A stretch of DNA of 64,000 bases from an uncultured Planctomycetaceae bacterium (lineage in GTDB: Bacteria; Planctomycetota; Planctomycetia; Planctomycetales; Planctomycetaceae), in NCBI GenBank assembly GCA_903871805.1, contig CAIQIE010000319.1, positions 1-64,000 of the forward strand. The letters are read 5' to 3'. Each line of letters starts with the position of its first letter. Within the stretch, counting starts at the first letter, position 1. Below are positions 1 to 64,000 of the stretch, one piece after another. Both the position numbers and the translations under genes were made by a program. Below the pieces are notes generated by a model. That model was not told the DNA's origin and made no database searches. It saw only the letters and a list, made by a program, of their open reading frames with translations.

Positions 1-788
1 GCCAGCGCCAAATCCATGTTATCGCCGCCGACAAGCAGATGGTTTCCCGTCGCCACACGGTTCAAAGTCAATTCGCCCTGCTCTTCAGCCGCCTCCACCA
101 GTGTCAGATCAGTGGTACCACCACCCACATCGCAGATCAGCATTCGGTCGCCAACCCGGAGGATCTTTCGCCACCGCTCGCCCACAGTTGCCAGCCATGC
201 ATACGTCGCGGCCTGTGGCTCCTCGAGTAACCGAAACGACTCCGGAAATCCAGCGGCCAGTGCGGCTTCCCGAGTCAACTCGCGAGCCGCAGCATCAAAC
301 GATGCCGGTACCGTCAAGACGATGGACTGGTCTGCAAACATATCCTCAGGAAAGGCCTGGTGCCATGCCGCGATCAAATGTTCGAGGTATCTCTGAGAAA
401 CCGAAACGGGAGAAATCTTCGGAACCGAAGCCGGGGCCTGCCACGGCAAAATCGGCTGACGTCGATCTACCCGACTGTGGCATAACCAGGACTTCGCCGC
501 CGCAACAGTACGATCTGGTGCCTCAGCCGAAAGCGATCGAGCGACAGCACCAACAGCAATCGACGCCTCTGCATTCCATGGTACGCCAAACGCACCGGCT
601 GATATCTCCGTGTCTGACGCCAGATACAGAAATGATGGAAGAACCGATCGCGATTCGACAGTATGCGGCGCCGTGAGCTGTGGAATCGGCAGCACTTTTA
701 CTTCTGCCCGTTCCTGTCTCAGCGATGCATACGCCAAAACGCTGTTGGTCGTGCCCAGATCGATGCCAATCACAAATGCTGCAGCCAT
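1..788 (-). CDS. Hsp70-family protein (DnaK-like), 3' part missing
   Basis: This is an ATP-dependent chaperone-like protein; only the first 262 codons of the ATPase domain lie in the window and the frame runs open off the left edge. The start is ATG at 788. The N-terminus carries the Hsp70 phosphate-1 motif (IGIDLGTTNS, residues 7-16). A second nucleotide-binding motif (DVGGGTTDLTL) lies near residue 220. Between them is the usual actin-fold sequence with EEPQAATYAW, matching the Hsp70 'EPTAAAL' segment. The text differs from housekeeping DnaK (for example WLCHSR where DnaK has KRLIGR-like sequence), so it is probably one of the divergent Hsp70 paralogues common in planctomycetes rather than dnaK itself. 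The downstream partner cannot be seen. Confidence 0.9.
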   Translation of the reverse strand, partial: MAAAFVIGIDLGTTNSVLAYASLRQERAEVKVLPIPQLTAPHTVESRSVLPSFLYLASDTEISAGAFGVPWNAEASIAVGAVARSLSAEAPDRTVAAAKSWLCHSRVDRRQPILPWQAPASVPKISPVSVSQRYLEHLIAAWHQAFPEDMFADQSIVLTVPASFDAAARELTREAALAAGFPESFRLLEEPQAATYAWLATVGERWRKILRVGDRMLICDVGGGTTDLTLVEAAEEQGELTLNRVATGNHLLVGGDNMDLAL

Positions 789-863
789 GATTTCCCGTCA
801 GGAAGGCAAAACGAAATATCAGAGATGCTGGCAGTTTCAATCCAGCCACCAGTCACAAGGAAC

Positions 864-1610
864 TCAGTGATCGTCACCACGGACCGGAACACCAGGTGCC
901 GGAGAATCAGCGATCCTCTGCATTCCCAGGCGAAAAATCACCCAGACAGCCGTCCAGCATTCCCGCAGATTGATTTTAGTCGTCCCGTAACGACGGTCCT
1001 CAAAAAAGAACGGAATTTCAAGCATTCTGCCACCGACTCGCCGACAGCGGAACAGAATTTCCTCCTGGATGGCATAACCAGTCGCCAGAACTTTCGTCCA
1101 GTCCGCCTTTTGCAGCAGCGACACCCTGTAACAGCGAAAACTGCCACTGTTGTCCTTCGTTTTCAACCCCAGCAACCGTCGGGCCCAGAAGTTGATCAGC
1201 CAACTCATCAGCTTTCGCCGCAAGGTCCAGCCCATCACGCCACCACCTCGCACATAACGAGATGCAATCGAGACATCGCAGGTCTGAACAGCCTCGAACA
1301 GCATTGGCACATACTTCGGCGGATGACTGAAATCAGCGTCCATGTTCAGCAGATAGTCAAACCCCTGATCTATGGCATACCGAAACCCGGCGATCGTCGC
1401 GGTCCCCAAACCCTGTTTCTGAGGTCGATGCAGCAGATGCACGGAGGGATAAATCATCCGCAACTGTTCAACAATCTGTCCGGTTCCGTCGGGCGAGTTA
1501 TCGTCAATCACGACAATCGACGCCTGGGGCATCAAAGACAGCAGCTGAGGAATCAACTCCTTCACATTGTCTCGCTCGTTGTACGTGCAGAGCATGATCA
1601 GTGTTTTCAA
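864..1610 (-). CDS. Polyprenol-phosphate mannosyltransferase-like glycosyltransferase (GT2)
   Basis: The 248-residue protein is a GT-A fold family 2 glycosyltransferase close to dolichol/polyprenol-phosphate mannose synthase (DPM1). Visible motifs are the N-terminal CTYNERDN nucleotide-binding start, DDNSPDGTG near residue 37, the metal-binding DADFSHPP near residue 91, and the SRYVRGGGV acceptor-side motif followed by the RRKLMSWLINFWAR segment. There is no C-terminal membrane domain, so it fits the short soluble DPM1 type that transfers a hexose from a nucleotide sugar to a polyprenyl phosphate on the cytoplasmic face. Its ATG overlaps the stop of the upstream methyltransferase by 4 bp, implying translational coupling. 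The sugar specificity cannot be read from the sequence. Confidence 0.88.
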   Translation of the reverse strand: MKTLIMLCTYNERDNVKELIPQLLSLMPQASIVVIDDNSPDGTGQIVEQLRMIYPSVHLLHRPQKQGLGTATIAGFRYAIDQGFDYLLNMDADFSHPPKYVPMLFEAVQTCDVSIASRYVRGGGVMGWTLRRKLMSWLINFWARRLLGLKTKDNSGSFRCYRVSLLQKADWTKVLATGYAIQEEILFRCRRVGGRMLEIPFFFEDRRYGTTKINLRECWTAVWVIFRLGMQRIADSPAPGVPVRGDDH

Positions 1611-2887
1611 GACTGCACCTCCGGTGAACCCGCCGCCGTTCCAAAATCACTTCCCGCGGCGTTCAAACCAGAATTCTCCGGACGGTCCTTCAGCAATCCC
1701 AGTTCCGACAGTCGACGCTCCAGTGTCAATGCCGGCAGATTCAGGGTCCTGCGAAACCCCACCAGCTCCAGCAAACTGGATTGCTCCGACAAGCGACGGT
1801 CCTCCTTACCGGCCGGCCTGCGTACACAGCGAAGCAGAAGGTTCTTCGGTGTATGCTCCATGTCGATAAATTCCAGGACCTGTGACTGATACCCGACCGC
1901 CGCCATCAACGAGGCCCGCATCGAATCCGTCGCCAGCGTACAAAACCGCTCTCGGGTGATCCCATAAGACGTCAACGGCGATAACGGACTGCCCTGCAGC
2001 AGCTGATTCATTTCGTGCTGGCAGCATGGCACCGCCAGAATCACTGTCGCCCCCCACTGCACAGACTGCGCCAATGCGTCGTCGGTCGCAGTGTCACAGG
2101 CATGAAGAGAAATCACCAGATCGGGACTCACCTCCGGACAAAATCCCGAAATCTCCCCGGTCTGAAACGACAACCCGTCCAGCTTCAGTTCTTCTCGAAT
2201 CTGATTGCACGTGGCCACCACGTCCTCACGGCGATCCAACCCCAGAATCTGACAGGGACGCTGCAGCACCTGCGTCAGAAGATAGTGCGTGGCAAATGTC
2301 AGATAGCTTTTTCCGCACCCAAAGTCGATCACCTGAATCGGCCTGTCGTGCGGCAACACACTGACGATATCCTGAATGAACTCCAGAAACCGATTGATCT
2401 GACGAAACTTTCGAAACTGAGTTGCACGCACAGTCCCGTCCGGACTCATGACGCCCGTATGAATCAGAAACGGACAGGGAATTCCATCCGGAATCAGATA
2501 ATTTCGCTTCGCATTGTGGGATTCCGGTACAGGGTCCGCTGGCCGTGCCACCGATTTTCGGCGCAATGCCCAGTGTCCGTTCTTTGAGAGATTCCCCTCA
2601 ATCTGCCCATCCGACGCCTCAAGACGCACGTTACGAAAGTCCCCTTCCAGTAACCTGCGGCACTCCGACAGCAACTCGTCGGCCGTTCGATTACAATGAA
2701 ACTCCTGTGTCTTTGTTCGGGATGCAAACTGATAGACGACGACGCCCCGAATCTCCACAGGCCGGACGTCCACGCGGATTATCGGGTTCGACGGAGCCGC
2801 CTGGCCACTAAAAACCGCTTTTCGCAGGCTTCCGGATCTGACGGAACCCCTCAGAAATTGATATAATTCTTCGCCCTGATCGCTCAT
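1607..2887 (-). CDS. SAM-dependent methyltransferase (Methyltransf_32-like)
   Basis: This 426-residue protein has a central Rossmann methyltransferase domain. Motif I is VIDFGCGKSYLT near residue 188, followed by the acidic LGLDRRED strand and by DLVISLHACDTATDDAL. The AVPCCQHEMN motif is typical of the Methyltransf_32 / GSTCD-like group, whose members are predicted to modify RNA or other macromolecules. The first 170 residues form a separate domain without a familiar motif. The gene overlaps the downstream glycosyltransferase by 4 bp. The methyl acceptor is unknown. Confidence 0.85.
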   Translation of the reverse strand: MSDQGEELYQFLRGSVRSGSLRKAVFSGQAAPSNPIIRVDVRPVEIRGVVVYQFASRTKTQEFHCNRTADELLSECRRLLEGDFRNVRLEASDGQIEGNLSKNGHWALRRKSVARPADPVPESHNAKRNYLIPDGIPCPFLIHTGVMSPDGTVRATQFRKFRQINRFLEFIQDIVSVLPHDRPIQVIDFGCGKSYLTFATHYLLTQVLQRPCQILGLDRREDVVATCNQIREELKLDGLSFQTGEISGFCPEVSPDLVISLHACDTATDDALAQSVQWGATVILAVPCCQHEMNQLLQGSPLSPLTSYGITRERFCTLATDSMRASLMAAVGYQSQVLEFIDMEHTPKNLLLRCVRRPAGKEDRRLSEQSSLLELVGFRRTLNLPALTLERRLSELGLLKDRPENSGLNAAGSDFGTAAGSPEVQS

Positions 2888-3008
2888 CGTTCTCAGACAG
2901 TGCCCGGTTCGATACTCTTCTGCCCAGCCAGACGTTGCCGAGCCCCTCTCGGAACCACCACACGCCCCCCGGCAGAAACATCTGCCGTTACAACAGAATT
3001 AGACTCAA

Positions 3009-3188
3009 ATGGCCCTGAATAAGAAACAGCAGAAGCAGATTGATGCCGCAAAGAATAAAATTCTGGGGCTGCAGAAACTCCTGAAGGCAGCTCGGGCCCA
3101 ACCCGATGATCCCCGGGAAATCCCCCTGCTGGAAAAGCAAATCGCAGATCTGAACGCCGAAATCGAAAAGATTCGCAAAGAAGACTGA
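3009..3188 (+). CDS. Small coiled-coil protein (59 aa), planctomycete type
   Basis: A short frame, ATG at 3009 to TGA at 3186-3188, encodes a very charged 59-residue protein. It begins MALNKKQQKQIDAAKNKI and ends in IEKIRKE. Its heptad-like Lys/Glu/Leu pattern predicts an alpha-helical hairpin or coiled coil around a DDPRE turn. I recognise the type as a small conserved hypothetical of planctomycetes; no function is assigned. It ends 8 bp before the Tsr3/DTW-like gene on the same strand, so the two are likely co-transcribed. No clear Shine-Dalgarno is visible upstream. Confidence 0.75.
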   Translation: MALNKKQQKQIDAAKNKILGLQKLLKAARAQPDDPREIPLLEKQIADLNAEIEKIRKED

Positions 3189-3196
3189 CCGTCCGC

Positions 3197-3673
3197 ATGA
3201 CTCAGACCATTCCCACCGACCTTCCATGGCCCAGGACCGTCATCGTCATTCACCCGCGTGAACGACGCAGCAAGTGCTCCGTAGAGCCTCTTCGTGGAAA
3301 TTCAGACTACCTGTTCACAACCTTTCCCAACCCGGTTCCCATTGATCTCAGCAATTACGTGCAACTGGGGATTGGCGGCCCGATCCTGTCTGCCGATGAC
3401 AACGACAAAGGCCTGCTGCTGCTGGATGGCACATGGAAACGTGCGGCTCAGATGCTGCCCTTTTACAGCCACGTTCCCGTCCGCTCTCTGCCACCCGTTC
3501 GCACGGCCTACCCCAGAAAATCAGAGATCTTTGAAGATCCGGAAGACGGCCTGGCCACCATCGAAGCGCTCTTCGCCGCTCTGAAACAACTCAACCGCCC
3601 CACCACAGGTTTGCTCGATCAGTACTACTGGAAGTCCCGCTTTCTGGAACTAAATGGCTGGAACGACCAGTAA
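3197..3673 (+). CDS. Tsr3/DTW-like aminocarboxypropyltransferase homologue
   Basis: The 158-residue protein resembles two related SPOUT-type families that move the 3-amino-3-carboxypropyl group of SAM to RNA: Tsr3 (small-subunit rRNA, archaea and eukaryotes) and DTW/TapT (tRNA uridine). An N-terminal IHPRERRSKCS segment matches the Tsr3 start. LLLLDGTWKRA near residue 75 is the SAM-binding D-x-(T/S)-W core, closer to DTW. The end, GLATIEALFAAL then YYWKSRFLELN, is closest to Tsr3 (KWG..FLELN). It lies 8 bp after a small coiled-coil gene. The family placement is firm, but the RNA substrate is not known. Confidence 0.72.
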   Translation: MTQTIPTDLPWPRTVIVIHPRERRSKCSVEPLRGNSDYLFTTFPNPVPIDLSNYVQLGIGGPILSADDNDKGLLLLDGTWKRAAQMLPFYSHVPVRSLPPVRTAYPRKSEIFEDPEDGLATIEALFAALKQLNRPTTGLLDQYYWKSRFLELNGWNDQ

Positions 3674-3834
3674 CAACGAATTCTCCACCATGCTGACTGC
3701 AGCCGCCTTGATGAGATCTGCGGACACCCCTGGCAACAGGATGCCGTTACGATACTCGGCGGACATCACCGCGCCAGCACACTCCAGCAACTCCCTTGGT
3801 CACCGGACTCCGGAAAACAGTGCGCCGCCGCAAT

Positions 3835-4494
3835 TCAACGCCGCTCGACAGACCAGCCCCTCAGCAATTTTTCGTTCGCCGCACCAAACTCCACAGCACG
3901 CTCCCACTGTTCAGCCGCCAAATGCAGCGACGCACGCTGCGTTCCGGCACGCAGAGTGACCATATTCACCTGGCCCACCCGCGTCTCCAACAGTCGGCAG
4001 GACACTTTCAGCTCGCGAAACGGCAGTGCGGCCGTGCCTTCGGCAGTTGGCTTTTCGAAGCCCCCACCAGTGGACGTTGACGCCGGCTGCTCGTTCACCA
4101 CCGCCCCCTGCGGACGTATCTCAAAATACGCCCACACATCACGCACCTCCACCTCCATGCCTACCCACCGGATCTCGCAGGCTGCATGATCCCGATCCGT
4201 CATCAGAAACCGGGAGGTTACATACTCCTGCAACAACTGCTCTCCATCCGCGGTTGTTTCCAGATTCACTCGCCGCTGATGCAGCCGCGAAAGCTCGTCT
4301 TCAATCACCAGCCCAGGAAGTTTCAGGGCCACTTCAAACCACTGCGACTTTGCATTCCACTCCAGCTCAGCTGACGTAGCGTGAAAAGGATGCCCCGCCA
4401 GCACAACGTCCGCAGGGAACATCAGCACGCAACAGACCGCCATTGCACACCGCCACCCGCGCTGCCCGACGAATCTTAAAAGGAATGCTCTCAT
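3835..4494 (-). CDS. DUF6702-family secreted protein
   Basis: The 219-residue protein starts with a hydrophobic export signal (about residues 17-33, ending VVLAGHPFH). It continues with the HPFHATSAELEWN opening that marks the DUF6702 family in Planctomycetes and Bacteroidetes. The remainder looks all-beta with a Ser/Thr/Gly-rich linker near residue 140. Its ATG overlaps the stop of the M1 peptidase gene by 4 bp, so it is made together with that peptidase. Members of this family often sit next to M1 peptidases; whether they interact is unknown. Confidence 0.78.
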   Translation of the reverse strand: MRAFLLRFVGQRGWRCAMAVCCVLMFPADVVLAGHPFHATSAELEWNAKSQWFEVALKLPGLVIEDELSRLHQRRVNLETTADGEQLLQEYVTSRFLMTDRDHAACEIRWVGMEVEVRDVWAYFEIRPQGAVVNEQPASTSTGGGFEKPTAEGTAALPFRELKVSCRLLETRVGQVNMVTLRAGTQRASLHLAAEQWERAVEFGAANEKLLRGWSVERR

Positions 4495-6878
4495 GGCTGC
4501 GCCGCCCCTTCCGGCTTCTTCTCTTCTTCCTTGCGGCCAAGACCGGCTTTCTGCATCGCATTCTGATCCTTCTGATCCCGGAACACCCGAAAACGACTCT
4601 TCTGAATCTGAGGCGGAAAGTAGTTGTTGGATCGATCCCCATCCGCCGTTTCCAGATGCGGATCCAGCTCGACAGAAACGATCGGCTTATCACTGATCAC
4701 CAGTTTCGTGACCGCTACCGAATCCCGGACCCACAGTTCGGCCGGAAGCCGCAACTCGACTGATGTGCCGTCGTCATGCGTCAACTTCAGGATCACAGGC
4801 ATGACCAGCCCACCAATATTCTTCAGGTCCAGGATGTAAAAATGTGATTTGACCGCCAGCAACTCACGCTCGGGGGCAGACATTTCTGACAACAGCTTTT
4901 CGAAGTTCTTTTTGTCCTCTTCTGAAACCTGCAGGTCGTCAAACGAATTGTAGAAGTCTTTCAGCTTTGGGATCGCATCCACCAGCTTGGCCAGCGGCTT
5001 GTTGCGCTGCATCGACAGCGTCTCCGGCTGCTTTTGACGCTCTTCCCGTTTCGCCTGAGCCTCGCGCGTTGGTTCACCGTCAGAAATCGTGTATTCCCGA
5101 ACTCCGGTCAGTGCGATGTCCACATGATCGGTGGTGTAAAACCATCCATGCCAGAACCAGTCGAGATCCACGCCGCTGGCATCTTCCATGGTGCGAAAGA
5201 AATCTGCCGGGTATGGCCTGCGAAACTTCCAGCGCCGCGAATACTCTTTGAAGGCAAAGTCAAACAGTTCCCGCCCCAGCACAGTTTCCCGGAGCACATT
5301 CAAAGCCGTCGCCGGCTTGGCGTAGGCATTATTCCCCATCTGCAGGATCGATTCACTGTTGGTCATAATCGGCACCTGCTCGGTGCTCTTCATGTAAGCC
5401 ACAATGTCTTTGGGCTCGCCGCGAATCGCCGGATAGGTCTCTTCCCACTCCACTTCTGCCAGATACTGCAGAAACGTATTCAGCCCCTCGTCCATCCACA
5501 TCCACTGACGCTCGTCACTGTTCACGATCATCGGGAAGTAGTTGTGACCCACCTCGTGAATAATGACCGTGATCAGCCCATACTTGGTGCGTGCGGAATA
5601 CGTTCCATCCTTTTCCGGACGTGGCCCGTTGAAACAAATCATCGGGTACTCCATACCGCCCACGGGCCCATTCACCGAAATGGCGATTGGGTACGGGTAA
5701 TTGAAGGTGTACTTTGAGTACACATTCAGCGTGTGCACAATCGCGCGAGTCGAATACAGGCTCCACAGCGGCTCGCCCTCATTCGGGTAAAAGGACATGC
5801 ATAGCACCCGATTTCCGCCCACATCATGCCCCAGCGCATCCCAGATAAACTTGCGGGATGAGGCGAAGGCAAAGTCTCGAACGTTGTCCGCCTTAAAAAT
5901 CCAGGTCTTCTTTCCTTCAGTCCCGGCCGCCTGATTCTGCTTCGCTTCTTCCGGAGTCACAATAAACACAGGCTCAGTCGCCGTCTTTGCCTGCTCCAAC
6001 CGCTGCTGCTGCACCTCCGTTAGCACCTCAGCAGGATTCTGCAGGACGCCCGTTGAAGCGACGATGTGATCGTCCGGCACAGTGATTCGCACGGTGTAGT
6101 CACCGAATTCCAACGCGAACTCGCCCTGTCCGAGATATTCCTTGTGCTGCCAGCCCGTCACGTCCGAGTAGGCACACAGCCGGGGAAACCACTGAGCAAT
6201 CTCGTACAGATAGTTTCCATCCTCATCGAAGTATTCAAATCCCGTTCGCCCGGGAAGCACGCGACCATTGTTGATGTTCCATGACCACGCGACAACAAAT
6301 CTCAATGCCTGCCCCGGCTTCAGCTCCTGAGCCAGGTCCACTCGCATTCCTGTACGTACCACAGAGAATTTCAGCGCCGCGTTCGTCTCCGCGTCCAGCA
6401 CTTCTGAAACCAGCATTTCCCCCGAAAACTTTTCGGCCGTCAAAATAGAATCGAGGCCCTTCAGCGAAATTCCCCCATCCAGTACCGGTGCCTCTGTCGA
6501 TAACGCCCGGCCAGATTGCGGACTACGAATGTTGCCATCCAGCTGCAGCCAGAGATAGGACAGCGTATCCGGCGAGTTATTCAGGTAGGTGATCGTCTCG
6601 CGCCCCGTGAGCCTTTGCTTCGTGTCATCCAGCTCCACATCAATGTGATAATCTACCTTTTGCTGCCAGTACCGGTGCCCGGGAGCCCCCGAGGCCGTGC
6701 GGTAGTCATTTGGCGTCGGCAGGATCTCTTCCAGCTGCCGAAATCGATCCGCCTGCCGGTATTTGCTGTTGGTCACAGCCTGGGCCAGCAAGGGCGTTGC
6801 CGCCTGAAGCAACACGACTGACAGTAGCATGCGGCACAACAACCGCATGGAGAGAAAACGCGCTATGGAATCGTTCAC
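4491..6878 (-). CDS. Secreted M1-family zinc metallopeptidase
   Basis: This is an aminopeptidase-N-like metalloenzyme. The GAMEN-equivalent substrate motif reads GGMEYP near residue 403. The zinc site HEVGH is at about residues 441-445, and the third ligand lies in the WMDEGLNTF segment about 18 residues later. I chose GTG at 6878 because a GAGG lies 7 nt upstream and the next 34 residues form a signal peptide ending LLAQA; an ATG at 6848 inside the signal is the alternative. The product is 795 residues with a charged Lys/Glu tail. The DUF6702 gene overlaps its stop by 4 bp. It probably acts in the periplasm or at the surface. Confidence 0.92.
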   Translation of the reverse strand: MNDSIARFLSMRLLCRMLLSVVLLQAATPLLAQAVTNSKYRQADRFRQLEEILPTPNDYRTASGAPGHRYWQQKVDYHIDVELDDTKQRLTGRETITYLNNSPDTLSYLWLQLDGNIRSPQSGRALSTEAPVLDGGISLKGLDSILTAEKFSGEMLVSEVLDAETNAALKFSVVRTGMRVDLAQELKPGQALRFVVAWSWNINNGRVLPGRTGFEYFDEDGNYLYEIAQWFPRLCAYSDVTGWQHKEYLGQGEFALEFGDYTVRITVPDDHIVASTGVLQNPAEVLTEVQQQRLEQAKTATEPVFIVTPEEAKQNQAAGTEGKKTWIFKADNVRDFAFASSRKFIWDALGHDVGGNRVLCMSFYPNEGEPLWSLYSTRAIVHTLNVYSKYTFNYPYPIAISVNGPVGGMEYPMICFNGPRPEKDGTYSARTKYGLITVIIHEVGHNYFPMIVNSDERQWMWMDEGLNTFLQYLAEVEWEETYPAIRGEPKDIVAYMKSTEQVPIMTNSESILQMGNNAYAKPATALNVLRETVLGRELFDFAFKEYSRRWKFRRPYPADFFRTMEDASGVDLDWFWHGWFYTTDHVDIALTGVREYTISDGEPTREAQAKREERQKQPETLSMQRNKPLAKLVDAIPKLKDFYNSFDDLQVSEEDKKNFEKLLSEMSAPERELLAVKSHFYILDLKNIGGLVMPVILKLTHDDGTSVELRLPAELWVRDSVAVTKLVISDKPIVSVELDPHLETADGDRSNNYFPPQIQKSRFRVFRDQKDQNAMQKAGLGRKEEEKKPEGAAQP

Positions 6879-7283
6879 ACGAAAACCTCGGAGCACTGCC
6901 GCTAAGACAGCACCAAAACAATGACCGTGAAATGAAATGTCCGGTGGATTACCCGCAAAATATCCGGATTTCCCCCCGGAGCAAGAAGGAACCAGGAATT
7001 TCAGGGACGCCGCCGCCGGATGCCTCGCCCCTGCAGTGACGCACAGCCCGCCCCTTGCGTTAAAACACCTGCGCCACACACGAAAACGTTGCGAAAAAGC
7101 AACGCAGCGTACCGCGGAAGTCGCATTGCCGCTGGCGGTCTAATAGAAGCGGCAGGGCGCGAGCCTTCCGGTGCGTCCTATCCGACGCAGACCGACACCG
7201 GACGGCTCGCGCCGTTCCGCTTTTATGTCACGGCCACGTGCCATGCACCTGATTGCGTAAAGCCCACGCATCACGGCACGCGT
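6879..7283. other. Intergenic region with a long palindromic repeat
   Basis: 405 bp lie between the lipid kinase stop and the M1 peptidase start. The only structure seen is the palindrome at 7146-7223 and a copy of the GGTGCCATGCACC-type repeat core near 7238-7252. No convincing gene is present; the frames here have no recognisable protein. Confidence 0.7.
7146..7223. repeat. REP-like palindrome with nested inner stem
   Basis: Two 28-bp arms (7146-7173 and 7196-7223) are inverted copies with 4 mismatches, built around GGCGCGAGCC and CCGGTG. Inside them a second perfect 6-bp stem, TGCGTC/GACGCA (7172-7177 and 7184-7189), closes on a 6-base loop. A TTTT follows the right arm. This looks like an intergenic REP-type element of planctomycete genomes; it could also stop transcription. 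Confidence 0.7.
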
Positions 7284-8177
7284 TCAGGCAAACACCGTCA
7301 AGGCCGCAGGAAGCACTTCCAGGTGAAATTCCTGACAGGCCTCCGTCGTTAAGTCGCCATCAAGGTTCACATACACGGGCTGTGCAGAACGAACGATCAT
7401 CCGACTCACCTGATGATATTCCACAAACGGTAGTTCCAGATGTGAACCGGTTTTCACAAGTTGAAACATCTTTAACAGCTGAAAACGCCCGGCGTCTCGA
7501 ACAAAAATCAGATCCATCAGCCCGTCCCGAGTCGATGCACGGGGTGCGATCTTCAAAGCACCTCCCGCCTGAATTGTGTTGCAGGCAATGATCAGAAAAT
7601 ATCTGTCTTCGTACGCTTGATCAGGAAGCTCCACACGAAAAGGTTGCCGCCTGCCAAAAAAAATCTCGATGATTGCAGCCAGAGAATAGCGGGCAGGGCC
7701 CAACCACCGCATCGTCTCCGCACGCCGCGCAATGTTCATTCCACCTGCCCAGCCAGCGATGTTTATGCAGCAGGTACTTCGCTCGCCAGTCTGAACCCGG
7801 AGCAAGTCGAGGGGCTGCGTCCTTCTCTGCAGGATGCATTCGATTGCTTTTGCAATGTTCTGAATCCCCAGTTGATGATGAATCGCATTGCCCGTTCCTC
7901 CGGCAAAGAAGGCCAGCGGAAGGCGGCTTCGTTCTGACTGCTGCATGCATCCGTTAATCAGATTATGGACCGTTCCGTCACCTCCAATCACTCCAAGCCC
8001 CATATAGTCCGCGGGAGAAATCGCTTTCACCAATTCTGCGGCCTGTTCGGCGTATTCGGTAACGACCACCTGTACAGAAATGCCACTGGCTTCCAGTCGT
8101 GCAACCACGAAATCCGAGAGATCCCGACCTCGCTTTTTCCCACTGAACGGATTCGCTATCAACAGAAACGGGCTCAT
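7284..8177 (-). CDS. Diacylglycerol/lipid kinase family protein (YegS/BmrU type)
   Basis: The 297-residue protein is a DAGK-catalytic-domain lipid kinase. It opens with the FLLIANPFSGKKRG glycine-rich start, has the nucleotide-binding GVIGGDGTVHNLING motif near residues 62-76, and a GGTGNA motif near residue 93. The C-terminal half is the beta-sandwich domain with the NLDGDL motif typical of the family. Family members phosphorylate diacylglycerol, phosphatidylglycerol or sphingoid lipids at the cytoplasmic membrane; the exact lipid cannot be told. The gene stands alone, with repeat-containing gaps on both sides. Confidence 0.9.
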   Translation of the reverse strand: MSPFLLIANPFSGKKRGRDLSDFVVARLEASGISVQVVVTEYAEQAAELVKAISPADYMGLGVIGGDGTVHNLINGCMQQSERSRLPLAFFAGGTGNAIHHQLGIQNIAKAIECILQRRTQPLDLLRVQTGERSTCCINIAGWAGGMNIARRAETMRWLGPARYSLAAIIEIFFGRRQPFRVELPDQAYEDRYFLIIACNTIQAGGALKIAPRASTRDGLMDLIFVRDAGRFQLLKMFQLVKTGSHLELPFVEYHQVSRMIVRSAQPVYVNLDGDLTTEACQEFHLEVLPAALTVFA

Positions 8178-8323
8178 GGCAGGAACCCCCGCATTGAGAG
8201 GGTGACGCTGAACAGGGACATTCGGACCAATCCCGCAACGGAATGCCTACGGAGTTCGCAAGGACGACACGCAGAACAACGTCTCCCGCCAGACTCCCGA
8301 CGCCATTTCCCCCGGATCTGAAA

Positions 8324-8359
8324 AGGCGGGCAGTCTGGTGCAGGCGGGCAGTCTGGTGC
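8324..8359. repeat. 18-bp tandem duplication
   Basis: Two exact, adjacent copies of AGGCGGGCAGTCTGGTGC (8324-8341 and 8342-8359). The second runs into the GGTGCCATGCACC repeat. Confidence 0.9.
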
Positions 8360-8384
8360 CATGCACCCAAACTCACAAGTGATT
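8353..8384. repeat. Dispersed intergenic repeat, GGTGCCATGCACC family
   Basis: A palindromic core GGTGCCATGCACC is followed by AAACTCACAAGTGATT. Almost the same text (core, AAACTATAAGTGATT) occurs at 19842-19872, and a core-only copy lies at 7238-7252. All three lie outside genes, which fits a dispersed REP-like repeat. Confidence 0.65.
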
Positions 8385-8613
8385 GCTGTTATTCACTTTA
8401 TGTTCAGCACTTCCGCAGGTCTTGCCGCTCGGCAATACCTGCCGCGATCGCAAAGTGAACAGGAGCCACGCACCTGCCAATGTGCATTTTTGATGGATTC
8501 CGGTGGAAGCGCGGTGCTTGCCACCGGCTATTTCCTGCCAGCCCTGCAGGCTGAATCGCACAGTGCGTTGTCGTCAAAATGCTCAACACAGGGGCGAGGC
8601 ACCTGTGACCCAA

Positions 8614-9900
8614 TCAGGGACTTCCCTGGCTTTTCAGACAGAACAGGTGCTTCTCGCCGCGGATGAAAATACGATTTTCGGCTGGCACGGGAGAAGCAAT
8701 CACGGATTCTTCCATGGGATTCTCGGAGAGCTGTTGGAATTTGTCGTCACCAATGCTGGCTACAAAAACCACTCCGTCTTCACGAGGCGCGTACAGATTG
8801 CCGCCCGCAATCAGCGGTGAGGCATAATAGTTGGACCGATTTTCCGGAAACGCGCCATTCCAGATTGTTTTGCCCGTGGCCGGGTCAAGACATTCGACTT
8901 CGCCACGATCACGAACAAGGTACACCTTCCCCTTCCAGACGGATGGACTTGGAACGAACGTGCCCACATCGTCTCGCTTCCAGACATGATTCGTTGCTGT
9001 CACGTCACCGGTCCCTCCCAGCCGAATACCATGCAGGCGTGGCTTACCGCGATCATTGCGACCAAAGGCAATCACGGCCATATCGCCGACAATCACTGGT
9101 GTCGAAATGGAAGGCCACAAACTTTCGCCATCCCGGTTGAAATTACCACAGGACCACAGAACAGCCCCATTCGCCGGGTCGTGTATGGTCAGGTGCTGTG
9201 CCCCCCAGATAAGTATCGCCTGCCGTCCGGCATGCTGAATCACAAGGGGCGTAGCGTAGCCGTGGTCGCCTTCCTGCGGGGTTTGGTAATTTCGCGCAAC
9301 CTTCCACACCATGTCTCCCGTCTGCTTGTCAAAAGCCGCGAGCCAGGAGTCCCCCTGATGCATTCGGGTCATGATCACGTAGCGATCGATCAGGACGGGC
9401 GAGGTTCCGTGATCCCAATACAACGTATCGGGGCCAAATCGCTCAACCAGATTGGTCTGCCACCGTACAGAACCATCAGAATTCACAGCGGCCAAAGTAC
9501 CACTCTTGTAGAAGACGAAAATGCTGTCCCCATCAGTCACCGGGGACGCGTTACTTCCGGAACCATTGCGATGCTTGCCGGCATTTTCCTGTCCAAACAC
9601 CGCCTGCCAGACCTGTTTTCCCGACCAGTCAAACGCGAGCAACGCGTCTTTGCCGCCCACGGGAGCGGTCAGATAAATGGTCCGCCGCGAGACAATCGGT
9701 GTTGAACAGCCTTTACCAGGCAATGGTGCTCGCCAGAGTACACTTCCGCTGTCAAGCACTGTGGGATAGACACCGGACTCGGTGCTGCCCGTATCCTGCG
9801 GCCCGCGCCAGCGAGGCCAGTCGTGCTGCGGTTCGGTTGCGGCCGCCATGCCAGAGAAGAGAACCAGAACTGCAGAAATCAGGCAGGGGCAGAATCGCAT
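8614..9900 (-). CDS. Secreted PQQ-type beta-propeller protein
   Basis: The 428-residue product starts at ATG 9900 with a signal peptide (MRFCPCLISAVLVLF, cut near AAATEPQ). The mature part opens WPRWRGPQDTG, the hallmark of planctomycete outer-membrane PQQ-like beta-propellers, and continues with repeated propeller blades of the D..TG...W type (for example FDKQTGDMVWK, LDPATGKTIWN, HDPANGAVLWS). It resembles BamB/PQQ-repeat proteins without dehydrogenase catalytic residues I can identify. It is probably periplasmic; the function is unknown. A longer frame upstream to 10044 has no signal peptide and is not preferred. Confidence 0.85.
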   Translation of the reverse strand: MRFCPCLISAVLVLFSGMAAATEPQHDWPRWRGPQDTGSTESGVYPTVLDSGSVLWRAPLPGKGCSTPIVSRRTIYLTAPVGGKDALLAFDWSGKQVWQAVFGQENAGKHRNGSGSNASPVTDGDSIFVFYKSGTLAAVNSDGSVRWQTNLVERFGPDTLYWDHGTSPVLIDRYVIMTRMHQGDSWLAAFDKQTGDMVWKVARNYQTPQEGDHGYATPLVIQHAGRQAILIWGAQHLTIHDPANGAVLWSCGNFNRDGESLWPSISTPVIVGDMAVIAFGRNDRGKPRLHGIRLGGTGDVTATNHVWKRDDVGTFVPSPSVWKGKVYLVRDRGEVECLDPATGKTIWNGAFPENRSNYYASPLIAGGNLYAPREDGVVFVASIGDDKFQQLSENPMEESVIASPVPAENRIFIRGEKHLFCLKSQGSP

Positions 9901-10031
9901 GATGACGAACTTTTCGAATAAAAAAGTAGAATCGGAAACGCGTTCTGAAACATTGCCCATGCAGAATGACAGAGACATTTTCAGAAGCGTAATGCGGGGC
10001 TTTGCAGAAGAAGTGACAGAACTCGGGCGGC

Positions 10032-11339
<1,308 letters not shown>

Positions 11340-11560
11340 AGACTGTCGTCCCCTGCGTTTTAACGTCTGCTTCTGATTCGGTAAGCGTCATTCCGGACAA
11401 TAGACCGGTAGTCGTGACACGTCAAGTTTCAGCACTGGAAGCCTCGTACGAGGACCACGGCTATGCCGCGGAGATTCGATCAGAGCTTTCTAAACGAGCC
11501 TGTCTCAACGAGACCATTGCGTGGCGTTTCCACAGTGTCCGCGTTCCTCAAACAACCGTA

Positions 11561-11974
11561 TCAGCCCCCGCCGACACCACTGGCCTTGTCATAGTCCTGT
11601 TTGCGAAACACCATCAGAGGATTATTGCCGATCACAAGGTACGTTACCTCCGGCTCCTCTTTCCCGCCCGCAACTTTCATCTTGACGATGAACGCTTTGC
11701 GATCCTCCAGTATTTCTTCCCGAACGACCTCAAACGTTTCCAGTTTTGTGCCTGCCTGCCAGCGAGCATCATAAACATCGATCGGAATACTCCAGCTGGT
11801 GATGGTTCTGTGGGGTTGCCCATCGCGCCAGGCCGTCAGCGACACATTCAGGGCTTCCCTGGCGGTCTCTTCTGACGGAATATACTTCGCCTCAGTGTCA
11901 CCGCAGCCAATTGCAGCGATCGACAGCATGGATAGCAGGCCGACGACAAAAACTCCCAGAGAAGAACTGCGCAA
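11561..11974 (-). CDS. Lipoprotein of the RND efflux cluster (paralogue of 17716-18261)
   Basis: I chose TTG at 11974 because GGAG stands 7 nt upstream and the frame then starts MRSSSLGVFVVGLL and reaches a lipobox, SIAAIGC, at residue 24. The 137-residue product is therefore a lipid-anchored protein. Its mature part shares a pattern with the lipoprotein at the other end of the cluster: YIPS followed by R.AL, A-W then GQP, an I.V.D segment, and a late VFR..DYD. The gene lies 35 bp after the pump gene on the same strand. The family is unrecognised; a role as a periplasmic accessory of the metal pump is inference from position. Confidence 0.75.
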   Translation of the reverse strand: MRSSSLGVFVVGLLSMLSIAAIGCGDTEAKYIPSEETAREALNVSLTAWRDGQPHRTITSWSIPIDVYDARWQAGTKLETFEVVREEILEDRKAFIVKMKVAGGKEEPEVTYLVIGNNPLMVFRKQDYDKASGVGGG

Positions 11975-12009
11975 GGAAGTGCTCCAAACAACAAACAAGG
12001 AATCCGGAA

Positions 12010-15000
12010 TTAGCTCGCTGACTGATGCTCACGGGAAGTTCCGTGTATCTTTCTCCATCGCCTGCGACGCACATGGTAAAACAAAATCGGCAGCAGCAAA
12101 TCGATGACCTCATCAGCCAGAAGAATTCCTCCCAGAACCGGAGCGGCCATTGGTCGAATCACCTCAGCCCCGACACCATCACTCCAGAGCATGGGTGCCA
12201 GGCTCAAAATCGTCGTTGCCTCAGTCAGCAGTTTCGGTCGAAGTCGATGAACGGCCCCCGTAAAGACGGCTTCCCGAAGTTGTGCCAGTGTGATCCGCTG
12301 CAACCCTCCGGCATTTTCGACGGCCTCCCGCAAATACACCAGCATGACAATACCGGTAGAGGCCGCCATCCCGAAGCAGGCAATATAGCCCACACCAACG
12401 GCTATCGAAAATTTGTATCCGAGCAGCCACTGACACAGGACGCCTCCCGCCAGAGCTCCTGGCGCTGACAGCAGCATAATGGCGGCATCAGTCCAATCCC
12501 GATATGTCACGTACAAAATCGCAAAGATCAGCACCAGCACCGCCGGAATCAGCAGCAGCAGCCTGCGTTGAGTTTCTGCGGCATGCTGAAACTGTCCGGT
12601 CCATTCGAGAAACACGCCCGACGGCACGGTCACTCGCTGACTGACCATGCGCCGAGCGTCATTCACAACGTCAAACGGATTTCGGCCTCGTACGTTCAGC
12701 CGCACGTAATTCCTGAGCCATCCGTTTTCACTTTTGATGGTCGCCGGACCTTCTGTGACCATCACACTCGCCACAGACTCAAGGGCCACAGTCTGTAGAC
12801 GGCCATCCACGGATGTGCGGTCCGCCCCAACACGATAACGGGGAACCCGCAACTGCCGCAGTGTCTGTTCGTCCTGTTCCGACGCAACACAAGCAATCTG
12901 CAAACGCACAGGCAACCGTCCCCGATCCCCTGAAATCTCCGTGATCACTCGCCCAGCCAGTGCAAACTCAATTGTGGCCTGCAGATCACTCATGGCCACG
13001 CCCTGCTCTGCTGCACGTTCCGGATCCGGAATGACCTGAATCAGGCCTTTGCCACGAACAGGATCGGCAACAACATCGGCCGTGCCCGGAACATCTTTAA
13101 GCACAGCAGCAATCTCTTCTGAGGTCTTCACAACATTGTCCAGCGTACCCCCGAGAACTCGGATGCCGATTTCGCTGTTGATGCCGGTCGCCAGCATGTC
13201 CACTCGATTCTGAATGGGTCGCGTCCACACATTTGTCCATCCTGGCATTTGCAGCGATTCATCCATTTCGCCACCAAAATTGCTGAGGCTGTCCGGGGTA
13301 TGTGCCTCCAGCAAAATGGATCCGGCATATCGTTCATTCAAACGTTGACGAATCGCATCATACTCCTCATGCGGATCAACGATCGGCAATTCTGCGTTTG
13401 GTGCCAGCCCATGATGAGTTTCTCCGTTTGCATGCGAGGCAACGGTATGCGAATTTGGTGCCGCATTCCGAATCACTCGAATCTGCGTCTGAACGGTACG
13501 CAGAGGCTCATCCAGAATTGCCACACGCGTAAAGCACTCATCGGCGACAAGCTGCAGCCACGTCGGCACCGCCCGTATGTGCAATTGTCGATTCAGATCC
13601 TCGGTGTGACGAGTCCAGCGACGAGCACTCTCGATTCGAAGCGACTGCAGCAACCGCTCCTCCATGGCAGCGGGCGCGAATCCCGGAATGAAGCGGGCGC
13701 GAATCCCGGAATGAAGCGGGCAACGTTCCATAGCGATTCGAAAATCCCTGACGCCCCGGACGTAGTGCCCTGCACCGTCAGCAAACCGCGATCCCGAAGT
13801 GAAAACCGAACTCGCTGCACAGCGGCCGAGACCGTTTCCAGGCTGAGTGTCATCTCCAGATCACGTTTAAATTCCAGCGGAATTTCAGCAATGACCCTGG
13901 CAATGTCACCGATTTCCACGGGTCGCGTCAGCAACCCTGACCGCCGCCACTCACCCACAGCATCGTCAGCCAGCCGCCTCGACAAATCTTCCCGCAGTTG
14001 CTGACGAAAGATCTCGGTGTACTCAAAGGCGGTTTCTCGCTGAATGGCATCAAACCGAAACGCGGCAAGGTCGACAATCTCCGACTGCAGGCCTGCCGAC
14101 ACCTCCTCGATCAGCCCCTCGGTAAACAGTCTTCCCAGAAACTCATTCGCAATCTGCGTGGCATCGTTCACAGCAAGCCGCCGACGTGGCCAGAATTCCT
14201 GCGGCCGAAACTCAATCATCGTCTCGATCATATCCAGAGGTGCGGGGTCAAATGGCGTTTCCGCCCGCCCTGCCTTTCCGGTGACCATCTGAACTTCCGG
14301 AAATCGGCACAGCACCATATTGCGGGCTTTCAGGTCATCCGCGGATTCCGAAATCGACGCCCGAGGTACTGTGATGGGCATGTCCATCACAATCCCCTCA
14401 TTCAGTGGCATTCGAATCTCAGTCCCCAGCGGACTCATCGCGCTGCGTGCCACCAGGCCCGTCAGCAGCAGAAAAACAATGCCGCAAATTCGGCTGCCTC
14501 GCGACCGCAGGAACAAGGCGCAGCAGACGATGGCCGAAAACAGCACAGCCCGAAACACAAACTCGCTGCCAGGCACCACCGCTGCCAGAATGAAGGTCAC
14601 GCAGAGAATCATCAGCAATGGAGCCGGCCTGTCCATCAGAGACGTCAGCACAGGCTGATAAACACTCAGAGCACTGCGGACGACGGCACTGTCAGTTTCG
14701 TCCCGCATACGCCCGCGAATGAGTATGGTACACAGTGCCGGGACGAGCGTAATCGCCAGCACCGCTGCGGACAGCAACGCCAGTGACTTTGTCCATGCCA
14801 GCGGCGCATACATATGACCGTCGATGCCCTGCAGTGCGAAGATCGGCAGGAACGAGACCAGCATAATCATGATCGAAAAAAAAACCGGGCGACCAACGGT
14901 CCGACAGGCGTCCACGACAATCTCGCTGATATCACCCTGAACAGACTGCTCGCCAAATCGCAGTCGCAGATGGTGCATCACATTTTCCGTTAACACAATT

Positions 15001-16295
15001 GATGAATCGACGAGCACCCCTATCGAGATGACGATTCCGGCCAGTGACATAATGTTGGTCTGAATATCAATGATTCCCGCATGAAGCAGGGCACTCATCG
15101 CCAGAAACGTGAACGGCACGCAGCATGGCAGCGAAATGGCAATGACCAGCCATGCACGAAAATGTTTCAGGACCAGCAGCACACACACCGCCGCGATCAC
15201 CAGCGCCTCGATCAGCGTACGCGTCACGGTAGACACCGCGCTGGTAATCAGTGACGTCCGATCATAACAGGGGACGATGCGAATCCCCGATGGCAGGCCT
15301 TCGGCTATCTGAATCAGCCGTTCCCGGACACGCTGAGTGACCTGCAGAGTGTTGTGGCCGTACCGCAGATGCACAATCCCGGCAACCGCTTCGGAGCCTT
15401 CCTTCTCAAACAGGCCTCGTCGAGGCGCAGGAGCGAACGCGATTCTGGCGATATCACGCAACCGAATTGCACTTCCATCGGCTGCAGGAATCAGACGCTG
15501 TTCCCAGGCTTCCCGAGTCGCCCGCCCTGTCGACGGCAGCCCCTGGTCGTTCTTGTCGCCCGAGGTACCTCCCACATTAGCAGAAGCCGCGGCTTTCGAA
15601 GTCAGCTCAACGACAAATTCGGCATTCCCCTTCTGCAGTACGTGTCCGCCCGCGGATTCTACCGGGCGCGATAACTCGGCCGTCACGTCGTTCAGCGTCA
15701 ATCCGAAGCCTGCCAGCAGGCTGGGTTCCACCTGTATCGTCAGTTCCGAATGAAAGCCGCCCACGCCAGCCACTTCCGCAACGCCGGGCATGGACCGTAA
15801 TTGCGGTGCAATCAGTGTGTCCTGAATCGATCGCAATTCCGCAAGGTCGTAATCTTTGCCTTCAACGGTGTACCAGTAAATCTGCCCCGTGGGAATACCG
15901 TCCGCCGCAAGGATCGGCCGAACTCCCCGCGGCAAAACGACGTCCCCGGTCGACATCTGATCCTGCACTCGTTTGCGTGCTGCCGCATACGTTACATGAT
16001 CTTCGAAAATGATGTGCAACATAGAGTAACCCATGTCGCTGGATCCGCGAACAACCCGTACGTCTTCCAGGGCCTGGAACTGCCGAGATAACGGCTGAGT
16101 GACCTGTTGATAGATTTCCGAAGGACCATGTCCCTGCCATTCGGCGAAGACAATCACCTGATTTTCCGACAGGTCCGGCACCGCATCAATCGGCATACGA
16201 AAAGCCGTTAAGGCTCCTGCAATGACGAAAACAGCCGTCGCCATCAGAACAAATACGCGATGCCGGACAGAGAAACGCACAGCCCAGTCGATCAT
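12010..16295 (-). pseudogene. CusA-like heavy-metal RND efflux pump gene, split by a 23-bp duplication
   Basis: Two frames make one pump gene. The first (ATG 16295) gives MIDWAVRFSVRHRV, the porter segments, and the TM4 motif GVLVDSSIVLTENV of HME-RND transporters, but runs into wrong text after GFAPA and stops at 13593. The second frame (from about 13731 to 12010) supplies the rest: PGWTNVWTRPIQNRVDM, porter domains and the last membrane helices. Removing one copy of the duplication at 13670-13715 joins them into exactly 1421 codons (1420 aa), so the break comes from that event. Ordinary CusA is about 1040 residues; the excess is a roughly 330-residue insertion in the second periplasmic half, between 13260 and 14200. 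The adaptor gene lies upstream. As sequenced, no full pump can be made unless the allele reverts or the assembly is wrong. Confidence 0.85.
13670..13721. repeat. 23-bp tandem duplication inside the pump gene
   Basis: Two exact copies of a 23-bp unit (13670-13692 and 13693-13715) are followed by the first 6 bases of a third (GCGGGC, 13716-13721). A single-copy ancestor would have GCGGGC on both sides of 17 bases, so slippage between these 6-bp repeats explains the event. The extra 23 bp shifts the reading frame. Confidence 0.95.
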
Positions 16296-16384
16296 CGCCG
16301 CTGTCCTGAGAAAGACGCGGAAACGCAGCCACTGAAAATTATGGAAGCGGGGCCATCGGTATGCATCATGCCTGAGTCACCTCG

Positions 16385-17719
16385 CTATGGGCTTGGCGGT
16401 ATTTTCGCCAGGTACTTTTCCGGTTCGTCACGCAGTCGCCGTTCGCATCCTGCACAGCAAATGAAAACTCGGCGATCACCCAGCATGACAGGAATCGGCC
16501 CCCCCATGGAATTCAGTGACAGCCCTGTTACCGGGCAAATCTTCTGCTGTGCAACAAGACTCTGATCCTCCGCAGACAGGACGACCGCTGCTGCCGTTTT
16601 GCGAACCGGAGCCAGCGGCGATGTCGCCGATGAGGAAGTCATCGCGGACGAGTTTGCCCCAAAGTAACCTGCCGCCAGACTCGGATTCAGTCGTGATTCC
16701 GCGTCTATCAGGAAGGCGCCCGCTGTCGCGACACGCTGACCAGCACTGAGGCCCGACAATACGGGATAAAAAGCACCAAACCGCCGCCCCACAGTCACGA
16801 CCGTGCCATCAAACATTCCCGGCATCGATTCGACATACACCAGTCGCTCAGTCCCTCGATCAATAACGGAGGACTCCGGAACAAACAGGATCGGATTCTC
16901 TGTCGCTTCAACCAAAGCAGTCTCTGAGATTTCACCGCCATCGGCAGCCAACACGTCCAAAGCGGGAATCGCAATGACAGCAGTCACGGCGCTGCCAACG
17001 GGAATTGCGTCCGGATCATCCGGCAGAATCCAGGTGTTCGCTCGTCCTGATCCTGCTGAAGGCTCGGCGGTGTTACTCTGAATCGTGGCCGAATATTGAG
17101 TGCCTGAAGCCTCAAACGTCGTCATCGTCGCCTGCCGTGTTTGTACCAGAAGAGCAGCGTCACGGACTGACGGAAACACTTCCAGTCCGACACGACTTTT
17201 GTCAGACTCCTGTGATATCATGGTCTTCAGGACGCCCGTAAATGACAGTTCATAGCAGAGATCCTTTGTCTCAACCGTCGCAACCCGGATTCCGGCCAGT
17301 TGAATCCGATAGGGCGTGAACTGCATTCGTGCCACAACGCCCTCTGGCAGCAGTTGCGCCTCTGTTTTGCGGCGGGGCACGAGATCCATGTTGCAAATCG
17401 GACAAATTGCCGGCCATGTCGACAGCACGCCAGGATCCATGGGGCAGAAGAATTCATGAGCCCCGGACACAGTTTGCTCAGATCCCATGGACAGCGAATT
17501 CCAGATTGTCCGATCCCATAGACTCTGAAGCGTCGTCCACTGGCTAACAATTCCGGCCGCAAGCAGAATGACAATCAGGAAACGAAACCGCACCTGGCCC
17601 AGTTTCAGCCACCACAGCACATGCGTCGGCAGAGAACGCCGCGGCGTCACAGGCTCATCCAATCCACTCATCTCGATGACCTCTGTTTGTATTGAGCATC
17701 CAGAACCTTCGTGCGTCAT
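16385..17719 (-). CDS. CusB-like RND efflux adaptor with two metal-binding modules
   Basis: The 444-residue membrane-fusion protein has one N-terminal membrane helix (about residues 45-60). Next is a heavy-metal-binding domain at 88-116 (FCPMDPGVLS then CPICNMDLVP; the usual CPMHP has Asp for His here). The beta-barrel/lipoyl-type adaptor body ends in VPESSVIDRGTERLVYVE and GLSAGQRVATAGAFLIDAES. The last 50 residues form a second Cys cluster (KICPVTGLSL, FICCAGCERRL), like the YHS/TRASH-type domains that bind metals. It links the inner-membrane pump to an outer-membrane channel. Its ATG overlaps the stop of the upstream lipoprotein by 4 bp; the pump begins 89 bp further on. No outer-membrane channel gene is present. 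Confidence 0.87.
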   Translation of the reverse strand: MTHEGSGCSIQTEVIEMSGLDEPVTPRRSLPTHVLWWLKLGQVRFRFLIVILLAAGIVSQWTTLQSLWDRTIWNSLSMGSEQTVSGAHEFFCPMDPGVLSTWPAICPICNMDLVPRRKTEAQLLPEGVVARMQFTPYRIQLAGIRVATVETKDLCYELSFTGVLKTMISQESDKSRVGLEVFPSVRDAALLVQTRQATMTTFEASGTQYSATIQSNTAEPSAGSGRANTWILPDDPDAIPVGSAVTAVIAIPALDVLAADGGEISETALVEATENPILFVPESSVIDRGTERLVYVESMPGMFDGTVVTVGRRFGAFYPVLSGLSAGQRVATAGAFLIDAESRLNPSLAAGYFGANSSAMTSSSATSPLAPVRKTAAAVVLSAEDQSLVAQQKICPVTGLSLNSMGGPIPVMLGDRRVFICCAGCERRLRDEPEKYLAKIPPSP

Positions 17720-18261
17720 GGTCTCACGGAATCCCCGGGGTTTTGGCCTGTGTCAGAACTGATTTTGGAATCCGTTTTTGTCGACGTTGTTGCTGCGGCA
17801 TCCGTCTCAGGTTCCGGGGGCATCGGATGTTCCCAGTGCAGCAGCAGATCATAGTCCTCATGGCGAAACACCCAGACAGGATCAATTCCCACCACGACGT
17901 ACCGTTCCCGCTTTTCTTCATTGGAACCGGAAAGCTTCAGGCGGACCGCCATACACCTTGGCGCGTTGCCCGGAACGCTGCCGAGGATCTCGTAGGATTC
18001 CAGAACCTGATCAGCCCTGCGGCTGGAATCCGTCACATGAATCACTGGCGAAGTCTCCGGAACAGGACCGACGGGCTGTCCAGCCTTCCATGCTTCCAGA
18101 ACAATCTTCAGGGCATCCCGGGATTTTTCGACGGAGGGTATATAGTCGGCATTGGTTGGCGTTCGTCCACAGCCGACAACCGATACGAGCACCGCCGCCA
18201 GCAGAACCCAAAGCCGTGTCAGCCTATTGAAAACGTTCTGCTGTTTATGCGGCATTGACAC
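17716..18261 (-). CDS. Lipoprotein, first gene of the RND efflux operon
   Basis: The 181-residue protein has a basic start, a hydrophobic stretch and a lipobox (VSVVGC, Cys at about residue 31). Its mature part matches the lipoprotein at 11561-11974: ADYIPS, then R.ALK, AWK-GQP, a VIHVTD segment, and VWVFRHEDYD. It differs by a Pro/Thr/Asp-rich tail of about 35 residues. The stop overlaps the ATG of the CusB-like adaptor by 4 bp, so it is translated with the efflux genes. The family is not recognised. A role in binding or sensing metal outside the membrane would fit, but no clear metal ligands stand out. Confidence 0.75.
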   Translation of the reverse strand: MSMPHKQQNVFNRLTRLWVLLAAVLVSVVGCGRTPTNADYIPSVEKSRDALKIVLEAWKAGQPVGPVPETSPVIHVTDSSRRADQVLESYEILGSVPGNAPRCMAVRLKLSGSNEEKRERYVVVGIDPVWVFRHEDYDLLLHWEHPMPPEPETDAAATTSTKTDSKISSDTGQNPGDSVRP

Positions 18262-18290
18262 GCTGCTCCTCTGCTAACTCGGCGTGATCT

Positions 18291-19334
18291 TCAGAAAGGA
18301 AGCTGCACAACCTCGCCGCTGCTTCTTGTGCCAATGGCCCGCCAGACCCCGAGATCTACATTTTCGCTGCAGAAATGAACGGATGCATCACCCATCATCA
18401 CCTGTACGCCTCCGGTGTGCCGACTGCTGGCCGACACCTGCATCGCCATATTTGTCATTGACCCCGGAAACCCGGTTCCCGCACAGGAAACCGTGTTGGG
18501 GGTGGCCACATGATTGTACTGCGTGCAACAGTTTTCTCCCATGACCCAGCTGTAACCCCACTTGCTGGTCAGCGGTGTGGCTGTCAGTGGATTCAATGCC
18601 CTGCAGGCCTGGTAGGTCCCGTCCAGCGTTGTCTGGTGGGGCATCACAAACAGGTCTGATTTTGGATCCGGTCGTCCCTGTCCACGAATTCGCTCACTGA
18701 AGAAAACCGTGTTGCTCATTCCGTCTGTGATGTCTCTTGCGCGGCAGCGACTGAGGTAATAGAAAACGCCTGTCTGCAGTTCAGAAGGCGCCGTATCGCC
18801 TGCAATTCCAGGACTGTCACTGCGGTCACACAACCAGCCGCCCTGATTCGCAGCGTAGTTGTTCTGACCCTGCCATGGATCGGTAACACCCAGATCTGAA
18901 GGGCAGAAAAAACCGGGGATCACCGATCGACTTGCCACACTGTTGATTCCCGTCGGACTGACGTAGGCCGGCATAAACGCCAGAACGCCCCCCATACCCG
19001 GCGTTTCAGGAGGTGCGCTGAAGTTGATCGACTGGTAAAGATTCGCCTGTTCAATGTACGGTAGCACCATCGCGTGCTGCGACCAGCGAGCATACACAGG
19101 AGCCCCGGCGTAACTGGCTCCCTTTCCAAAGGGATACACGTTGTGCGTATCGTGGTAGTTATGAATGGCCAGTGCGATCTGCTTGAGATTATTCTTGCAT
19201 TGCGTCCGACGAGCGGCCTCGCGCGCCTGCTGGACAGCCGGCAGCAGCAATGCCACAAGAATCGCGATGATGGCGATTACCACAAGCAGCTCGATCAGTG
19301 TGAAACCTCGATTCCTGTGGGGTAAACGGTTCAT
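18291..19334 (-). CDS. DUF1559-family prepilin-like protein
   Basis: From ATG 19334 (AAGGA about 8 nt upstream) the 347-residue protein has a type IV prepilin signal: [20 protein letters not shown], with cleavage expected after the Gly, followed by [34 protein letters not shown]. That is the fixed opening of the DUF1559 (SBP_bac_10) family, hugely expanded in planctomycetes. The end carries the family's H-X9-DG-like part ([16 protein letters not shown]). Such proteins are presumed secreted pseudopilins of a type II-like system; the role of individual copies is unknown. It stands alone here. Confidence 0.93.
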
Positions 19335-19808
19335 CAGACGTTCCTTCTTCAAACAAAACCAACAGATGAAAAACAGGTTCAAGAGCAGACAAAAAGCATC
19401 AAAGCGTTGAGGATTATAGTTCCTGCTGCGAATTTCAGCAGCAGACAAGTGCCCTTTTTCATACGCCTGACAATCAGATCTTCACAGGAAACGCCCCCAA
19501 TAGCCAATCTTTTTGCGCGGAGATCTTCCGGAAAACCGATCGGAATTCTGAAAGAATTCTGAATCTCCGCCATTCACCTCTCGCACAGACTGCCGCAAGC
19601 CATCCGGTTTCGTGCCGCCCGGGAGAACACTTTTCGGCAATCGCAGCACATGAAGCGTACATCTCAATATCGTTGCGGTAAATCCCTACCCCTGAATTGA
19701 GCCTCCCCCGATCGACAAAGGCCCTCCGGGATCGGGAACAACAGCGGCCCCGACACCGATCGCAGTCACGCAGGTCCGCCGAAGTAAAAAGCCGAGAAAC
19801 AGGGGCAC

Positions 19809-19852
19809 AGACCAGGTACCAGGTGCCATGAGACCAGGTACCAGGTGCCATG
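19809..19852. repeat. 22-bp tandem duplication
   Basis: Two exact adjacent copies of a 22-bp unit starting AGACCAGGTACC (19809-19830 and 19831-19852). The second leads directly into the dispersed repeat at 19842-19872. Confidence 0.9.
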
Positions 19853-19872
19853 CACCTGAAACTATAAGTGAT
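19842..19872. repeat. Dispersed intergenic repeat, GGTGCCATGCACC family
   Basis: Second long copy of the repeat described at 8353-8384: palindromic GGTGCCATGCACC, then TGAAACTATAAGTGATT. Like the other copy it directly follows a short tandem duplication. Confidence 0.65.
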
Positions 19873-20078
19873 TTTCCAGAAACACGTTATGTCTCGCAGC
19901 TCCGCAGGATTGGCGGTTGGGCCAGGGAGCCAGTTTCGGAGTCGGGGGGCGGTGGGATATTCGGTGCGTTTCTTCGACTCCGGGGTTTTTCCGGCAGAGG
20001 GGGGCTTGTGGAGGATGCGGCTGGACGGGACAATTCCAGACCCGCCTTTTTCTGCAGAGATCTTCACGAGGTCCGCTC

Positions 20079-23000
20079 ATGCCAAACAATTTGTCCTGCC
20101 AAACTCCAGTGTCAACGACGGGTGGCGTCACAGCACTTTGGGCCGCGTTGCGGCGTTGCGCGTTGATTGTCTGCATGCTGTTCGGCAGCGGTTCGTCGCT
20201 GAGCGCTGAAGACGGGGAGCAGTTTTTTGAGCAGGAAATTCGACCGCTGCTGATCAACCAATGCGTCGCCTGTCATGGCGAGCAGAAGCAATCCGGCGGG
20301 CTGCGTCTGGATTCAAGGGACGCCGTGCTGAAGGGTGGCGACAGTGGTCCGGCTGCTGTCCCGGGCGATACTGCGAACAGCCGCATCTCAGCCGCAATTC
20401 GATATGATGGCGACCTGCAGATGCCCCCGGAGAATCCGCTGACGGATGCTCAGAAGACGGCTCTTAATCACTGGATCAGCCAGGGACTGCCATGGCCGGC
20501 CCAGAGCGGCCCCCTGAAACCCGTGCGTGCGGATGCCGCAAAAACGCACTGGGCTTTTCAACCGGTCACAGACCCGGCCATTCCGCAAACGGGGTCCCGT
20601 CGCATTGGAACCGCTGTGGATGAATTCCTTCAGCAGCGTCTTCAACAGGAAGGACTAACGCTGTCCCCCGAGGCCGATCGCAGGACACTGATTCGGCGTC
20701 TCAGTTACACGCTGACAGGGCTTCCGCCGGCACCGGAGCTTGTGGATCAATTCGTCGCCAACTCGGATCCTCTGGCGCTGGAGAAACTGGTGGATACGCT
20801 GCTGCAGTCTCCTTCCCATGGTGAACATTGGGCGCGTCACTGGCTGGACATTGCACGCTATTCCGACACCAAAGGTTATGTGTACGCACGGGAAGAACGA
20901 TTCTGGGTTCACGCATGGAACTATCGGGACTGGGTTGTCAACGCGTTAAACAGTGACATGCCGTATGATCGTTTTCTGCTGTTACAGATTGCCGGGGATC
21001 AGGTCGCGGATCGATCGGAAGGCGACCTGGCAGCCATGGGGTTTTTGACTCTGGGCCGGCGATTTCTGGGCGTTCGTCGCGACATCATCGACGATCAGAT
21101 TGACGTCTTGTGTCGTGGCACGATGTCACTGACTGTGGGATGTGCTCGCTGTCATGACCACAAGTACGATCCGATTCCGACAGCGGATTATTATTCGCTT
21201 TACGGAGTCTTTGACAGTTCGCGTGAGGCATTGGTAGAGCTTCCGGCAGTTGGCAACGAGAATGCCGAGTTTCAAAAGTCCTTTCATGAAAAGGCGGCTG
21301 CCCAGGAGGCCCTGCTTCAGCGTCACCGTGCGACAACAGCGGCGCGGGTTCGTTCACGAATTGGCGACTACCTGCAGGCACAGCTGGAGCTGGGCCGTTA
21401 TCCGGAAGCGGGCTTTGACCAGATCATCGCGGCCAGTGATCTGCTGCCGTCGTTTGTGCATCGCTGGCGCGACTATCTGCGAGACGCTGAGCGGACTGGG
21501 GACCCTGTTTTTCGAGCATGGCACGCGTTCCGCAATCTCCCTGCGGCTGAGTTTTCGTCACAGTCCGCTGCAGCCATGGAAAAACTGCTGGTGCTGCCGG
21601 ACCACCAGTTCAATTCGCGGGTAGCGGCGGCATTCCGGAAAGCACCGGACTCTTTTCAGGATGTGCTTCAACGGTATACGGAGCTGTTTCGGCAGGTGGA
21701 GAAGGAATGGCAGGCATCAATCGCCGCCGCAGCGGCCGCCGGCATACCTGTTCCTGAGCGAATGTCCGATGCGGCATCTGAGCAGCTGCGACAGGTGCTG
21801 TATGAACCAGGCCGACCCTGTTTTGTTCCGAACGAACCTGTGGTCAGTACAGAGTATGATTTTGATTCAGGCACCTGTAATGAACTCTGGAAGCAGCAGG
21901 TCGAACTGGACCGTATGATTCTGAACGCGCCGTCACAGCCGCGATTCGCGGTGGTACTGAAGGATCGAGCCGCACCGGTGACGCCGCGAATTTTTCGCCG
22001 GGGCAATTCGGCAAATAAGGGGGATGACGTTCCCCGGCAGTTTCTGTCGCTGCTTAGTGGTGCGGATCGTCAGCCATTCCAGACAGGCAGCGGTCGGCTG
22101 GAGCTGGCGCGGGCGATCATTGATCCGCGTAATCCCCTGACAGCCCGTGTGCTTGTGAATCGTGTGTGGGCGCATCATTTTGGTGCAGGGCTGGTGGCAA
22201 CTCCCGGAGACTTTGGGCTTCGCGCCGATCCGCCGTCCCACCCGGAGCTGCTGGACTGGCTGACTTCAAGATTTGTGGAAAGTGGCTGGAGTCTGAAGGC
22301 GCTGCATCGCCTGATTGTGCTGTCCGCAGCCTTTCGGCAGGCATCCACAGGTCCGGCCGATCAGGGAGCACTGCAACTGGCGCAGACGAAAGATCCGGCC
22401 AATCGACTTCTCTGGAGAATGAACCCGCACCGTTTGACATTTGAGGAGATGCGGGATTCGATGCTGTCAGCATCGGGAAAGCTGGATTCGTCCATGGGTG
22501 GAAAGCCCTCTGAGCTTTTCAACGCTCCGTTTACTGTGCGCAGGACGTTGTACGGGCTGGTGGACCGTCAGTTTCTTCCCGGGACACTGCGCATGTTCGA
22601 CTTCGCCAACCCGGACCTGCACATCCCGCAGCGAAGTGAAACGACGGTACCACAGCAATCTCTATTTCTGATGAATCATCCGCTGGTGCTGGATCAGGTT
22701 CGTGAACTGGCAAAGCGGGTGTCTGAGGCAGGAGACGGCGGGCAGCAGATTCGGGCCCTGTTTCAGAGGACGCTGCAGCGGGAACCTTCGGAATCGCAGC
22801 TTCGCGATGCCATGGAGCTTTTAGCGACCGACGTACCAGCTCCGGAAGCACCGTCACCAACAGCAAAGGACTGGAGTTATGGCTATGCCGTTGTTGACGA
22901 GCCCAACGGACAGACGATGGGCTTCACGCCGCTGCCCCATTTTACAGGAACCACATGGCAGGGTGGAGCGACACACCCGGATGCAGCGATTGGCTGGGTA

Positions 23001-23447
23001 CAGCTTTCTGCCAAAGGCGGGCACCCGGGCAATGATCGACAGCATGCCTGTGTTCGCAGATGGACGGCCCCAGCGGCCATGTCGGTGCAGTTGGTCAGCC
23101 AGTTGAAGCATGAACCTGCGCAGGGTGACGGCATCCGAGCTTTCATAGTCAGTTCACGGCGAGGAATTCTGAGCACTGTGCGGATACACCGGCAGAGCAG
23201 CGAGCTGACTCAGGGGCCGATTGCGGTCGAAGCTGGGGAGACGCTGGATTTTATCGTCGACATCGACAAAGAGTTGAACAGCGATCAGTTTGAATGGACG
23301 GTCACGCTGACAGAACAGGGTCGGGACGATGGAACGCAATGGAATTCCGTTTCGGATTTTCCGAAACCTCCCAATCCGGATCTGACACCGCTGCAGCAGC
23401 TGGCGCAGGTTCTGTTTTGTTCCAACGAGTTTCTGTTTGTTGACTGA
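20079..23447 (+). CDS. PSD1/cytochrome domain protein (DUF1549-DUF1553)
   Basis: I chose ATG 20079 (GAGG about 9 nt upstream). It gives a signal peptide followed by a planctomycete cytochrome-C-like domain with heme motif CVACH (Cys62, Cys65, His66). DUF1549 follows with a second CxxCH motif in CARCHDHKYDP, then DUF1553 with NPLTARVLVNRVWAHHFG and the family's C-terminal LFCSNEFLFVD. A beta-rich insert of about 200 residues precedes the last motif. The 1122-residue protein is an exported multidomain heme protein; the electron-transfer role is inferred and unproven. These genes are normally followed by a DUF1501 gene; here the next gene (acpS) faces the other way. Confidence 0.92.
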   Translation: MPNNLSCQTPVSTTGGVTALWAALRRCALIVCMLFGSGSSLSAEDGEQFFEQEIRPLLINQCVACHGEQKQSGGLRLDSRDAVLKGGDSGPAAVPGDTANSRISAAIRYDGDLQMPPENPLTDAQKTALNHWISQGLPWPAQSGPLKPVRADAAKTHWAFQPVTDPAIPQTGSRRIGTAVDEFLQQRLQQEGLTLSPEADRRTLIRRLSYTLTGLPPAPELVDQFVANSDPLALEKLVDTLLQSPSHGEHWARHWLDIARYSDTKGYVYAREERFWVHAWNYRDWVVNALNSDMPYDRFLLLQIAGDQVADRSEGDLAAMGFLTLGRRFLGVRRDIIDDQIDVLCRGTMSLTVGCARCHDHKYDPIPTADYYSLYGVFDSSREALVELPAVGNENAEFQKSFHEKAAAQEALLQRHRATTAARVRSRIGDYLQAQLELGRYPEAGFDQIIAASDLLPSFVHRWRDYLRDAERTGDPVFRAWHAFRNLPAAEFSSQSAAAMEKLLVLPDHQFNSRVAAAFRKAPDSFQDVLQRYTELFRQVEKEWQASIAAAAAAGIPVPERMSDAASEQLRQVLYEPGRPCFVPNEPVVSTEYDFDSGTCNELWKQQVELDRMILNAPSQPRFAVVLKDRAAPVTPRIFRRGNSANKGDDVPRQFLSLLSGADRQPFQTGSGRLELARAIIDPRNPLTARVLVNRVWAHHFGAGLVATPGDFGLRADPPSHPELLDWLTSRFVESGWSLKALHRLIVLSAAFRQASTGPADQGALQLAQTKDPANRLLWRMNPHRLTFEEMRDSMLSASGKLDSSMGGKPSELFNAPFTVRRTLYGLVDRQFLPGTLRMFDFANPDLHIPQRSETTVPQQSLFLMNHPLVLDQVRELAKRVSEAGDGGQQIRALFQRTLQREPSESQLRDAMELLATDVPAPEAPSPTAKDWSYGYAVVDEPNGQTMGFTPLPHFTGTTWQGGATHPDAAIGWVQLSAKGGHPGNDRQHACVRRWTAPAAMSVQLVSQLKHEPAQGDGIRAFIVSSRRGILSTVRIHRQSSELTQGPIAVEAGETLDFIVDIDKELNSDQFEWTVTLTEQGRDDGTQWNSVSDFPKPPNPDLTPLQQLAQVLFCSNEFLFVD

Positions 23448-23469
23448 GGCGACGTGGGCGGGGGGAGTT

Positions 23470-23850
23470 TTACTTTCCGAGCCCGATGGCTGTGGCCGTG
23501 GCGTATTCTCTGGCGTGCGAGATTGTGATCTGAATCTGCAGGATCCCCATGGATTCTGCGATGCGGCCAGCTTCTCCGGAAAGTCGTACCGTCGGCTGGC
23601 CTGTGTGCAGGGAGACAATTTCGATATCGTGAAACGTCATGCCTTCGATAAATCCGGTTCCCAGGACCTTCACCACCGCTTCTTTGGCGGCCCAGCGTCC
23701 GGCAAATCGGATGGCGGAATCGCGGTGCTTTTGAGAATAGGCGATTTCATCCGGAGTGAAGCATCTGTCGATGAAATGCGATCCATGTCGCTCCAGCATT
23801 CCGCGGATGCGTTCAATTTCGACAATATCTGTTCCGAGGCCAAGAATCAT
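23470..23850 (-). CDS. acpS: Holo-[acyl-carrier-protein] synthase
   Basis: This enzyme transfers 4'-phosphopantetheine from CoA to the serine of acyl carrier protein. From ATG 23850 the 126-residue product has the textbook AcpS start MILGLGTDIVEIERI with the Mg-binding Asp8, the FAGRWAAKEAVVKVLG motif near residue 50 with the catalytic Glu, and ISHAREYATATAI at the end. The length is typical. A longer frame to 23967 only adds non-homologous text. It lies downstream of the phosphoglycerate mutase gene with a hairpin between them. Confidence 0.96.
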   Translation of the reverse strand: MILGLGTDIVEIERIRGMLERHGSHFIDRCFTPDEIAYSQKHRDSAIRFAGRWAAKEAVVKVLGTGFIEGMTFHDIEIVSLHTGQPTVRLSGEAGRIAESMGILQIQITISHAREYATATAIGLGK

Positions 23851-24066
23851 CGTTATTGGAACAGTTTCAAAAAGGACAGACGGCAGACAGAATCGGTACC
23901 GGAACAATGCGGGCTTGAGAGCGAAAGCCGGACGATTCGCTTCAACACGCCTTACCATCCATGTCATTCACGGGCAGTTTGGACAGTGTCGGATTTCCAC
24001 TCTGGTGCGATTGGATGCGTTCACGAAATCGCGAGGGCATCCGGTTCAAAACACATTTCCGTGAGA

Positions 24067-24090
24067 GCCGGGGTGGTGAAGCACCCCGGC
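24067..24090 (-). terminator. Hairpin after the phosphoglycerate mutase gene
   Basis: A perfect 9-bp GC-rich stem (GCCGGGGTG at 24067-24075, CACCCCGGC at 24082-24090) with a 6-base loop, 41 bp past the stop of the mutase gene. There is no U run after it, so it may be a weak terminator or mRNA end stabiliser. Confidence 0.4.
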
Positions 24091-24130
24091 TGTTCCTGAA
24101 ACGAAATCAGAATCACGGCGTCGCACAGCA

Positions 24131-25339
24131 CTAGGCGCCGTACTTTTCCAGGCGTCCGGCATGCGCCAGGGCCTGCAGCATTAGATACTTTGCTTCAAAC
24201 ATACCGAGTTCTCCGACTCGGCAGGCGGATTCGCCGAATTGTCGAGAGCCATCAAAGCGGCAGTTGTCGGCCACGAGCATTGTGGGGACGGGGTGACCGC
24301 TGTGGGATTTCATTTTTGCGGGGGTACTGTGATCTCCGGTCACGATCAGGACATCGGGCTTGAGAGCCATGATGTGCGGGATGCCGGAGTCATATTCTTC
24401 GGTACGTTTGACTTTAGCTTCGAAGTTTCCATCTTCGCCGGTGCTGTCGGTATACTTGAAGTGAATGAAGAAGAAGTCATAGCGAGACCAGTTTTCCTCG
24501 AGGCACTTCATCTGGTCTTCGAGAGAATGCCCCGCATCCAGAATGTCCATATCGACCAGTCGAGCCAGACCGCGGTACATCGGATAGACGGCAATTGCGG
24601 CTGCTCTGGTTCCGTAGACATCCTGGAACCGTGGAATTGGTGGCATTTTTGCGATGCCACGCATTGTGAGGAGATTTGCGGGCTGATCATTTTTCAGAAT
24701 TTCCGCAGCCTGTCGCATGAACTCCGTCAGGATCTCTGCCGTTTTCTGGGAAGCGGGATCGCTGCCCTGCGGCTTCAGCGGGGGCACGCCAGTTCGCTGA
24801 GGGTCCGTATCATTGACATTGCCACCCAGGCCTTCGCCACGGATGACGATGACGAGGCGATATTCTTTGACGTGGCAAACAAACACTTCGACCCCGGGAA
24901 TGGAGATCGTATCCAGTTTTTTGCAAAGTTTTTCGGCAATCTCTGAGGAGACGCGACCGGCACGTCGATCGCTGATATTTCCGCCAGCATCCACGGTGAC
25001 GAAGTTACCGCGAACAGCGACATCGCGATCGGTCAGGGCAAAGTCGATACCCAGGGCTTCCAGAACACCACGACCGATGTCGTACTTAAGAGGATCATAG
25101 CCGAAGAGTCCAAGGTGCCCTGGGCCGCTTCCCGGAGCGATACCCGGCAGGACCGGTATGCTCATTCCCAGCACGCCTCGCTGAGCGAGTGCATCCAGAT
25201 TAGGTGTATTGGCCGTTTCCAGTTCGGTCTTGCCACCTGGGAGAAGGGGAAGCCCGCCAAGGCCATCCGCAACATACAGGACGATTTTGGAATCGGCTGG
25301 CTTCTGCAGCCGTCGTGTCAGATCATGAATATCGGTCAT
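24131..25339 (-). CDS. apgM: 2,3-bisphosphoglycerate-independent phosphoglycerate mutase, archaeal type
   Basis: This enzyme interconverts 3- and 2-phosphoglycerate in glycolysis. From ATG 25339 the 402-residue protein belongs to the alkaline-phosphatase-fold ApgM family. It shows the metal site LYVADGLGG, the nucleophile region NTPNLDALAQRG and GSGPGHLGLFGYDP, then HFKYTDSTGEDG and VTGDHSTPAKMKSHSGHPVP with the remaining metal ligands. This 'archaeal' form is also common in several bacterial phyla. A weak AGGA lies upstream of the start. The acpS gene follows about 280 bp downstream on the same strand. Confidence 0.93.
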   Translation of the reverse strand: MTDIHDLTRRLQKPADSKIVLYVADGLGGLPLLPGGKTELETANTPNLDALAQRGVLGMSIPVLPGIAPGSGPGHLGLFGYDPLKYDIGRGVLEALGIDFALTDRDVAVRGNFVTVDAGGNISDRRAGRVSSEIAEKLCKKLDTISIPGVEVFVCHVKEYRLVIVIRGEGLGGNVNDTDPQRTGVPPLKPQGSDPASQKTAEILTEFMRQAAEILKNDQPANLLTMRGIAKMPPIPRFQDVYGTRAAAIAVYPMYRGLARLVDMDILDAGHSLEDQMKCLEENWSRYDFFFIHFKYTDSTGEDGNFEAKVKRTEEYDSGIPHIMALKPDVLIVTGDHSTPAKMKSHSGHPVPTMLVADNCRFDGSRQFGESACRVGELGMFEAKYLMLQALAHAGRLEKYGA

Positions 25340-25484
25340 TGCAAAAAGATCCTGAAAACAGCAGTACTCGGGCATCGGTAAAGTCCTGCATCGGCACTCA
25401 GCCGCAGTTGCACAACGCTCCCGAACACCCGCAAACTAAAGCAAACCGACACTACACAGCATCGGCAAAGTCAACATTCAAAAC

Positions 25485-25706
25485 TTATTCGGCCGCCCGA
25501 CCGGCTCGCACCATCACCGCCTGCCAGGCATCCTGTGTCAGCACATCCGCCTCGACCTTCAGCAGACGTGGGATACCATCGAGGACGGGATACCGCAGGC
25601 GTTCAATTGGATTTGTACAGACCAGAGCATCAGCATCCTGTACAAGTACGGAATGGCACTCCGGACAAACCAGAATTCCGTGGGCTTTTTCGATGGTGAA
25701 CGGCAT
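25485..25706 (-). CDS. Trm112-like zinc-ribbon protein
   Basis: The 73-residue protein matches the Trm112/UPF0434 family: a short helical start, LVCPECHSVLVQDADALVCTN, then IERLRYPVLDGIPRLL. Only three Cys are seen at the usual metal positions, so zinc binding may be incomplete. In eukaryotes and archaea Trm112 activates several methyltransferases; bacterial members are small partners of uncertain role. No obvious Shine-Dalgarno precedes the ATG. Confidence 0.8.
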   Translation of the reverse strand: MPFTIEKAHGILVCPECHSVLVQDADALVCTNPIERLRYPVLDGIPRLLKVEADVLTQDAWQAVMVRAGRAAE

Positions 25707-25812
25707 AATTTTTCAGTATCAGAAAAGCAGACACTCGTGGTGACGAATGTACTGGAACGACGCGGTCGGGTTCCGGGACGAATGAGGGATTCTACAGGGC
25801 GACGTCCGGGAA

Positions 25813-26832
25813 TCAAAACCCCCGTAATTCGCGAATATCCCGGAAGGTTCTGAGATTGTAACCGATTCCGGCATAATCCAGAGCCGAACACAGGGACCTG
25901 ACGGCCACGCCCATTCCATCCGGGCCGCTGAATCCACCAAACTGTCCCCCGCCCTTCAGGTGAGGCTCCGTTTCCACGAAAAACCCCGGCAGGCCCAGTT
26001 TCTGCAGTCGCGGTTCCAGCAGTGGGATTTGTTCACGAAGATCGCGGAAGATCATTTCGTGCCCGGAATCACCTTCATCGCAGGGCACAAAATTCTTCAA
26101 TCGTTCTTCGTCAACAGCCCCTTCCCAGACCAGTGAAGGATCGATGCGGTAATCTTTTACATGCATCCACCCCAGCCACGGAATGGTCGCCTTGTATTCG
26201 GCAAAGACCTGGATGGCATTCTTATTTTGTGCCGCCACGTTGCCGGCGTCATAGATCAGAACCATGGAGGGGTGATCGACCCGCTTTGCCAATTCTGCCA
26301 GCAGCGGGCCTGTTTCTCCGATCAGATTCGGTTCAATTTCGACACCGTACACTAATCCTTCTGCGGCGCAGATCTCGGTGATGCGTCGAATCTGATCTGC
26401 GGCCTGATCGAGGTGCAGTTCCGGCTTTGTTCCGCGCGGATGGTAGAACGAGAACCCTCGAATCAGCTTTGTGTCGAGGGCTTTGGCGGCGTGGATAGTC
26501 TTTGCAACATCACCGGCAAGATATTCGTCAAACGGCACAAAACGATTGTGCGAACCATCATCGATGTTGAGGAGTTTCACCTTTCCCAGTCGCGATCCGA
26601 TGCTGGTGACACTGACACCGTATTCGGCATGAAACTTCTTCAGTGTTTCCAGCTTAGCGTCACTCAGTTCTGTGACATGCTCGACACGACCTTCACCGGT
26701 GACATCGATAAAGCGAGGGCTGTAGTAGCGGATGCCGATAGCCGCAAGCGCAGTCATCTGCTCCAGAGCCGTGCGGCGATTGGCGGCTTCATCTGCGAAC
26801 GCACTGATAATAACGGAAGATCGACGCATCAT
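25813..26832 (-). CDS. Sugar phosphate isomerase/epimerase (TIM barrel)
   Basis: The 339-residue protein is a xylose-isomerase-like TIM-barrel enzyme without a signal peptide. Typical metal-ligand segments are VYGVEIEPNLIG, MVLIYDAGNVAAQNK, WLGWMHVKDY and GFFVETEPHLKG. The family isomerises or epimerises sugars or inositol derivatives; the substrate cannot be read. Two adjacent ATG codons (26832 and 26829) follow an AAAGG; the second has better spacing. It is divergent from the glycoside hydrolase at 27183, so the two may serve one sugar pathway, but that is inference. Confidence 0.85.
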   Translation of the reverse strand: MMRRSSVIISAFADEAANRRTALEQMTALAAIGIRYYSPRFIDVTGEGRVEHVTELSDAKLETLKKFHAEYGVSVTSIGSRLGKVKLLNIDDGSHNRFVPFDEYLAGDVAKTIHAAKALDTKLIRGFSFYHPRGTKPELHLDQAADQIRRITEICAAEGLVYGVEIEPNLIGETGPLLAELAKRVDHPSMVLIYDAGNVAAQNKNAIQVFAEYKATIPWLGWMHVKDYRIDPSLVWEGAVDEERLKNFVPCDEGDSGHEMIFRDLREQIPLLEPRLQKLGLPGFFVETEPHLKGGGQFGGFSGPDGMGVAVRSLCSALDYAGIGYNLRTFRDIRELRGF

Positions 26833-27182
26833 GTACCTTTACTGCTTTTCTGGTGAACTAGTCCACTTTCAACTTCATCACCGGCGATGACGGTGACTCA
26901 GAGACTGTAACTGGAAGATGGCCGTGCCGCATTGTTCAGACAAGCTGACGCAGACACAAGCGAGCGGAGTCCCGGAGCCGTTTTGGTTCGTTCGCAGGAA
27001 TCCCGGTCTGCCGAATTCGGGCCTGAGACTTCCCGCGGACACCGGGGGAAGTTACGTTGCTGCTCCAGCGGGAACCTTAAAGAGTGGTCCGTGGTCTGTT
27101 TTCGAGGCAAACGCGCAATTCTGCCGCCGACGGGATCTTCAAAACACTGATTTTTTGCCATTTTTCTTTTTGGGCAAATTCC
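26833..27182. other. Divergent intergenic region
   Basis: 350 bp between the isomerase and the glycoside hydrolase. It should carry both promoters, but I see no clear promoter pair, repeat or small gene. Confidence 0.5.
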
Positions 27183-29753
27183 ATGCGAATGCCGCGAATT
27201 TTTATTGCACTGACTGCCCTGCTCTGTTCCATCCTGACGGCCGAGGCGCAGGTGCTGGACAAGCAGCAGCAACTAAATGCTCAGACATTCTGGGTGAACC
27301 GCGACTGGACATGGTACCAGCAGAACATTCCCTTTTTTGAATGCCCGGACGCGGAGATTACGACCACCTGGTACTACCGCTGGGAACTGCTGACTCGTCA
27401 TCTGACGTATGGTTCACCCAACAGCGGCTATTCGTTTACCGAATTCATAGACCGTCCGTTCTGGTCTGGTGCCTACGGCGCTATCAGCTGCCCTGCAGGC
27501 CATCAGTTGTATGAGGCGCGCTGGCTGCGCAGCCCGCTGGTCGCGAATGATTATTCCCGCTACTGGTTCCGCACACCGGGAGCTCAGCCACGCAATTACA
27601 GTACGTGGCTGGCGGATTCTGTCTGGGCCGTTCATGAGGTGCATCCTGACGCAGCCTTTGCCGTGGATCTGCTTCCGGATCTGATCCGAAACTATGAAGG
27701 CTGGGAGTCGCGGCAGTTTTCACCGGAAGTCGGGTTGTTCTGGCAGACGGGTCATGATGACGGGATGGAGTTCAACATCAACAGTCGACAGACAAAGGAC
27801 ATTCTGCGCGGCGCGCCGGGCTACCGCCCCAGTTTCAACGCTTACATGTGGGCGGATGCGGAGGCAATCGCAAGACTCGCGCGACTGGATGGCCAGAACG
27901 CTTTGGCCGAAAACTGGCAGAAGAAAGCGGATGCCCTGAAGGAGAAGATTCAGAGTCTGCTGTGGGATGAGCGACGGGGATTTTTTCTGCCGATGTATCG
28001 CGATGATGAGGAGCGGGAAGGGCACAAGGTCCGTCGACTGACGCGAACGTATGAATCCGGGGAATTTGCCGGCAACGAGCATGGTCGCGAGCTGATCGGT
28101 TACGTTCCCTGGCAGTTTGGGCTTCCGGCAACAGATCGTGGTTATGAAAACGCATGGAAGTATCTGATGGATCCCAGCTATTTCGCCGCAAAGTATGGCC
28201 CGAGTACCGTGGAGCGAAATGACCCGATGTTTCTTCTGCAGAAGTGGTGTTGCTGGTGGAGTGGTCAGTCGTGGCCTTACGCAACCACACAGACGCTGAA
28301 GGCTCTCGCGAATGTTCTGCAGAATCCGGTTTACCGCAATTCGAACTCCAAACTTCCAGTCACAGCGGCCAATTACGTCAGTCTGCTGCAAACGTATGCT
28401 CGGTCCCATCGCAAAGAGGGACGACCCTATCTGGCTGAAGCCCTGCACCCCGACACGGGTTCGTTTGAAGGCCATGACGGCTACAATCATTCGGAGCACT
28501 ATTTCCATTCCGGCTTCTGCGATCTGGTGATCACCGGGCTTGTTGGGCTGAAGCCGTCTACCGGCAACACTCTGGAAATTGTACCGCTGGCATCGCCGGA
28601 CTGGGCATGGTTTGCCCTGGACGATGTGGCTTACCACCATCAGCGGCTGAGCATTCTGTGGGACCGCGACGGAACCCGTTATGGTCGTGGAAAGGGGCTG
28701 CTCGTGCTGGTCAATGGAACTATTGTCGGGCAGACTGAGCGACTGGAGCCGCTGACCGTAACGCTGCCGGCTGCGGTTTCTCCGGAGACATCCGCAACGG
28801 ATGCTGAGGCGATTGCCGTCAACTTTGCGGTGAATAACGAAGGCGACTACTACCCGCGACTGACGGCGAATTCCGTGCAGCCCGGGACATCTCCTGCGAA
28901 GCTGATCGACGGCAATGCGTGGTATGACCAGCACCCGCCAAATCGCTGGGTGGCGGAAGATTCCGCCGGCCCTGAGGACACGCTGGAGCTGGACCTTGGA
29001 ACTGCGCGCACCGTGCATTCGCTGCGTTTAATGTTTCTGGAAGATGAGCCTGCGATCCTGCCGCCTCAGCACTGCCGGATTTTTCACAGAGTCTCGCCGG
29101 ATGCCGCATGGATGCCGCTGCAGGCTCGCCAATCCTGCGAAATCCCAACAGGGCGGACGGCCAACATCTGGACATTTGACGAAATGCCGGTTCGCCAGTT
29201 GCAAATCGTAATGATTCGCGGAGACCACGGGAAAGCAGGACTGACAGAACTGGAGGTCTGGGGCAATGCGATCCGTCCGATCACTCCGCCACCAGCTCCG
29301 GAGGGCAATCTGGCCGCGGTGCGGAAAGGTATGGACTATCCGAAGATGTCCGCTTCGCATACGTCACGTTACGATCGTCTGGAGATGGCTAATGATGGTC
29401 GCAGCGTGTTCGCCGCCAGTCCTCACAATCGCTGGACCTGCTACGAATCTCCGAATTCCACAGACTGGCTGGAGGTGGATTTTGGCAAAGCCGAAACCAT
29501 CAGTCGAGTGGAACTGCTGATTTACGATGATGGCGGTGGGGTTCAGGCGCCAAAAACGGTCACGATCGAGTGGTTTGATGGCACCCTCTGGAAGCCCGTG
29601 GATCTGAAGCGGGCAAATCCCGAAAAACCCACCGGCGGCATCTCCAACAGTCTGCAGTTTCAGCCCGTCAGCACTGCCCGACTGCGGGCCGTGTTTGAAC
29701 ACAAAGGCGCAGCCCGGAGCGGGGTCACCGAAATGGAAGTCTGGGCACAGTAG
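27183..29753 (+). CDS. Secreted MGH1-like glycoside hydrolase with two discoidin domains
   Basis: From ATG 27183 the 856-residue protein has a signal peptide (MRMPRIFIALTALL, cut near AEAQ). Residues of about 30-560 form an (alpha/alpha)6-barrel like GH63/mannosylglycerate hydrolase MGH1-type enzymes, with YMWADAEAIARLA, EFAGNEHGRELIGYVPWQF, the Trp-rich KWCCWWSGQSWPYATTQ and NHSEHYFHSGFCDLV. Two F5/8-type C (discoidin, carbohydrate-binding) domains follow, about 590-725 and 725-856, each ending in LTELEVWG or VTEMEVWAQ. It probably cleaves an alpha-linked glycan outside the cytoplasm. The substrate is unknown. Residues before the chosen ATG do not look like protein. Confidence 0.85.
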   Translation: MRMPRIFIALTALLCSILTAEAQVLDKQQQLNAQTFWVNRDWTWYQQNIPFFECPDAEITTTWYYRWELLTRHLTYGSPNSGYSFTEFIDRPFWSGAYGAISCPAGHQLYEARWLRSPLVANDYSRYWFRTPGAQPRNYSTWLADSVWAVHEVHPDAAFAVDLLPDLIRNYEGWESRQFSPEVGLFWQTGHDDGMEFNINSRQTKDILRGAPGYRPSFNAYMWADAEAIARLARLDGQNALAENWQKKADALKEKIQSLLWDERRGFFLPMYRDDEEREGHKVRRLTRTYESGEFAGNEHGRELIGYVPWQFGLPATDRGYENAWKYLMDPSYFAAKYGPSTVERNDPMFLLQKWCCWWSGQSWPYATTQTLKALANVLQNPVYRNSNSKLPVTAANYVSLLQTYARSHRKEGRPYLAEALHPDTGSFEGHDGYNHSEHYFHSGFCDLVITGLVGLKPSTGNTLEIVPLASPDWAWFALDDVAYHHQRLSILWDRDGTRYGRGKGLLVLVNGTIVGQTERLEPLTVTLPAAVSPETSATDAEAIAVNFAVNNEGDYYPRLTANSVQPGTSPAKLIDGNAWYDQHPPNRWVAEDSAGPEDTLELDLGTARTVHSLRLMFLEDEPAILPPQHCRIFHRVSPDAAWMPLQARQSCEIPTGRTANIWTFDEMPVRQLQIVMIRGDHGKAGLTELEVWGNAIRPITPPPAPEGNLAAVRKGMDYPKMSASHTSRYDRLEMANDGRSVFAASPHNRWTCYESPNSTDWLEVDFGKAETISRVELLIYDDGGGVQAPKTVTIEWFDGTLWKPVDLKRANPEKPTGGISNSLQFQPVSTARLRAVFEHKGAARSGVTEMEVWAQ

Positions 29754-30242
29754 GCCCTGCTCCCGTACTGCGTGGAGCATAAAGATTTCCTGATATCATC
29801 CAAAGCAAGATCGACCTGCGCCGTTACCGACCCGCGTCAGGGAGTGTTTGCCCACGGCTCCATCGCGGCGATTCTGTATCGCTCGGGCAGTTAGGCTAAA
29901 CAAACCCTGCCGGTTATGACGATTGTGGCAGCGTGGGTCCGCGGCTTTGATTTCACAAACGGCAGGAACTGCCGCTGGATCAGGGCTGCCTGCAAAAATC
30001 CGCTGTTCTCGGTACATCCAGCCGTCTCAGACTGTGCTGGTGTCACTTAGAACCACGGATCAGCGCCCATGAAAGTCCCGGGGCTGGTTATTGTCTGCGT
30101 CGGGATCGCATGGTGTTGTCTGTGGCAGGAAGAACAAACGCTCCTGCTGCAGAGGAAGCAACGCCGGCATTTTGCGGTCGGACCATTTTCCGAACCAGCG
30201 ATCAGGCGGTTCATTTTTTCCACTTTGCTTCAGGAACCTTCC
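29754..30242. other. Intergenic region, nothing recognised
   Basis: 489 bp. A frame opening at 30069 reads into the ExbB-like gene but its first 58 residues look random, so this stretch is taken as 5' non-coding. No repeat or RNA gene was seen. Confidence 0.5.
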
Positions 30243-31613
30243 GTGTCTGCGACCAGGAATCGACCAACGGATACCGTTGCTTCCGGGGCCACATCGACCC
30301 GGCGAAAAAATGCTTCGTCCACCTGGTCCGGCATGGCCTGGGGCCTGGGTGTCACCGTTCTTTTTTATCTAATTGCGCCCTTTCCGGCGACACTGTTCAG
30401 TGGTGGCCCGGAATTCTATCAGCGTTACTTCTGCGGGCATCCACTGGAATATATCACGTCGGCTATCTTTTTCATCGGGATGGCCATCCTCTGGAAGAAA
30501 TTTCGGTGCCTGCCCACCGAGCGCCGGGCCATCGAAGAGGCGCTGAGAATTTCTGAGGACAATCGATGGTCACAACTGGAGACAGAGGCCAGTGAGGTCG
30601 CTGCAACGATGGAATCATGGCTGCAGGCGTCTTCTATCCGCAACGTGCGAGAGACGGTGATCGGGCAACGCTTCAACGACGTGGTGCATCATGTGACACG
30701 CCGACCGGATTCACCGCTGGACGATCACCTGAAGTATCTGGCGGACCTTGCTGTTGATCGACTGACGCAAAGCTTTCAACTGGTTCGCACGGTGACATGG
30801 GCCGTTCCGATCATGGGATTCCTTGGCACTGTCATTGGGATCACCATGGCCATTGCCAATGTGACCCCGGAGCAACTGGACTCTTCACTTCCCGAGGTCA
30901 CCTCTGGTCTTGCCGTCGCGTTTGACACAACCGCGCAGGCCCTTGGCATGTCGATGATTCTGGTTTTCGGCACATTTCTGGTGGAGCGCAGTGAACAGTC
31001 GGTTCTGAACGAGACAGAACAATTCGGTATCGACACTCTGCTTCCATGTTTTGACAAGGGCGGATCTTCCAGCATTACCTCTGGCGATACGGCCGTCGCC
31101 CAATGGACGGCAGAGATGCTGGCTCAGCAGTCTGAATTCTGGAATGCCCAGTTTGCATCACTGCAGACGGACTGGCAGGCCACACTGAATCGCCAGACAG
31201 CGACACTGGCACAAACGCTGACCAGTGAAACCGAAGCAACGCTGAATGCCCACCGGGACAGTCTGGGAATGGCTCGCGATCATTATGCGGTGGCCTTGCA
31301 GCAAAGTTCTGAGGCCATTGCTCAGCAGTTTCAGGCGGCGATCTCCACGTTTGTGCAGCGAGTTGACGCATGGCAGTCAGCGATGCAGACAACGAGTGTC
31401 TCGGCGGCAGGTCAGGCAGAAGAGCTGCATCGCCTTGGACGTACCCTGCTGCAGATGACGGAATCTGAAGAGCGTCTGATTCATCTGCAGGAACAGCTGA
31501 ACCAGAACCTGCAGACTCTCAGAGTCGTGGAAACACTGGAACAGACAGTCAACAGTCTGAACGCGGCCGTAGCTGTGCTGACAGCCAAGACACACCTTCG
31601 GGCCGTCGCTTGA
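30243..31613 (+). CDS. MotA/TolQ/ExbB-like proton-channel protein with coiled-coil tail
   Basis: I chose GTG 30243 (AGGA 8 nt upstream), giving 456 residues. Two helices come first (GLGVTVLFYLIAPF; ITSAIFFIGMAIL), then a helical cytoplasmic part. The conserved ExbB pair follows: VPIMGFLGTVIGITMAIA and SGLAVAFDTTAQALGMSMILVFG, carrying the Thr residues that line the proton path. The last 180 or so residues are a Gln/Ala-rich coiled coil rather than the short ExbB end. Related proteins form the pentameric stator of 5:2 ion-driven motors. Two ExbD-like genes follow on the same strand. The job of this motor is unknown; the long tail recalls ZorA of the Zorya system, but no Zorya partner is present. 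Confidence 0.85.
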   Translation: MSATRNRPTDTVASGATSTRRKNASSTWSGMAWGLGVTVLFYLIAPFPATLFSGGPEFYQRYFCGHPLEYITSAIFFIGMAILWKKFRCLPTERRAIEEALRISEDNRWSQLETEASEVAATMESWLQASSIRNVRETVIGQRFNDVVHHVTRRPDSPLDDHLKYLADLAVDRLTQSFQLVRTVTWAVPIMGFLGTVIGITMAIANVTPEQLDSSLPEVTSGLAVAFDTTAQALGMSMILVFGTFLVERSEQSVLNETEQFGIDTLLPCFDKGGSSSITSGDTAVAQWTAEMLAQQSEFWNAQFASLQTDWQATLNRQTATLAQTLTSETEATLNAHRDSLGMARDHYAVALQQSSEAIAQQFQAAISTFVQRVDAWQSAMQTTSVSAAGQAEELHRLGRTLLQMTESEERLIHLQEQLNQNLQTLRVVETLEQTVNSLNAAVAVLTAKTHLRAVA

Positions 31614-31806
31614 TTGCGGAACGGTCTCCGGGGCGCCTCCAGTCCGGGGTCGATACGGAGATCGGACTTTTCAGATCTCAGGATGACGGAAAACAGATCT
31701 ATCACTAACAGACTTCTCTGAACAACAGAATCTCCGGGTGTCGTGTGTAACAGAACGTCTCGGAGTACTGTTTGAGAAGCGTGTTTCAGGGTGACGAAAG
31801 AGTTTC

Positions 31807-34134
31807 ATGGCTCGGCGACAGCATCAAAATTCTGTTTCGCTGTTTCCATTTCTCGCAGTGCTTGTCTGCGCGATGGGGTCACTGATTCTGTTGTTGCTGG
31901 TGATGACTCGAAAAATCCGTCATGACCAGATGGCAGAGCCCAATGAGCAGGCTGCTGTCGTTTCCATTGCAGCAGACGTAGCAGCAACTCGGCAGCGTGA
32001 ACTGGTGTCGCTGGAAGCGGACGTCAACTCGCTTCAGGCGAGCCTGAGGACATTGCGGGAACGAGTTCAGGCACTTGAAAACGAGGTGCTTCAGCACCGC
32101 AATGCGCTGGCTGCAAAGCAGGCGGAGCTTTCCGGGCTTCGGGCAGAATTGAAGACCGCGGAAACAGCGGCTGGAGCTGACCCGCAGGGCCTTGAACAGG
32201 AGCTGAAAACACTGCGTGAACAGGAGACTCGCCTGCTGACTGAGCTTTCCGAGACAGAGCGAGCCCTGCTGGAGAAACGAGACCAGCTGGCTCGTGCGGA
32301 AGACGCGGCGAAGGAAGCTGAGATTCTGCTTTACGAAAAATCCTCTGCGCTGGTCACCCTGCGTGCGCAGGTCAAAAAAGCCGAAGATGCAGCGCTGGCA
32401 TCGACCGGCACCGAGACACTGCTGGAGTTTTCCAATTCGACGGGTTCCTCACGAACGCCAATCGTGATTGACGTCACCGCCAGGGGGTTTGAAGTCCTTC
32501 CCAATGGCGTCGGTATCACCATGGCAGACATGGAGAGCTTCCCGGTTCGCGACAATCCCCTGCTGTCGGCCATCCTGTCGACCCACAGACATCGCAGCGG
32601 CCGTTCGGTGACCGACGAGCCCTATGTGTTGTTGCTGGTTCGTCCCGGCGGCAGCCTGCCATTTTATGGAGCTCAGAGGATTTTGACGGAAGCAGGAATT
32701 CACTATGGCTATGAACTGCTGCTGCCGGAACGCACCGTGGTGGCCGGTGAACCGGATTTGACAGAGCCGCCGGTGGTCCGAGTCGCCATGCAGGAGGCTT
32801 TTCGGCGGCGTGAGAATCTGTATGCGAAGTTGTTTGCGATCACGCAGCAGGAGCGGGAAAGACTGGGTAGCGGAACTTCCGGTGAAACATCCGAAGACCA
32901 CCCGCAGAATCGAAAATTATCTATCCGACCAGACGGTCGTGTGATTGAGGAAACACCGAAAGCCCGTCGCCGACTGGAAGGCCGGTTTTACGCCGGTGGA
33001 GTGGCCCCTCCATCATCGTTTTTTGAAAATCGGGCAGAGTCTCATGCGGCCGGGGCACCGCGAGGACGCATGAATGGGGCGGATGCCGAAAGGCTTGCGG
33101 AGGAGTTTGCTGAACGGTACGCCCGACAGCGCGAGATTGCAGAAGCCACAGAAATTGCTGGCAGATCTCCGGGGACTTCACGTCCGGACGCCAGACAACC
33201 AGGTCAGAAATCTGGCGATCCCGGCGTCTCGGTTGCAACTGAAAATGTTCCGGCCCCGGTGATTCGCAGTGATGCCGAGAAACGATTTGCGGATGCGATG
33301 TTTGGTGGCGATGGTACTCTGCAGGGAAGCAGGCTGATCGGGCGCCGAAGTGATGCATTTTCTGCAAGCCCCGCCAGTGGGGCTGGTACAAAAGTCGGAT
33401 CCGCGACAGGTTCCGCATCGCCGTCCGCAACCTTTGATCAACTGCTCTCCGAGTCACCATCGGCAAGTTCCACATCGCGACCAGCTGCGGGCCCCGGGAG
33501 CAAAACGACTCCGCCGGGTGCGGAGAATACTTCCGGTCTGCCTGCGATCCCGGCAGTAACCGCTTCAAAGTCGGCAACGTCCGAAACGGATGCTCCTCCG
33601 TGGTATCATTCTTCCAAGCCTTCAGAGTCACCGCAGGACGCGGGCAGCCGCATCCCTGGTGTTGGCAAAGGCGGGCGTGGAGATGCGGCGACTGGTTCCG
33701 GTAAAGGCTCAAAGGATTACTCCCAGGTGGACCGCGATACGATGCAGCGACTGGGTACGGCCGCCCGGGGCGGTTCCAGCCTTGCAATCCCCGTGGGCAT
33801 CGTGGTCTTTCTTGATGATCAGCACGTAACAGTGGCTCAGCAGCCCGCCGTGAGAATTGGCGATGAGCAGAAGGATTTCGTGGAAGCTGAACTGCTGAGG
33901 GGAATTAATTCCGAGCTGGTGGATGCACGCAAGTCACCGGCCGATGAACTGATGCCCATTGTGCGTTTTGTGGTCAGCCCGGGCGGAGAGAAGTGGCGGG
34001 TACCGCTGGCAGCCTCTCTGAGACGATCGGGAATTCATTCTGTGACACTTTATGACGTGACACCGTACATGCTTCCCCAGGATGACACCGGCTATGCACA
34101 TCTGAACACAGAAGCTTCGGAGGTGGCGCCATGA
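31807..34134 (+). CDS. ExbD/TolR-like protein lacking the membrane Asp, coiled coil
   Basis: The 775-residue protein has one N-terminal helix, SLFPFLAVLVCAMGSLILLL. It matches the ExbD consensus (TPFIDVxxxLLI) except that Ala17 stands where ExbD, TolR and MotB have the proton-binding Asp. Residues of about 50-200 form a long coiled coil (heptads of Leu with Glu/Arg). Next comes a folded domain (about 215-350) and then a long low-complexity stretch rich in Ser, Ala, Gly and Pro (about 370-640). A conserved C-terminal domain begins IPVGIVVFLDDQHVTV. Its stop overlaps the ATG of the next ExbD-like gene by 4 bp. It should be anchored in the inner membrane with its body outside the cytoplasm. Confidence 0.8.
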   Translation: MARRQHQNSVSLFPFLAVLVCAMGSLILLLLVMTRKIRHDQMAEPNEQAAVVSIAADVAATRQRELVSLEADVNSLQASLRTLRERVQALENEVLQHRNALAAKQAELSGLRAELKTAETAAGADPQGLEQELKTLREQETRLLTELSETERALLEKRDQLARAEDAAKEAEILLYEKSSALVTLRAQVKKAEDAALASTGTETLLEFSNSTGSSRTPIVIDVTARGFEVLPNGVGITMADMESFPVRDNPLLSAILSTHRHRSGRSVTDEPYVLLLVRPGGSLPFYGAQRILTEAGIHYGYELLLPERTVVAGEPDLTEPPVVRVAMQEAFRRRENLYAKLFAITQQERERLGSGTSGETSEDHPQNRKLSIRPDGRVIEETPKARRRLEGRFYAGGVAPPSSFFENRAESHAAGAPRGRMNGADAERLAEEFAERYARQREIAEATEIAGRSPGTSRPDARQPGQKSGDPGVSVATENVPAPVIRSDAEKRFADAMFGGDGTLQGSRLIGRRSDAFSASPASGAGTKVGSATGSASPSATFDQLLSESPSASSTSRPAAGPGSKTTPPGAENTSGLPAIPAVTASKSATSETDAPPWYHSSKPSESPQDAGSRIPGVGKGGRGDAATGSGKGSKDYSQVDRDTMQRLGTAARGGSSLAIPVGIVVFLDDQHVTVAQQPAVRIGDEQKDFVEAELLRGINSELVDARKSPADELMPIVRFVVSPGGEKWRVPLAASLRRSGIHSVTLYDVTPYMLPQDDTGYAHLNTEASEVAP

Positions 34135-35294
34135 GCCGACGCACACAACGACCGGAACTGGAATTCGGGTCAGATTCTTTTCTGGATGTGGTTTGCAACA
34201 TTGTGGGGATTCTGATCATTCTGATTGTCGTCGTGGGAGTACGACTGCAGCGACAGCCCCCCGCTGCAGAAACAGCTGCGCCAGAGCAGGTGGCCGAGAC
34301 AGACAGGTTGAGCAGTGAACACGCAGCGGCTCTGCAGCGATCCCAAACTACTCAGCAGGATCTTGAGCAGCAACGGGGCCACCTTGATTCTGACGAAAAA
34401 CGACTGACGAGCGACGTTGAGGCGGCCTTGCAGCAAAACGGGATGCTGGACCAGCAGTTAACAGAGGCTCGCAGTCGCATCGATGCTCAAAAACTGGAAC
34501 TGGCCGGAAAAGATCGTCGCACCAGGAAACTGGAGGGCGAACGGAATGCGGCAGCCGCCAGAGTTGCTTCCCTGAAAAGTGCCATTGGAAAAAACGGGAA
34601 ACAAGTGAGCGACCTGGAGACCGCACTGCGGCGTACCAGCGAGACTGAGGCAGCAACGACCGGGAAGATTCGTACCGCGGTAGTGGAAACACAAAAGCTC
34701 GGTGACGTGCTGGAGGCTGCAGTGCAGAAATCACAGCCGGCGGATCGACTGCAGCATCGGCTGTCGCCGGTCACTCGCCCGGTGGAATCTGACGAGCATC
34801 ATTTTCGGATTGACCGGGGCTACGTCAGCGAAATTCCACTGGACGAACTGCTGCAACGACTGAAGGCTCAGGTGATGGCACGGCAGTCGACGATCATGCG
34901 ATTCAATCAGTTTGAAGGCAGCGTGGGACCGGTAGGCGGCTATTCGATGAAGTATACCGTCGAAAAAGACGGTCCATCCGCTCTGGAATCGCTGCAGACG
35001 GGGGACGGTCGCGTCCGCGTCAATGTGTCTCGCTGGGAAATGATTGCCGAAGAGTCCCTGTTGCAGGAAAGTACAGAAGAAGCGGTTCGTCCGGGCTCCC
35101 GGTTTCGTCAGCAGCTGGAGACGTACCCTCCGGATTCGGTGATTACCATCTGGATTTACGAGAATTCGTTTTCGGGATTCCCTGGAATCCGCGAGCTGGC
35201 ACATGGTCTGCAGTTGCGAATTGCAGCCCGCCCTCTGCCTGACGGTACACCGATTATCGGATCACCGAACGGAAGTAAATCGACGGCGCAGTAA
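34131..35294 (+). CDS. ExbD/TolR-like protein keeping the membrane Asp, coiled coil
   Basis: The 387-residue protein has an N-terminal helix DSFLDVVCNIVGILIILIVV in which Asp19 takes the place of the ExbD/TolR/MotB proton-binding residue. A coiled coil of about 150 residues follows, then a C-terminal domain (about 215-375) with RGYVSEIPLDELLQRL and FSGFPGIRELAHGLQL. It overlaps the preceding Ala-type subunit by 4 bp, so the two are made in balance. Together with the ExbB-like protein they could form a motor with a mixed ExbD dimer. What the motor drives is unknown. The coiled coils suggest that force or a signal is carried across the periplasm. Confidence 0.82.
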   Translation: MSRRTQRPELEFGSDSFLDVVCNIVGILIILIVVVGVRLQRQPPAAETAAPEQVAETDRLSSEHAAALQRSQTTQQDLEQQRGHLDSDEKRLTSDVEAALQQNGMLDQQLTEARSRIDAQKLELAGKDRRTRKLEGERNAAAARVASLKSAIGKNGKQVSDLETALRRTSETEAATTGKIRTAVVETQKLGDVLEAAVQKSQPADRLQHRLSPVTRPVESDEHHFRIDRGYVSEIPLDELLQRLKAQVMARQSTIMRFNQFEGSVGPVGGYSMKYTVEKDGPSALESLQTGDGRVRVNVSRWEMIAEESLLQESTEEAVRPGSRFRQQLETYPPDSVITIWIYENSFSGFPGIRELAHGLQLRIAARPLPDGTPIIGSPNGSKSTAQ

Positions 35295-36230
35295 GCGAGT
35301 GAAACCAAAAATCGAGATCGAGACCGTGTCGGCAAACTCAACCGGTGTCACGGTGCCGGTTGTGCGGTCCGAAAGCCCTGCAGAATGATGAGATCGCGAT
35401 GAACGCACCGCTGTTCGTTCAGGACACTCTGGAGGTACCGACGTTACGACGGATGCCGAGGTGAATGTCTATTTTGTCGCAGCCAGTCTCCGTTACTGCG
35501 GGACACAGCATCCTGGTTGTCAACGGTACGACGGGTTTAGCGACTGGCAAGGCTCGCCCTCGCGGGATAAAACCTGTCTGTAACACATCCGCAGAGTGAA
35601 CCGCGATTGTACGGTCAGTAATGCAGTTTGAGAGTGGCAATCCGGCAGGAATCATCCTTCTGGATGCGAATTTATAGCATTCCGGGGACGGTTTCTGGTA
35701 GTTGCGAGTGTTGACCATCGGCTATTCCCTGTGTCCCGTCCTGAGAAGACACGAGAGGCTGATCCCGGGATTGCGAAGTGTTCTGTGTCCGGGGCCGTGT
35801 AGCGTGGACATTGGGGGCTGTCAGTGGGGTAGGCTGGTGAACGTGGCGGAGTTTCCCTGATTTCCCAGGCTGGAAGAGTTTATTCTGTAAGGATGGCAGG
35901 GCGAGAATCGCAACGTCAGGCACGGGGTCAAGGGAAAGGGCGCAGACCGTGACTGCTCACAGTTGCTGTGGACTCGCTCGGCGGGAACTGCTGTGGCGAA
36001 TTGATGTGGCTTTATCGGACCGGCGCTGACGGCAGGCGGTATCACCGAGTTTCGCAATTCTGTGGCGGCGAAAGTGGTACACATTAGCCCAAAGGCCAGA
36101 AGCGTCATCTTACTTTATATTACTTTATATGTATGGCGGTCCCGGTCAGGTTGACACATCTGATTACAAGCCCTCTATTGTCATCGCGACGAAATTGCAA
36201 AGAGTGTTGGCCACAGTACCTACGGGGACT
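35295..36230. other. Long gap between convergent modules
   Basis: 936 bp separate the convergent ExbB/ExbD-like operon and the ATPase pair. I see no gene with a domain; a 29-codon frame at 35299-35388 and a few 80-100-codon frames on the minus strand look random. A 10-bp direct repeat (TACTTTATAT, twice, 36111-36130) makes a local AT-rich spot. It could be decayed coding sequence or an insertion site. Confidence 0.5.
36111..36130. repeat. 10-bp tandem repeat, AT-rich
   Basis: TACTTTATAT occurs twice without a gap, about 100 bp from the 3' end of the ATPase operon. Confidence 0.8.
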
Positions 36231-38747
36231 TCAGGCAGGCTTTCCCAGAGATTTCCGGAGCAGCGGATAGATCAGGGTTCGAACTTCCAGGGGCAGCCGA
36301 AAGAGTGGTCGGTCAGAGGGGGACTTCATTAAAAGCACATCCGTCGCAGCGTTCAGGCATCGGATGGGCATTACCAGTTCGGGACAGCCGGCCGCGACAG
36401 CTTGCCAGACGTCTCTCCAGAGTTTCAGCTGGGCGTGTGAATAGATGTCGCCGTCCAGAAGTTCAATAGATTCCACGAGGGCCCTGCCCAGTTTAGAGGC
36501 GGCGCCGAATTCGATAAAGAGTGGCGTAATCGCGGTGATATACTGAGACCATTCTCCATGCCCTTTTTTCAGAATTTGTTTAACGAGGCCGCCGGGGGCT
36601 CCATAGTGTTCCGTTTCCTTCAGTCTTCTTTCGAAGGCTGATCTGAGATCCTGAATGACGAGTCCGATATCAGCGACAGCCAGCAATGGTTCTGCAATGG
36701 CGAACGCTGCCATCGATTCAATGTCTGGCGGTAAGTTTCTCTGCCTGAGAATTGTTCGATAGGCTTCCAGAGCCCTGCGATGATCTCCGACGCTTAGAAG
36801 GGCGGACGCAATTCCGAGTAGCGCGAAGGCTTTGAGCGGGGCATTTTTGTCCGGGAGAACTGGATCAGCGGAATTGGCTGATGCCGTGTATCCAGTATCC
36901 AGCCCAGGATCTGAAACGGGGGCCTCGGCCACGGTCTCGGGATCGCCGACTTGCAGGATCGCGGAGAAGTCTGCTGCACTCTGTTCCGTCTGGCCCATTT
37001 TCAGAGAAATCAGGCCTCGTAACAGGCGGGCTCTTGTCTGCAAATCCGGGGCATCCACAGTCAACTGTATCAGCCGGGTGCAATCCTCAAGAGCCCGTGC
37101 GTGATCTCCGGCTTCAAGGTCGAGGTTGGCACGGGCGAACAGCGCCTGGGTTCTGATTTCAGTGGTCGCGAGGGAATTTTCAATAAGTGACGTATAGTCC
37201 TGCCGCGCCAGATCCGGCAGACCTTTTCCGCAGAAGGCATCTCCGCGCAGGAATGTCGCGACGGTTCTGTAGCGATCCGAGGTTTCCGATGCCGATAGCA
37301 ATTCATCCGTACATCGAACCGCAGTATCCCACTGATGATCAGCGATACTTACAAGTGCTTCGTACCAGAGTGCATCAGGGGGTGACGCAGAGCGAAGTTC
37401 TTCAATGAGTTCGATCGCCTGAGACGGTTGTCTTCCATCAATCTGCCTGGCGATTTCTTCGGCCAGTCGGCGTCTGATTTCCACATGAAATTCGTCATTC
37501 AGTTGCTGCGATGCGATGCGATAGCGATCTGCTTTGGTCAAATGGTATCCCGCGGGCTGCATGGTGACCTGCAGGTTGATCGGGGCAAACCAGACCTTTA
37601 GAAACCGGGCAATCAGTCGGAGTGGTTGTCCGTGATGACTGCAGCATTCGAGGCATAGTCGCAGGAGTGGTTCCGCCAATTCGTAGAAGGTTTCCTTGCC
37701 TCTTTTTGAGGAAAGCACGTACCGGAATTGTTTGAGGATGCCCAGTTGTTTGGAGCAACTGCCCTCCGCAATAAGCGTGTGTTCGCAGATCTCTTTGACA
37801 GACAAAGCCGCATCTGCATTTGACAGGCACTGAACGAGGCGTGCCTGCTGAGCTGACAGTTTTTGCATTCTTTCCTGAAAGAACGGTGTCAGTATTTCTC
37901 CCAGGCGTTCAAAAGAGCAGATCAGATCATCGAGAGAATCCCGCGTCAGATACTCGGACAACAGCACATACATCCGCTGGTTACCACCAGCCAGATGATG
38001 CAGTGCACGAACTCGATAGCGACCTGCAGGAGAATCGAGAAATGCCACCAGATCCATACGTCCCTGTTCGATGCTGATTCGTCTCAGCAATTCAAAGGCG
38101 GCATCCACAGACAGCGGCCCCAGATGTTCGATCTCGAAGAATCCAAAAAAAGCTTCGTCTCTGCTGGCCACACCATGAATAAGTTGCTGAGCTGTCGAGA
38201 GGGTAGCAAACCGGACTTGTTCCTGAAGAAACGCGCGCCAGTATTTCTGGCCGGAATCCTTCATTGCCGCAAATGTCCGATCCAGGTTTTCCATGACCAG
38301 CACCAGGTTTCTGTGCTGTAATTCTTCACAGATGCGATTGAGAATGGCGATCGCCGCATCATCATCATCAGCGAGCCCCTTCACATAGGATCGGTATTCC
38401 GTCTGAAATTCTGTGGGATACTGTTCTGCCAGACGGTCGGCAATTTCCAGCGCAAGATCCAATAGCCCCGTGATCTGCTGCTCCTCACCCAGCCAGGCAA
38501 CGCGCATGCAATCTGCAACTTCCGGTCGCTGCTGCAGCCGGTTCATTACGAGCGTTACAACGTGCGTTTTTCCGGAGCCGCGCGGGCCAACCAGCAGTAT
38601 GTGGTGCTTGTCGCCCGTGGTCATGCTTCGCACGAGTCGTTCTGTGATACGACGAACAAGACTTGCCCGCTGCACGGAGATACGTTCGAGCCGTTCGGGA
38701 TCTGTATTCCCCGGGGTAAACGCGGATATCAGGACGCGATCGATCAT
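36231..38747 (-). CDS. STAND/ORC-type ATPase with winged helix and TPR tail
   Basis: Start ATG 38747 overlaps the stop of the partner ATPase gene by 4 bp; the product is 838 residues. The NTPase domain has Walker A GPRGSGKT at about residues 54-61 and a Walker B-like VLVMENLD at about 149-156, with the LASRDEAFF-like sensor region ending in GPLSVDAAFELLRR. A winged-helix segment (ALSVKEICEHTLI...SKQLGILKQFRYVL) follows near 310-370. Then come helical repeats of TPR type (TRALFARANLDLEAGDHARALEDCTRLI and similar) to about residue 760. NTPase, wHTH and superhelical repeats are the order of STAND sensors and of ORC/Cdc6-like ATPases. No effector domain is visible. No known system is recognised. 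Confidence 0.75.
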   Translation of the reverse strand: MIDRVLISAFTPGNTDPERLERISVQRASLVRRITERLVRSMTTGDKHHILLVGPRGSGKTHVVTLVMNRLQQRPEVADCMRVAWLGEEQQITGLLDLALEIADRLAEQYPTEFQTEYRSYVKGLADDDDAAIAILNRICEELQHRNLVLVMENLDRTFAAMKDSGQKYWRAFLQEQVRFATLSTAQQLIHGVASRDEAFFGFFEIEHLGPLSVDAAFELLRRISIEQGRMDLVAFLDSPAGRYRVRALHHLAGGNQRMYVLLSEYLTRDSLDDLICSFERLGEILTPFFQERMQKLSAQQARLVQCLSNADAALSVKEICEHTLIAEGSCSKQLGILKQFRYVLSSKRGKETFYELAEPLLRLCLECCSHHGQPLRLIARFLKVWFAPINLQVTMQPAGYHLTKADRYRIASQQLNDEFHVEIRRRLAEEIARQIDGRQPSQAIELIEELRSASPPDALWYEALVSIADHQWDTAVRCTDELLSASETSDRYRTVATFLRGDAFCGKGLPDLARQDYTSLIENSLATTEIRTQALFARANLDLEAGDHARALEDCTRLIQLTVDAPDLQTRARLLRGLISLKMGQTEQSAADFSAILQVGDPETVAEAPVSDPGLDTGYTASANSADPVLPDKNAPLKAFALLGIASALLSVGDHRRALEAYRTILRQRNLPPDIESMAAFAIAEPLLAVADIGLVIQDLRSAFERRLKETEHYGAPGGLVKQILKKGHGEWSQYITAITPLFIEFGAASKLGRALVESIELLDGDIYSHAQLKLWRDVWQAVAAGCPELVMPIRCLNAATDVLLMKSPSDRPLFRLPLEVRTLIYPLLRKSLGKPA

Positions 38748-39970
38748 GAGTTGAGCCCCTGTGCCAGAATCCACCATGTCCGGATCAATGGAAACCGAAA
38801 CGAGTATCTTTTGTCTTCGTCGGAAATCAGATAGTGGTCTTTTACAAGCAGTCCCAGCAACCCGGGGATCTCCTGACGTTCTGTCAGTGGCAGCCGCGCC
38901 CTTAATTCCTGCCAAACCCGCTCAACAGTGTGTGGTTCCGTTGCCGTCGCAAGGATATCCAGAACAGCCGACGCAACCACCCGCATGGCGACCGGCTGGC
39001 GACCGGCATCGGACATTTCACCAGGGTAGTAAATCCGCAGGCGACTTCGAAAGTGTTCCATTTCCCAATGATCATGGTCATCCGTCAGATGTCTGCGAAC
39101 GCTTCTGCGAATATCTTCCGTGGTGACCGGTCTTTCAAGATCGGCAAGCTGCGACACCACCCGTTCCATATAGAAGGGCACGCCATCTGTCGATTCTGCC
39201 AGACACCTGACAACGGATTCTCGATCCACACCAGCAGTACGAACGTTGTCAAAATCAAGTAATTGCGAAGCCAACTGAATAGCATCATCCGAATCAAGCG
39301 GTGCGATCTCTACCAGCGGCATATCATTCAACGACTCTGCGGCAAAATCCGCACCGCGGATATTATGCAGCACATGATGCAGCCCCACCGACCCGGCAAA
39401 CACCATCCTTAATTGAGGAAACCGTCCCTGAAGCTCCCTGAGTGTATCCAGAATCTCGAGGGCCGAGTTTTCCTGAGAACCTCGGCGTTCGTCATAGAAC
39501 GAGATTTTCTGCAGCATGTAGGGAAGCTCGTCAAAGAGAAACAGCAGCATTTCGGAACTTCTGCCTGCATGCAAATGAGCAAAAATGCCTTCAAAGGCTT
39601 TTTCCAGGGTCGCCTTCCAACCAAGCTTGCCAAATTCAGGCAGCTTAAAAACACCGGCAATTTCCGAGCCACCGACGGTTTCGAGGAAACGCTGAAACAG
39701 TGTCTTTCCCGCGTGCTCTACAGACATCCACGGACGCATGCGAGTCACCAGGTCCTCCGCAAATTTCTCTGCCGAAGAAATCGCCTCAAGATCAATAAAC
39801 ATGACACGCCAACCAGGCCTGGGCTCTGCTGCCATTTTCTTCATGATCGTGGTCTTACCAATGCGGCGTTCTGCAGTAAATCGCAGCGATTTCTTCTGCA
39901 AGGCTCTCCAGATCCGATCAATCACCCGAGCTCTTCCAACCACATGATCACTGCTCAATTGCCCAGCCAT
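38744..39970 (-). CDS. Archaeal-type AAA+ ATPase, partner of the STAND-like ATPase
   Basis: The 408-residue protein belongs to the predicted archaeal-ATPase group (COG1672-like). Its P-loop reads AERRIGKTT at about 33-41, with Ala where the usual first Gly stands. The Walker B segment is MLLFLFDELP with Asp147-Glu148. FAGSVGLHHVL is the sensor-like motif and a C-terminal winged-helix-like part follows (WQELRARLPLTERQEIPGLLGLLVKDHYLI). It heads a two-gene operon with a good promoter at 40012-40039. I prefer ATG 39970 to the GTG four codons earlier because a GGGG-containing purine tract precedes it. The function is unknown; the tight pairing implies the two ATPases work together. Confidence 0.75.
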   Translation of the reverse strand: MAGQLSSDHVVGRARVIDRIWRALQKKSLRFTAERRIGKTTIMKKMAAEPRPGWRVMFIDLEAISSAEKFAEDLVTRMRPWMSVEHAGKTLFQRFLETVGGSEIAGVFKLPEFGKLGWKATLEKAFEGIFAHLHAGRSSEMLLFLFDELPYMLQKISFYDERRGSQENSALEILDTLRELQGRFPQLRMVFAGSVGLHHVLHNIRGADFAAESLNDMPLVEIAPLDSDDAIQLASQLLDFDNVRTAGVDRESVVRCLAESTDGVPFYMERVVSQLADLERPVTTEDIRRSVRRHLTDDHDHWEMEHFRSRLRIYYPGEMSDAGRQPVAMRVVASAVLDILATATEPHTVERVWQELRARLPLTERQEIPGLLGLLVKDHYLISDEDKRYSFRFPLIRTWWILAQGLNS

Positions 39971-40011
39971 AGCACACCCCACGCGGAACTGTTTTGACGC
40001 ACGATGCTTTT

Positions 40012-40039
40012 ATCGTACGAATAAATTATCGCACGTCAA
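40012..40039 (-). promoter_or_regulatory. Sigma-70-type promoter of the ATPase pair
   Basis: On the minus strand TTGACG (40034-40039) and TACGAT (40012-40017) are 16 bp apart, about 40 bp upstream of the first ATPase start. The spacer and -10 region hold the near-repeats TATCGTACGA and TATCGCACGT, which could bind a regulator. Confidence 0.5.
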
Positions 40040-40173
40040 TAATGAAAGATGTGGTTTGGGCTTTTTTTGCGGCGGGTGATACTCCATGATTTCCTGAATC
40101 TGCCCCCAACGACAAAAACGACCCGCCATTCAGCAGGCCCCAGGCCATTTAAACTAATCGCCAATGGATTAAA

Positions 40174-40968
40174 CTACCACTGCCGGACGATTCCAGTGGG
40201 GCAGCGGACAAGTCCGGAATCCGTTTGCAGTACCAATTGTCCGTCCTCGTCAATCCCCGCACAATGGCCTGTCACCAGTAAATCCCCTGCTTGAACTGTC
40301 ACAATGCGACCATTCAGTGCGTTGTGACGATTGGCCTCCGAAAGAGCCAGGCGGGGCTGACTGACCAGTTGACTGACGCGGGCATCCAGTTGTCGCAGAA
40401 TACGAGCGAGCACATCCGTCAGATCAAAAGACTGCCCCTGCAGATCGAACAGGGAAGTCGCACGGTCTGACACCTCGACCGGCGCCTCGGCCAGTGAGTT
40501 ATTGACATTCACTCCGATCCCGACGATCAGCCCCTGCAGATCCGCCGTTCCGTGCTGCTCGACCAGAATCCCGCAAACTTTGCGAGCCCCTGTCAGCACA
40601 TCGTTTGGCCACTTGAGAGAAAACTCGTGATCCGAGACCAGTGCCGCCAGCACATCGCGAACAGCCATACCGGCAGCGATCGCCACCAGAGGACGGCGTT
40701 CAGCGGACAGGGGCAAATCCAGAGAACGCAGCACCAGCGAGAACGTCAGCGAGCCCGCTGAGGACCACCACAAATTGCCCCTGCGCCCCCGGCCTGCCGT
40801 CTGTTCTGCTGCCAGCACCAGAGAAGGGGATCTTTCCACAAGCGGCTCCAGCAACTCAGCCGCGAGCGTATTCGTGGACTCCAGACTCTCGTGATATTCC
40901 ACATGCTGAAGGCTGGTTTCCCGAATCAAACGAGGAATATCAAAGGGACAAAACTGAGATCGGGACAT
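40174..40968 (-). CDS. birA: Biotin--[acetyl-CoA-carboxylase] ligase
   Basis: This enzyme makes biotinyl-AMP and attaches biotin to the carboxyl carrier protein of acetyl-CoA carboxylase. The 264-residue product shows the SLESTNTLAAELL start, the adenylate-binding loop AEQTAGRGRRGNLWWS, the LKWPNDVL motif and the small C-terminal SH3-like domain. It lacks the N-terminal winged helix of E. coli BirA, so it should not be a repressor. It is a single gene with gaps on both sides. Confidence 0.93.
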   Translation of the reverse strand: MSRSQFCPFDIPRLIRETSLQHVEYHESLESTNTLAAELLEPLVERSPSLVLAAEQTAGRGRRGNLWWSSAGSLTFSLVLRSLDLPLSAERRPLVAIAAGMAVRDVLAALVSDHEFSLKWPNDVLTGARKVCGILVEQHGTADLQGLIVGIGVNVNNSLAEAPVEVSDRATSLFDLQGQSFDLTDVLARILRQLDARVSQLVSQPRLALSEANRHNALNGRIVTVQAGDLLVTGHCAGIDEDGQLVLQTDSGLVRCPTGIVRQW

Positions 40969-41402
40969 GGCGTGTACAAGGCAGACTTGTCAATCGAAAG
41001 GATCCCCCAAAGCAGACCAAACCGCTCACAGGAAGCACACAGGGCAGCCTGACACTCAGGTGTTTGCACACATGAACAACGGATAATCCGGGGGAGCGGA
41101 ACCGTACCAGACAGAAACCCCTGAAGCCTAACGAACGAGGCACAGATTCCCTTCCGCGGTGAATCGGGTCTGTTTCCTCACCAACTGCAGGATCACTCTG
41201 AACAGGAAGGAAACAAAGTCTCACACTTCGTATAGTTCTTCCGATCATCTATTCTGTTGGGGGGTGCACCCGGAGCGTAGACCGGTTTCCGTGAAAACTC
41301 GGATAGTTTCACCATCCATTCCCGGAATCAACCAGAGCAAATCCCTTTTCGGAAGCGTGGCTGGATGACGGAGAGTCGTTTTCTCCTGACAGGAGTTTGA
41401 GC
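40969..41402. other. Divergent intergenic region
   Basis: 434 bp between birA and the enolase-superfamily gene, presumably carrying both promoters. No small gene, repeat or hairpin with a U run was seen. Confidence 0.5.
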
Positions 41403-42536
41403 GTGAAGATCATTGGCGTGGATGTCTGCCCCCTGACGGGAGCGACGGTGGATGGTGGCTGGCCTCAGGGACATGAACCTCAGGAGAACCTGCACACCCT
41501 TGTGATCGTCCACACGGACTCGGGACTAGCTGGTTTTGGCAGCTGTTTTAATTCAGGTAAGCTGATCACAGGTGCGGTGGAACTACTGTGGCCCCTGCTT
41601 AAAGGGCAGGCAGCAAATGAGCCGGAGCGGGTTTCCGAGTCGCTTCACCAATCCACATTCTGGCAGGGGCGTGGCGGTTCGGTAACACACGCCATCAGCG
41701 GAATCGACATTGCCTTGTGGGACATCATGGGTAAGGCCTGTGGTCAGCCGGTTTCACGATTGCTGGGGGGCAACTATCGGGATCGAATCAAGCCTTACGG
41801 ATCAATTTTGTTTGACGAGCCGGAAGCACTGGCCAGAACTCTGTCGGAAGTTGTCGACAGGGGATTTCGAGCGATCAAAATGGGCTGGAGACCTTTTGGC
41901 AGGCGGAATCGAGCATTTGACGAGCTGTTGGTAAAGACCGCGAGAGCCACCGTGGGTGATGATGTGGAACTGATGGTGGACGCAGGCGGCAGCGAACAGT
42001 TCTGGCCCCACGGAACAAACTGGGCCAGGAACACGGCCGAGATGCTGGCAGACTATAACATTGTCTGGTTTGAAGAAGCCCTGCCCCCGGATGACATTGA
42101 TGGCTTTGTTGAACTGACTCGTGTGTCCCCGGTGCCGATTTCCGGAGGAGAAGTGTTGACGCGACGGCAGGCATTTCAGCCGTGGCTGCAGCGCCATGCA
42201 GTGGATATCATACAGCCGGACGTGACCAAGAACGGTGGTTTGAGTGAATTCCGGCGTATTGCCTGTATGGCTCAGGACCACAACGTACAGGTTGTGCCTC
42301 ATGGATGGAATACGGCCATCGGCCTGGCAGCCGACCTGCAGATTTCTGCCTTTCTGCCCGTTGCCCGATACGTAGAGTACCTGACGCCTTGTGCGTATAT
42401 TGATGAGTTGACCACGGAGCCATTCCGGATTGACAGCGAGGGCTTCCTGAAAATCCCTCAGGGCCCCGGTCTTGGGGTGGACATTGATCTGACGAAGCTG
42501 AAGCGATTCTGTCCGCAGCGTATTGAGTTCCGTTGA
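41403..42536 (+). CDS. Mandelate racemase/muconate lactonizing enzyme (enolase superfamily)
   Basis: I chose GTG 41403 because AGGAG lies 7 nt upstream; a TTG two codons earlier lies too close to it. The 377-residue protein has the capping domain and a TIM barrel with the general-base Lys in RAIKMGW, metal ligands in LMVDAGG, WFEEALPPDD and ISGGEVLT, and the His of QVVPHGWNTAIG. These place it in the mandelate racemase subgroup, probably an acid-sugar dehydratase or racemase; the substrate is unknown. It ends 51 bp before the FtsX-like gene. Confidence 0.9.
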   Translation: MKIIGVDVCPLTGATVDGGWPQGHEPQENLHTLVIVHTDSGLAGFGSCFNSGKLITGAVELLWPLLKGQAANEPERVSESLHQSTFWQGRGGSVTHAISGIDIALWDIMGKACGQPVSRLLGGNYRDRIKPYGSILFDEPEALARTLSEVVDRGFRAIKMGWRPFGRRNRAFDELLVKTARATVGDDVELMVDAGGSEQFWPHGTNWARNTAEMLADYNIVWFEEALPPDDIDGFVELTRVSPVPISGGEVLTRRQAFQPWLQRHAVDIIQPDVTKNGGLSEFRRIACMAQDHNVQVVPHGWNTAIGLAADLQISAFLPVARYVEYLTPCAYIDELTTEPFRIDSEGFLKIPQGPGLGVDIDLTKLKRFCPQRIEFR

Positions 42537-42587
42537 CAGTGCTTTCACCCGATCACCTGATTTCGAGTCTGCGATTCGGAGACCCCA

Positions 42588-45500
42588 GTGTTTCGACTGC
42601 TTCTGAAAAGTCTGTTCTGGTACCGCAGAACCCACCTGATGGTGATGATTGCGGTCGCCGTTTCAACTGCTGTGATTGGCGGTTCTCTGATTGTCGGAGA
42701 TTCTGTTCGCGCCAGTCTTCGCCAGATGACACTCGGCCGTCTGGGCGGTGTTTCGCATGTCCTGAATTCGCCGCGATTTGTGCGAGAACGTCTTGCGGAT
42801 GACATTCTAAAGAGTGCCGGCGCGTCTGCAGCCGGGACTCGGGTTGCACCTGCGATTCTGTTGCCCGGCAGTATCGAACGGAAAGACGCAGCAAACAGAC
42901 GTCTGCGTGCTGCAGGAGTTTCGATTGCGGGACTAAAACCGATCGATTGGGAGTTGCTGAGCGTGGGTGAGACACAAGCTCCCGGCGACACCGGCATCGT
43001 ACTTGGATATCGAACCGCCGCAGAGATTCAGGCGACGATTGGCGACAGTGTCTCTGTGTGGGTGGAACTGCCTTCATCCATTCCGCGGGACAGCCTGATG
43101 GGAGAACGCGAAAACCTGACCATCGAAATGGTGCTGACGGTCGAGGGCATCCTTTCGGAGTCTGCCGGGGCATCCCGTTTTTCTCTGCAGCCCAGCCAGC
43201 AACTGCCCTATAATGCCTTTCTGTCACTGGCCACCTTTCAGCAACGACTGAATCTTGAGGAACAGGCGGCATCGCGCAGAAACCCCGTGGCAAAGCCAGC
43301 CCGGGTAAACACGCTGCTGATCGGGCATCCGACATCGGCAACAGACCAAACCACCGGAACCGCCGTTGAAACACTGATTCAACAGGACGCTGCCGAGGCA
43401 CAGGAGCTCCAACTGGCGCTTGAGAAATCTCTTTCAGCGGACGACTTCGGCCTGAGGCTTCGTGCGATTGGCGAACGTGGCTATCTTTCGGTCGAAAGCG
43501 ACAGCATGATTCTTGAAGACGCGGTTTCGGACGCGGTGCTGGCGGCGGCAGAAAATCTCGGTATGCAGTCTTATCCTACACTCGTTTATCTTGCGAATGA
43601 ACTGCATGCGACAGCTCGCGGAAACACAAACGAGCGGTACTCGATGTATTCCATTATTGCCGGGCTGAATTTTGCCCAGCCGGCGCCACTTGGCCCGATT
43701 GTTTTAAGCGACGGCCGGCCGATTCCCGCTCTTTCCGAAACCGAAATAGTGATTTCGTCATGGCTGGCCGAAGATCTTCAGGTCAGCGAGGGTGACACCA
43801 TCGAGGCGCGCTGGCATGAAGTCGGAAGCCACGGCGAACTTCCAGAGACCAAACGCACCTTCACGATCAGGGGCATTCTGAGACCAGACGACCCGTCTTC
43901 ACTGGACCGCGACCTGACACCATTAGTTGAGGGTGTTACGGATGTTGACAGCTTCAGCGACTGGGACCAGCCGTTTGAAATGGAAATGGGGCGTATCACA
44001 AAGAGGGATGATGAGTGGTGGGAAGATCACCGGGCTACACCAAAGGCATTCGTGGCATTGAATGTGGCTGAAAACTTCTGGAGCAGTCGCTTCGGGAAAT
44101 ACACTTCGATCCGAGTGGCCTCTGCGGGCACCGCGCTGCCTGCGGATCGACTGGAGATCCTGCGTACACGGATGGCTCGGGAGATACAGGCCCGAATCAA
44201 TCCCACGAAGCTGGGGCTGGGAATTCGGTCCATCCGCGCGGAGGGGTTGCAGGCGGCGAATGGAGCCAACAATTTCACGTGGCTGTTTATCGGCTTCAGC
44301 TTCTTCCTGATACTTTCCGCAATCCTGCTGGCTGCGCTAATGTTTCAGCTGGGGGTTCGCCAGCGTGTGCAGCAAATCGGACTACTTGAAGCCATTGGTT
44401 TCACCCCCGCAAGGGCTCGTCGCCTGCTAACGCTGGAAGGGCTGATCGTTGCTGGTCTGGGAAGTGCGGCAGGTTGCTGGCTGGCGATGGGATTTGCGGA
44501 GCTAATGATTTATGGTCTGACGACATGGTGGGTTGGGGCCATCGGTACACGTTTTCTGCTACTGGAAATTCGGCCACAGTCCATCGCAATCGCAGCGGGC
44601 GTGTCCATGCTGCTGGCTGCTGTAGTCATCTGGAATGCCGTGCGCCGCACGACTCGCAGGCCCCCCCGCGAGCTGCTTTGCGGGCAGGCGTCTGATCAGT
44701 TTCCGGCGCGGCAAGGTCGGCTGGCAGGATGGATTTCTGCCGCAGGAGCAATTTTGGCCGTGGCGTCTGCCATCGGGCTGCCGTTCGCGGTCATTGCCGG
44801 CCTGATGCCAGCGAAGGAGGCCTTCGGGGGAATGTCCTGGCAGATCGTCTGTTTTTTCCTTGCCGGATTTTCATGGCTGGCGTTGGGGCTGTTGACACTG
44901 CAATGGGCACTGCGTCGCCGAGCCGGTGATTCAGTCACAGGATCAGGGATGCATAGCCTGACAGGCCTGTCACTGGCAAATGCCGCCAGAAATCCTCAAC
45001 GCAGCCTGCTGACTGCTGCCCTGATCGCCTTTGCCACATTTGTAATTGTGGCCGTCGGTGCCGGACGACGAAATCCGGTCTCAGAAACTCCGGATCTTCG
45101 AACTGGCAACGGTGGATTCAGTCTGGTGGCCGAATCTTCGTTACCCATTCTTTTCGACATGAACACGGCAGAGGGCCGGCTGCGTCTGGGACTGGACACC
45201 AATGATGCCACACGACTTCCGGACGGCACTCATATTTTTGGGTTCCGAATGCGACCAGGAGAAGACGCCAGTTGCCTGAACCTGTTTCAGGCAACGCTGC
45301 CAACACTGCTGGGTGCAACACCGGACTTTCTGGCTCGGGGCGGATTTCGATTCGCCGATACTCCGGGCGATAATCCCTGGACACTGCTGTCAGAACCGAG
45401 TCCGACAAAACCGGAGCCAGTTGGAGATCGGGAATTGCCGATTATCCCCGTCATTGGTGACATGAATACTTTGCAGTTCAGCCTGAAGAAGAAACTGGGT

Positions 45501-46160
45501 GACGTCATTCTGTTTCCGAATATAGAATCGCCGACTCACGCCCTGAAAATCGTCGGTATGCTCGACAGCAGTATCTTTCAGGGGGTTCTTGTGATGACCG
45601 AGGACCACTTGAAGACTCTTGCTCCTGAAGCTTCGGGGGCCCGCTATTTTCTGATTGAGACCGCGAATACCAAATCCATGCAGGAAGCCTCTACGGCCAT
45701 GGAAACAGCCCTGCAGCCGTTTGGTGTCGACGCAGAGCAGGTCAGCCGAAGGCTGGCTGACTTTCTGGCGGTGCAGAACACCTACCTGTCCACGTTTCAG
45801 ATGTTGGGCGGTCTGGGGTTGCTTGTCGGCACATTCGGACTTGCGGCAGTGATGATGAGAAACGTCATTGAGCGGCGAAGTGAAATTGCGTTGCTTCGCG
45901 CTATTGGATTTCGTTCCTCAAAAATCTTCTGGCTGATCGCCGCAGAGAATACTCTGTTGCTGTTCTGGGGCCTTATGGTCGGTGCCGCCTCCGCTCTGAT
46001 CGCCATGCTGCCTCACCTGAAAAGCACCGGGGCCGATGTTCCGTGGCTGGAACTGGGTATTACCCTGGCTGCGGTCGTCGCGACGGGCACGCTGGCCGCG
46101 ATCGCTCCCATTCGAACAGCACTGGGAATTTCTGTCCGGGAAGTCCTGACCACGGAATGA
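42588..46160 (+). CDS. ABC transporter permease, FtsX type (large, two FtsX units)
   Basis: The start is GTG 42588 with GGAG 6 nt upstream. The 1190-residue protein has an N-terminal membrane helix with VIGGSLIVGDSVRASL, a long periplasmic part, and two FtsX-like membrane units: about 563-690 (IGFSFFLILSAILLAALMF...QIGLLEAIGF) and about 1065-1185 (LGGLGLLVGTFGLAAVMMRN...EIALLRAIGF). Extra helices lie near 730-800. Such permeases pair with a cytoplasmic ATPase to move lipoproteins or drive work outside the membrane. No ATPase or adaptor gene is next to it, so the partner must be elsewhere. Confidence 0.88.
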   Translation: MFRLLLKSLFWYRRTHLMVMIAVAVSTAVIGGSLIVGDSVRASLRQMTLGRLGGVSHVLNSPRFVRERLADDILKSAGASAAGTRVAPAILLPGSIERKDAANRRLRAAGVSIAGLKPIDWELLSVGETQAPGDTGIVLGYRTAAEIQATIGDSVSVWVELPSSIPRDSLMGERENLTIEMVLTVEGILSESAGASRFSLQPSQQLPYNAFLSLATFQQRLNLEEQAASRRNPVAKPARVNTLLIGHPTSATDQTTGTAVETLIQQDAAEAQELQLALEKSLSADDFGLRLRAIGERGYLSVESDSMILEDAVSDAVLAAAENLGMQSYPTLVYLANELHATARGNTNERYSMYSIIAGLNFAQPAPLGPIVLSDGRPIPALSETEIVISSWLAEDLQVSEGDTIEARWHEVGSHGELPETKRTFTIRGILRPDDPSSLDRDLTPLVEGVTDVDSFSDWDQPFEMEMGRITKRDDEWWEDHRATPKAFVALNVAENFWSSRFGKYTSIRVASAGTALPADRLEILRTRMAREIQARINPTKLGLGIRSIRAEGLQAANGANNFTWLFIGFSFFLILSAILLAALMFQLGVRQRVQQIGLLEAIGFTPARARRLLTLEGLIVAGLGSAAGCWLAMGFAELMIYGLTTWWVGAIGTRFLLLEIRPQSIAIAAGVSMLLAAVVIWNAVRRTTRRPPRELLCGQASDQFPARQGRLAGWISAAGAILAVASAIGLPFAVIAGLMPAKEAFGGMSWQIVCFFLAGFSWLALGLLTLQWALRRRAGDSVTGSGMHSLTGLSLANAARNPQRSLLTAALIAFATFVIVAVGAGRRNPVSETPDLRTGNGGFSLVAESSLPILFDMNTAEGRLRLGLDTNDATRLPDGTHIFGFRMRPGEDASCLNLFQATLPTLLGATPDFLARGGFRFADTPGDNPWTLLSEPSPTKPEPVGDRELPIIPVIGDMNTLQFSLKKKLGDVILFPNIESPTHALKIVGMLDSSIFQGVLVMTEDHLKTLAPEASGARYFLIETANTKSMQEASTAMETALQPFGVDAEQVSRRLADFLAVQNTYLSTFQMLGGLGLLVGTFGLAAVMMRNVIERRSEIALLRAIGFRSSKIFWLIAAENTLLLFWGLMVGAASALIAMLPHLKSTGADVPWLELGITLAAVVATGTLAAIAPIRTALGISVREVLTTE

Positions 46161-46402
46161 CCGTCGACCGCGGACACGCCGCTGCCTGACTGTCAGCGGC
46201 TTGCCGAACAATCGCGTCCTTTGGCGCCTGCCTCATGGCATTGCAGACGCCGTCTGCCGCAGAAATCGCGTTCGTCCATGCTGCGCGGAACGCAGCAGCC
46301 TCTCCGCATCCTGCAGAGACTCCGGCCGGAGGCCACCACAGGACACCCTTAGCACGAACGATTTGACGAGCAACGCGTTTCCCGGAAATCTGCGGTTGCC
46401 AG

Positions 46403-47887
46403 CTATTCTGCATCAGGCAGGTAGTGCAGAGTATAGTAGGCGGAATTGTGCAGCAGAGCGTTTCCGGATTCGGAGTTCAGGCCATCCACATGCAGTTCGT
46501 GCACATGGCCTCGTGTCATCTGATCGAGCGTCAATCGCACGGATTTTCGGTCTTCGGAGACCTTTGCTGCAGTGACGACTGGTTTTGCGTGATCGACTTC
46601 CGGGCTGCCATAGGAAGACTGGAAAATGTAGCAGTAACTCTCGAATTTCCATGTCTCCAGGTTTTCGGCTGTTTCTGCATTGACCGGTTCGGTAAAGAAG
46701 AGTTCAAAGCCATCCGGTCGGACCTGCATTTCCAGAATTTCGAAAGGCACCTTGCCACTCCAGCGCAGCCGTTCGAGTGAGAATGGTTTTGTACCGCGAG
46801 AGCCCCAGCCACGATTGGTACCACCGACAAACATAGTGCCATCGTCTGTCATTCTCAGGGCGAGCGTTCCGGATCCAATTCCTTCGCGGAAAGGAAAGCA
46901 GGCACCCTGATAGTGGCCTTTGACTTTCTCAAGAGCGCACCGCATGACGGTACTGTGAGTCACGTCTCCAACGAACAGTTGCCCGCGGAACGGTCCGAAT
47001 TTCCCTTCCGTCACATCACAGGCAATCCCGCTGGCGCTCTGACCCATTTTCTGATACGGAAACAGAATCGCGGGTGGTTCATATTCGGCGATTTTGTCAG
47101 CCTCGACAACAATTCGGCTACCACTCACAGGTTCTGCAGGAGCCCCTTTTGCTCCCTGCTCTGTCAGAGAAAACCAGCGATTGCCGCCGGGATGCCCCTG
47201 GAAAGATCCCGGACGCAGCCACTTCAGGCTGCAGGTGCCATTCCATGGTCCCTGGTTATCTGTGTAGAAGACGTCGCCCGCCGCGTTCAAGCCAATGCCA
47301 CCGGGGGAACGAATTCCGCTGCATGTCGGGATCATTTTGCCGTTTGCGTCAATGCGCACAGCCCAACCCCGCCACGGGCAATCGCTTCCGAAGGATCCTG
47401 TCAGGCAGAGCACCACCCACATATTTCCATCGCGATCAAACGGAGAACCAAAGGCATACTCGTGATAGTCTCCGTTGATGCTCCATGTATCACAGAATGT
47501 TTCAATGTTGTCAGCCAGGCCATCGCTGTCGGTGTCTTTCAGTCGCGTGACTTCGCAGCGCTGTGTGGCATAAAGCCAGCCATCTTTGTAGCTGAGCCCG
47601 AGGATTTCGTGCAGTCCCTGAGCAAACAGCCGAAACTCAGCAGGCTTCAGATCGTCATCCCATGCATGAGTCACGATGTAGATGTCACCCCGGCGAGTTG
47701 CTACGGCCAGCGAACCATCAGGCAGCGGCTCGATAGCACCAGCTTCCAGCACAATGCCTTCCGGAATCTCAAAGCGGCTGATCGGAAAAAAATCCTGCTC
47801 CGTGGGGGCTTGCTGAGCAGTTGCGTTCTGAGGCAGCACGAGCAGCAGCACTGACAGCAGTGTAAGACGAAAAATGGAAGCATTCAT
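46403..47887 (-). CDS. Secreted beta-propeller protein (PQQ-dependent sugar dehydrogenase-like)
   Basis: From ATG 47887 the 494-residue protein has a signal peptide ([18 protein letters not shown], cut near ATAQQ). A six-blade-type propeller follows with segments such as [44 protein letters not shown] and GNRWFSL. It belongs to the group of planctomycete 'large multifunctional secreted' propellers related to soluble glucose dehydrogenase; I cannot confirm PQQ ligands. The last 100 residues form a beta-rich domain starting [19 protein letters not shown], as in Ig-like ends. It converges with the FtsX-type gene. Confidence 0.8.
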
Positions 47888-48130
47888 TGAGGCAAATCCG
47901 TGAATGGAAACAGGCCCGTATTTTGAGAGCAGGATATCAGAAACAGGTAATTGCAATATTCAACCGACTGAGATGCGCGAATGCGATGGATTTTACCCAA
48001 AAATTCCGGATCACGATACCCAACGACGAATCGGGCGGAGACAGCGTACGATTCGTCTCCGGTCTGATACACTCTGCGTTTCTTCAGAACACACATTCCC
48101 TGTCTTTTCGCACTTGATCAGGATGCTGCC

Positions 48131-49075
48131 GTGCGTGCTGTCGTTTTTGACGGACATCTGCATTTTACTCGCGATGCCCAACTCCGGAAAATCCAGCCGG
48201 GCGAGGTTGCTGTCGATATTCTGCAGGCCGGGATCTGCGAAACCGACATGCAACTGTGTCAGGGCTATATGGGTTTTCAGGGTACGCTGGGCCACGAATT
48301 TGTGGGTATTCCGCAAACCGGCAGGTATGCTGGCCGACGAGTCGTCGGGGAAATCAATTGCGCCTGCCATGTCTGCACCACCTGTCGGCTGGGACTTTCG
48401 AATCACTGCCCGGCTCGAACTGTTGTGGGGATCGTCAATCACGATGGGGCCTTTGCGGACACTCTACTGATACCGGAACGTAATCTGCTGCCTGTCCCGG
48501 ATGAACTCAGCACTTCTGAAGCCGTGTTTGCGGAACCGCTGGCCGCTGCCTGCCGTATCCCGCAGCAAATCTCGCTATCGGGCCAGCGCGTCACTGTTCT
48601 GGGTGACGGACGTCTGGGAAACCTTTGTGCCCAGGTGCTGAAGCATCATGGGTGCAGCGTCCTGGTAGTGGGGAAGCATCCGGCGAAACTGAGTATCCTG
48701 AGGCAGCTCGGCATTGCCACAGTGCTTCTTTCTGACCTGGCACCCAGTCGGGACTCAGACATTGTTGTGGACTGCACGGGTTCACCCACCGGCCTGACAA
48801 CTGCACTGCAACTGGTTCGCCCCTGCGGCACGATTGTGCTCAAGACCACAGTGGCTGCCACTCAAACGGTGCATATGGCGCCTTTTGTGATCGACGAGAT
48901 TACCCTGCTTGGATCGCGGTGCGGTCCATTTGACGAAGCGTTGAAACTGCTTCGGGCGGGTGCCGTAACAGTGGCTCCTCTGCTGTCGGCCAGTTATCCA
49001 CTGGAAGACGCAGAGCAGGCCTTTGCGCACGCAGTTCGCAAGGATGCCCTGAAGATTTTGCTCTGCATTCGATAA
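48131..49075 (+). CDS. Zinc-dependent alcohol dehydrogenase, MDR family
   Basis: From GTG 48131 (AGGA upstream) the 314-residue protein is a medium-chain dehydrogenase. Catalytic zinc residues appear in GICETD and TLGHEFVG. Structural zinc Cys are clustered in CACHVCTTCRLGLSNHC. The Rossmann NAD(P) motif is VTVLGDGRLGNLCAQ near residue 158. It is shorter than usual (about 340-350). A LarA-like gene starts 51 bp downstream on the same strand, so the pair may share a hydroxy-acid or polyol pathway. The substrate is unknown. Confidence 0.88.
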   Translation: MRAVVFDGHLHFTRDAQLRKIQPGEVAVDILQAGICETDMQLCQGYMGFQGTLGHEFVGIPQTGRYAGRRVVGEINCACHVCTTCRLGLSNHCPARTVVGIVNHDGAFADTLLIPERNLLPVPDELSTSEAVFAEPLAAACRIPQQISLSGQRVTVLGDGRLGNLCAQVLKHHGCSVLVVGKHPAKLSILRQLGIATVLLSDLAPSRDSDIVVDCTGSPTGLTTALQLVRPCGTIVLKTTVAATQTVHMAPFVIDEITLLGSRCGPFDEALKLLRAGAVTVAPLLSASYPLEDAEQAFAHAVRKDALKILLCIR

Positions 49076-49126
49076 CATCCGGGTTTTAAGCCAGGTTTGG
49101 GAACCAATTCTTTTGGAAGATCTCTT

Positions 49127-50380
<1,254 letters not shown>

Positions 50381-50503
50381 CCACAGTGGCCTACCCGAGA
50401 ACTTCAATAAATCCGAAACTCTCCTGACTACTACGCCGAACCAGCATCGGAATTCGGCCGTACCTCGCATGGATCTCTCCACAGAAATTAACGGCGTGAC
50501 GGT

Positions 50504-52216
50504 ATGAAAAACGATCTGATGGCTTCTCAGTTTGAACTGCTTGCGGACCTGCTGGAAATTCAGGGGGCCAATCCGTTTCGGATTCGTGCCTACCGCAATG
50601 CTGCACGCACAATTTCCTCTGCAGCCGAATCGCTTACCGATCTCGTGGCCTCAGGCGGCGACCCAGGTCAGTTTGACGGCATTGGCAAAGACCTCGCGCG
50701 GCAGATCACGGAAATTGCACAGACAGGGCATCTGTCTTCGCTGGAGGAGCTGCGCAAACAGATTCCGCCCGGAGTGCTGGACATGCTGCGCATCCCGGGA
50801 GTCGGCCCGAAGAAGGTGTCCGTCTTCTTCAACGAGCTGGGACTGAAATCTCTGGCCGACCTGAAAGCTGCTTGTGAATCAGGTCGTCTTTCAAAGCTGA
50901 AGGGCTTTGGCAAAAAGACTGAAGATTCCATTCTTCAAAACATTGCTGCAGCGACGGAACATTCGCAGCGAATTTCCATTGCCGATGCCCGCGCGGCCGC
51001 CGAAGCCATTGTAGAGGACCTGCGCAGCCTTCCCGAGGTCACTCAGTGTGAAGTCGCCGGAAGCTGTCGACGACGGCGGGAAACCTGCGGAGACCTCGAT
51101 GTGCTTGCCGTCTGCTCTGATTCTGCTGTGCCCATGAATCGCCTTGCTGTTCACCCGCTGGTCGAAGCCGTGCTGCTGCGAGGCGAGACGAAGCAGCGCG
51201 TGCGACTGAAAACCGGGGTGGAACTGGACCTGCGCGTTGTCCCGGAAGAATCCTTCGGAGCGGCAATGCAGTACTTCACCGGATCAAAAGAGCACAATGT
51301 TGCTGTGCGTCATCGAGCAAAAGAACTGGGCCTGAAGATCAACGAATACGGCGTTTTTCGAGAAGAGACATCCATTGCCGGAAGAACAGAGGAAGAGGTT
51401 TACGCCGCCATTGGGCTGCCATGGATTCCTCCGGAGCTGCGGGAAAACCGAAAAGAGTTCGAGTGGGCCGATGCCGGAGCAATTCCGCAACTGCTGACGC
51501 TGACAGACATTCAGGGTGACCTGCACATGCACACAACGGCGTCGGATGGTGCCGCGTCGATTGAAGAAATGGCCCTTGCCGCCAGAGACCGGGGACTGAA
51601 GTACATCGCCATCACGGATCACAGTAAACGAGTCTCCATGGCAAACGGACTGGATGCTGACCGCCTGCGGAAGCACTGGCAGGAGATTCGGCGTATACGG
51701 GAATCCATCGACGGCATCGAAATCCTGTGCGGTATCGAATGTGATATTCTGGAAGATGCGACGATGGACCTTCCGGATGATGTTTTATCGGAAGCAGACT
51801 GGGTGATTGCCGTTCTGCACTACGGTTTGCGACAACCGCGTGAACAGATCATGCTGCGTCTGATGAACGCAATTCGCAATCCCCACGTGGATATCATCGG
51901 GCACTGCACCGGACGCATGATTGGCCGACGGGAAGGCGCCGATATTCAGTTCACCGAACTGCTGAAAGCAGCCGCAGACCATCAGGTGATGATGGAAATC
52001 AACGCACACCCAAGTCGCCTGGACCTGAACGATATCCATGCTGCCGCCGCCAGAGACTACGGAATTCCGATTGTCATCAGCACGGACTCGCACAGCGTCA
52101 ACGGCTTTGACGTGCTGGAATACGGCGTCGACCAGGCACGCCGCGCAGGACTCACCAAACAGGATGTTGCCAACACACGATCGCTGAAGGATTTCAAAAA
52201 GCTGATGAAATCCTGA
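50504..52216 (+). CDS. polX: DNA polymerase/3'-5' exonuclease PolX
   Basis: This repair enzyme fills short gaps and trims 3' ends. The 570-residue protein has an N-terminal helix-hairpin-helix domain ([13 protein letters not shown] near residue 95), the pol-beta palm with two catalytic Asp in GDLDVLA and the third in VELDLRVV, and a C-terminal PHP phosphoesterase domain with [36 protein letters not shown] and ISTDSHS. This is the standard bacterial PolX layout and length. Confidence 0.96.
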
Positions 52217-52267
52217 CACAGACCGCGTTCGCCAGCGACAAGCCTTTCATTATGTATTCCTCAGCGG

Positions 52268-53836
52268 TCAGCTGCGAACCAGTCCTCGATCCTTATGGAT
52301 TTTGTACTCAAACGCATCTACCAGAGCGATCCAGCTGGCTTCGATAATGTTTTCGCTGACTCCGACGGTACTCCAGACAGAGTTCCGGTCGCGACTTTCG
52401 ATCACGACTCGCACCCGAGCCGCCGTGCCTTCGGCACTGTTGATCACCCGCACCTTGTAATCCACCAGAGCCATTTCGGAAATACCGGGATAGACAGGAG
52501 TGAGCGCCTTTCGAAGCGCGCTGTCCAGTGCATTCACGGGACCATCGCCCTCACCAACCACGTGCTGACAGGAAGACGCCGTGGTCAGTTTCAAAACGGC
52601 TTCCGTCATCGGTTCACGGGCCTGGTTTTCGACATGCACCCGATAGTGATCCAATTGGAAAGCGGCCTCGTAGAGCCCGGTTTGCTTCATCACCAGCAGA
52701 TCGAAGGACGCTTCCGCAGCCTCAAACTGATAGCCTTGATTTTCCAGATCCTGAACAGCATTCAGAATCTTTGCCATCATCTGATTGTCGTCGCTGATCT
52801 GAAACTTGCTGGTCTTGGCAACAATATTGGATCGGCCGGACAGTTCGCTGACCAGAATGCGTCGCTCATTCCCCACGGCTTCCGGCGGAATATGCTCATA
52901 GCTTCGCGCCAGCCTGTTGACAGCATGCACATGCATACCGCCTTTGTGGGCGAACGCACTTGTTCCGACAAACGGCTGCCCGGAACGAAAGTTCATATTG
53001 GCAAGTTCATAGACGTAGCGGGACAGTTCCGTCAGTCGCTGAATTCCGCCTTCGCACAGCACGTCATAACCCAGCTTGATAGACAGATTGGCGGCTGTGG
53101 AAATCAGGTCCGCATTTCCGCACCGCTCGCCAATGCCGTTGACTGTTCCCTGCACCTGAATGGCGCCAGATCGAATCGCTGCCAGGGAATTAGCCACTGC
53201 CAGATCGCAGTCATTGTGACAGTGAATACCCACAGGAACGCTGACCTGCTGCCGAAGCGCTGAAACAAATTCTGCAATCTGCTCCGGCAGAGTTCCTCCG
53301 TTTGTGTCGCACATGACGATCATGTCCGCACCAGCATCGGCAGCTGCTTTCAGTGTCTGAAGGGCATAATCAGGATTGGCCTTCCACCCATCAAAACAGT
53401 GCTCTGCATCATAAATCGCCTCACGTCCCTGCGATTTCACAAAGGCGATCGAATCCCGAATCATTGCCAGGTTTTCTTCCAGTGACACCCGCAGAACCTC
53501 GGTCACATGCAAATCCCATGTCTTGCCGACGATCGTGCAGACGGGGGCGCGAGAACGAATCAGGGCCTGCATTCCAATGTCTTCTGCCGCTGCAACCCCC
53601 TTACGCCGGGTCATCCCAAAGGCACACACCTTTGCATGACGCAGCTTCAGGTCCGCCACACGCTGAAAATACTCCTCATCTTTCGGGTTGGAAAGCGGGT
53701 AGCCCCCTTCAATGTAGTCAAACCCCAGCTCGTCCAGTCGCTGCGTAATCGTCAGCTTATCCTGCAGAGAAAAGTTGATACCTTCTCCCTGAGAACCATC
53801 GCGTAACGTTGTGTCATACAGTTGAATGCGGGACAT
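52268..53836 (-). CDS. cimA: Citramalate synthase
   Basis: This enzyme condenses pyruvate and acetyl-CoA to (R)-citramalate, the first step of the threonine-independent isoleucine route. From ATG 53836 the 522-residue protein has the HMGL-like barrel with QLYDTTLRDGSQGEGINF, the EGGYPLSNPKD and GIHCHNDCDLAVANSL motifs, and NGIGERCGNADL. The C-terminal regulatory domain (LeuA_dimer) has VNALDSALRKAL. The family is closer to the long CimA (TIGR00977) than to LeuA. Expression should be governed by the attenuator upstream (53898-54062), which senses Ile through a leader peptide. Confidence 0.93.
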   Translation of the reverse strand: MSRIQLYDTTLRDGSQGEGINFSLQDKLTITQRLDELGFDYIEGGYPLSNPKDEEYFQRVADLKLRHAKVCAFGMTRRKGVAAAEDIGMQALIRSRAPVCTIVGKTWDLHVTEVLRVSLEENLAMIRDSIAFVKSQGREAIYDAEHCFDGWKANPDYALQTLKAAADAGADMIVMCDTNGGTLPEQIAEFVSALRQQVSVPVGIHCHNDCDLAVANSLAAIRSGAIQVQGTVNGIGERCGNADLISTAANLSIKLGYDVLCEGGIQRLTELSRYVYELANMNFRSGQPFVGTSAFAHKGGMHVHAVNRLARSYEHIPPEAVGNERRILVSELSGRSNIVAKTSKFQISDDNQMMAKILNAVQDLENQGYQFEAAEASFDLLVMKQTGLYEAAFQLDHYRVHVENQAREPMTEAVLKLTTASSCQHVVGEGDGPVNALDSALRKALTPVYPGISEMALVDYKVRVINSAEGTAARVRVVIESRDRNSVWSTVGVSENIIEASWIALVDAFEYKIHKDRGLVRS

Positions 53837-53897
53837 GGAAGCATCTTTCACGACCCTGGACCACAGTTCGATGGTCTGACAGGCCACAATCACCAAT

Positions 53898-53924
53898 AAA
53901 AAAACCCCCAGGGGAACCTGAGGG
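53898..53924 (-). terminator. Intrinsic terminator of the cimA attenuator
   Basis: Read on the minus strand: CCCTCAGG (53924-53917), loop TTCC, CCTGGGGG (53912-53905), then seven T (53904-53898). The arms give 8 pairs including one G-U. The left arm can instead pair with CCTGAGG at 53953-53947 (7 perfect pairs), so the terminator has an alternative antiterminator form. It lies 62 nt upstream of cimA. Confidence 0.8.
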
Positions 53925-53946
53925 CTTGTGGTTGGTTTTCAGGATT

Positions 53947-53953
53947 CCTCAGG
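53947..53953 (-). promoter_or_regulatory. Antiterminator arm overlapping the leader stop
   Basis: CCTGAGG on the minus strand (53953-53947) contains the TGA of the leader peptide and is the exact complement of CCTCAGG (53923-53917), the left arm of the terminator. A ribosome that finishes the leader would cover it and let the terminator form; a ribosome stalled on upstream Ile codons would leave it free. Confidence 0.75.
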
Positions 53954-54005
53954 CAAAACGTCGTTGGCGACCGATCCGAAGACCGTCGATCCGAATGCCA
54001 ATCAT
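53949..54005 (-). CDS. Ile-rich leader peptide of the cimA attenuator
   Basis: An 18-codon frame, ATG 54005 to TGA 53951-53949, reads MIGIRIDGLRIGRQRRFA. Four of its 18 residues are Ile (two AUU, two AUC) and one is Leu. AGGA lies 8 nt upstream of the ATG and a strong promoter lies 30 bp before it. The stop codon is inside the antiterminator arm. It matches in form the leader peptides of amino-acid biosynthetic operons, whose codons sense charged tRNA. It is too short to have a function of its own. Confidence 0.75.
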   Translation of the reverse strand: MIGIRIDGLRIGRQRRFA

Positions 54006-54033
54006 GGAAAGAATCCTGTTTTTCACGAGGTGT

Positions 54034-54062
54034 ATTTTACGGCACACTCTCGGCAGCGTCAA
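54034..54062 (-). promoter_or_regulatory. Sigma-70-type promoter of the cimA leader
   Basis: TTGACG (54062-54057) and TAAAAT (54039-54034) are separated by exactly 17 bp on the minus strand. Each matches the consensus in 5 of 6 places. Transcription would start near 54027, about 22 nt before the leader ATG and about 190 nt before cimA. Confidence 0.75.
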
Positions 54063-54177
54063 CGAGAAACCCTGAACGCCGGGTTTGTCGCGATGCTCCA
54101 AAGTACGCACAAACCCAATAATCGCTCCATCCCAACCCTGACATGAATGCGCCGGGCCACACCGAGCACATACTCAA

Positions 54178-54762
54178 TCAGGGGGTTTTTCCAGACTTCT
54201 TACGAATTTCCCCCACAAATAGCGTCGTTTGAGGATGCGCCTCTTTCCACTGCGCCCAGGTCGTTCTGGTGAACTCAACATCCGGTACCGGGATGTCTTT
54301 TGATGTCTGGGAATACTGACCGCTCTTCACCCGGATCTGCATTTCCCCATTATGAAATCCTGCCGTCTGAACCAGCAACTGCTCTCCCTTGCCAGATCCC
54401 AGGACCCGCACACAGTCTGTGCGATCGCAGTAGGTTACGGCAAATCCCTGAGGTCCTCTGTGCTCATTGACGACATGGTAACGCATATCCTTCAGGGCAC
54501 TGAGTTGAAAGGCCCGCGGCACACCCTCATACAAAACTCCGATCACCTGTTCCTCAGGTGCAATTTCCGCCTCGGTTGCGGTCAGAATCTCCGGATTCAC
54601 AAGAGGCGGGACAAGAAACGGGGTACTCATCATGCCGCCGGAAATATCCGGCGGCATGGGAGTCTTTGCCGGCGATGGCGTCTGCTGCTGCTGCGGTTCA
54701 TCACACCCGGCGACAATCAGCACAACGATCGCCAGAACTTTCCATTTGTCGTCAAAATTCAC
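54178..54762 (-). CDS. Lipoprotein with a DUF3179-like domain
   Basis: The 194-residue protein has a lipobox (VLIVAGC, Cys at residue 20) after a hydrophobic signal. A Gln/Pro-rich linker follows, then a domain resembling DUF3179: PEEQVIGVLYEGVPRAFQLSAL and HVVNEHRGPQGFAVTYCDRTDCVRVL, matching the family's 'NDTV...VTYCPLC' core with a Cys pair at TYCDRTDC. DUF3179 proteins are exported and of unknown role. The gene lies upstream of the cimA leader and shares its direction. Confidence 0.75.
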   Translation of the reverse strand: MNFDDKWKVLAIVVLIVAGCDEPQQQQTPSPAKTPMPPDISGGMMSTPFLVPPLVNPEILTATEAEIAPEEQVIGVLYEGVPRAFQLSALKDMRYHVVNEHRGPQGFAVTYCDRTDCVRVLGSGKGEQLLVQTAGFHNGEMQIRVKSGQYSQTSKDIPVPDVEFTRTTWAQWKEAHPQTTLFVGEIRKKSGKTP

Positions 54763-54852
54763 TGCTCAACTCCTCAACCTGCAGCATCTCAGGCCCTGGT
54801 CCGCAGAAAACACTCCGGTGCTGCCTGAAGCCTTGCACCGCTGACAGCTCAG

Positions 54853-54884
54853 AAAAAATCCCGCTCGGTTCATCGAGCGGGATT
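54853..54884 (-). terminator. Intrinsic terminator of the 54933-56918 gene
   Basis: A perfect 11-bp stem (AATCCCGCTCG and CGAGCGGGATT, 54857-54867 and 54874-54884) with a 6-base loop. On the minus strand it ends in a run of T (from the A run at 54853-54858), 49 bp past the stop codon. Confidence 0.85.
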
Positions 54885-54932
54885 TGGAGTTTAGTGATTG
54901 TTTCGGTGCCCGATAAGGCCGGGGCATCCGGT

Positions 54933-56918
54933 TCAGTTGGGATTAGGCGCCGGGGTATCGGCTGGGGTGTTGGAGGCTTCCGCTGGCTGTGTGCCATTGG
55001 CAACAAGCCGTCCAAAGATTTTTACAAAACCCTGCTCCAGACGCACCCGTACTCTGGCACCGGTTTCCGTCAGCCGCGAATCGATTTCGATGCGATCGTC
55101 GCCTTCTTTCAGTGTTTCCATGGCAATCGCGCGTCCCCGCTCTGCACGGCGAGCCATTTCGGCACCACGTGCACCGCCGCGCCCGGCACCACCACGACCC
55201 GCGCCAGCCCCGCCATTTCCGGGAGCGACGGGAGTTGCCGCGGGTGGCTGGCCGTTTCCGGCGGCCTGCAGCTCGGCAGTTGCTTCCGCCCCGGCGGCAC
55301 GCTCTCGCTCAGCGCGTGCTTCACGCCCGATAGTCTGAGCAGTCTCGGCCATTTCGACCAGCTGATTCACATTGAAAATCACGCGAAAACTGGGTGGTGT
55401 GCGACGATCGGCCGCAGACGCACTGCCCGCTTCCAGCTGGTCCATTACACCCTTCAGAGTCGCCAGTGATTCTTCGCCGCCAATCACACCCCAAACCGCC
55501 GTCGATCCGATCCCCAGTGTCAGCCCCACGTTTTCCCCGAAGACCGCAACTGCTTCCGCAGGCTGAGCCGCAAAGGTCAGGCGATGGAAGGTAACACCCA
55601 GATGTTCCCCGGCACCAATCTGCATTTCACCAGCCTGTTTAACCTGTTCAAGATCACGCAGACGCGTCAGCAAATCCATCATGCCGGAATTGATCGCATC
55701 GCCTTCCTGCACCCGACCGGCCCATACAATTGCCAGCTTACCGGAAGAATCCCGGTAGAACTGAGCAAAGACGTCCATATGCCCTTCTTCGAGTGTCTTC
55801 TGAAAAGCCGTCATCGCCTGACCAATCGGACTGTTCTCGTCAGGAACCGCCCCCAGCCCGTTCTCCTGAATCAGCCGTGACACTTCCATTCGAAACCCAT
55901 CCATCATCTCCGTATAGGCTTCCTTTTCACGGTCCGCCATCATCGAAGACATAGACAATGACATGGCCGCATTGTCATCCAGCAGCGGAATGAAGTAGCT
56001 GGGCCGCTCTGTAGAACTAAGAATTTCCTTCAGCATCTGCGACCCCTTGATCGCATCCACGATAAAGTCAATATTGACGGACTGATCTTCTTCGGTGACA
56101 TCCACACCAAACGTCAGTTTCTGACAATCCATAAACAGCATCTTCAGGGCAGCAAGACCACGCTCTCCTTCAACACGCCGAATCCGATAGGCTCCTTCCG
56201 GCTCCCCGTCTCGCTGCTGAAGCTGAGTCGAAATTCCGGAATTGATCAGACCGTAGAGCAGCGTACGTGTGGCCACCGGAATGGATTCCACATCCAGTCG
56301 TACTGACGCGTCAAACTGCTGAGCCTGGCCGGACAGCAATTCTGCTGGATCCGGAAAGTCCCGATCCAGAATCTTCGCATCCGGATTGTTGCCCAGCGGA
56401 ATAAACGCGTAGCCATATTTCATCATCACCGGAAAAGTTCGATTCGGGCCAATCACCTCGTAACGACCTTCTTCGTCTTCCTTGCGGATAACAACCGGGG
56501 CCTTTTCAACCAGCTTCGTTGCCGCCTCGACTGAATCCACCGGTACAAACGCAACAAACTCAGGAAGCGGAGGTATCGCGACCGGAAGATAACCCATCAC
56601 GCCGAAAGGCTTGTCCCGATTGAAGCCTTCCAGATCATTCAGCGTGCTCTTCATAAACGCTTCAAGATTTGCGTAAATCTCCGGACGCTCTGCAGCATCG
56701 AAAATATAGCGGGCCTTGCCCATGAAACGGTCCGCCCCGGAAAACGTGACCGTCAGCAGAGGACGATTCCCTTCCTGAATCAGATCCAACGGACTGGACG
56801 GACTGTCACCGTCTGTCTGAGCCCATGCAGGAGATGGAACGAAGAGCACAGCCACAAAAGCCATGGACAGGAAACGCTGAACCGTCAGACGCCATAGAGT
56901 GGCTGCAGGATCCCACAT
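54933..56918 (-). CDS. Large secreted protein of unknown function
   Basis: I chose ATG 56918 (GGAAG 7 nt upstream). The 661-residue product then has a signal peptide (residues about 10-34, ending SPAWAQ). The mature part is unrelated to families I can name; it has several ANLEAFM and FVAFVPVDSVEAATKLVEKAP segments. Near residue 590 is a Gly/Ala/Arg-rich low-complexity stretch followed by AMETLKEGDDRIEI. The C-terminal tail is Pro/Asn/Thr-rich. Proteins of this look are scattered in planctomycetes and probably periplasmic. It is followed by a strong terminator. Confidence 0.7.
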   Translation of the reverse strand: MWDPAATLWRLTVQRFLSMAFVAVLFVPSPAWAQTDGDSPSSPLDLIQEGNRPLLTVTFSGADRFMGKARYIFDAAERPEIYANLEAFMKSTLNDLEGFNRDKPFGVMGYLPVAIPPLPEFVAFVPVDSVEAATKLVEKAPVVIRKEDEEGRYEVIGPNRTFPVMMKYGYAFIPLGNNPDAKILDRDFPDPAELLSGQAQQFDASVRLDVESIPVATRTLLYGLINSGISTQLQQRDGEPEGAYRIRRVEGERGLAALKMLFMDCQKLTFGVDVTEEDQSVNIDFIVDAIKGSQMLKEILSSTERPSYFIPLLDDNAAMSLSMSSMMADREKEAYTEMMDGFRMEVSRLIQENGLGAVPDENSPIGQAMTAFQKTLEEGHMDVFAQFYRDSSGKLAIVWAGRVQEGDAINSGMMDLLTRLRDLEQVKQAGEMQIGAGEHLGVTFHRLTFAAQPAEAVAVFGENVGLTLGIGSTAVWGVIGGEESLATLKGVMDQLEAGSASAADRRTPPSFRVIFNVNQLVEMAETAQTIGREARAERERAAGAEATAELQAAGNGQPPAATPVAPGNGGAGAGRGGAGRGGARGAEMARRAERGRAIAMETLKEGDDRIEIDSRLTETGARVRVRLEQGFVKIFGRLVANGTQPAEASNTPADTPAPNPN

Positions 56919-57603
56919 AACAATGCTTCCGAATGAAAAGGACTTCAGGAACAGAACAAACCCTGGCCGAGTAACCACGGGCAACAATGCTGCCAGCAGG
57001 CTTTCGAACCCAAACCGCCATACAGCAGGTGCTGGTACTGTTAATTCGAACATCGCAACAGAATCCAGGCACTGATTCCCTGAAACCTCAGGAAATGAAA
57101 AAGGTTTCGATATTGAGGGATTCTCGATGCCATTTCCTCAAAAATCGCGATCACAAAAGCAGTTCTTTGGACACATCCCGGAATAACACCCACCCAAACG
57201 CACCCAAAACATGAACTAATGTATAGTGTTCTGTCGGCGGTGGTTTCAAGGTGTGCTGAAACAGGCGAAAGTTGCCGTGTGGGCCCGTGGTTTCTGTGGT
57301 TTTCGCAGAAGGTTCCCGGTGCAGCCAACGCTGCTCTGAATTTTACGCCGCCTGACACATGAACCCGTGTTGCTGGTGTTTTCGCGGACAGTTACAAACG
57401 CGTCGTCTCTTCGGGCGCAGGGATTCTGTTCATGCAGAATGACAGATTCTCTGACGCGTCCAGTCCGCTGCTGAAGATCAGTCGCTGGTACTGGCCAGAA
57501 ACCGTTTTACGAAGAGCATCGAACTGCCTGGGAACTCTGGTTCTGTCAGGCAGCGCAGGCGGCAAGGACGCCTGTGGGTCACGATCCTGGTTTGAGGAAC
57601 GTC
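56919..57603. other. Long divergent region before the autotransporter
   Basis: 685 bp between the secreted protein gene and the autotransporter. Short frames here look random. A TATAGT near 57221 resembles a -10 box but has no good -35. No repeat or RNA gene was recognised. The autotransporter may have a long untranslated leader. Confidence 0.5.
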
Positions 57604-60600
57604 ATGAAGATCGTTCAGAACTCCAATCGCTGGCTGAAGAAACTGTCTCGAGCCGCAGCGTTGATGTCACTTGCGGTGGGCTCGCAGTCGGCGTATTCCC
57701 AGGACGGTGCCATATTCTCCGGAACATCTCCGGGCGGAGCGGCCTCAGAGATGATGCAGGCGAACCGCAGCGGGTTCGGCGTCAATGTTCGAGCGGGACA
57801 TACTGCCGGCAGCACCGTGGGCCGGTCGGATTCGCTCAGCACCATCGCCCTGTCACCTTATTTCAATTCCGGAAACAGTCTCGTATTCGGCGACTCGCGA
57901 CTGGGCCGCGGCAACGAGGGTGGTTTGGTCTGGTCGTTCGGCAGCGGCTATCGCTACTTTTTGGAAGACTGGGATGTCGTGCTCGGCGGCAACGGCTACT
58001 TCGACCGTGACGACCTGAGTGGCACCTATCTGAACCAGTGGGGTCTGGGTGCGGAACTTCTGGCAAACGGATGGGAAGCCCGCGGCAACTACTATCAGAC
58101 ATTTGGCAACACACTAAGCCTGACCGGTCAATCGGTGAAGTCCGGCAGTGGTGCCTTCCAGGGCGAAAATCTGACCTACACACGTGTGGACAGTTTTGCT
58201 CTGGGCATGAAGGGTTTCGACGCCGAAGCCGGTTTTCTTCTTCCGGGAGATCTCTCGCAAAAGTTCGACCTGCGAGCTTTTGGTGGCGGTTATTACTACG
58301 AGGGCGAAACTGTCGACGGTTTCGCGGGCTGGTCAACAAGGCTTCAGGCGGACATTGCCCGCTGGCTGGAACTGGGCTTGAAGGTCACAGACGACCAGCA
58401 ATTTAATACGACCGTCTCCTTTTCGGCCATCGTCCACGTCGGGGGCTTCCGCAGCGAGGAACACCTGAAGCGATCAGCGATCCAGCGGTTTCGCGAACCT
58501 GTGCGTCGCAATCTGAATGTGGTGACCCTTGTCAGCAGTCAGGAGGCCCCGGGGCAACTGGCACTGAATCCATCCACAGGGACGCCGTTCACCATTGCTC
58601 ACGTTAACAGTAACGACACCTCCGGGCCATTTCTGGGCACGGTTGATGATCCTTTTCGATCCCTTCAGCGGGGATTATCGTCCGGCACTGATATTGTGTT
58701 CGTCCATGCCGGAAGCAAATTTACCTCCGGACCGGAAAACCTGGTCAACCTGGCTCCAAACCAGCAGCTGATCGGAGAAGGCGAGATTGTTGCGGGACGA
58801 TCCACTCAGAATTTCGTCACCGTGAGTGCCGTGGGGCAACTGCTGACAGTCGAACTTCCCAAGTCTCCGACATTTGCCGCATCTCCGACACTGGATCGAC
58901 CTGATATCGCAAACTCCATCGGAAACGCCGTCGTTCTTGGGAACGGCAGCCAGTTCTCGGGGTTCACGATCACCAACCCGACAGTCAACGGGATTTTCAG
59001 CAACGGGGCTGGAGGCACGACGATTCATGAGGTCGGCATCTCGGGCGCTGGAAGTTCCGCGATGCTCCTGCAGAACACCTCCGGTAACATGACGATTTCC
59101 AACACCTCGCTGATTTCCGCGGCTGGCGCCACCGGGCCTCTGCTGCGCGTCAATGGCGGCAGTGGCATCATGACGTTCTCGTCCACAGACGCTTTTCTGC
59201 TCGGTTCCATCCAGAACAGTTCCGGTCAGGAAGCCCTGGTTGTTGAGAACATGAGTGGTGGTCGGTTTACGATGACAAAATCCTCTGTCACCGACAATGG
59301 TGGCAAGGGCGTCGTGATTCGAAACAACACGGGCGGGTCTGCCACCATCGATAACATTGTTTCGACAAATGCCTCGACAAACGCCCTGTTGATAGAGAAC
59401 AGTTCCGGCGATTATAACTTCACGAAATCCAACCCTCAGATCGCTGCTCTGACGGCCACTGGCAGCACAGAACAGGCGATCCTGATTGACGGTCTGACGG
59501 GCCGAGCAACGTTCAACACAGATGTTTCCATCGTGGATCGCCAGGCGGGCGGTATCGAGATTACCGGTTCAGCCGGCTCTGTGATCTTCTCCAATCCAGT
59601 GACCCTGACAGATCAGCTGGGCACATCAACAGCGGCTGGTGTGCTGGTTTCCGGCAATCTCAGCGGCAACGCGGTTGAATTCACCAACAACCTGACCGTG
59701 ACGTCCACAGTGGTGACTGCAGGTGCCGCCGAACGCACCAATGGCAATGGACTTCTGATTTCCAGTAACGCTGCCGGGAGCGTGTTTCGAGCGATGGGTG
59801 TGACGACCGTGAATGGAGCTGACCTGGAATCTATTCTGGTGTCCAGCGAAAGCGGCAACGTCGACTTTCTGGGTGAAACCCGCGTGCGGAATCGTGCGAC
59901 CGAAGGGATCTCGGTCACAGGCTCCTCCGGTTCTGTGGAATTCGGCGTCTCCACTCCACGCCGTCTGGCTCAGGTCTCCAATGAACTGCTCTCCACATCC
60001 GCTGCCATCGAGCTTAACGGAAACAGCGGAGTCGTCTCCTTTGGTGAGGCGACCGTGATCGATGCGACAGGAAATGCTGGTGGCGGTGCTGGTATTGACA
60101 TCCGCAACAACACGGGGTTGATCAACTTCGTGGACATGGACGTGACCTCAGTCGACGGTACAGGTTTCTTTGGTCTGAATAACCGCCTGATTCGAAGCGA
60201 CAATGGGATTATCACCTCGACGAATGAAACTGCCGTGGATATCGAAGATAGCGGCATCACGATGACGCTTGGTGAAGTGAACAGCACAGACGCACCGGAC
60301 TACGGTATTCGACTGGTCAACACAAACTCTGACGCAGGTCGAACCTTCTTTGTCCGCCCAACGGCTTCCGGCACGACCGCTGGTGCCGGTGGAACGATTA
60401 TCGGCGCGAAAGGTGATGGTCTGGACAACGATGACGCGGCCGGTATCTTCCTGTCCAACGCCGGACAGGTTGAGATCCGCGAAATGATCCTGAGCGATAA
60501 CGAATTTGGTGTGCGAATCATCAACACCGAATCATGGAAGGACTCCTCCGGTAACGTCATTGTTGTCAATGACCGAAATGAGCAGTACTTCCTGATGGAT

Positions 60601-61620
60601 TACTCGCTGGTGAATGATTCCGACATCCGGGGCATTCATTCAGTGGATCTGATGGGACTACAGGTCAACAACACAGTCTTCGACAACAACGGGGACGACG
60701 CAGCCACGGGCTATGACACCATCTTTGCTCAATACACAACTGCTCTGGATAATGTTGATACCGTCAACACCTACGACCGTTCGGACCGGCCGTACGAGAT
60801 CCTGATTCAGGGTTCAGACTTTACGTCCAATCAGCATGATGTGATCCGGATTCTCCAGACAGCCAGCGGTGCTGGTGCTGCTATCCGCACGAACATCTTC
60901 AATAACCGACTGGAAGTCAACGACTCCACAGATCCGACAACACCACCTCCAGGCGATACACGACCACTGCTGGATGATGGTGTCTATATGGACTGGAATG
61001 GTCCGGCCCGCATCCTTGTGGACGGCAACGACTTCGACATGAGAGCTGCGAATGATCAGATGGCCTTTGCGTTTTCGAATTCGTCGACCACCGACCTGAC
61101 GGAATTGTCCATCCAGGGAAATCAGTTCTTCATCAACAACCTGGGCACCAGCAACGGGGCCACCAGTGTCGAACTGCTGGGCGACTACAACATGGGTGAT
61201 CCGGACGGCGTCTTCCGAATTGCCAATAACATCTTCAATGTCGCCGGTGCCACACCGACTGCGATGTACTTCGTTCTTCCGCCAACAGTCGGCACACGCC
61301 TTCAGCAGGCCCTGTTCGTTAACAATCAGATCACGATGGAATCTGATGGAGGCACGGGTATAGAAATTCGCAGATCCGGCAATGGAGCCATCTTTGTCTT
61401 CAACAACAATCAGCTGAATTTCCGCGACCTTGGCACTGCAAATGAACGTGGCTTCGTGATTACTCCGGTCAATGGCCCGGTTCGCATCGGTGGACTCGAC
61501 AACCGCATGCGGGTGATCTCCACTGGCGTGAACGGGAATGGTCTGATTGAGGCTCCGCTGATCATTCCACCGGGATCCAATATCGGTCAGGTACAGATCA
61601 ATGGCGTGCTGTTCCCATAA
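57604..61620 (+). CDS. Inverse autotransporter with beta-helix passenger
   Basis: From ATG 57604 (GAGGAAC upstream) the 1338-residue protein has a signal peptide (cut near AYSQ). An intimin/invasin-type beta-barrel follows (about residues 50-290): GFGVNVRAGHTAG, WSFGSGYRYFLEDWDVVLGGNGYFDRDD and GLGAELLANGWEARGNYYQ. The passenger begins GTVDDPFRSLQRGLSSGTDIVFVHAG, the usual start of a parallel beta-helix. It runs through many imperfect repeats of the NNSGN...I.N.S.., GSAGSVIFSN and FTNNLTVTS type to the end. Unlike intimins it shows no Ig-like or lectin domain. It is probably exposed on the outer membrane, for binding or glycan contact. A strong terminator follows. Confidence 0.85.
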   Translation: MKIVQNSNRWLKKLSRAAALMSLAVGSQSAYSQDGAIFSGTSPGGAASEMMQANRSGFGVNVRAGHTAGSTVGRSDSLSTIALSPYFNSGNSLVFGDSRLGRGNEGGLVWSFGSGYRYFLEDWDVVLGGNGYFDRDDLSGTYLNQWGLGAELLANGWEARGNYYQTFGNTLSLTGQSVKSGSGAFQGENLTYTRVDSFALGMKGFDAEAGFLLPGDLSQKFDLRAFGGGYYYEGETVDGFAGWSTRLQADIARWLELGLKVTDDQQFNTTVSFSAIVHVGGFRSEEHLKRSAIQRFREPVRRNLNVVTLVSSQEAPGQLALNPSTGTPFTIAHVNSNDTSGPFLGTVDDPFRSLQRGLSSGTDIVFVHAGSKFTSGPENLVNLAPNQQLIGEGEIVAGRSTQNFVTVSAVGQLLTVELPKSPTFAASPTLDRPDIANSIGNAVVLGNGSQFSGFTITNPTVNGIFSNGAGGTTIHEVGISGAGSSAMLLQNTSGNMTISNTSLISAAGATGPLLRVNGGSGIMTFSSTDAFLLGSIQNSSGQEALVVENMSGGRFTMTKSSVTDNGGKGVVIRNNTGGSATIDNIVSTNASTNALLIENSSGDYNFTKSNPQIAALTATGSTEQAILIDGLTGRATFNTDVSIVDRQAGGIEITGSAGSVIFSNPVTLTDQLGTSTAAGVLVSGNLSGNAVEFTNNLTVTSTVVTAGAAERTNGNGLLISSNAAGSVFRAMGVTTVNGADLESILVSSESGNVDFLGETRVRNRATEGISVTGSSGSVEFGVSTPRRLAQVSNELLSTSAAIELNGNSGVVSFGEATVIDATGNAGGGAGIDIRNNTGLINFVDMDVTSVDGTGFFGLNNRLIRSDNGIITSTNETAVDIEDSGITMTLGEVNSTDAPDYGIRLVNTNSDAGRTFFVRPTASGTTAGAGGTIIGAKGDGLDNDDAAGIFLSNAGQVEIREMILSDNEFGVRIINTESWKDSSGNVIVVNDRNEQYFLMDYSLVNDSDIRGIHSVDLMGLQVNNTVFDNNGDDAATGYDTIFAQYTTALDNVDTVNTYDRSDRPYEILIQGSDFTSNQHDVIRILQTASGAGAAIRTNIFNNRLEVNDSTDPTTPPPGDTRPLLDDGVYMDWNGPARILVDGNDFDMRAANDQMAFAFSNSSTTDLTELSIQGNQFFINNLGTSNGATSVELLGDYNMGDPDGVFRIANNIFNVAGATPTAMYFVLPPTVGTRLQQALFVNNQITMESDGGTGIEIRRSGNGAIFVFNNNQLNFRDLGTANERGFVITPVNGPVRIGGLDNRMRVISTGVNGNGLIEAPLIIPPGSNIGQVQINGVLFP

Positions 61621-61663
61621 CACTCGGGTTCATGGTGGCCTCGCCTTTGCATCGCAAACTCGC

Positions 61664-61695
61664 AAACCGCCCGACCTGTGTCGGGCGGTTTTTTT
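61664..61695 (+). terminator. Intrinsic terminator of the autotransporter gene
   Basis: A perfect 11-bp stem (AAACCGCCCGA at 61664-61674, TCGGGCGGTTT at 61681-61691), 6-base loop, followed by a T run to 61695. Confidence 0.9.
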
Positions 61696-61821
61696 ATTGC
61701 GGCGGGGCCATGCCGCTGTCGGGAATCGAAGCCGGAACCCGGAGCCGGGAGCATCTTCCCGCAAACTGCCTTCTCGCAACGGTGGGCACTGAAACGCACT
61801 ATCGCCGGTTGTGCCAGAATG

Positions 61822-61979
61822 ACGAGGGCTTTGTCAAATCCTGGTTTTTGGGTTACGTCATTCCCGCGCAGGCGGGAAACCAGCGCCGCGATCTGGATTC
61901 CCGCCTGCGCGGGAATGACGATGAACCCCTATTTCATGACGGTGAACCCCAATTTCAGGCTTTGACAAAGCACGAGGGC
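61822..61979. mobile_element. MITE-like element with terminal inverted repeats
   Basis: A roughly 142-bp element (about 61830-61971) has terminal inverted repeats TTTGTCAAA and TTTGACAAA. The sequence ACGAGGGC occurs just outside each end (61822-61829 and 61972-61979), as a target-site duplication would. The centre holds ATTCCCGCGCAGGCGGGA and its inverse GGATTCCCGCCTGCGCGGG, close to the dRS3 type repeats seen in many bacteria. No transposase is encoded, so it would depend on one elsewhere. Confidence 0.65.
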
Positions 61980-62107
61980 ATCCCGTCAACAGGCAGGCCG
62001 ACAGGGATTGACGCTTCTTTCGAGTTGTGGACTTTCCGCAACAGTCACCGAGTAAGTTTCCCTGGAAACGTAGTAGCAACGACGTCTGATATCGCCATAA
62101 TTGCGAT

Positions 62108-63076
62108 ATGCCAATACTCCCTGCATCCAACTCTCACGACAGTTTTTTCAAACAGGTGTTTGGCCAGCAGGAGAATGCACGCAGCTTTTTGCTTTCCACG
62201 CTGCCAAAGGATGTTGCGCAGTGTCTGGATCTCAGCATACTGGAACCATCGCCAGCATCATTTGTCGATGAAGATCTCAGGCAGGCCCATTCGGACCTGC
62301 TCTTTCGCACCCAGTTGACCAACGGAACAGAGGCTGCCGTCTATCTGTTATTTGAGCACAAAAGTGCTGCAGATCCGCTGACTGTCTTTCAGGTGCTCAG
62401 GTACATCCTGAAAATCAACGAACAAAGGCTCCGGGATCAACTGGGGTTGTGTTGTGTGATTCCAGTCGTTGTTTACCATGGCACCAATCCGTGGAATGCG
62501 CCTGTATCACTTCGGCAATTGATTTCCGTTCCGCCGCCGCTGGAACCGTTTGTCCCGGATTTTTCACTGCAGATCATGGATCTCGGGCAGATTCAGGACT
62601 CCGAATTTCACGGCGAAGCAATTTTTTGTGCCACAATTCTGGTCTTCAAATATATAATGAGTCCGCAGATCACTGATCGGTTGGGGGATATCTTCAGGAT
62701 GCTCCGACAGGCCGGTCAGCTACAGCCCTCAGAATCCGTGATGCTAATCCTGAACTACCTCGTCAGTGGTTCTGACCGAGTGCCGAAAGATGTTCTGCTG
62801 CAGGCGCTCCAGAATGGACTGTCCAGCCACAGGGAGACACTGATGCCAACAATCGCAGAACAATGGGTCCAGGAAGGTCATGAGGCCGGGATACAGGCCG
62901 GTATACAGGCCGGGTTGTCCAGAGGGCAGCTGCTGGGAAGTATCCGGGCGTTCCAGGAATTCCTCGGTCGCGTGCCCGATACGATCGAACAACTCGATCG
63001 GCAAAACAATGAACAACTGGCCGATCTTGAACGACAACTGAGGCAGCAACTGGGATTCCCCGAACGCCGCTGCTGA
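62108..63076 (+). CDS. Rpn-family recombination-promoting nuclease / putative transposase
   Basis: The 322-residue protein belongs to the PDDEXK_2 (Rpn, YhgA-like) group. It starts HDSFFKQVFGQQENARSFLLSTLP, then has the conserved SDLLFRTQLTNG and AAVYLLFEHKSAADP (catalytic-type D...EHK motif), and VYHGTNPWNAP. The C-terminal part contains a helical repeat (EAGIQAGIQAGLSRG, three 4-residue units from 12-bp DNA repeats) and a coiled coil. Rpn proteins are Mg-dependent nucleases that promote RecA-independent recombination. A MITE-like element lies about 130 bp upstream. Confidence 0.87.
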   Translation: MPILPASNSHDSFFKQVFGQQENARSFLLSTLPKDVAQCLDLSILEPSPASFVDEDLRQAHSDLLFRTQLTNGTEAAVYLLFEHKSAADPLTVFQVLRYILKINEQRLRDQLGLCCVIPVVVYHGTNPWNAPVSLRQLISVPPPLEPFVPDFSLQIMDLGQIQDSEFHGEAIFCATILVFKYIMSPQITDRLGDIFRMLRQAGQLQPSESVMLILNYLVSGSDRVPKDVLLQALQNGLSSHRETLMPTIAEQWVQEGHEAGIQAGIQAGLSRGQLLGSIRAFQEFLGRVPDTIEQLDRQNNEQLADLERQLRQQLGFPERRC

Positions 63077-63414
63077 CCACAGTCCAGCAGGCTCGCACCG
63101 CTGCACCGCCATCGGCAGGACTCCTGCGCAATCCGCGGCTCTTTCCTCACGACGAATCCAACAATCTCGGCCGCTGCTGATTTCAACAGGCAGGTCGCAC
63201 GTGGTTTTCTTTCGTTCTTCACACAGTGGACGTGATTTCCAGGAACGCCGGTGGCTGCTGCTTCCACCTCGTGTTTGTGTGCTGTTCACTGGGTTTGCGG
63301 CCATCGGCGAAGCTGGGCCGTCGTGCCGAAGTTTCCTCTGCTGAATCCCCGTCCAGATCAATGCCTTAAAAAAACACTGGTTCCGGACAGGATATTTACT
63401 AGAATCGGGATGTC
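63077..63414. other. Intergenic region before mfd
   Basis: 338 bp between the Rpn-family gene and mfd. No gene with a recognisable domain, no repeat, and no clear promoter seen. Confidence 0.5.
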
Positions 63415-64000
63415 ATGACCCGATCAGGAAACTCCGTTCCAGCCAGTCTCAGCGATCTGACGACCGTGCTGGCGTCACTGCCCGGCTTCAGCGAAGTGCT
63501 GCAGGCACTTCAGTCTGGCCGCAGTGCCGCCATTGACGGTGCGTGGGGTTCTTCTCGCGCGCTCAGCATAGCGGCAGTGATCGCAGCCCGTCCGCAAAGG
63601 GCCTGTCTCGTCATTCAGCCGACAATTCGTGACGCGGAGGAGTTTTCGGACGAACTTGCCAGCCTGACATCTCACCCGGTTGTGCATTTCCCTGCATGGG
63701 AAAGTCTGCCCGATGCGGATCAGGCGGGTGATACGGTCGCTGCGGGTCGACTGACAGTGATTCGGCGACTTGCCGCCACTGACCGTTCGCGGCCCGTGAT
63801 TGTGACCAGCCTGCCGGCTCTGCTTCAGCCTGTTCCCACGCGGGAATCGATTCGAAATTCCACACGCACGCTGCGAACAGGAGACGAACTTTCGCTAAGC
63901 AGCTTCAGTGACTGGTTGATGGCTCATGGCTTTGAACGGGTCACGGCCGTGGAAATGCCCGGGGAATTCTGCATCCACGGCGGAATTCTGGATTTGTTTC
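63415..64000 (+). CDS. mfd: Transcription-repair coupling factor, 5' part only
   Basis: Mfd removes RNA polymerase stalled at DNA damage and recruits UvrA. The window contains the first 195 codons from ATG 63415. They cover the N-terminal UvrB-like domain: GAWGSSRALSIAAVIAARP near residue 40, HFPAWESLPDADQAG near 103, IVTSLPALLQPVP near 140, and MAHGFERVTAVEMPGEFCIHGGILDLF at the right edge. This is the usual Mfd opening; the helicase part lies beyond the window. Confidence 0.9.
   Translation, partial: MTRSGNSVPASLSDLTTVLASLPGFSEVLQALQSGRSAAIDGAWGSSRALSIAAVIAARPQRACLVIQPTIRDAEEFSDELASLTSHPVVHFPAWESLPDADQAGDTVAAGRLTVIRRLAATDRSRPVIVTSLPALLQPVPTRESIRNSTRTLRTGDELSLSSFSDWLMAHGFERVTAVEMPGEFCIHGGILDLF

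Follow-up and report, generated by a model that had tools for sequence, protein, structure and literature searches.

The enterobacterial ilvGMEDA, ilvB and leu leaders are classical attenuators with 1:2, 2:3 and 3:4 pairings, and attenuation needs a ribosome that moves close behind RNA polymerase. Ribosome-mediated attenuators have been established in Proteobacteria, in Actinobacteria and, in a few cases, in Firmicutes (PMC2965389, PMC1262725, PMC10272879, PMC13236596, PMC11857589). The Corynebacterium ilvBNC leader also has an anti-antiterminator (PMC10272879, PMC11857589); leaderless initiation is discussed in the C. glutamicum paper, and reporter evidence exists for Corynebacterium and Mycobacterium leaders (PMC10272879, PMC11857589, PMC13236596). 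A literature search found nothing linking cimA or Planctomycetes with amino-acid attenuation; the Lopatovskaya 2010 survey lay outside its coverage, so an earlier report may exist.

Here we describe an element on the minus strand of a 64,000-nucleotide stretch of planctomycete DNA (the window). Judging from the sequence and its relatives, we put at roughly 0.9 the probability that it is a ribosome-mediated transcription attenuator that tunes cimA by the supply of charged tRNA-Ile. An earlier note on the same DNA had offered this interpretation, which appears largely right.

The cimA gene and its leader region

The gene downstream of the element, cimA (52268..53836, minus strand, start ATG at 53836), encodes a product that matches the NCBIfam model TIGR00977 at 698.6 bits (cut-off 450) and contains HMGL-like, HCS_D2 (post-HMGL) and LeuA_dimer domains. 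It is a true citramalate synthase, which bears out the earlier claim that the downstream enzyme feeds isoleucine synthesis. Citramalate synthase catalyzes the initial reaction of the pyruvate pathway to isoleucine; for the threonine-dehydratase route, TIGR01127 matches were found below the cut-off only. Because the neighboring polX is convergent, cimA is apparently the sole gene of its unit.

The putative promoter consists of a -35 box TTGACG (54057..54062) and a -10 box TAAAAT (54034..54039), both on the minus strand like all parts below and separated by a 17-nt spacer; same-genus loci have TTGAC and TA-rich -10 hexamers at the same places. Arm B (arm 2, the 5' side of the antiterminator) is CCTGAGG at 53947..53953 and overlaps the leader stop. 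Arm C (arm 3), CCCTCAGG at 53917..53924, is common to antiterminator and terminator, and arm D (arm 4), CCTGGGGG at 53905..53912, forms the 3' side of the terminator stem, with a T7 tract at 53898..53904. The promoter, stop-overlapping CCTGAGG, CCTCAGG and seven T described in the earlier note are all in place on this strand, and its pairings form as described, except that the terminator stem is longer, at 11 bp (AAGCCCTCAGG/CCTGGGGGTTT; predicted -16.6 kcal/mol, z -3.2). This predicted intrinsic terminator sits between the leader ORF and cimA. A consensus scan of 53800-54300 returned one promoter-like and one terminator-like site, both of them those of the element. In the stretch 53895-53904, and at the same place in relatives, a conserved RTTGG (TTTTTTTATTGG, TTTTTTTGTTGG) comes after the T tract; it could pair with the CCAAC/CAAC that precedes arm C, which would make the terminator stem longer.

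The leader ORF (53949..54026, minus strand; GTG...TGA, 25 codons, MKNRILSMIGIRIDGLRIGRQRRFA) starts 7 nt after the -10 box, carries five Ile codons at positions 5, 9, 11, 13 and 18, and ends with TGA at 53951-53949. Its frame and stop had been recognized before, in a version that began at ATG 54005 behind a Shine-Dalgarno AGGA and held four Ile rather than five; the frame opens upstream, at GTG 54026. Neither this ATG nor its Shine-Dalgarno is conserved. In the nearest relative, G003, whose leader (MKTLIISSISIRIDGPQIRHRCCFA) likewise has 25 codons with Ile at the same five positions, the ATG is replaced by TCA (Ser); the G003 start was taken as the ATG at the 6-7-nt spacing, and a TTG lies earlier. 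An in-frame start codon is found 6-7 nt after the -10 box in 14 same-genus loci, GTG in the window and ATG elsewhere. We regard GTG 54026, not ATG 54005, as the probable start of the leader. Because this start is only 7 nt from the -10 box and so close to +1, the transcript is probably leaderless, and the spacing suggests that the cimA leader is probably read in this way throughout the window's genus. The gap is larger elsewhere: about 20-60 nt between the best -10 box and the start in most cimA leaders outside the genus, and about 40-80 nt in most leuA leaders of the same genomes (discussed below). Judged by these gaps, a leaderless start seems to be a property of the cimA leader in this genus. 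Relative to cimA itself, leader Ile codons favor ATT over ATC (55:26 versus 157:198, p = 1e-4).

The minimum free energy fold of the full leader combines A:B with C:D, and the fold made without the 5' part and without D gives B:C. Arm A is a candidate protector (arm 1), CAGGATTCTTT at 54008..54018 (minus strand), which contains the AGGA mentioned above; the arm set of the earlier note included B, C and D, which stand, and missed this one. In the window, arm A pairs over 11 bp with GAGGAATCCTG (53950-53940; p = 0.017). Over the genus the pairing has a Fisher p of 0.12 and is not significant either by duplex energy or by helix score; with no genus-wide support for A:B, the fourth strand is only a candidate. 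Folding also places a candidate hairpin, P1 (GACGGUC UUCG GAUCGGUC), at 53969..53987 (minus strand) in the leader. A hairpin in the 3' half of the leader beats shuffles over the genus (Fisher 2e-5, from related sequences; p = 0.26 for the window alone), and it is possible that P1 acts as an RNA polymerase pause hairpin.

Isoleucine codons, arm coevolution and the leuA contrast

Regions upstream of cimA were compared across 49 genomes (that of the window and 48 others), many of which look metagenome-assembled. In 41 of 49 genomes, a terminator lies within 420 nt upstream of cimA. Short ORFs that end no more than 110 nt before this terminator reach a maximum of 5.2 Ile on average, as against 1.55 in dinucleotide shuffles, with 31 of 41 loci at p<=0.05; relatives are non-independent samples, and because the loci are related, p-values combined over them are too small. 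The enrichment is specific: of the 16 residues compared, Ile has a ratio of 3.45, well above Val (1.51), Leu (1.39) and all the rest (0.8-1.4). Upstream of cimA, the remaining 8 of the 49 genomes lack a terminator and a few more (G026, G036 and G055) lack an Ile leader, so the element is not universal. The pattern CCTGAGG-N15..40-CCTCAGG-N3..8-CCTGRGG has 13 matches in 59 whole genomes, one in each of 13 same-genus genomes (the window's and 12 others). All 13 are directly upstream of cimA; none was found elsewhere in the 59 genomes, and the reversed control gave 0. The earlier note had proposed a search of relatives for conserved Ile codons and covarying arms, and both were found, with leader frame and arms conserved among the relatives.

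Within the window's family, the arms show little change (CCTGAGG/CCCTCAGG/CCTGAGGG). C:D is paired in 96% of cells of the family alignment and has a covariation score of 0.218 versus 0.124 (0/500 shuffles). As B is nearly invariant within the family, a covariation test of B:C is uninformative and the family support for B:C is conservation, not covariation; B:C was judged by shuffle and swap tests instead. Over 57 loci, C pairs with its own B at -16.0 kcal/mol versus -10.8 kcal/mol with shuffled B (37 loci at p<=0.05). Swapping C between loci changes the energy from -16.7 to -12.1 kcal/mol, a cost of 4.6 (p<5e-5), and in the 28 loci without a CTCAGG core the values are -17.2 versus -12.2 kcal/mol. 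Several loci, among them G023, G031, G035 and L093, have a B:C pairing no better than chance. Across the class and beyond, B, C and D are replaced together, as in the B/C/D arms of G038 (CGGGGTCG/CGACCCCG/CTTCGGGG), G051 (CTCCGGGG/CCCCGGAG/CTCCGGG), L071 (CGGTAGGGT/ACCCTGCCG/GGCAGGG) and L058 (TCCAGGGCT/AGCTCTGGA/CTCCAGGGCT).

The position of B relative to the leader follows the codons. B starts a median of 15 nt past the last Ile codon, near the downstream edge of a ribosome stalled there, and the closer to the stop the Ile codons lie, the further downstream B is found (Spearman 0.38, p = 0.005). B sits around the stop, inside the footprint of a ribosome halted at the stop codon. This spacing fits a B that is free during a stall at the control codons and hidden when the ribosome is at the stop.

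Upstream of leuA, the same planctomycetes have a Leu-rich leader before a terminator in 16 of 19 genomes. The leader of the window genome (L161, contig C203) is MRTLLLSLSLLLLPL; the other leuA upstream regions are L162-L180. The contrast between Leu codons at leuA and Ile codons at cimA is an internal control and, of all the evidence, argues most strongly for reading of the codons. The element thus appears to sit on the enzymes that commit carbon to Ile (cimA) and Leu (leuA), with codons that follow the product. As a separate observation, one Leu-rich leader peptide at leuA reads MSELLLTLGLLLLPS, and leuA arms CCTGAG/CCTCAGG/CCCTGAGG/CCTCAGGG have the appearance of a complete four-arm attenuator. 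Terminators were found upstream of ilvC in 0 of 16, trpE in 0 of 16, ilvD in 1 of 14 and hisG in 1 of 16 loci, and the terminators at some ilvB loci came with no convincing branched-chain leader; a search for control codons at ilvB, ilvC, ilvD, hisG and trpE yielded no convincing leader with a terminator.

Proposed mechanism and alternative explanations

We infer the following sequence of transcription start, leader translation, stalling and read-through. Transcription would begin at about GTG 54026, and a ribosome would start at the 5' end and read the leader in the wake of RNA polymerase. If Ile is plentiful, this ribosome would arrive at TGA 53949 and its footprint would hide B, leaving C to pair with D and transcription to stop at the T tract. 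Under Ile shortage it would stall on the Ile codons and leave B clear, and B:C would form before D is made, excluding the terminator and allowing cimA to be transcribed. If the leader is not translated, A may pair with B and the terminator form, as in the 1:2/2:3/3:4 scheme, at least in the window genome.

An alternative that keeps this mechanism but widens the signal is attenuation that senses Ile together with Val (and Thr), not Ile alone. Val and Thr accompany Ile in the leaders of G038, G047, G051, G056 and L061 (VVIITTG, VVVITTG, VIVIITIG) and in a distant-family leader with ITVVVITTD; with the Val ratio of 1.51, these sequences hint that distant families sense more than Ile. For the locus described here we regard the wider signal as unlikely, since in the leaders of the window and its genus Ile is the only much-repeated branched-chain residue, scattered Leu aside.

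Leaders can also act on translation. Leader peptides upstream of genes can boost translation via reinitiation (PMC4833913), and some actinobacterial leaders have no terminators (PMC1262725), so the leader might control cimA through reinitiation or by masking its ribosome site rather than through termination. The conserved downstream part of the element, however, is a strong terminator with a T tract, and its distance from the cimA ATG varies (61 nt in the window, 23-260 nt in other loci), which leaves the start of cimA free of any conserved structure. Both features make translational control a very improbable explanation and favor control of termination by the translating ribosome.

The gene upstream of the element, for a DUF3179 protein (54762-54178, minus strand), lies on the same strand as cimA, with about 115 nt between its end and the promoter, an arrangement in which the terminator could be its plain intrinsic terminator and the Ile codons chance. 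We give this reading next to no weight: the promoter lies between that gene and the terminator, the DUF3179 gene is absent from all other cimA loci compared whereas leader and terminator stay with cimA, and Ile enrichment and B:C coevolution speak against chance codons. Since the DUF3179 gene is not common to the relatives tested, the terminator belongs to cimA and is not inherited from that gene. The exclusion between B:C and C:D is by itself compatible with any attenuator, including a T-box, ligand riboswitch or RNA-binding protein acting on the same arms, but such a switch is scarcely credible given that an Rfam scan of the window found no family match at gathering thresholds (T-box included), that the sequence outside the arms is variable except for the ORF and offers no conserved aptamer, and that Ile codons are conserved at cimA with Leu codons instead at leuA.

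Distribution and comparison with known systems

The element is not peculiar to the window genome and, judged by these features, seems to occur in most of the sampled part of the class Planctomycetia. For a second set of loci, taken from Gemmataceae only, Ile counts were 4.9 versus 1.4 over the 22 that have a terminator (Fisher 3e-14), and L061, Gemmata sp. IIL30, is a named record with the element. Candidates in named Planctomycetota beyond the close relatives are L066, L071, L072, L074 and L075; other Phycisphaerae, anammox and most non-planctomycete cimA loci compared have no such element. Ile-rich leaders also precede cimA at five delta-proteobacterial or syntroph (Syntrophus) loci (L086, L093, L103, L111 and L118), which possibly represent a second lineage of cimA attenuators. 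These loci have a different set of arms in common, CCTGATAAxG/CCGTTATCAG/CCTGGTAACGG, and one of their leaders reads MHYRNLNTIIGIIIGIISPGNSGA.

The Gemmataceae cimA leaders also share a 14-nt sequence, GCGCAGGGAGTGCG, that can form the hairpin GCGCA-GGGAG-TGCGC and is read in frame as A-Q-G-V-R, mostly after I-A-I-T-A (L030, L058, L060, L280, L281, L286, L289, L290, L291, L297 and L301). It is invariant, third codon positions included, in about 11 genera. None of 41 Gemmataceae genomes contains it more than once, and its place is nearly always directly upstream of cimA. A pause hairpin, an RNA contact and an arrest-peptide-like motif are candidate roles.

Planctomycetes, Gemmata above all, are said to separate transcription and translation spatially, according to the accounts of Gottshall 2014 in PMC6212462 and PMC5394234. 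The presence of the attenuator in Gemmataceae, L061 included, would argue for coupling, if only at these genes, and offers a direct molecular test in this dispute. We lean toward the view that attenuation of cimA by Ile and of leuA by Leu is an old pair in Planctomycetia, Gemmataceae included, that works only through a ribosome trailing RNA polymerase, with a leaderless leader in the window's genus. Gene deletion and reporters exist for Planctopirus limnophila (PMC5394234), a possible reporter host for the element. If correct, these readings would extend leader-peptide attenuation to another phylum and gene, with parallel attenuators at the branch-committing synthases cimA and leuA.

Like the leaders of Corynebacterium ilvBNC (ilvB-II motif; PMC10272879, PMC11857589) and M. 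tuberculosis ilvB1NC (PMC13236596), the cimA element combines a branched-chain leader peptide with a terminator and an antiterminator. Those leaders differ in acting on acetohydroxyacid synthase and in their unrelated sequence, and the planctomycete ilvB loci tested have no such leader. We know of no demonstration that a terminator is used in the mechanism of the mycobacterial polycysteine ORFs. As described in PMC9031893 (for Canestrari 2020), these resemble the element in being leaderless short ORFs with runs of codons for the sensed residue and differ from it in amino acid and genes. The leuA leaders of the same planctomycetes are alike in layout and in terminators with CCTGAGG/CCTCAGG arms but use Leu codons and have no apparent leaderless start. 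With the enterobacterial leaders, the element shares a short leader rich in the pathway's residue, a stop over arm 2, mutually exclusive antiterminator and terminator, and a T tract; it differs in phylum, in serving a single gene, cimA, in having Ile (almost) alone in the genus, in its weak protector and in its probably leaderless start. The working principle is already known, and what appears to be new is the gene, the phylum and the probably leaderless start.
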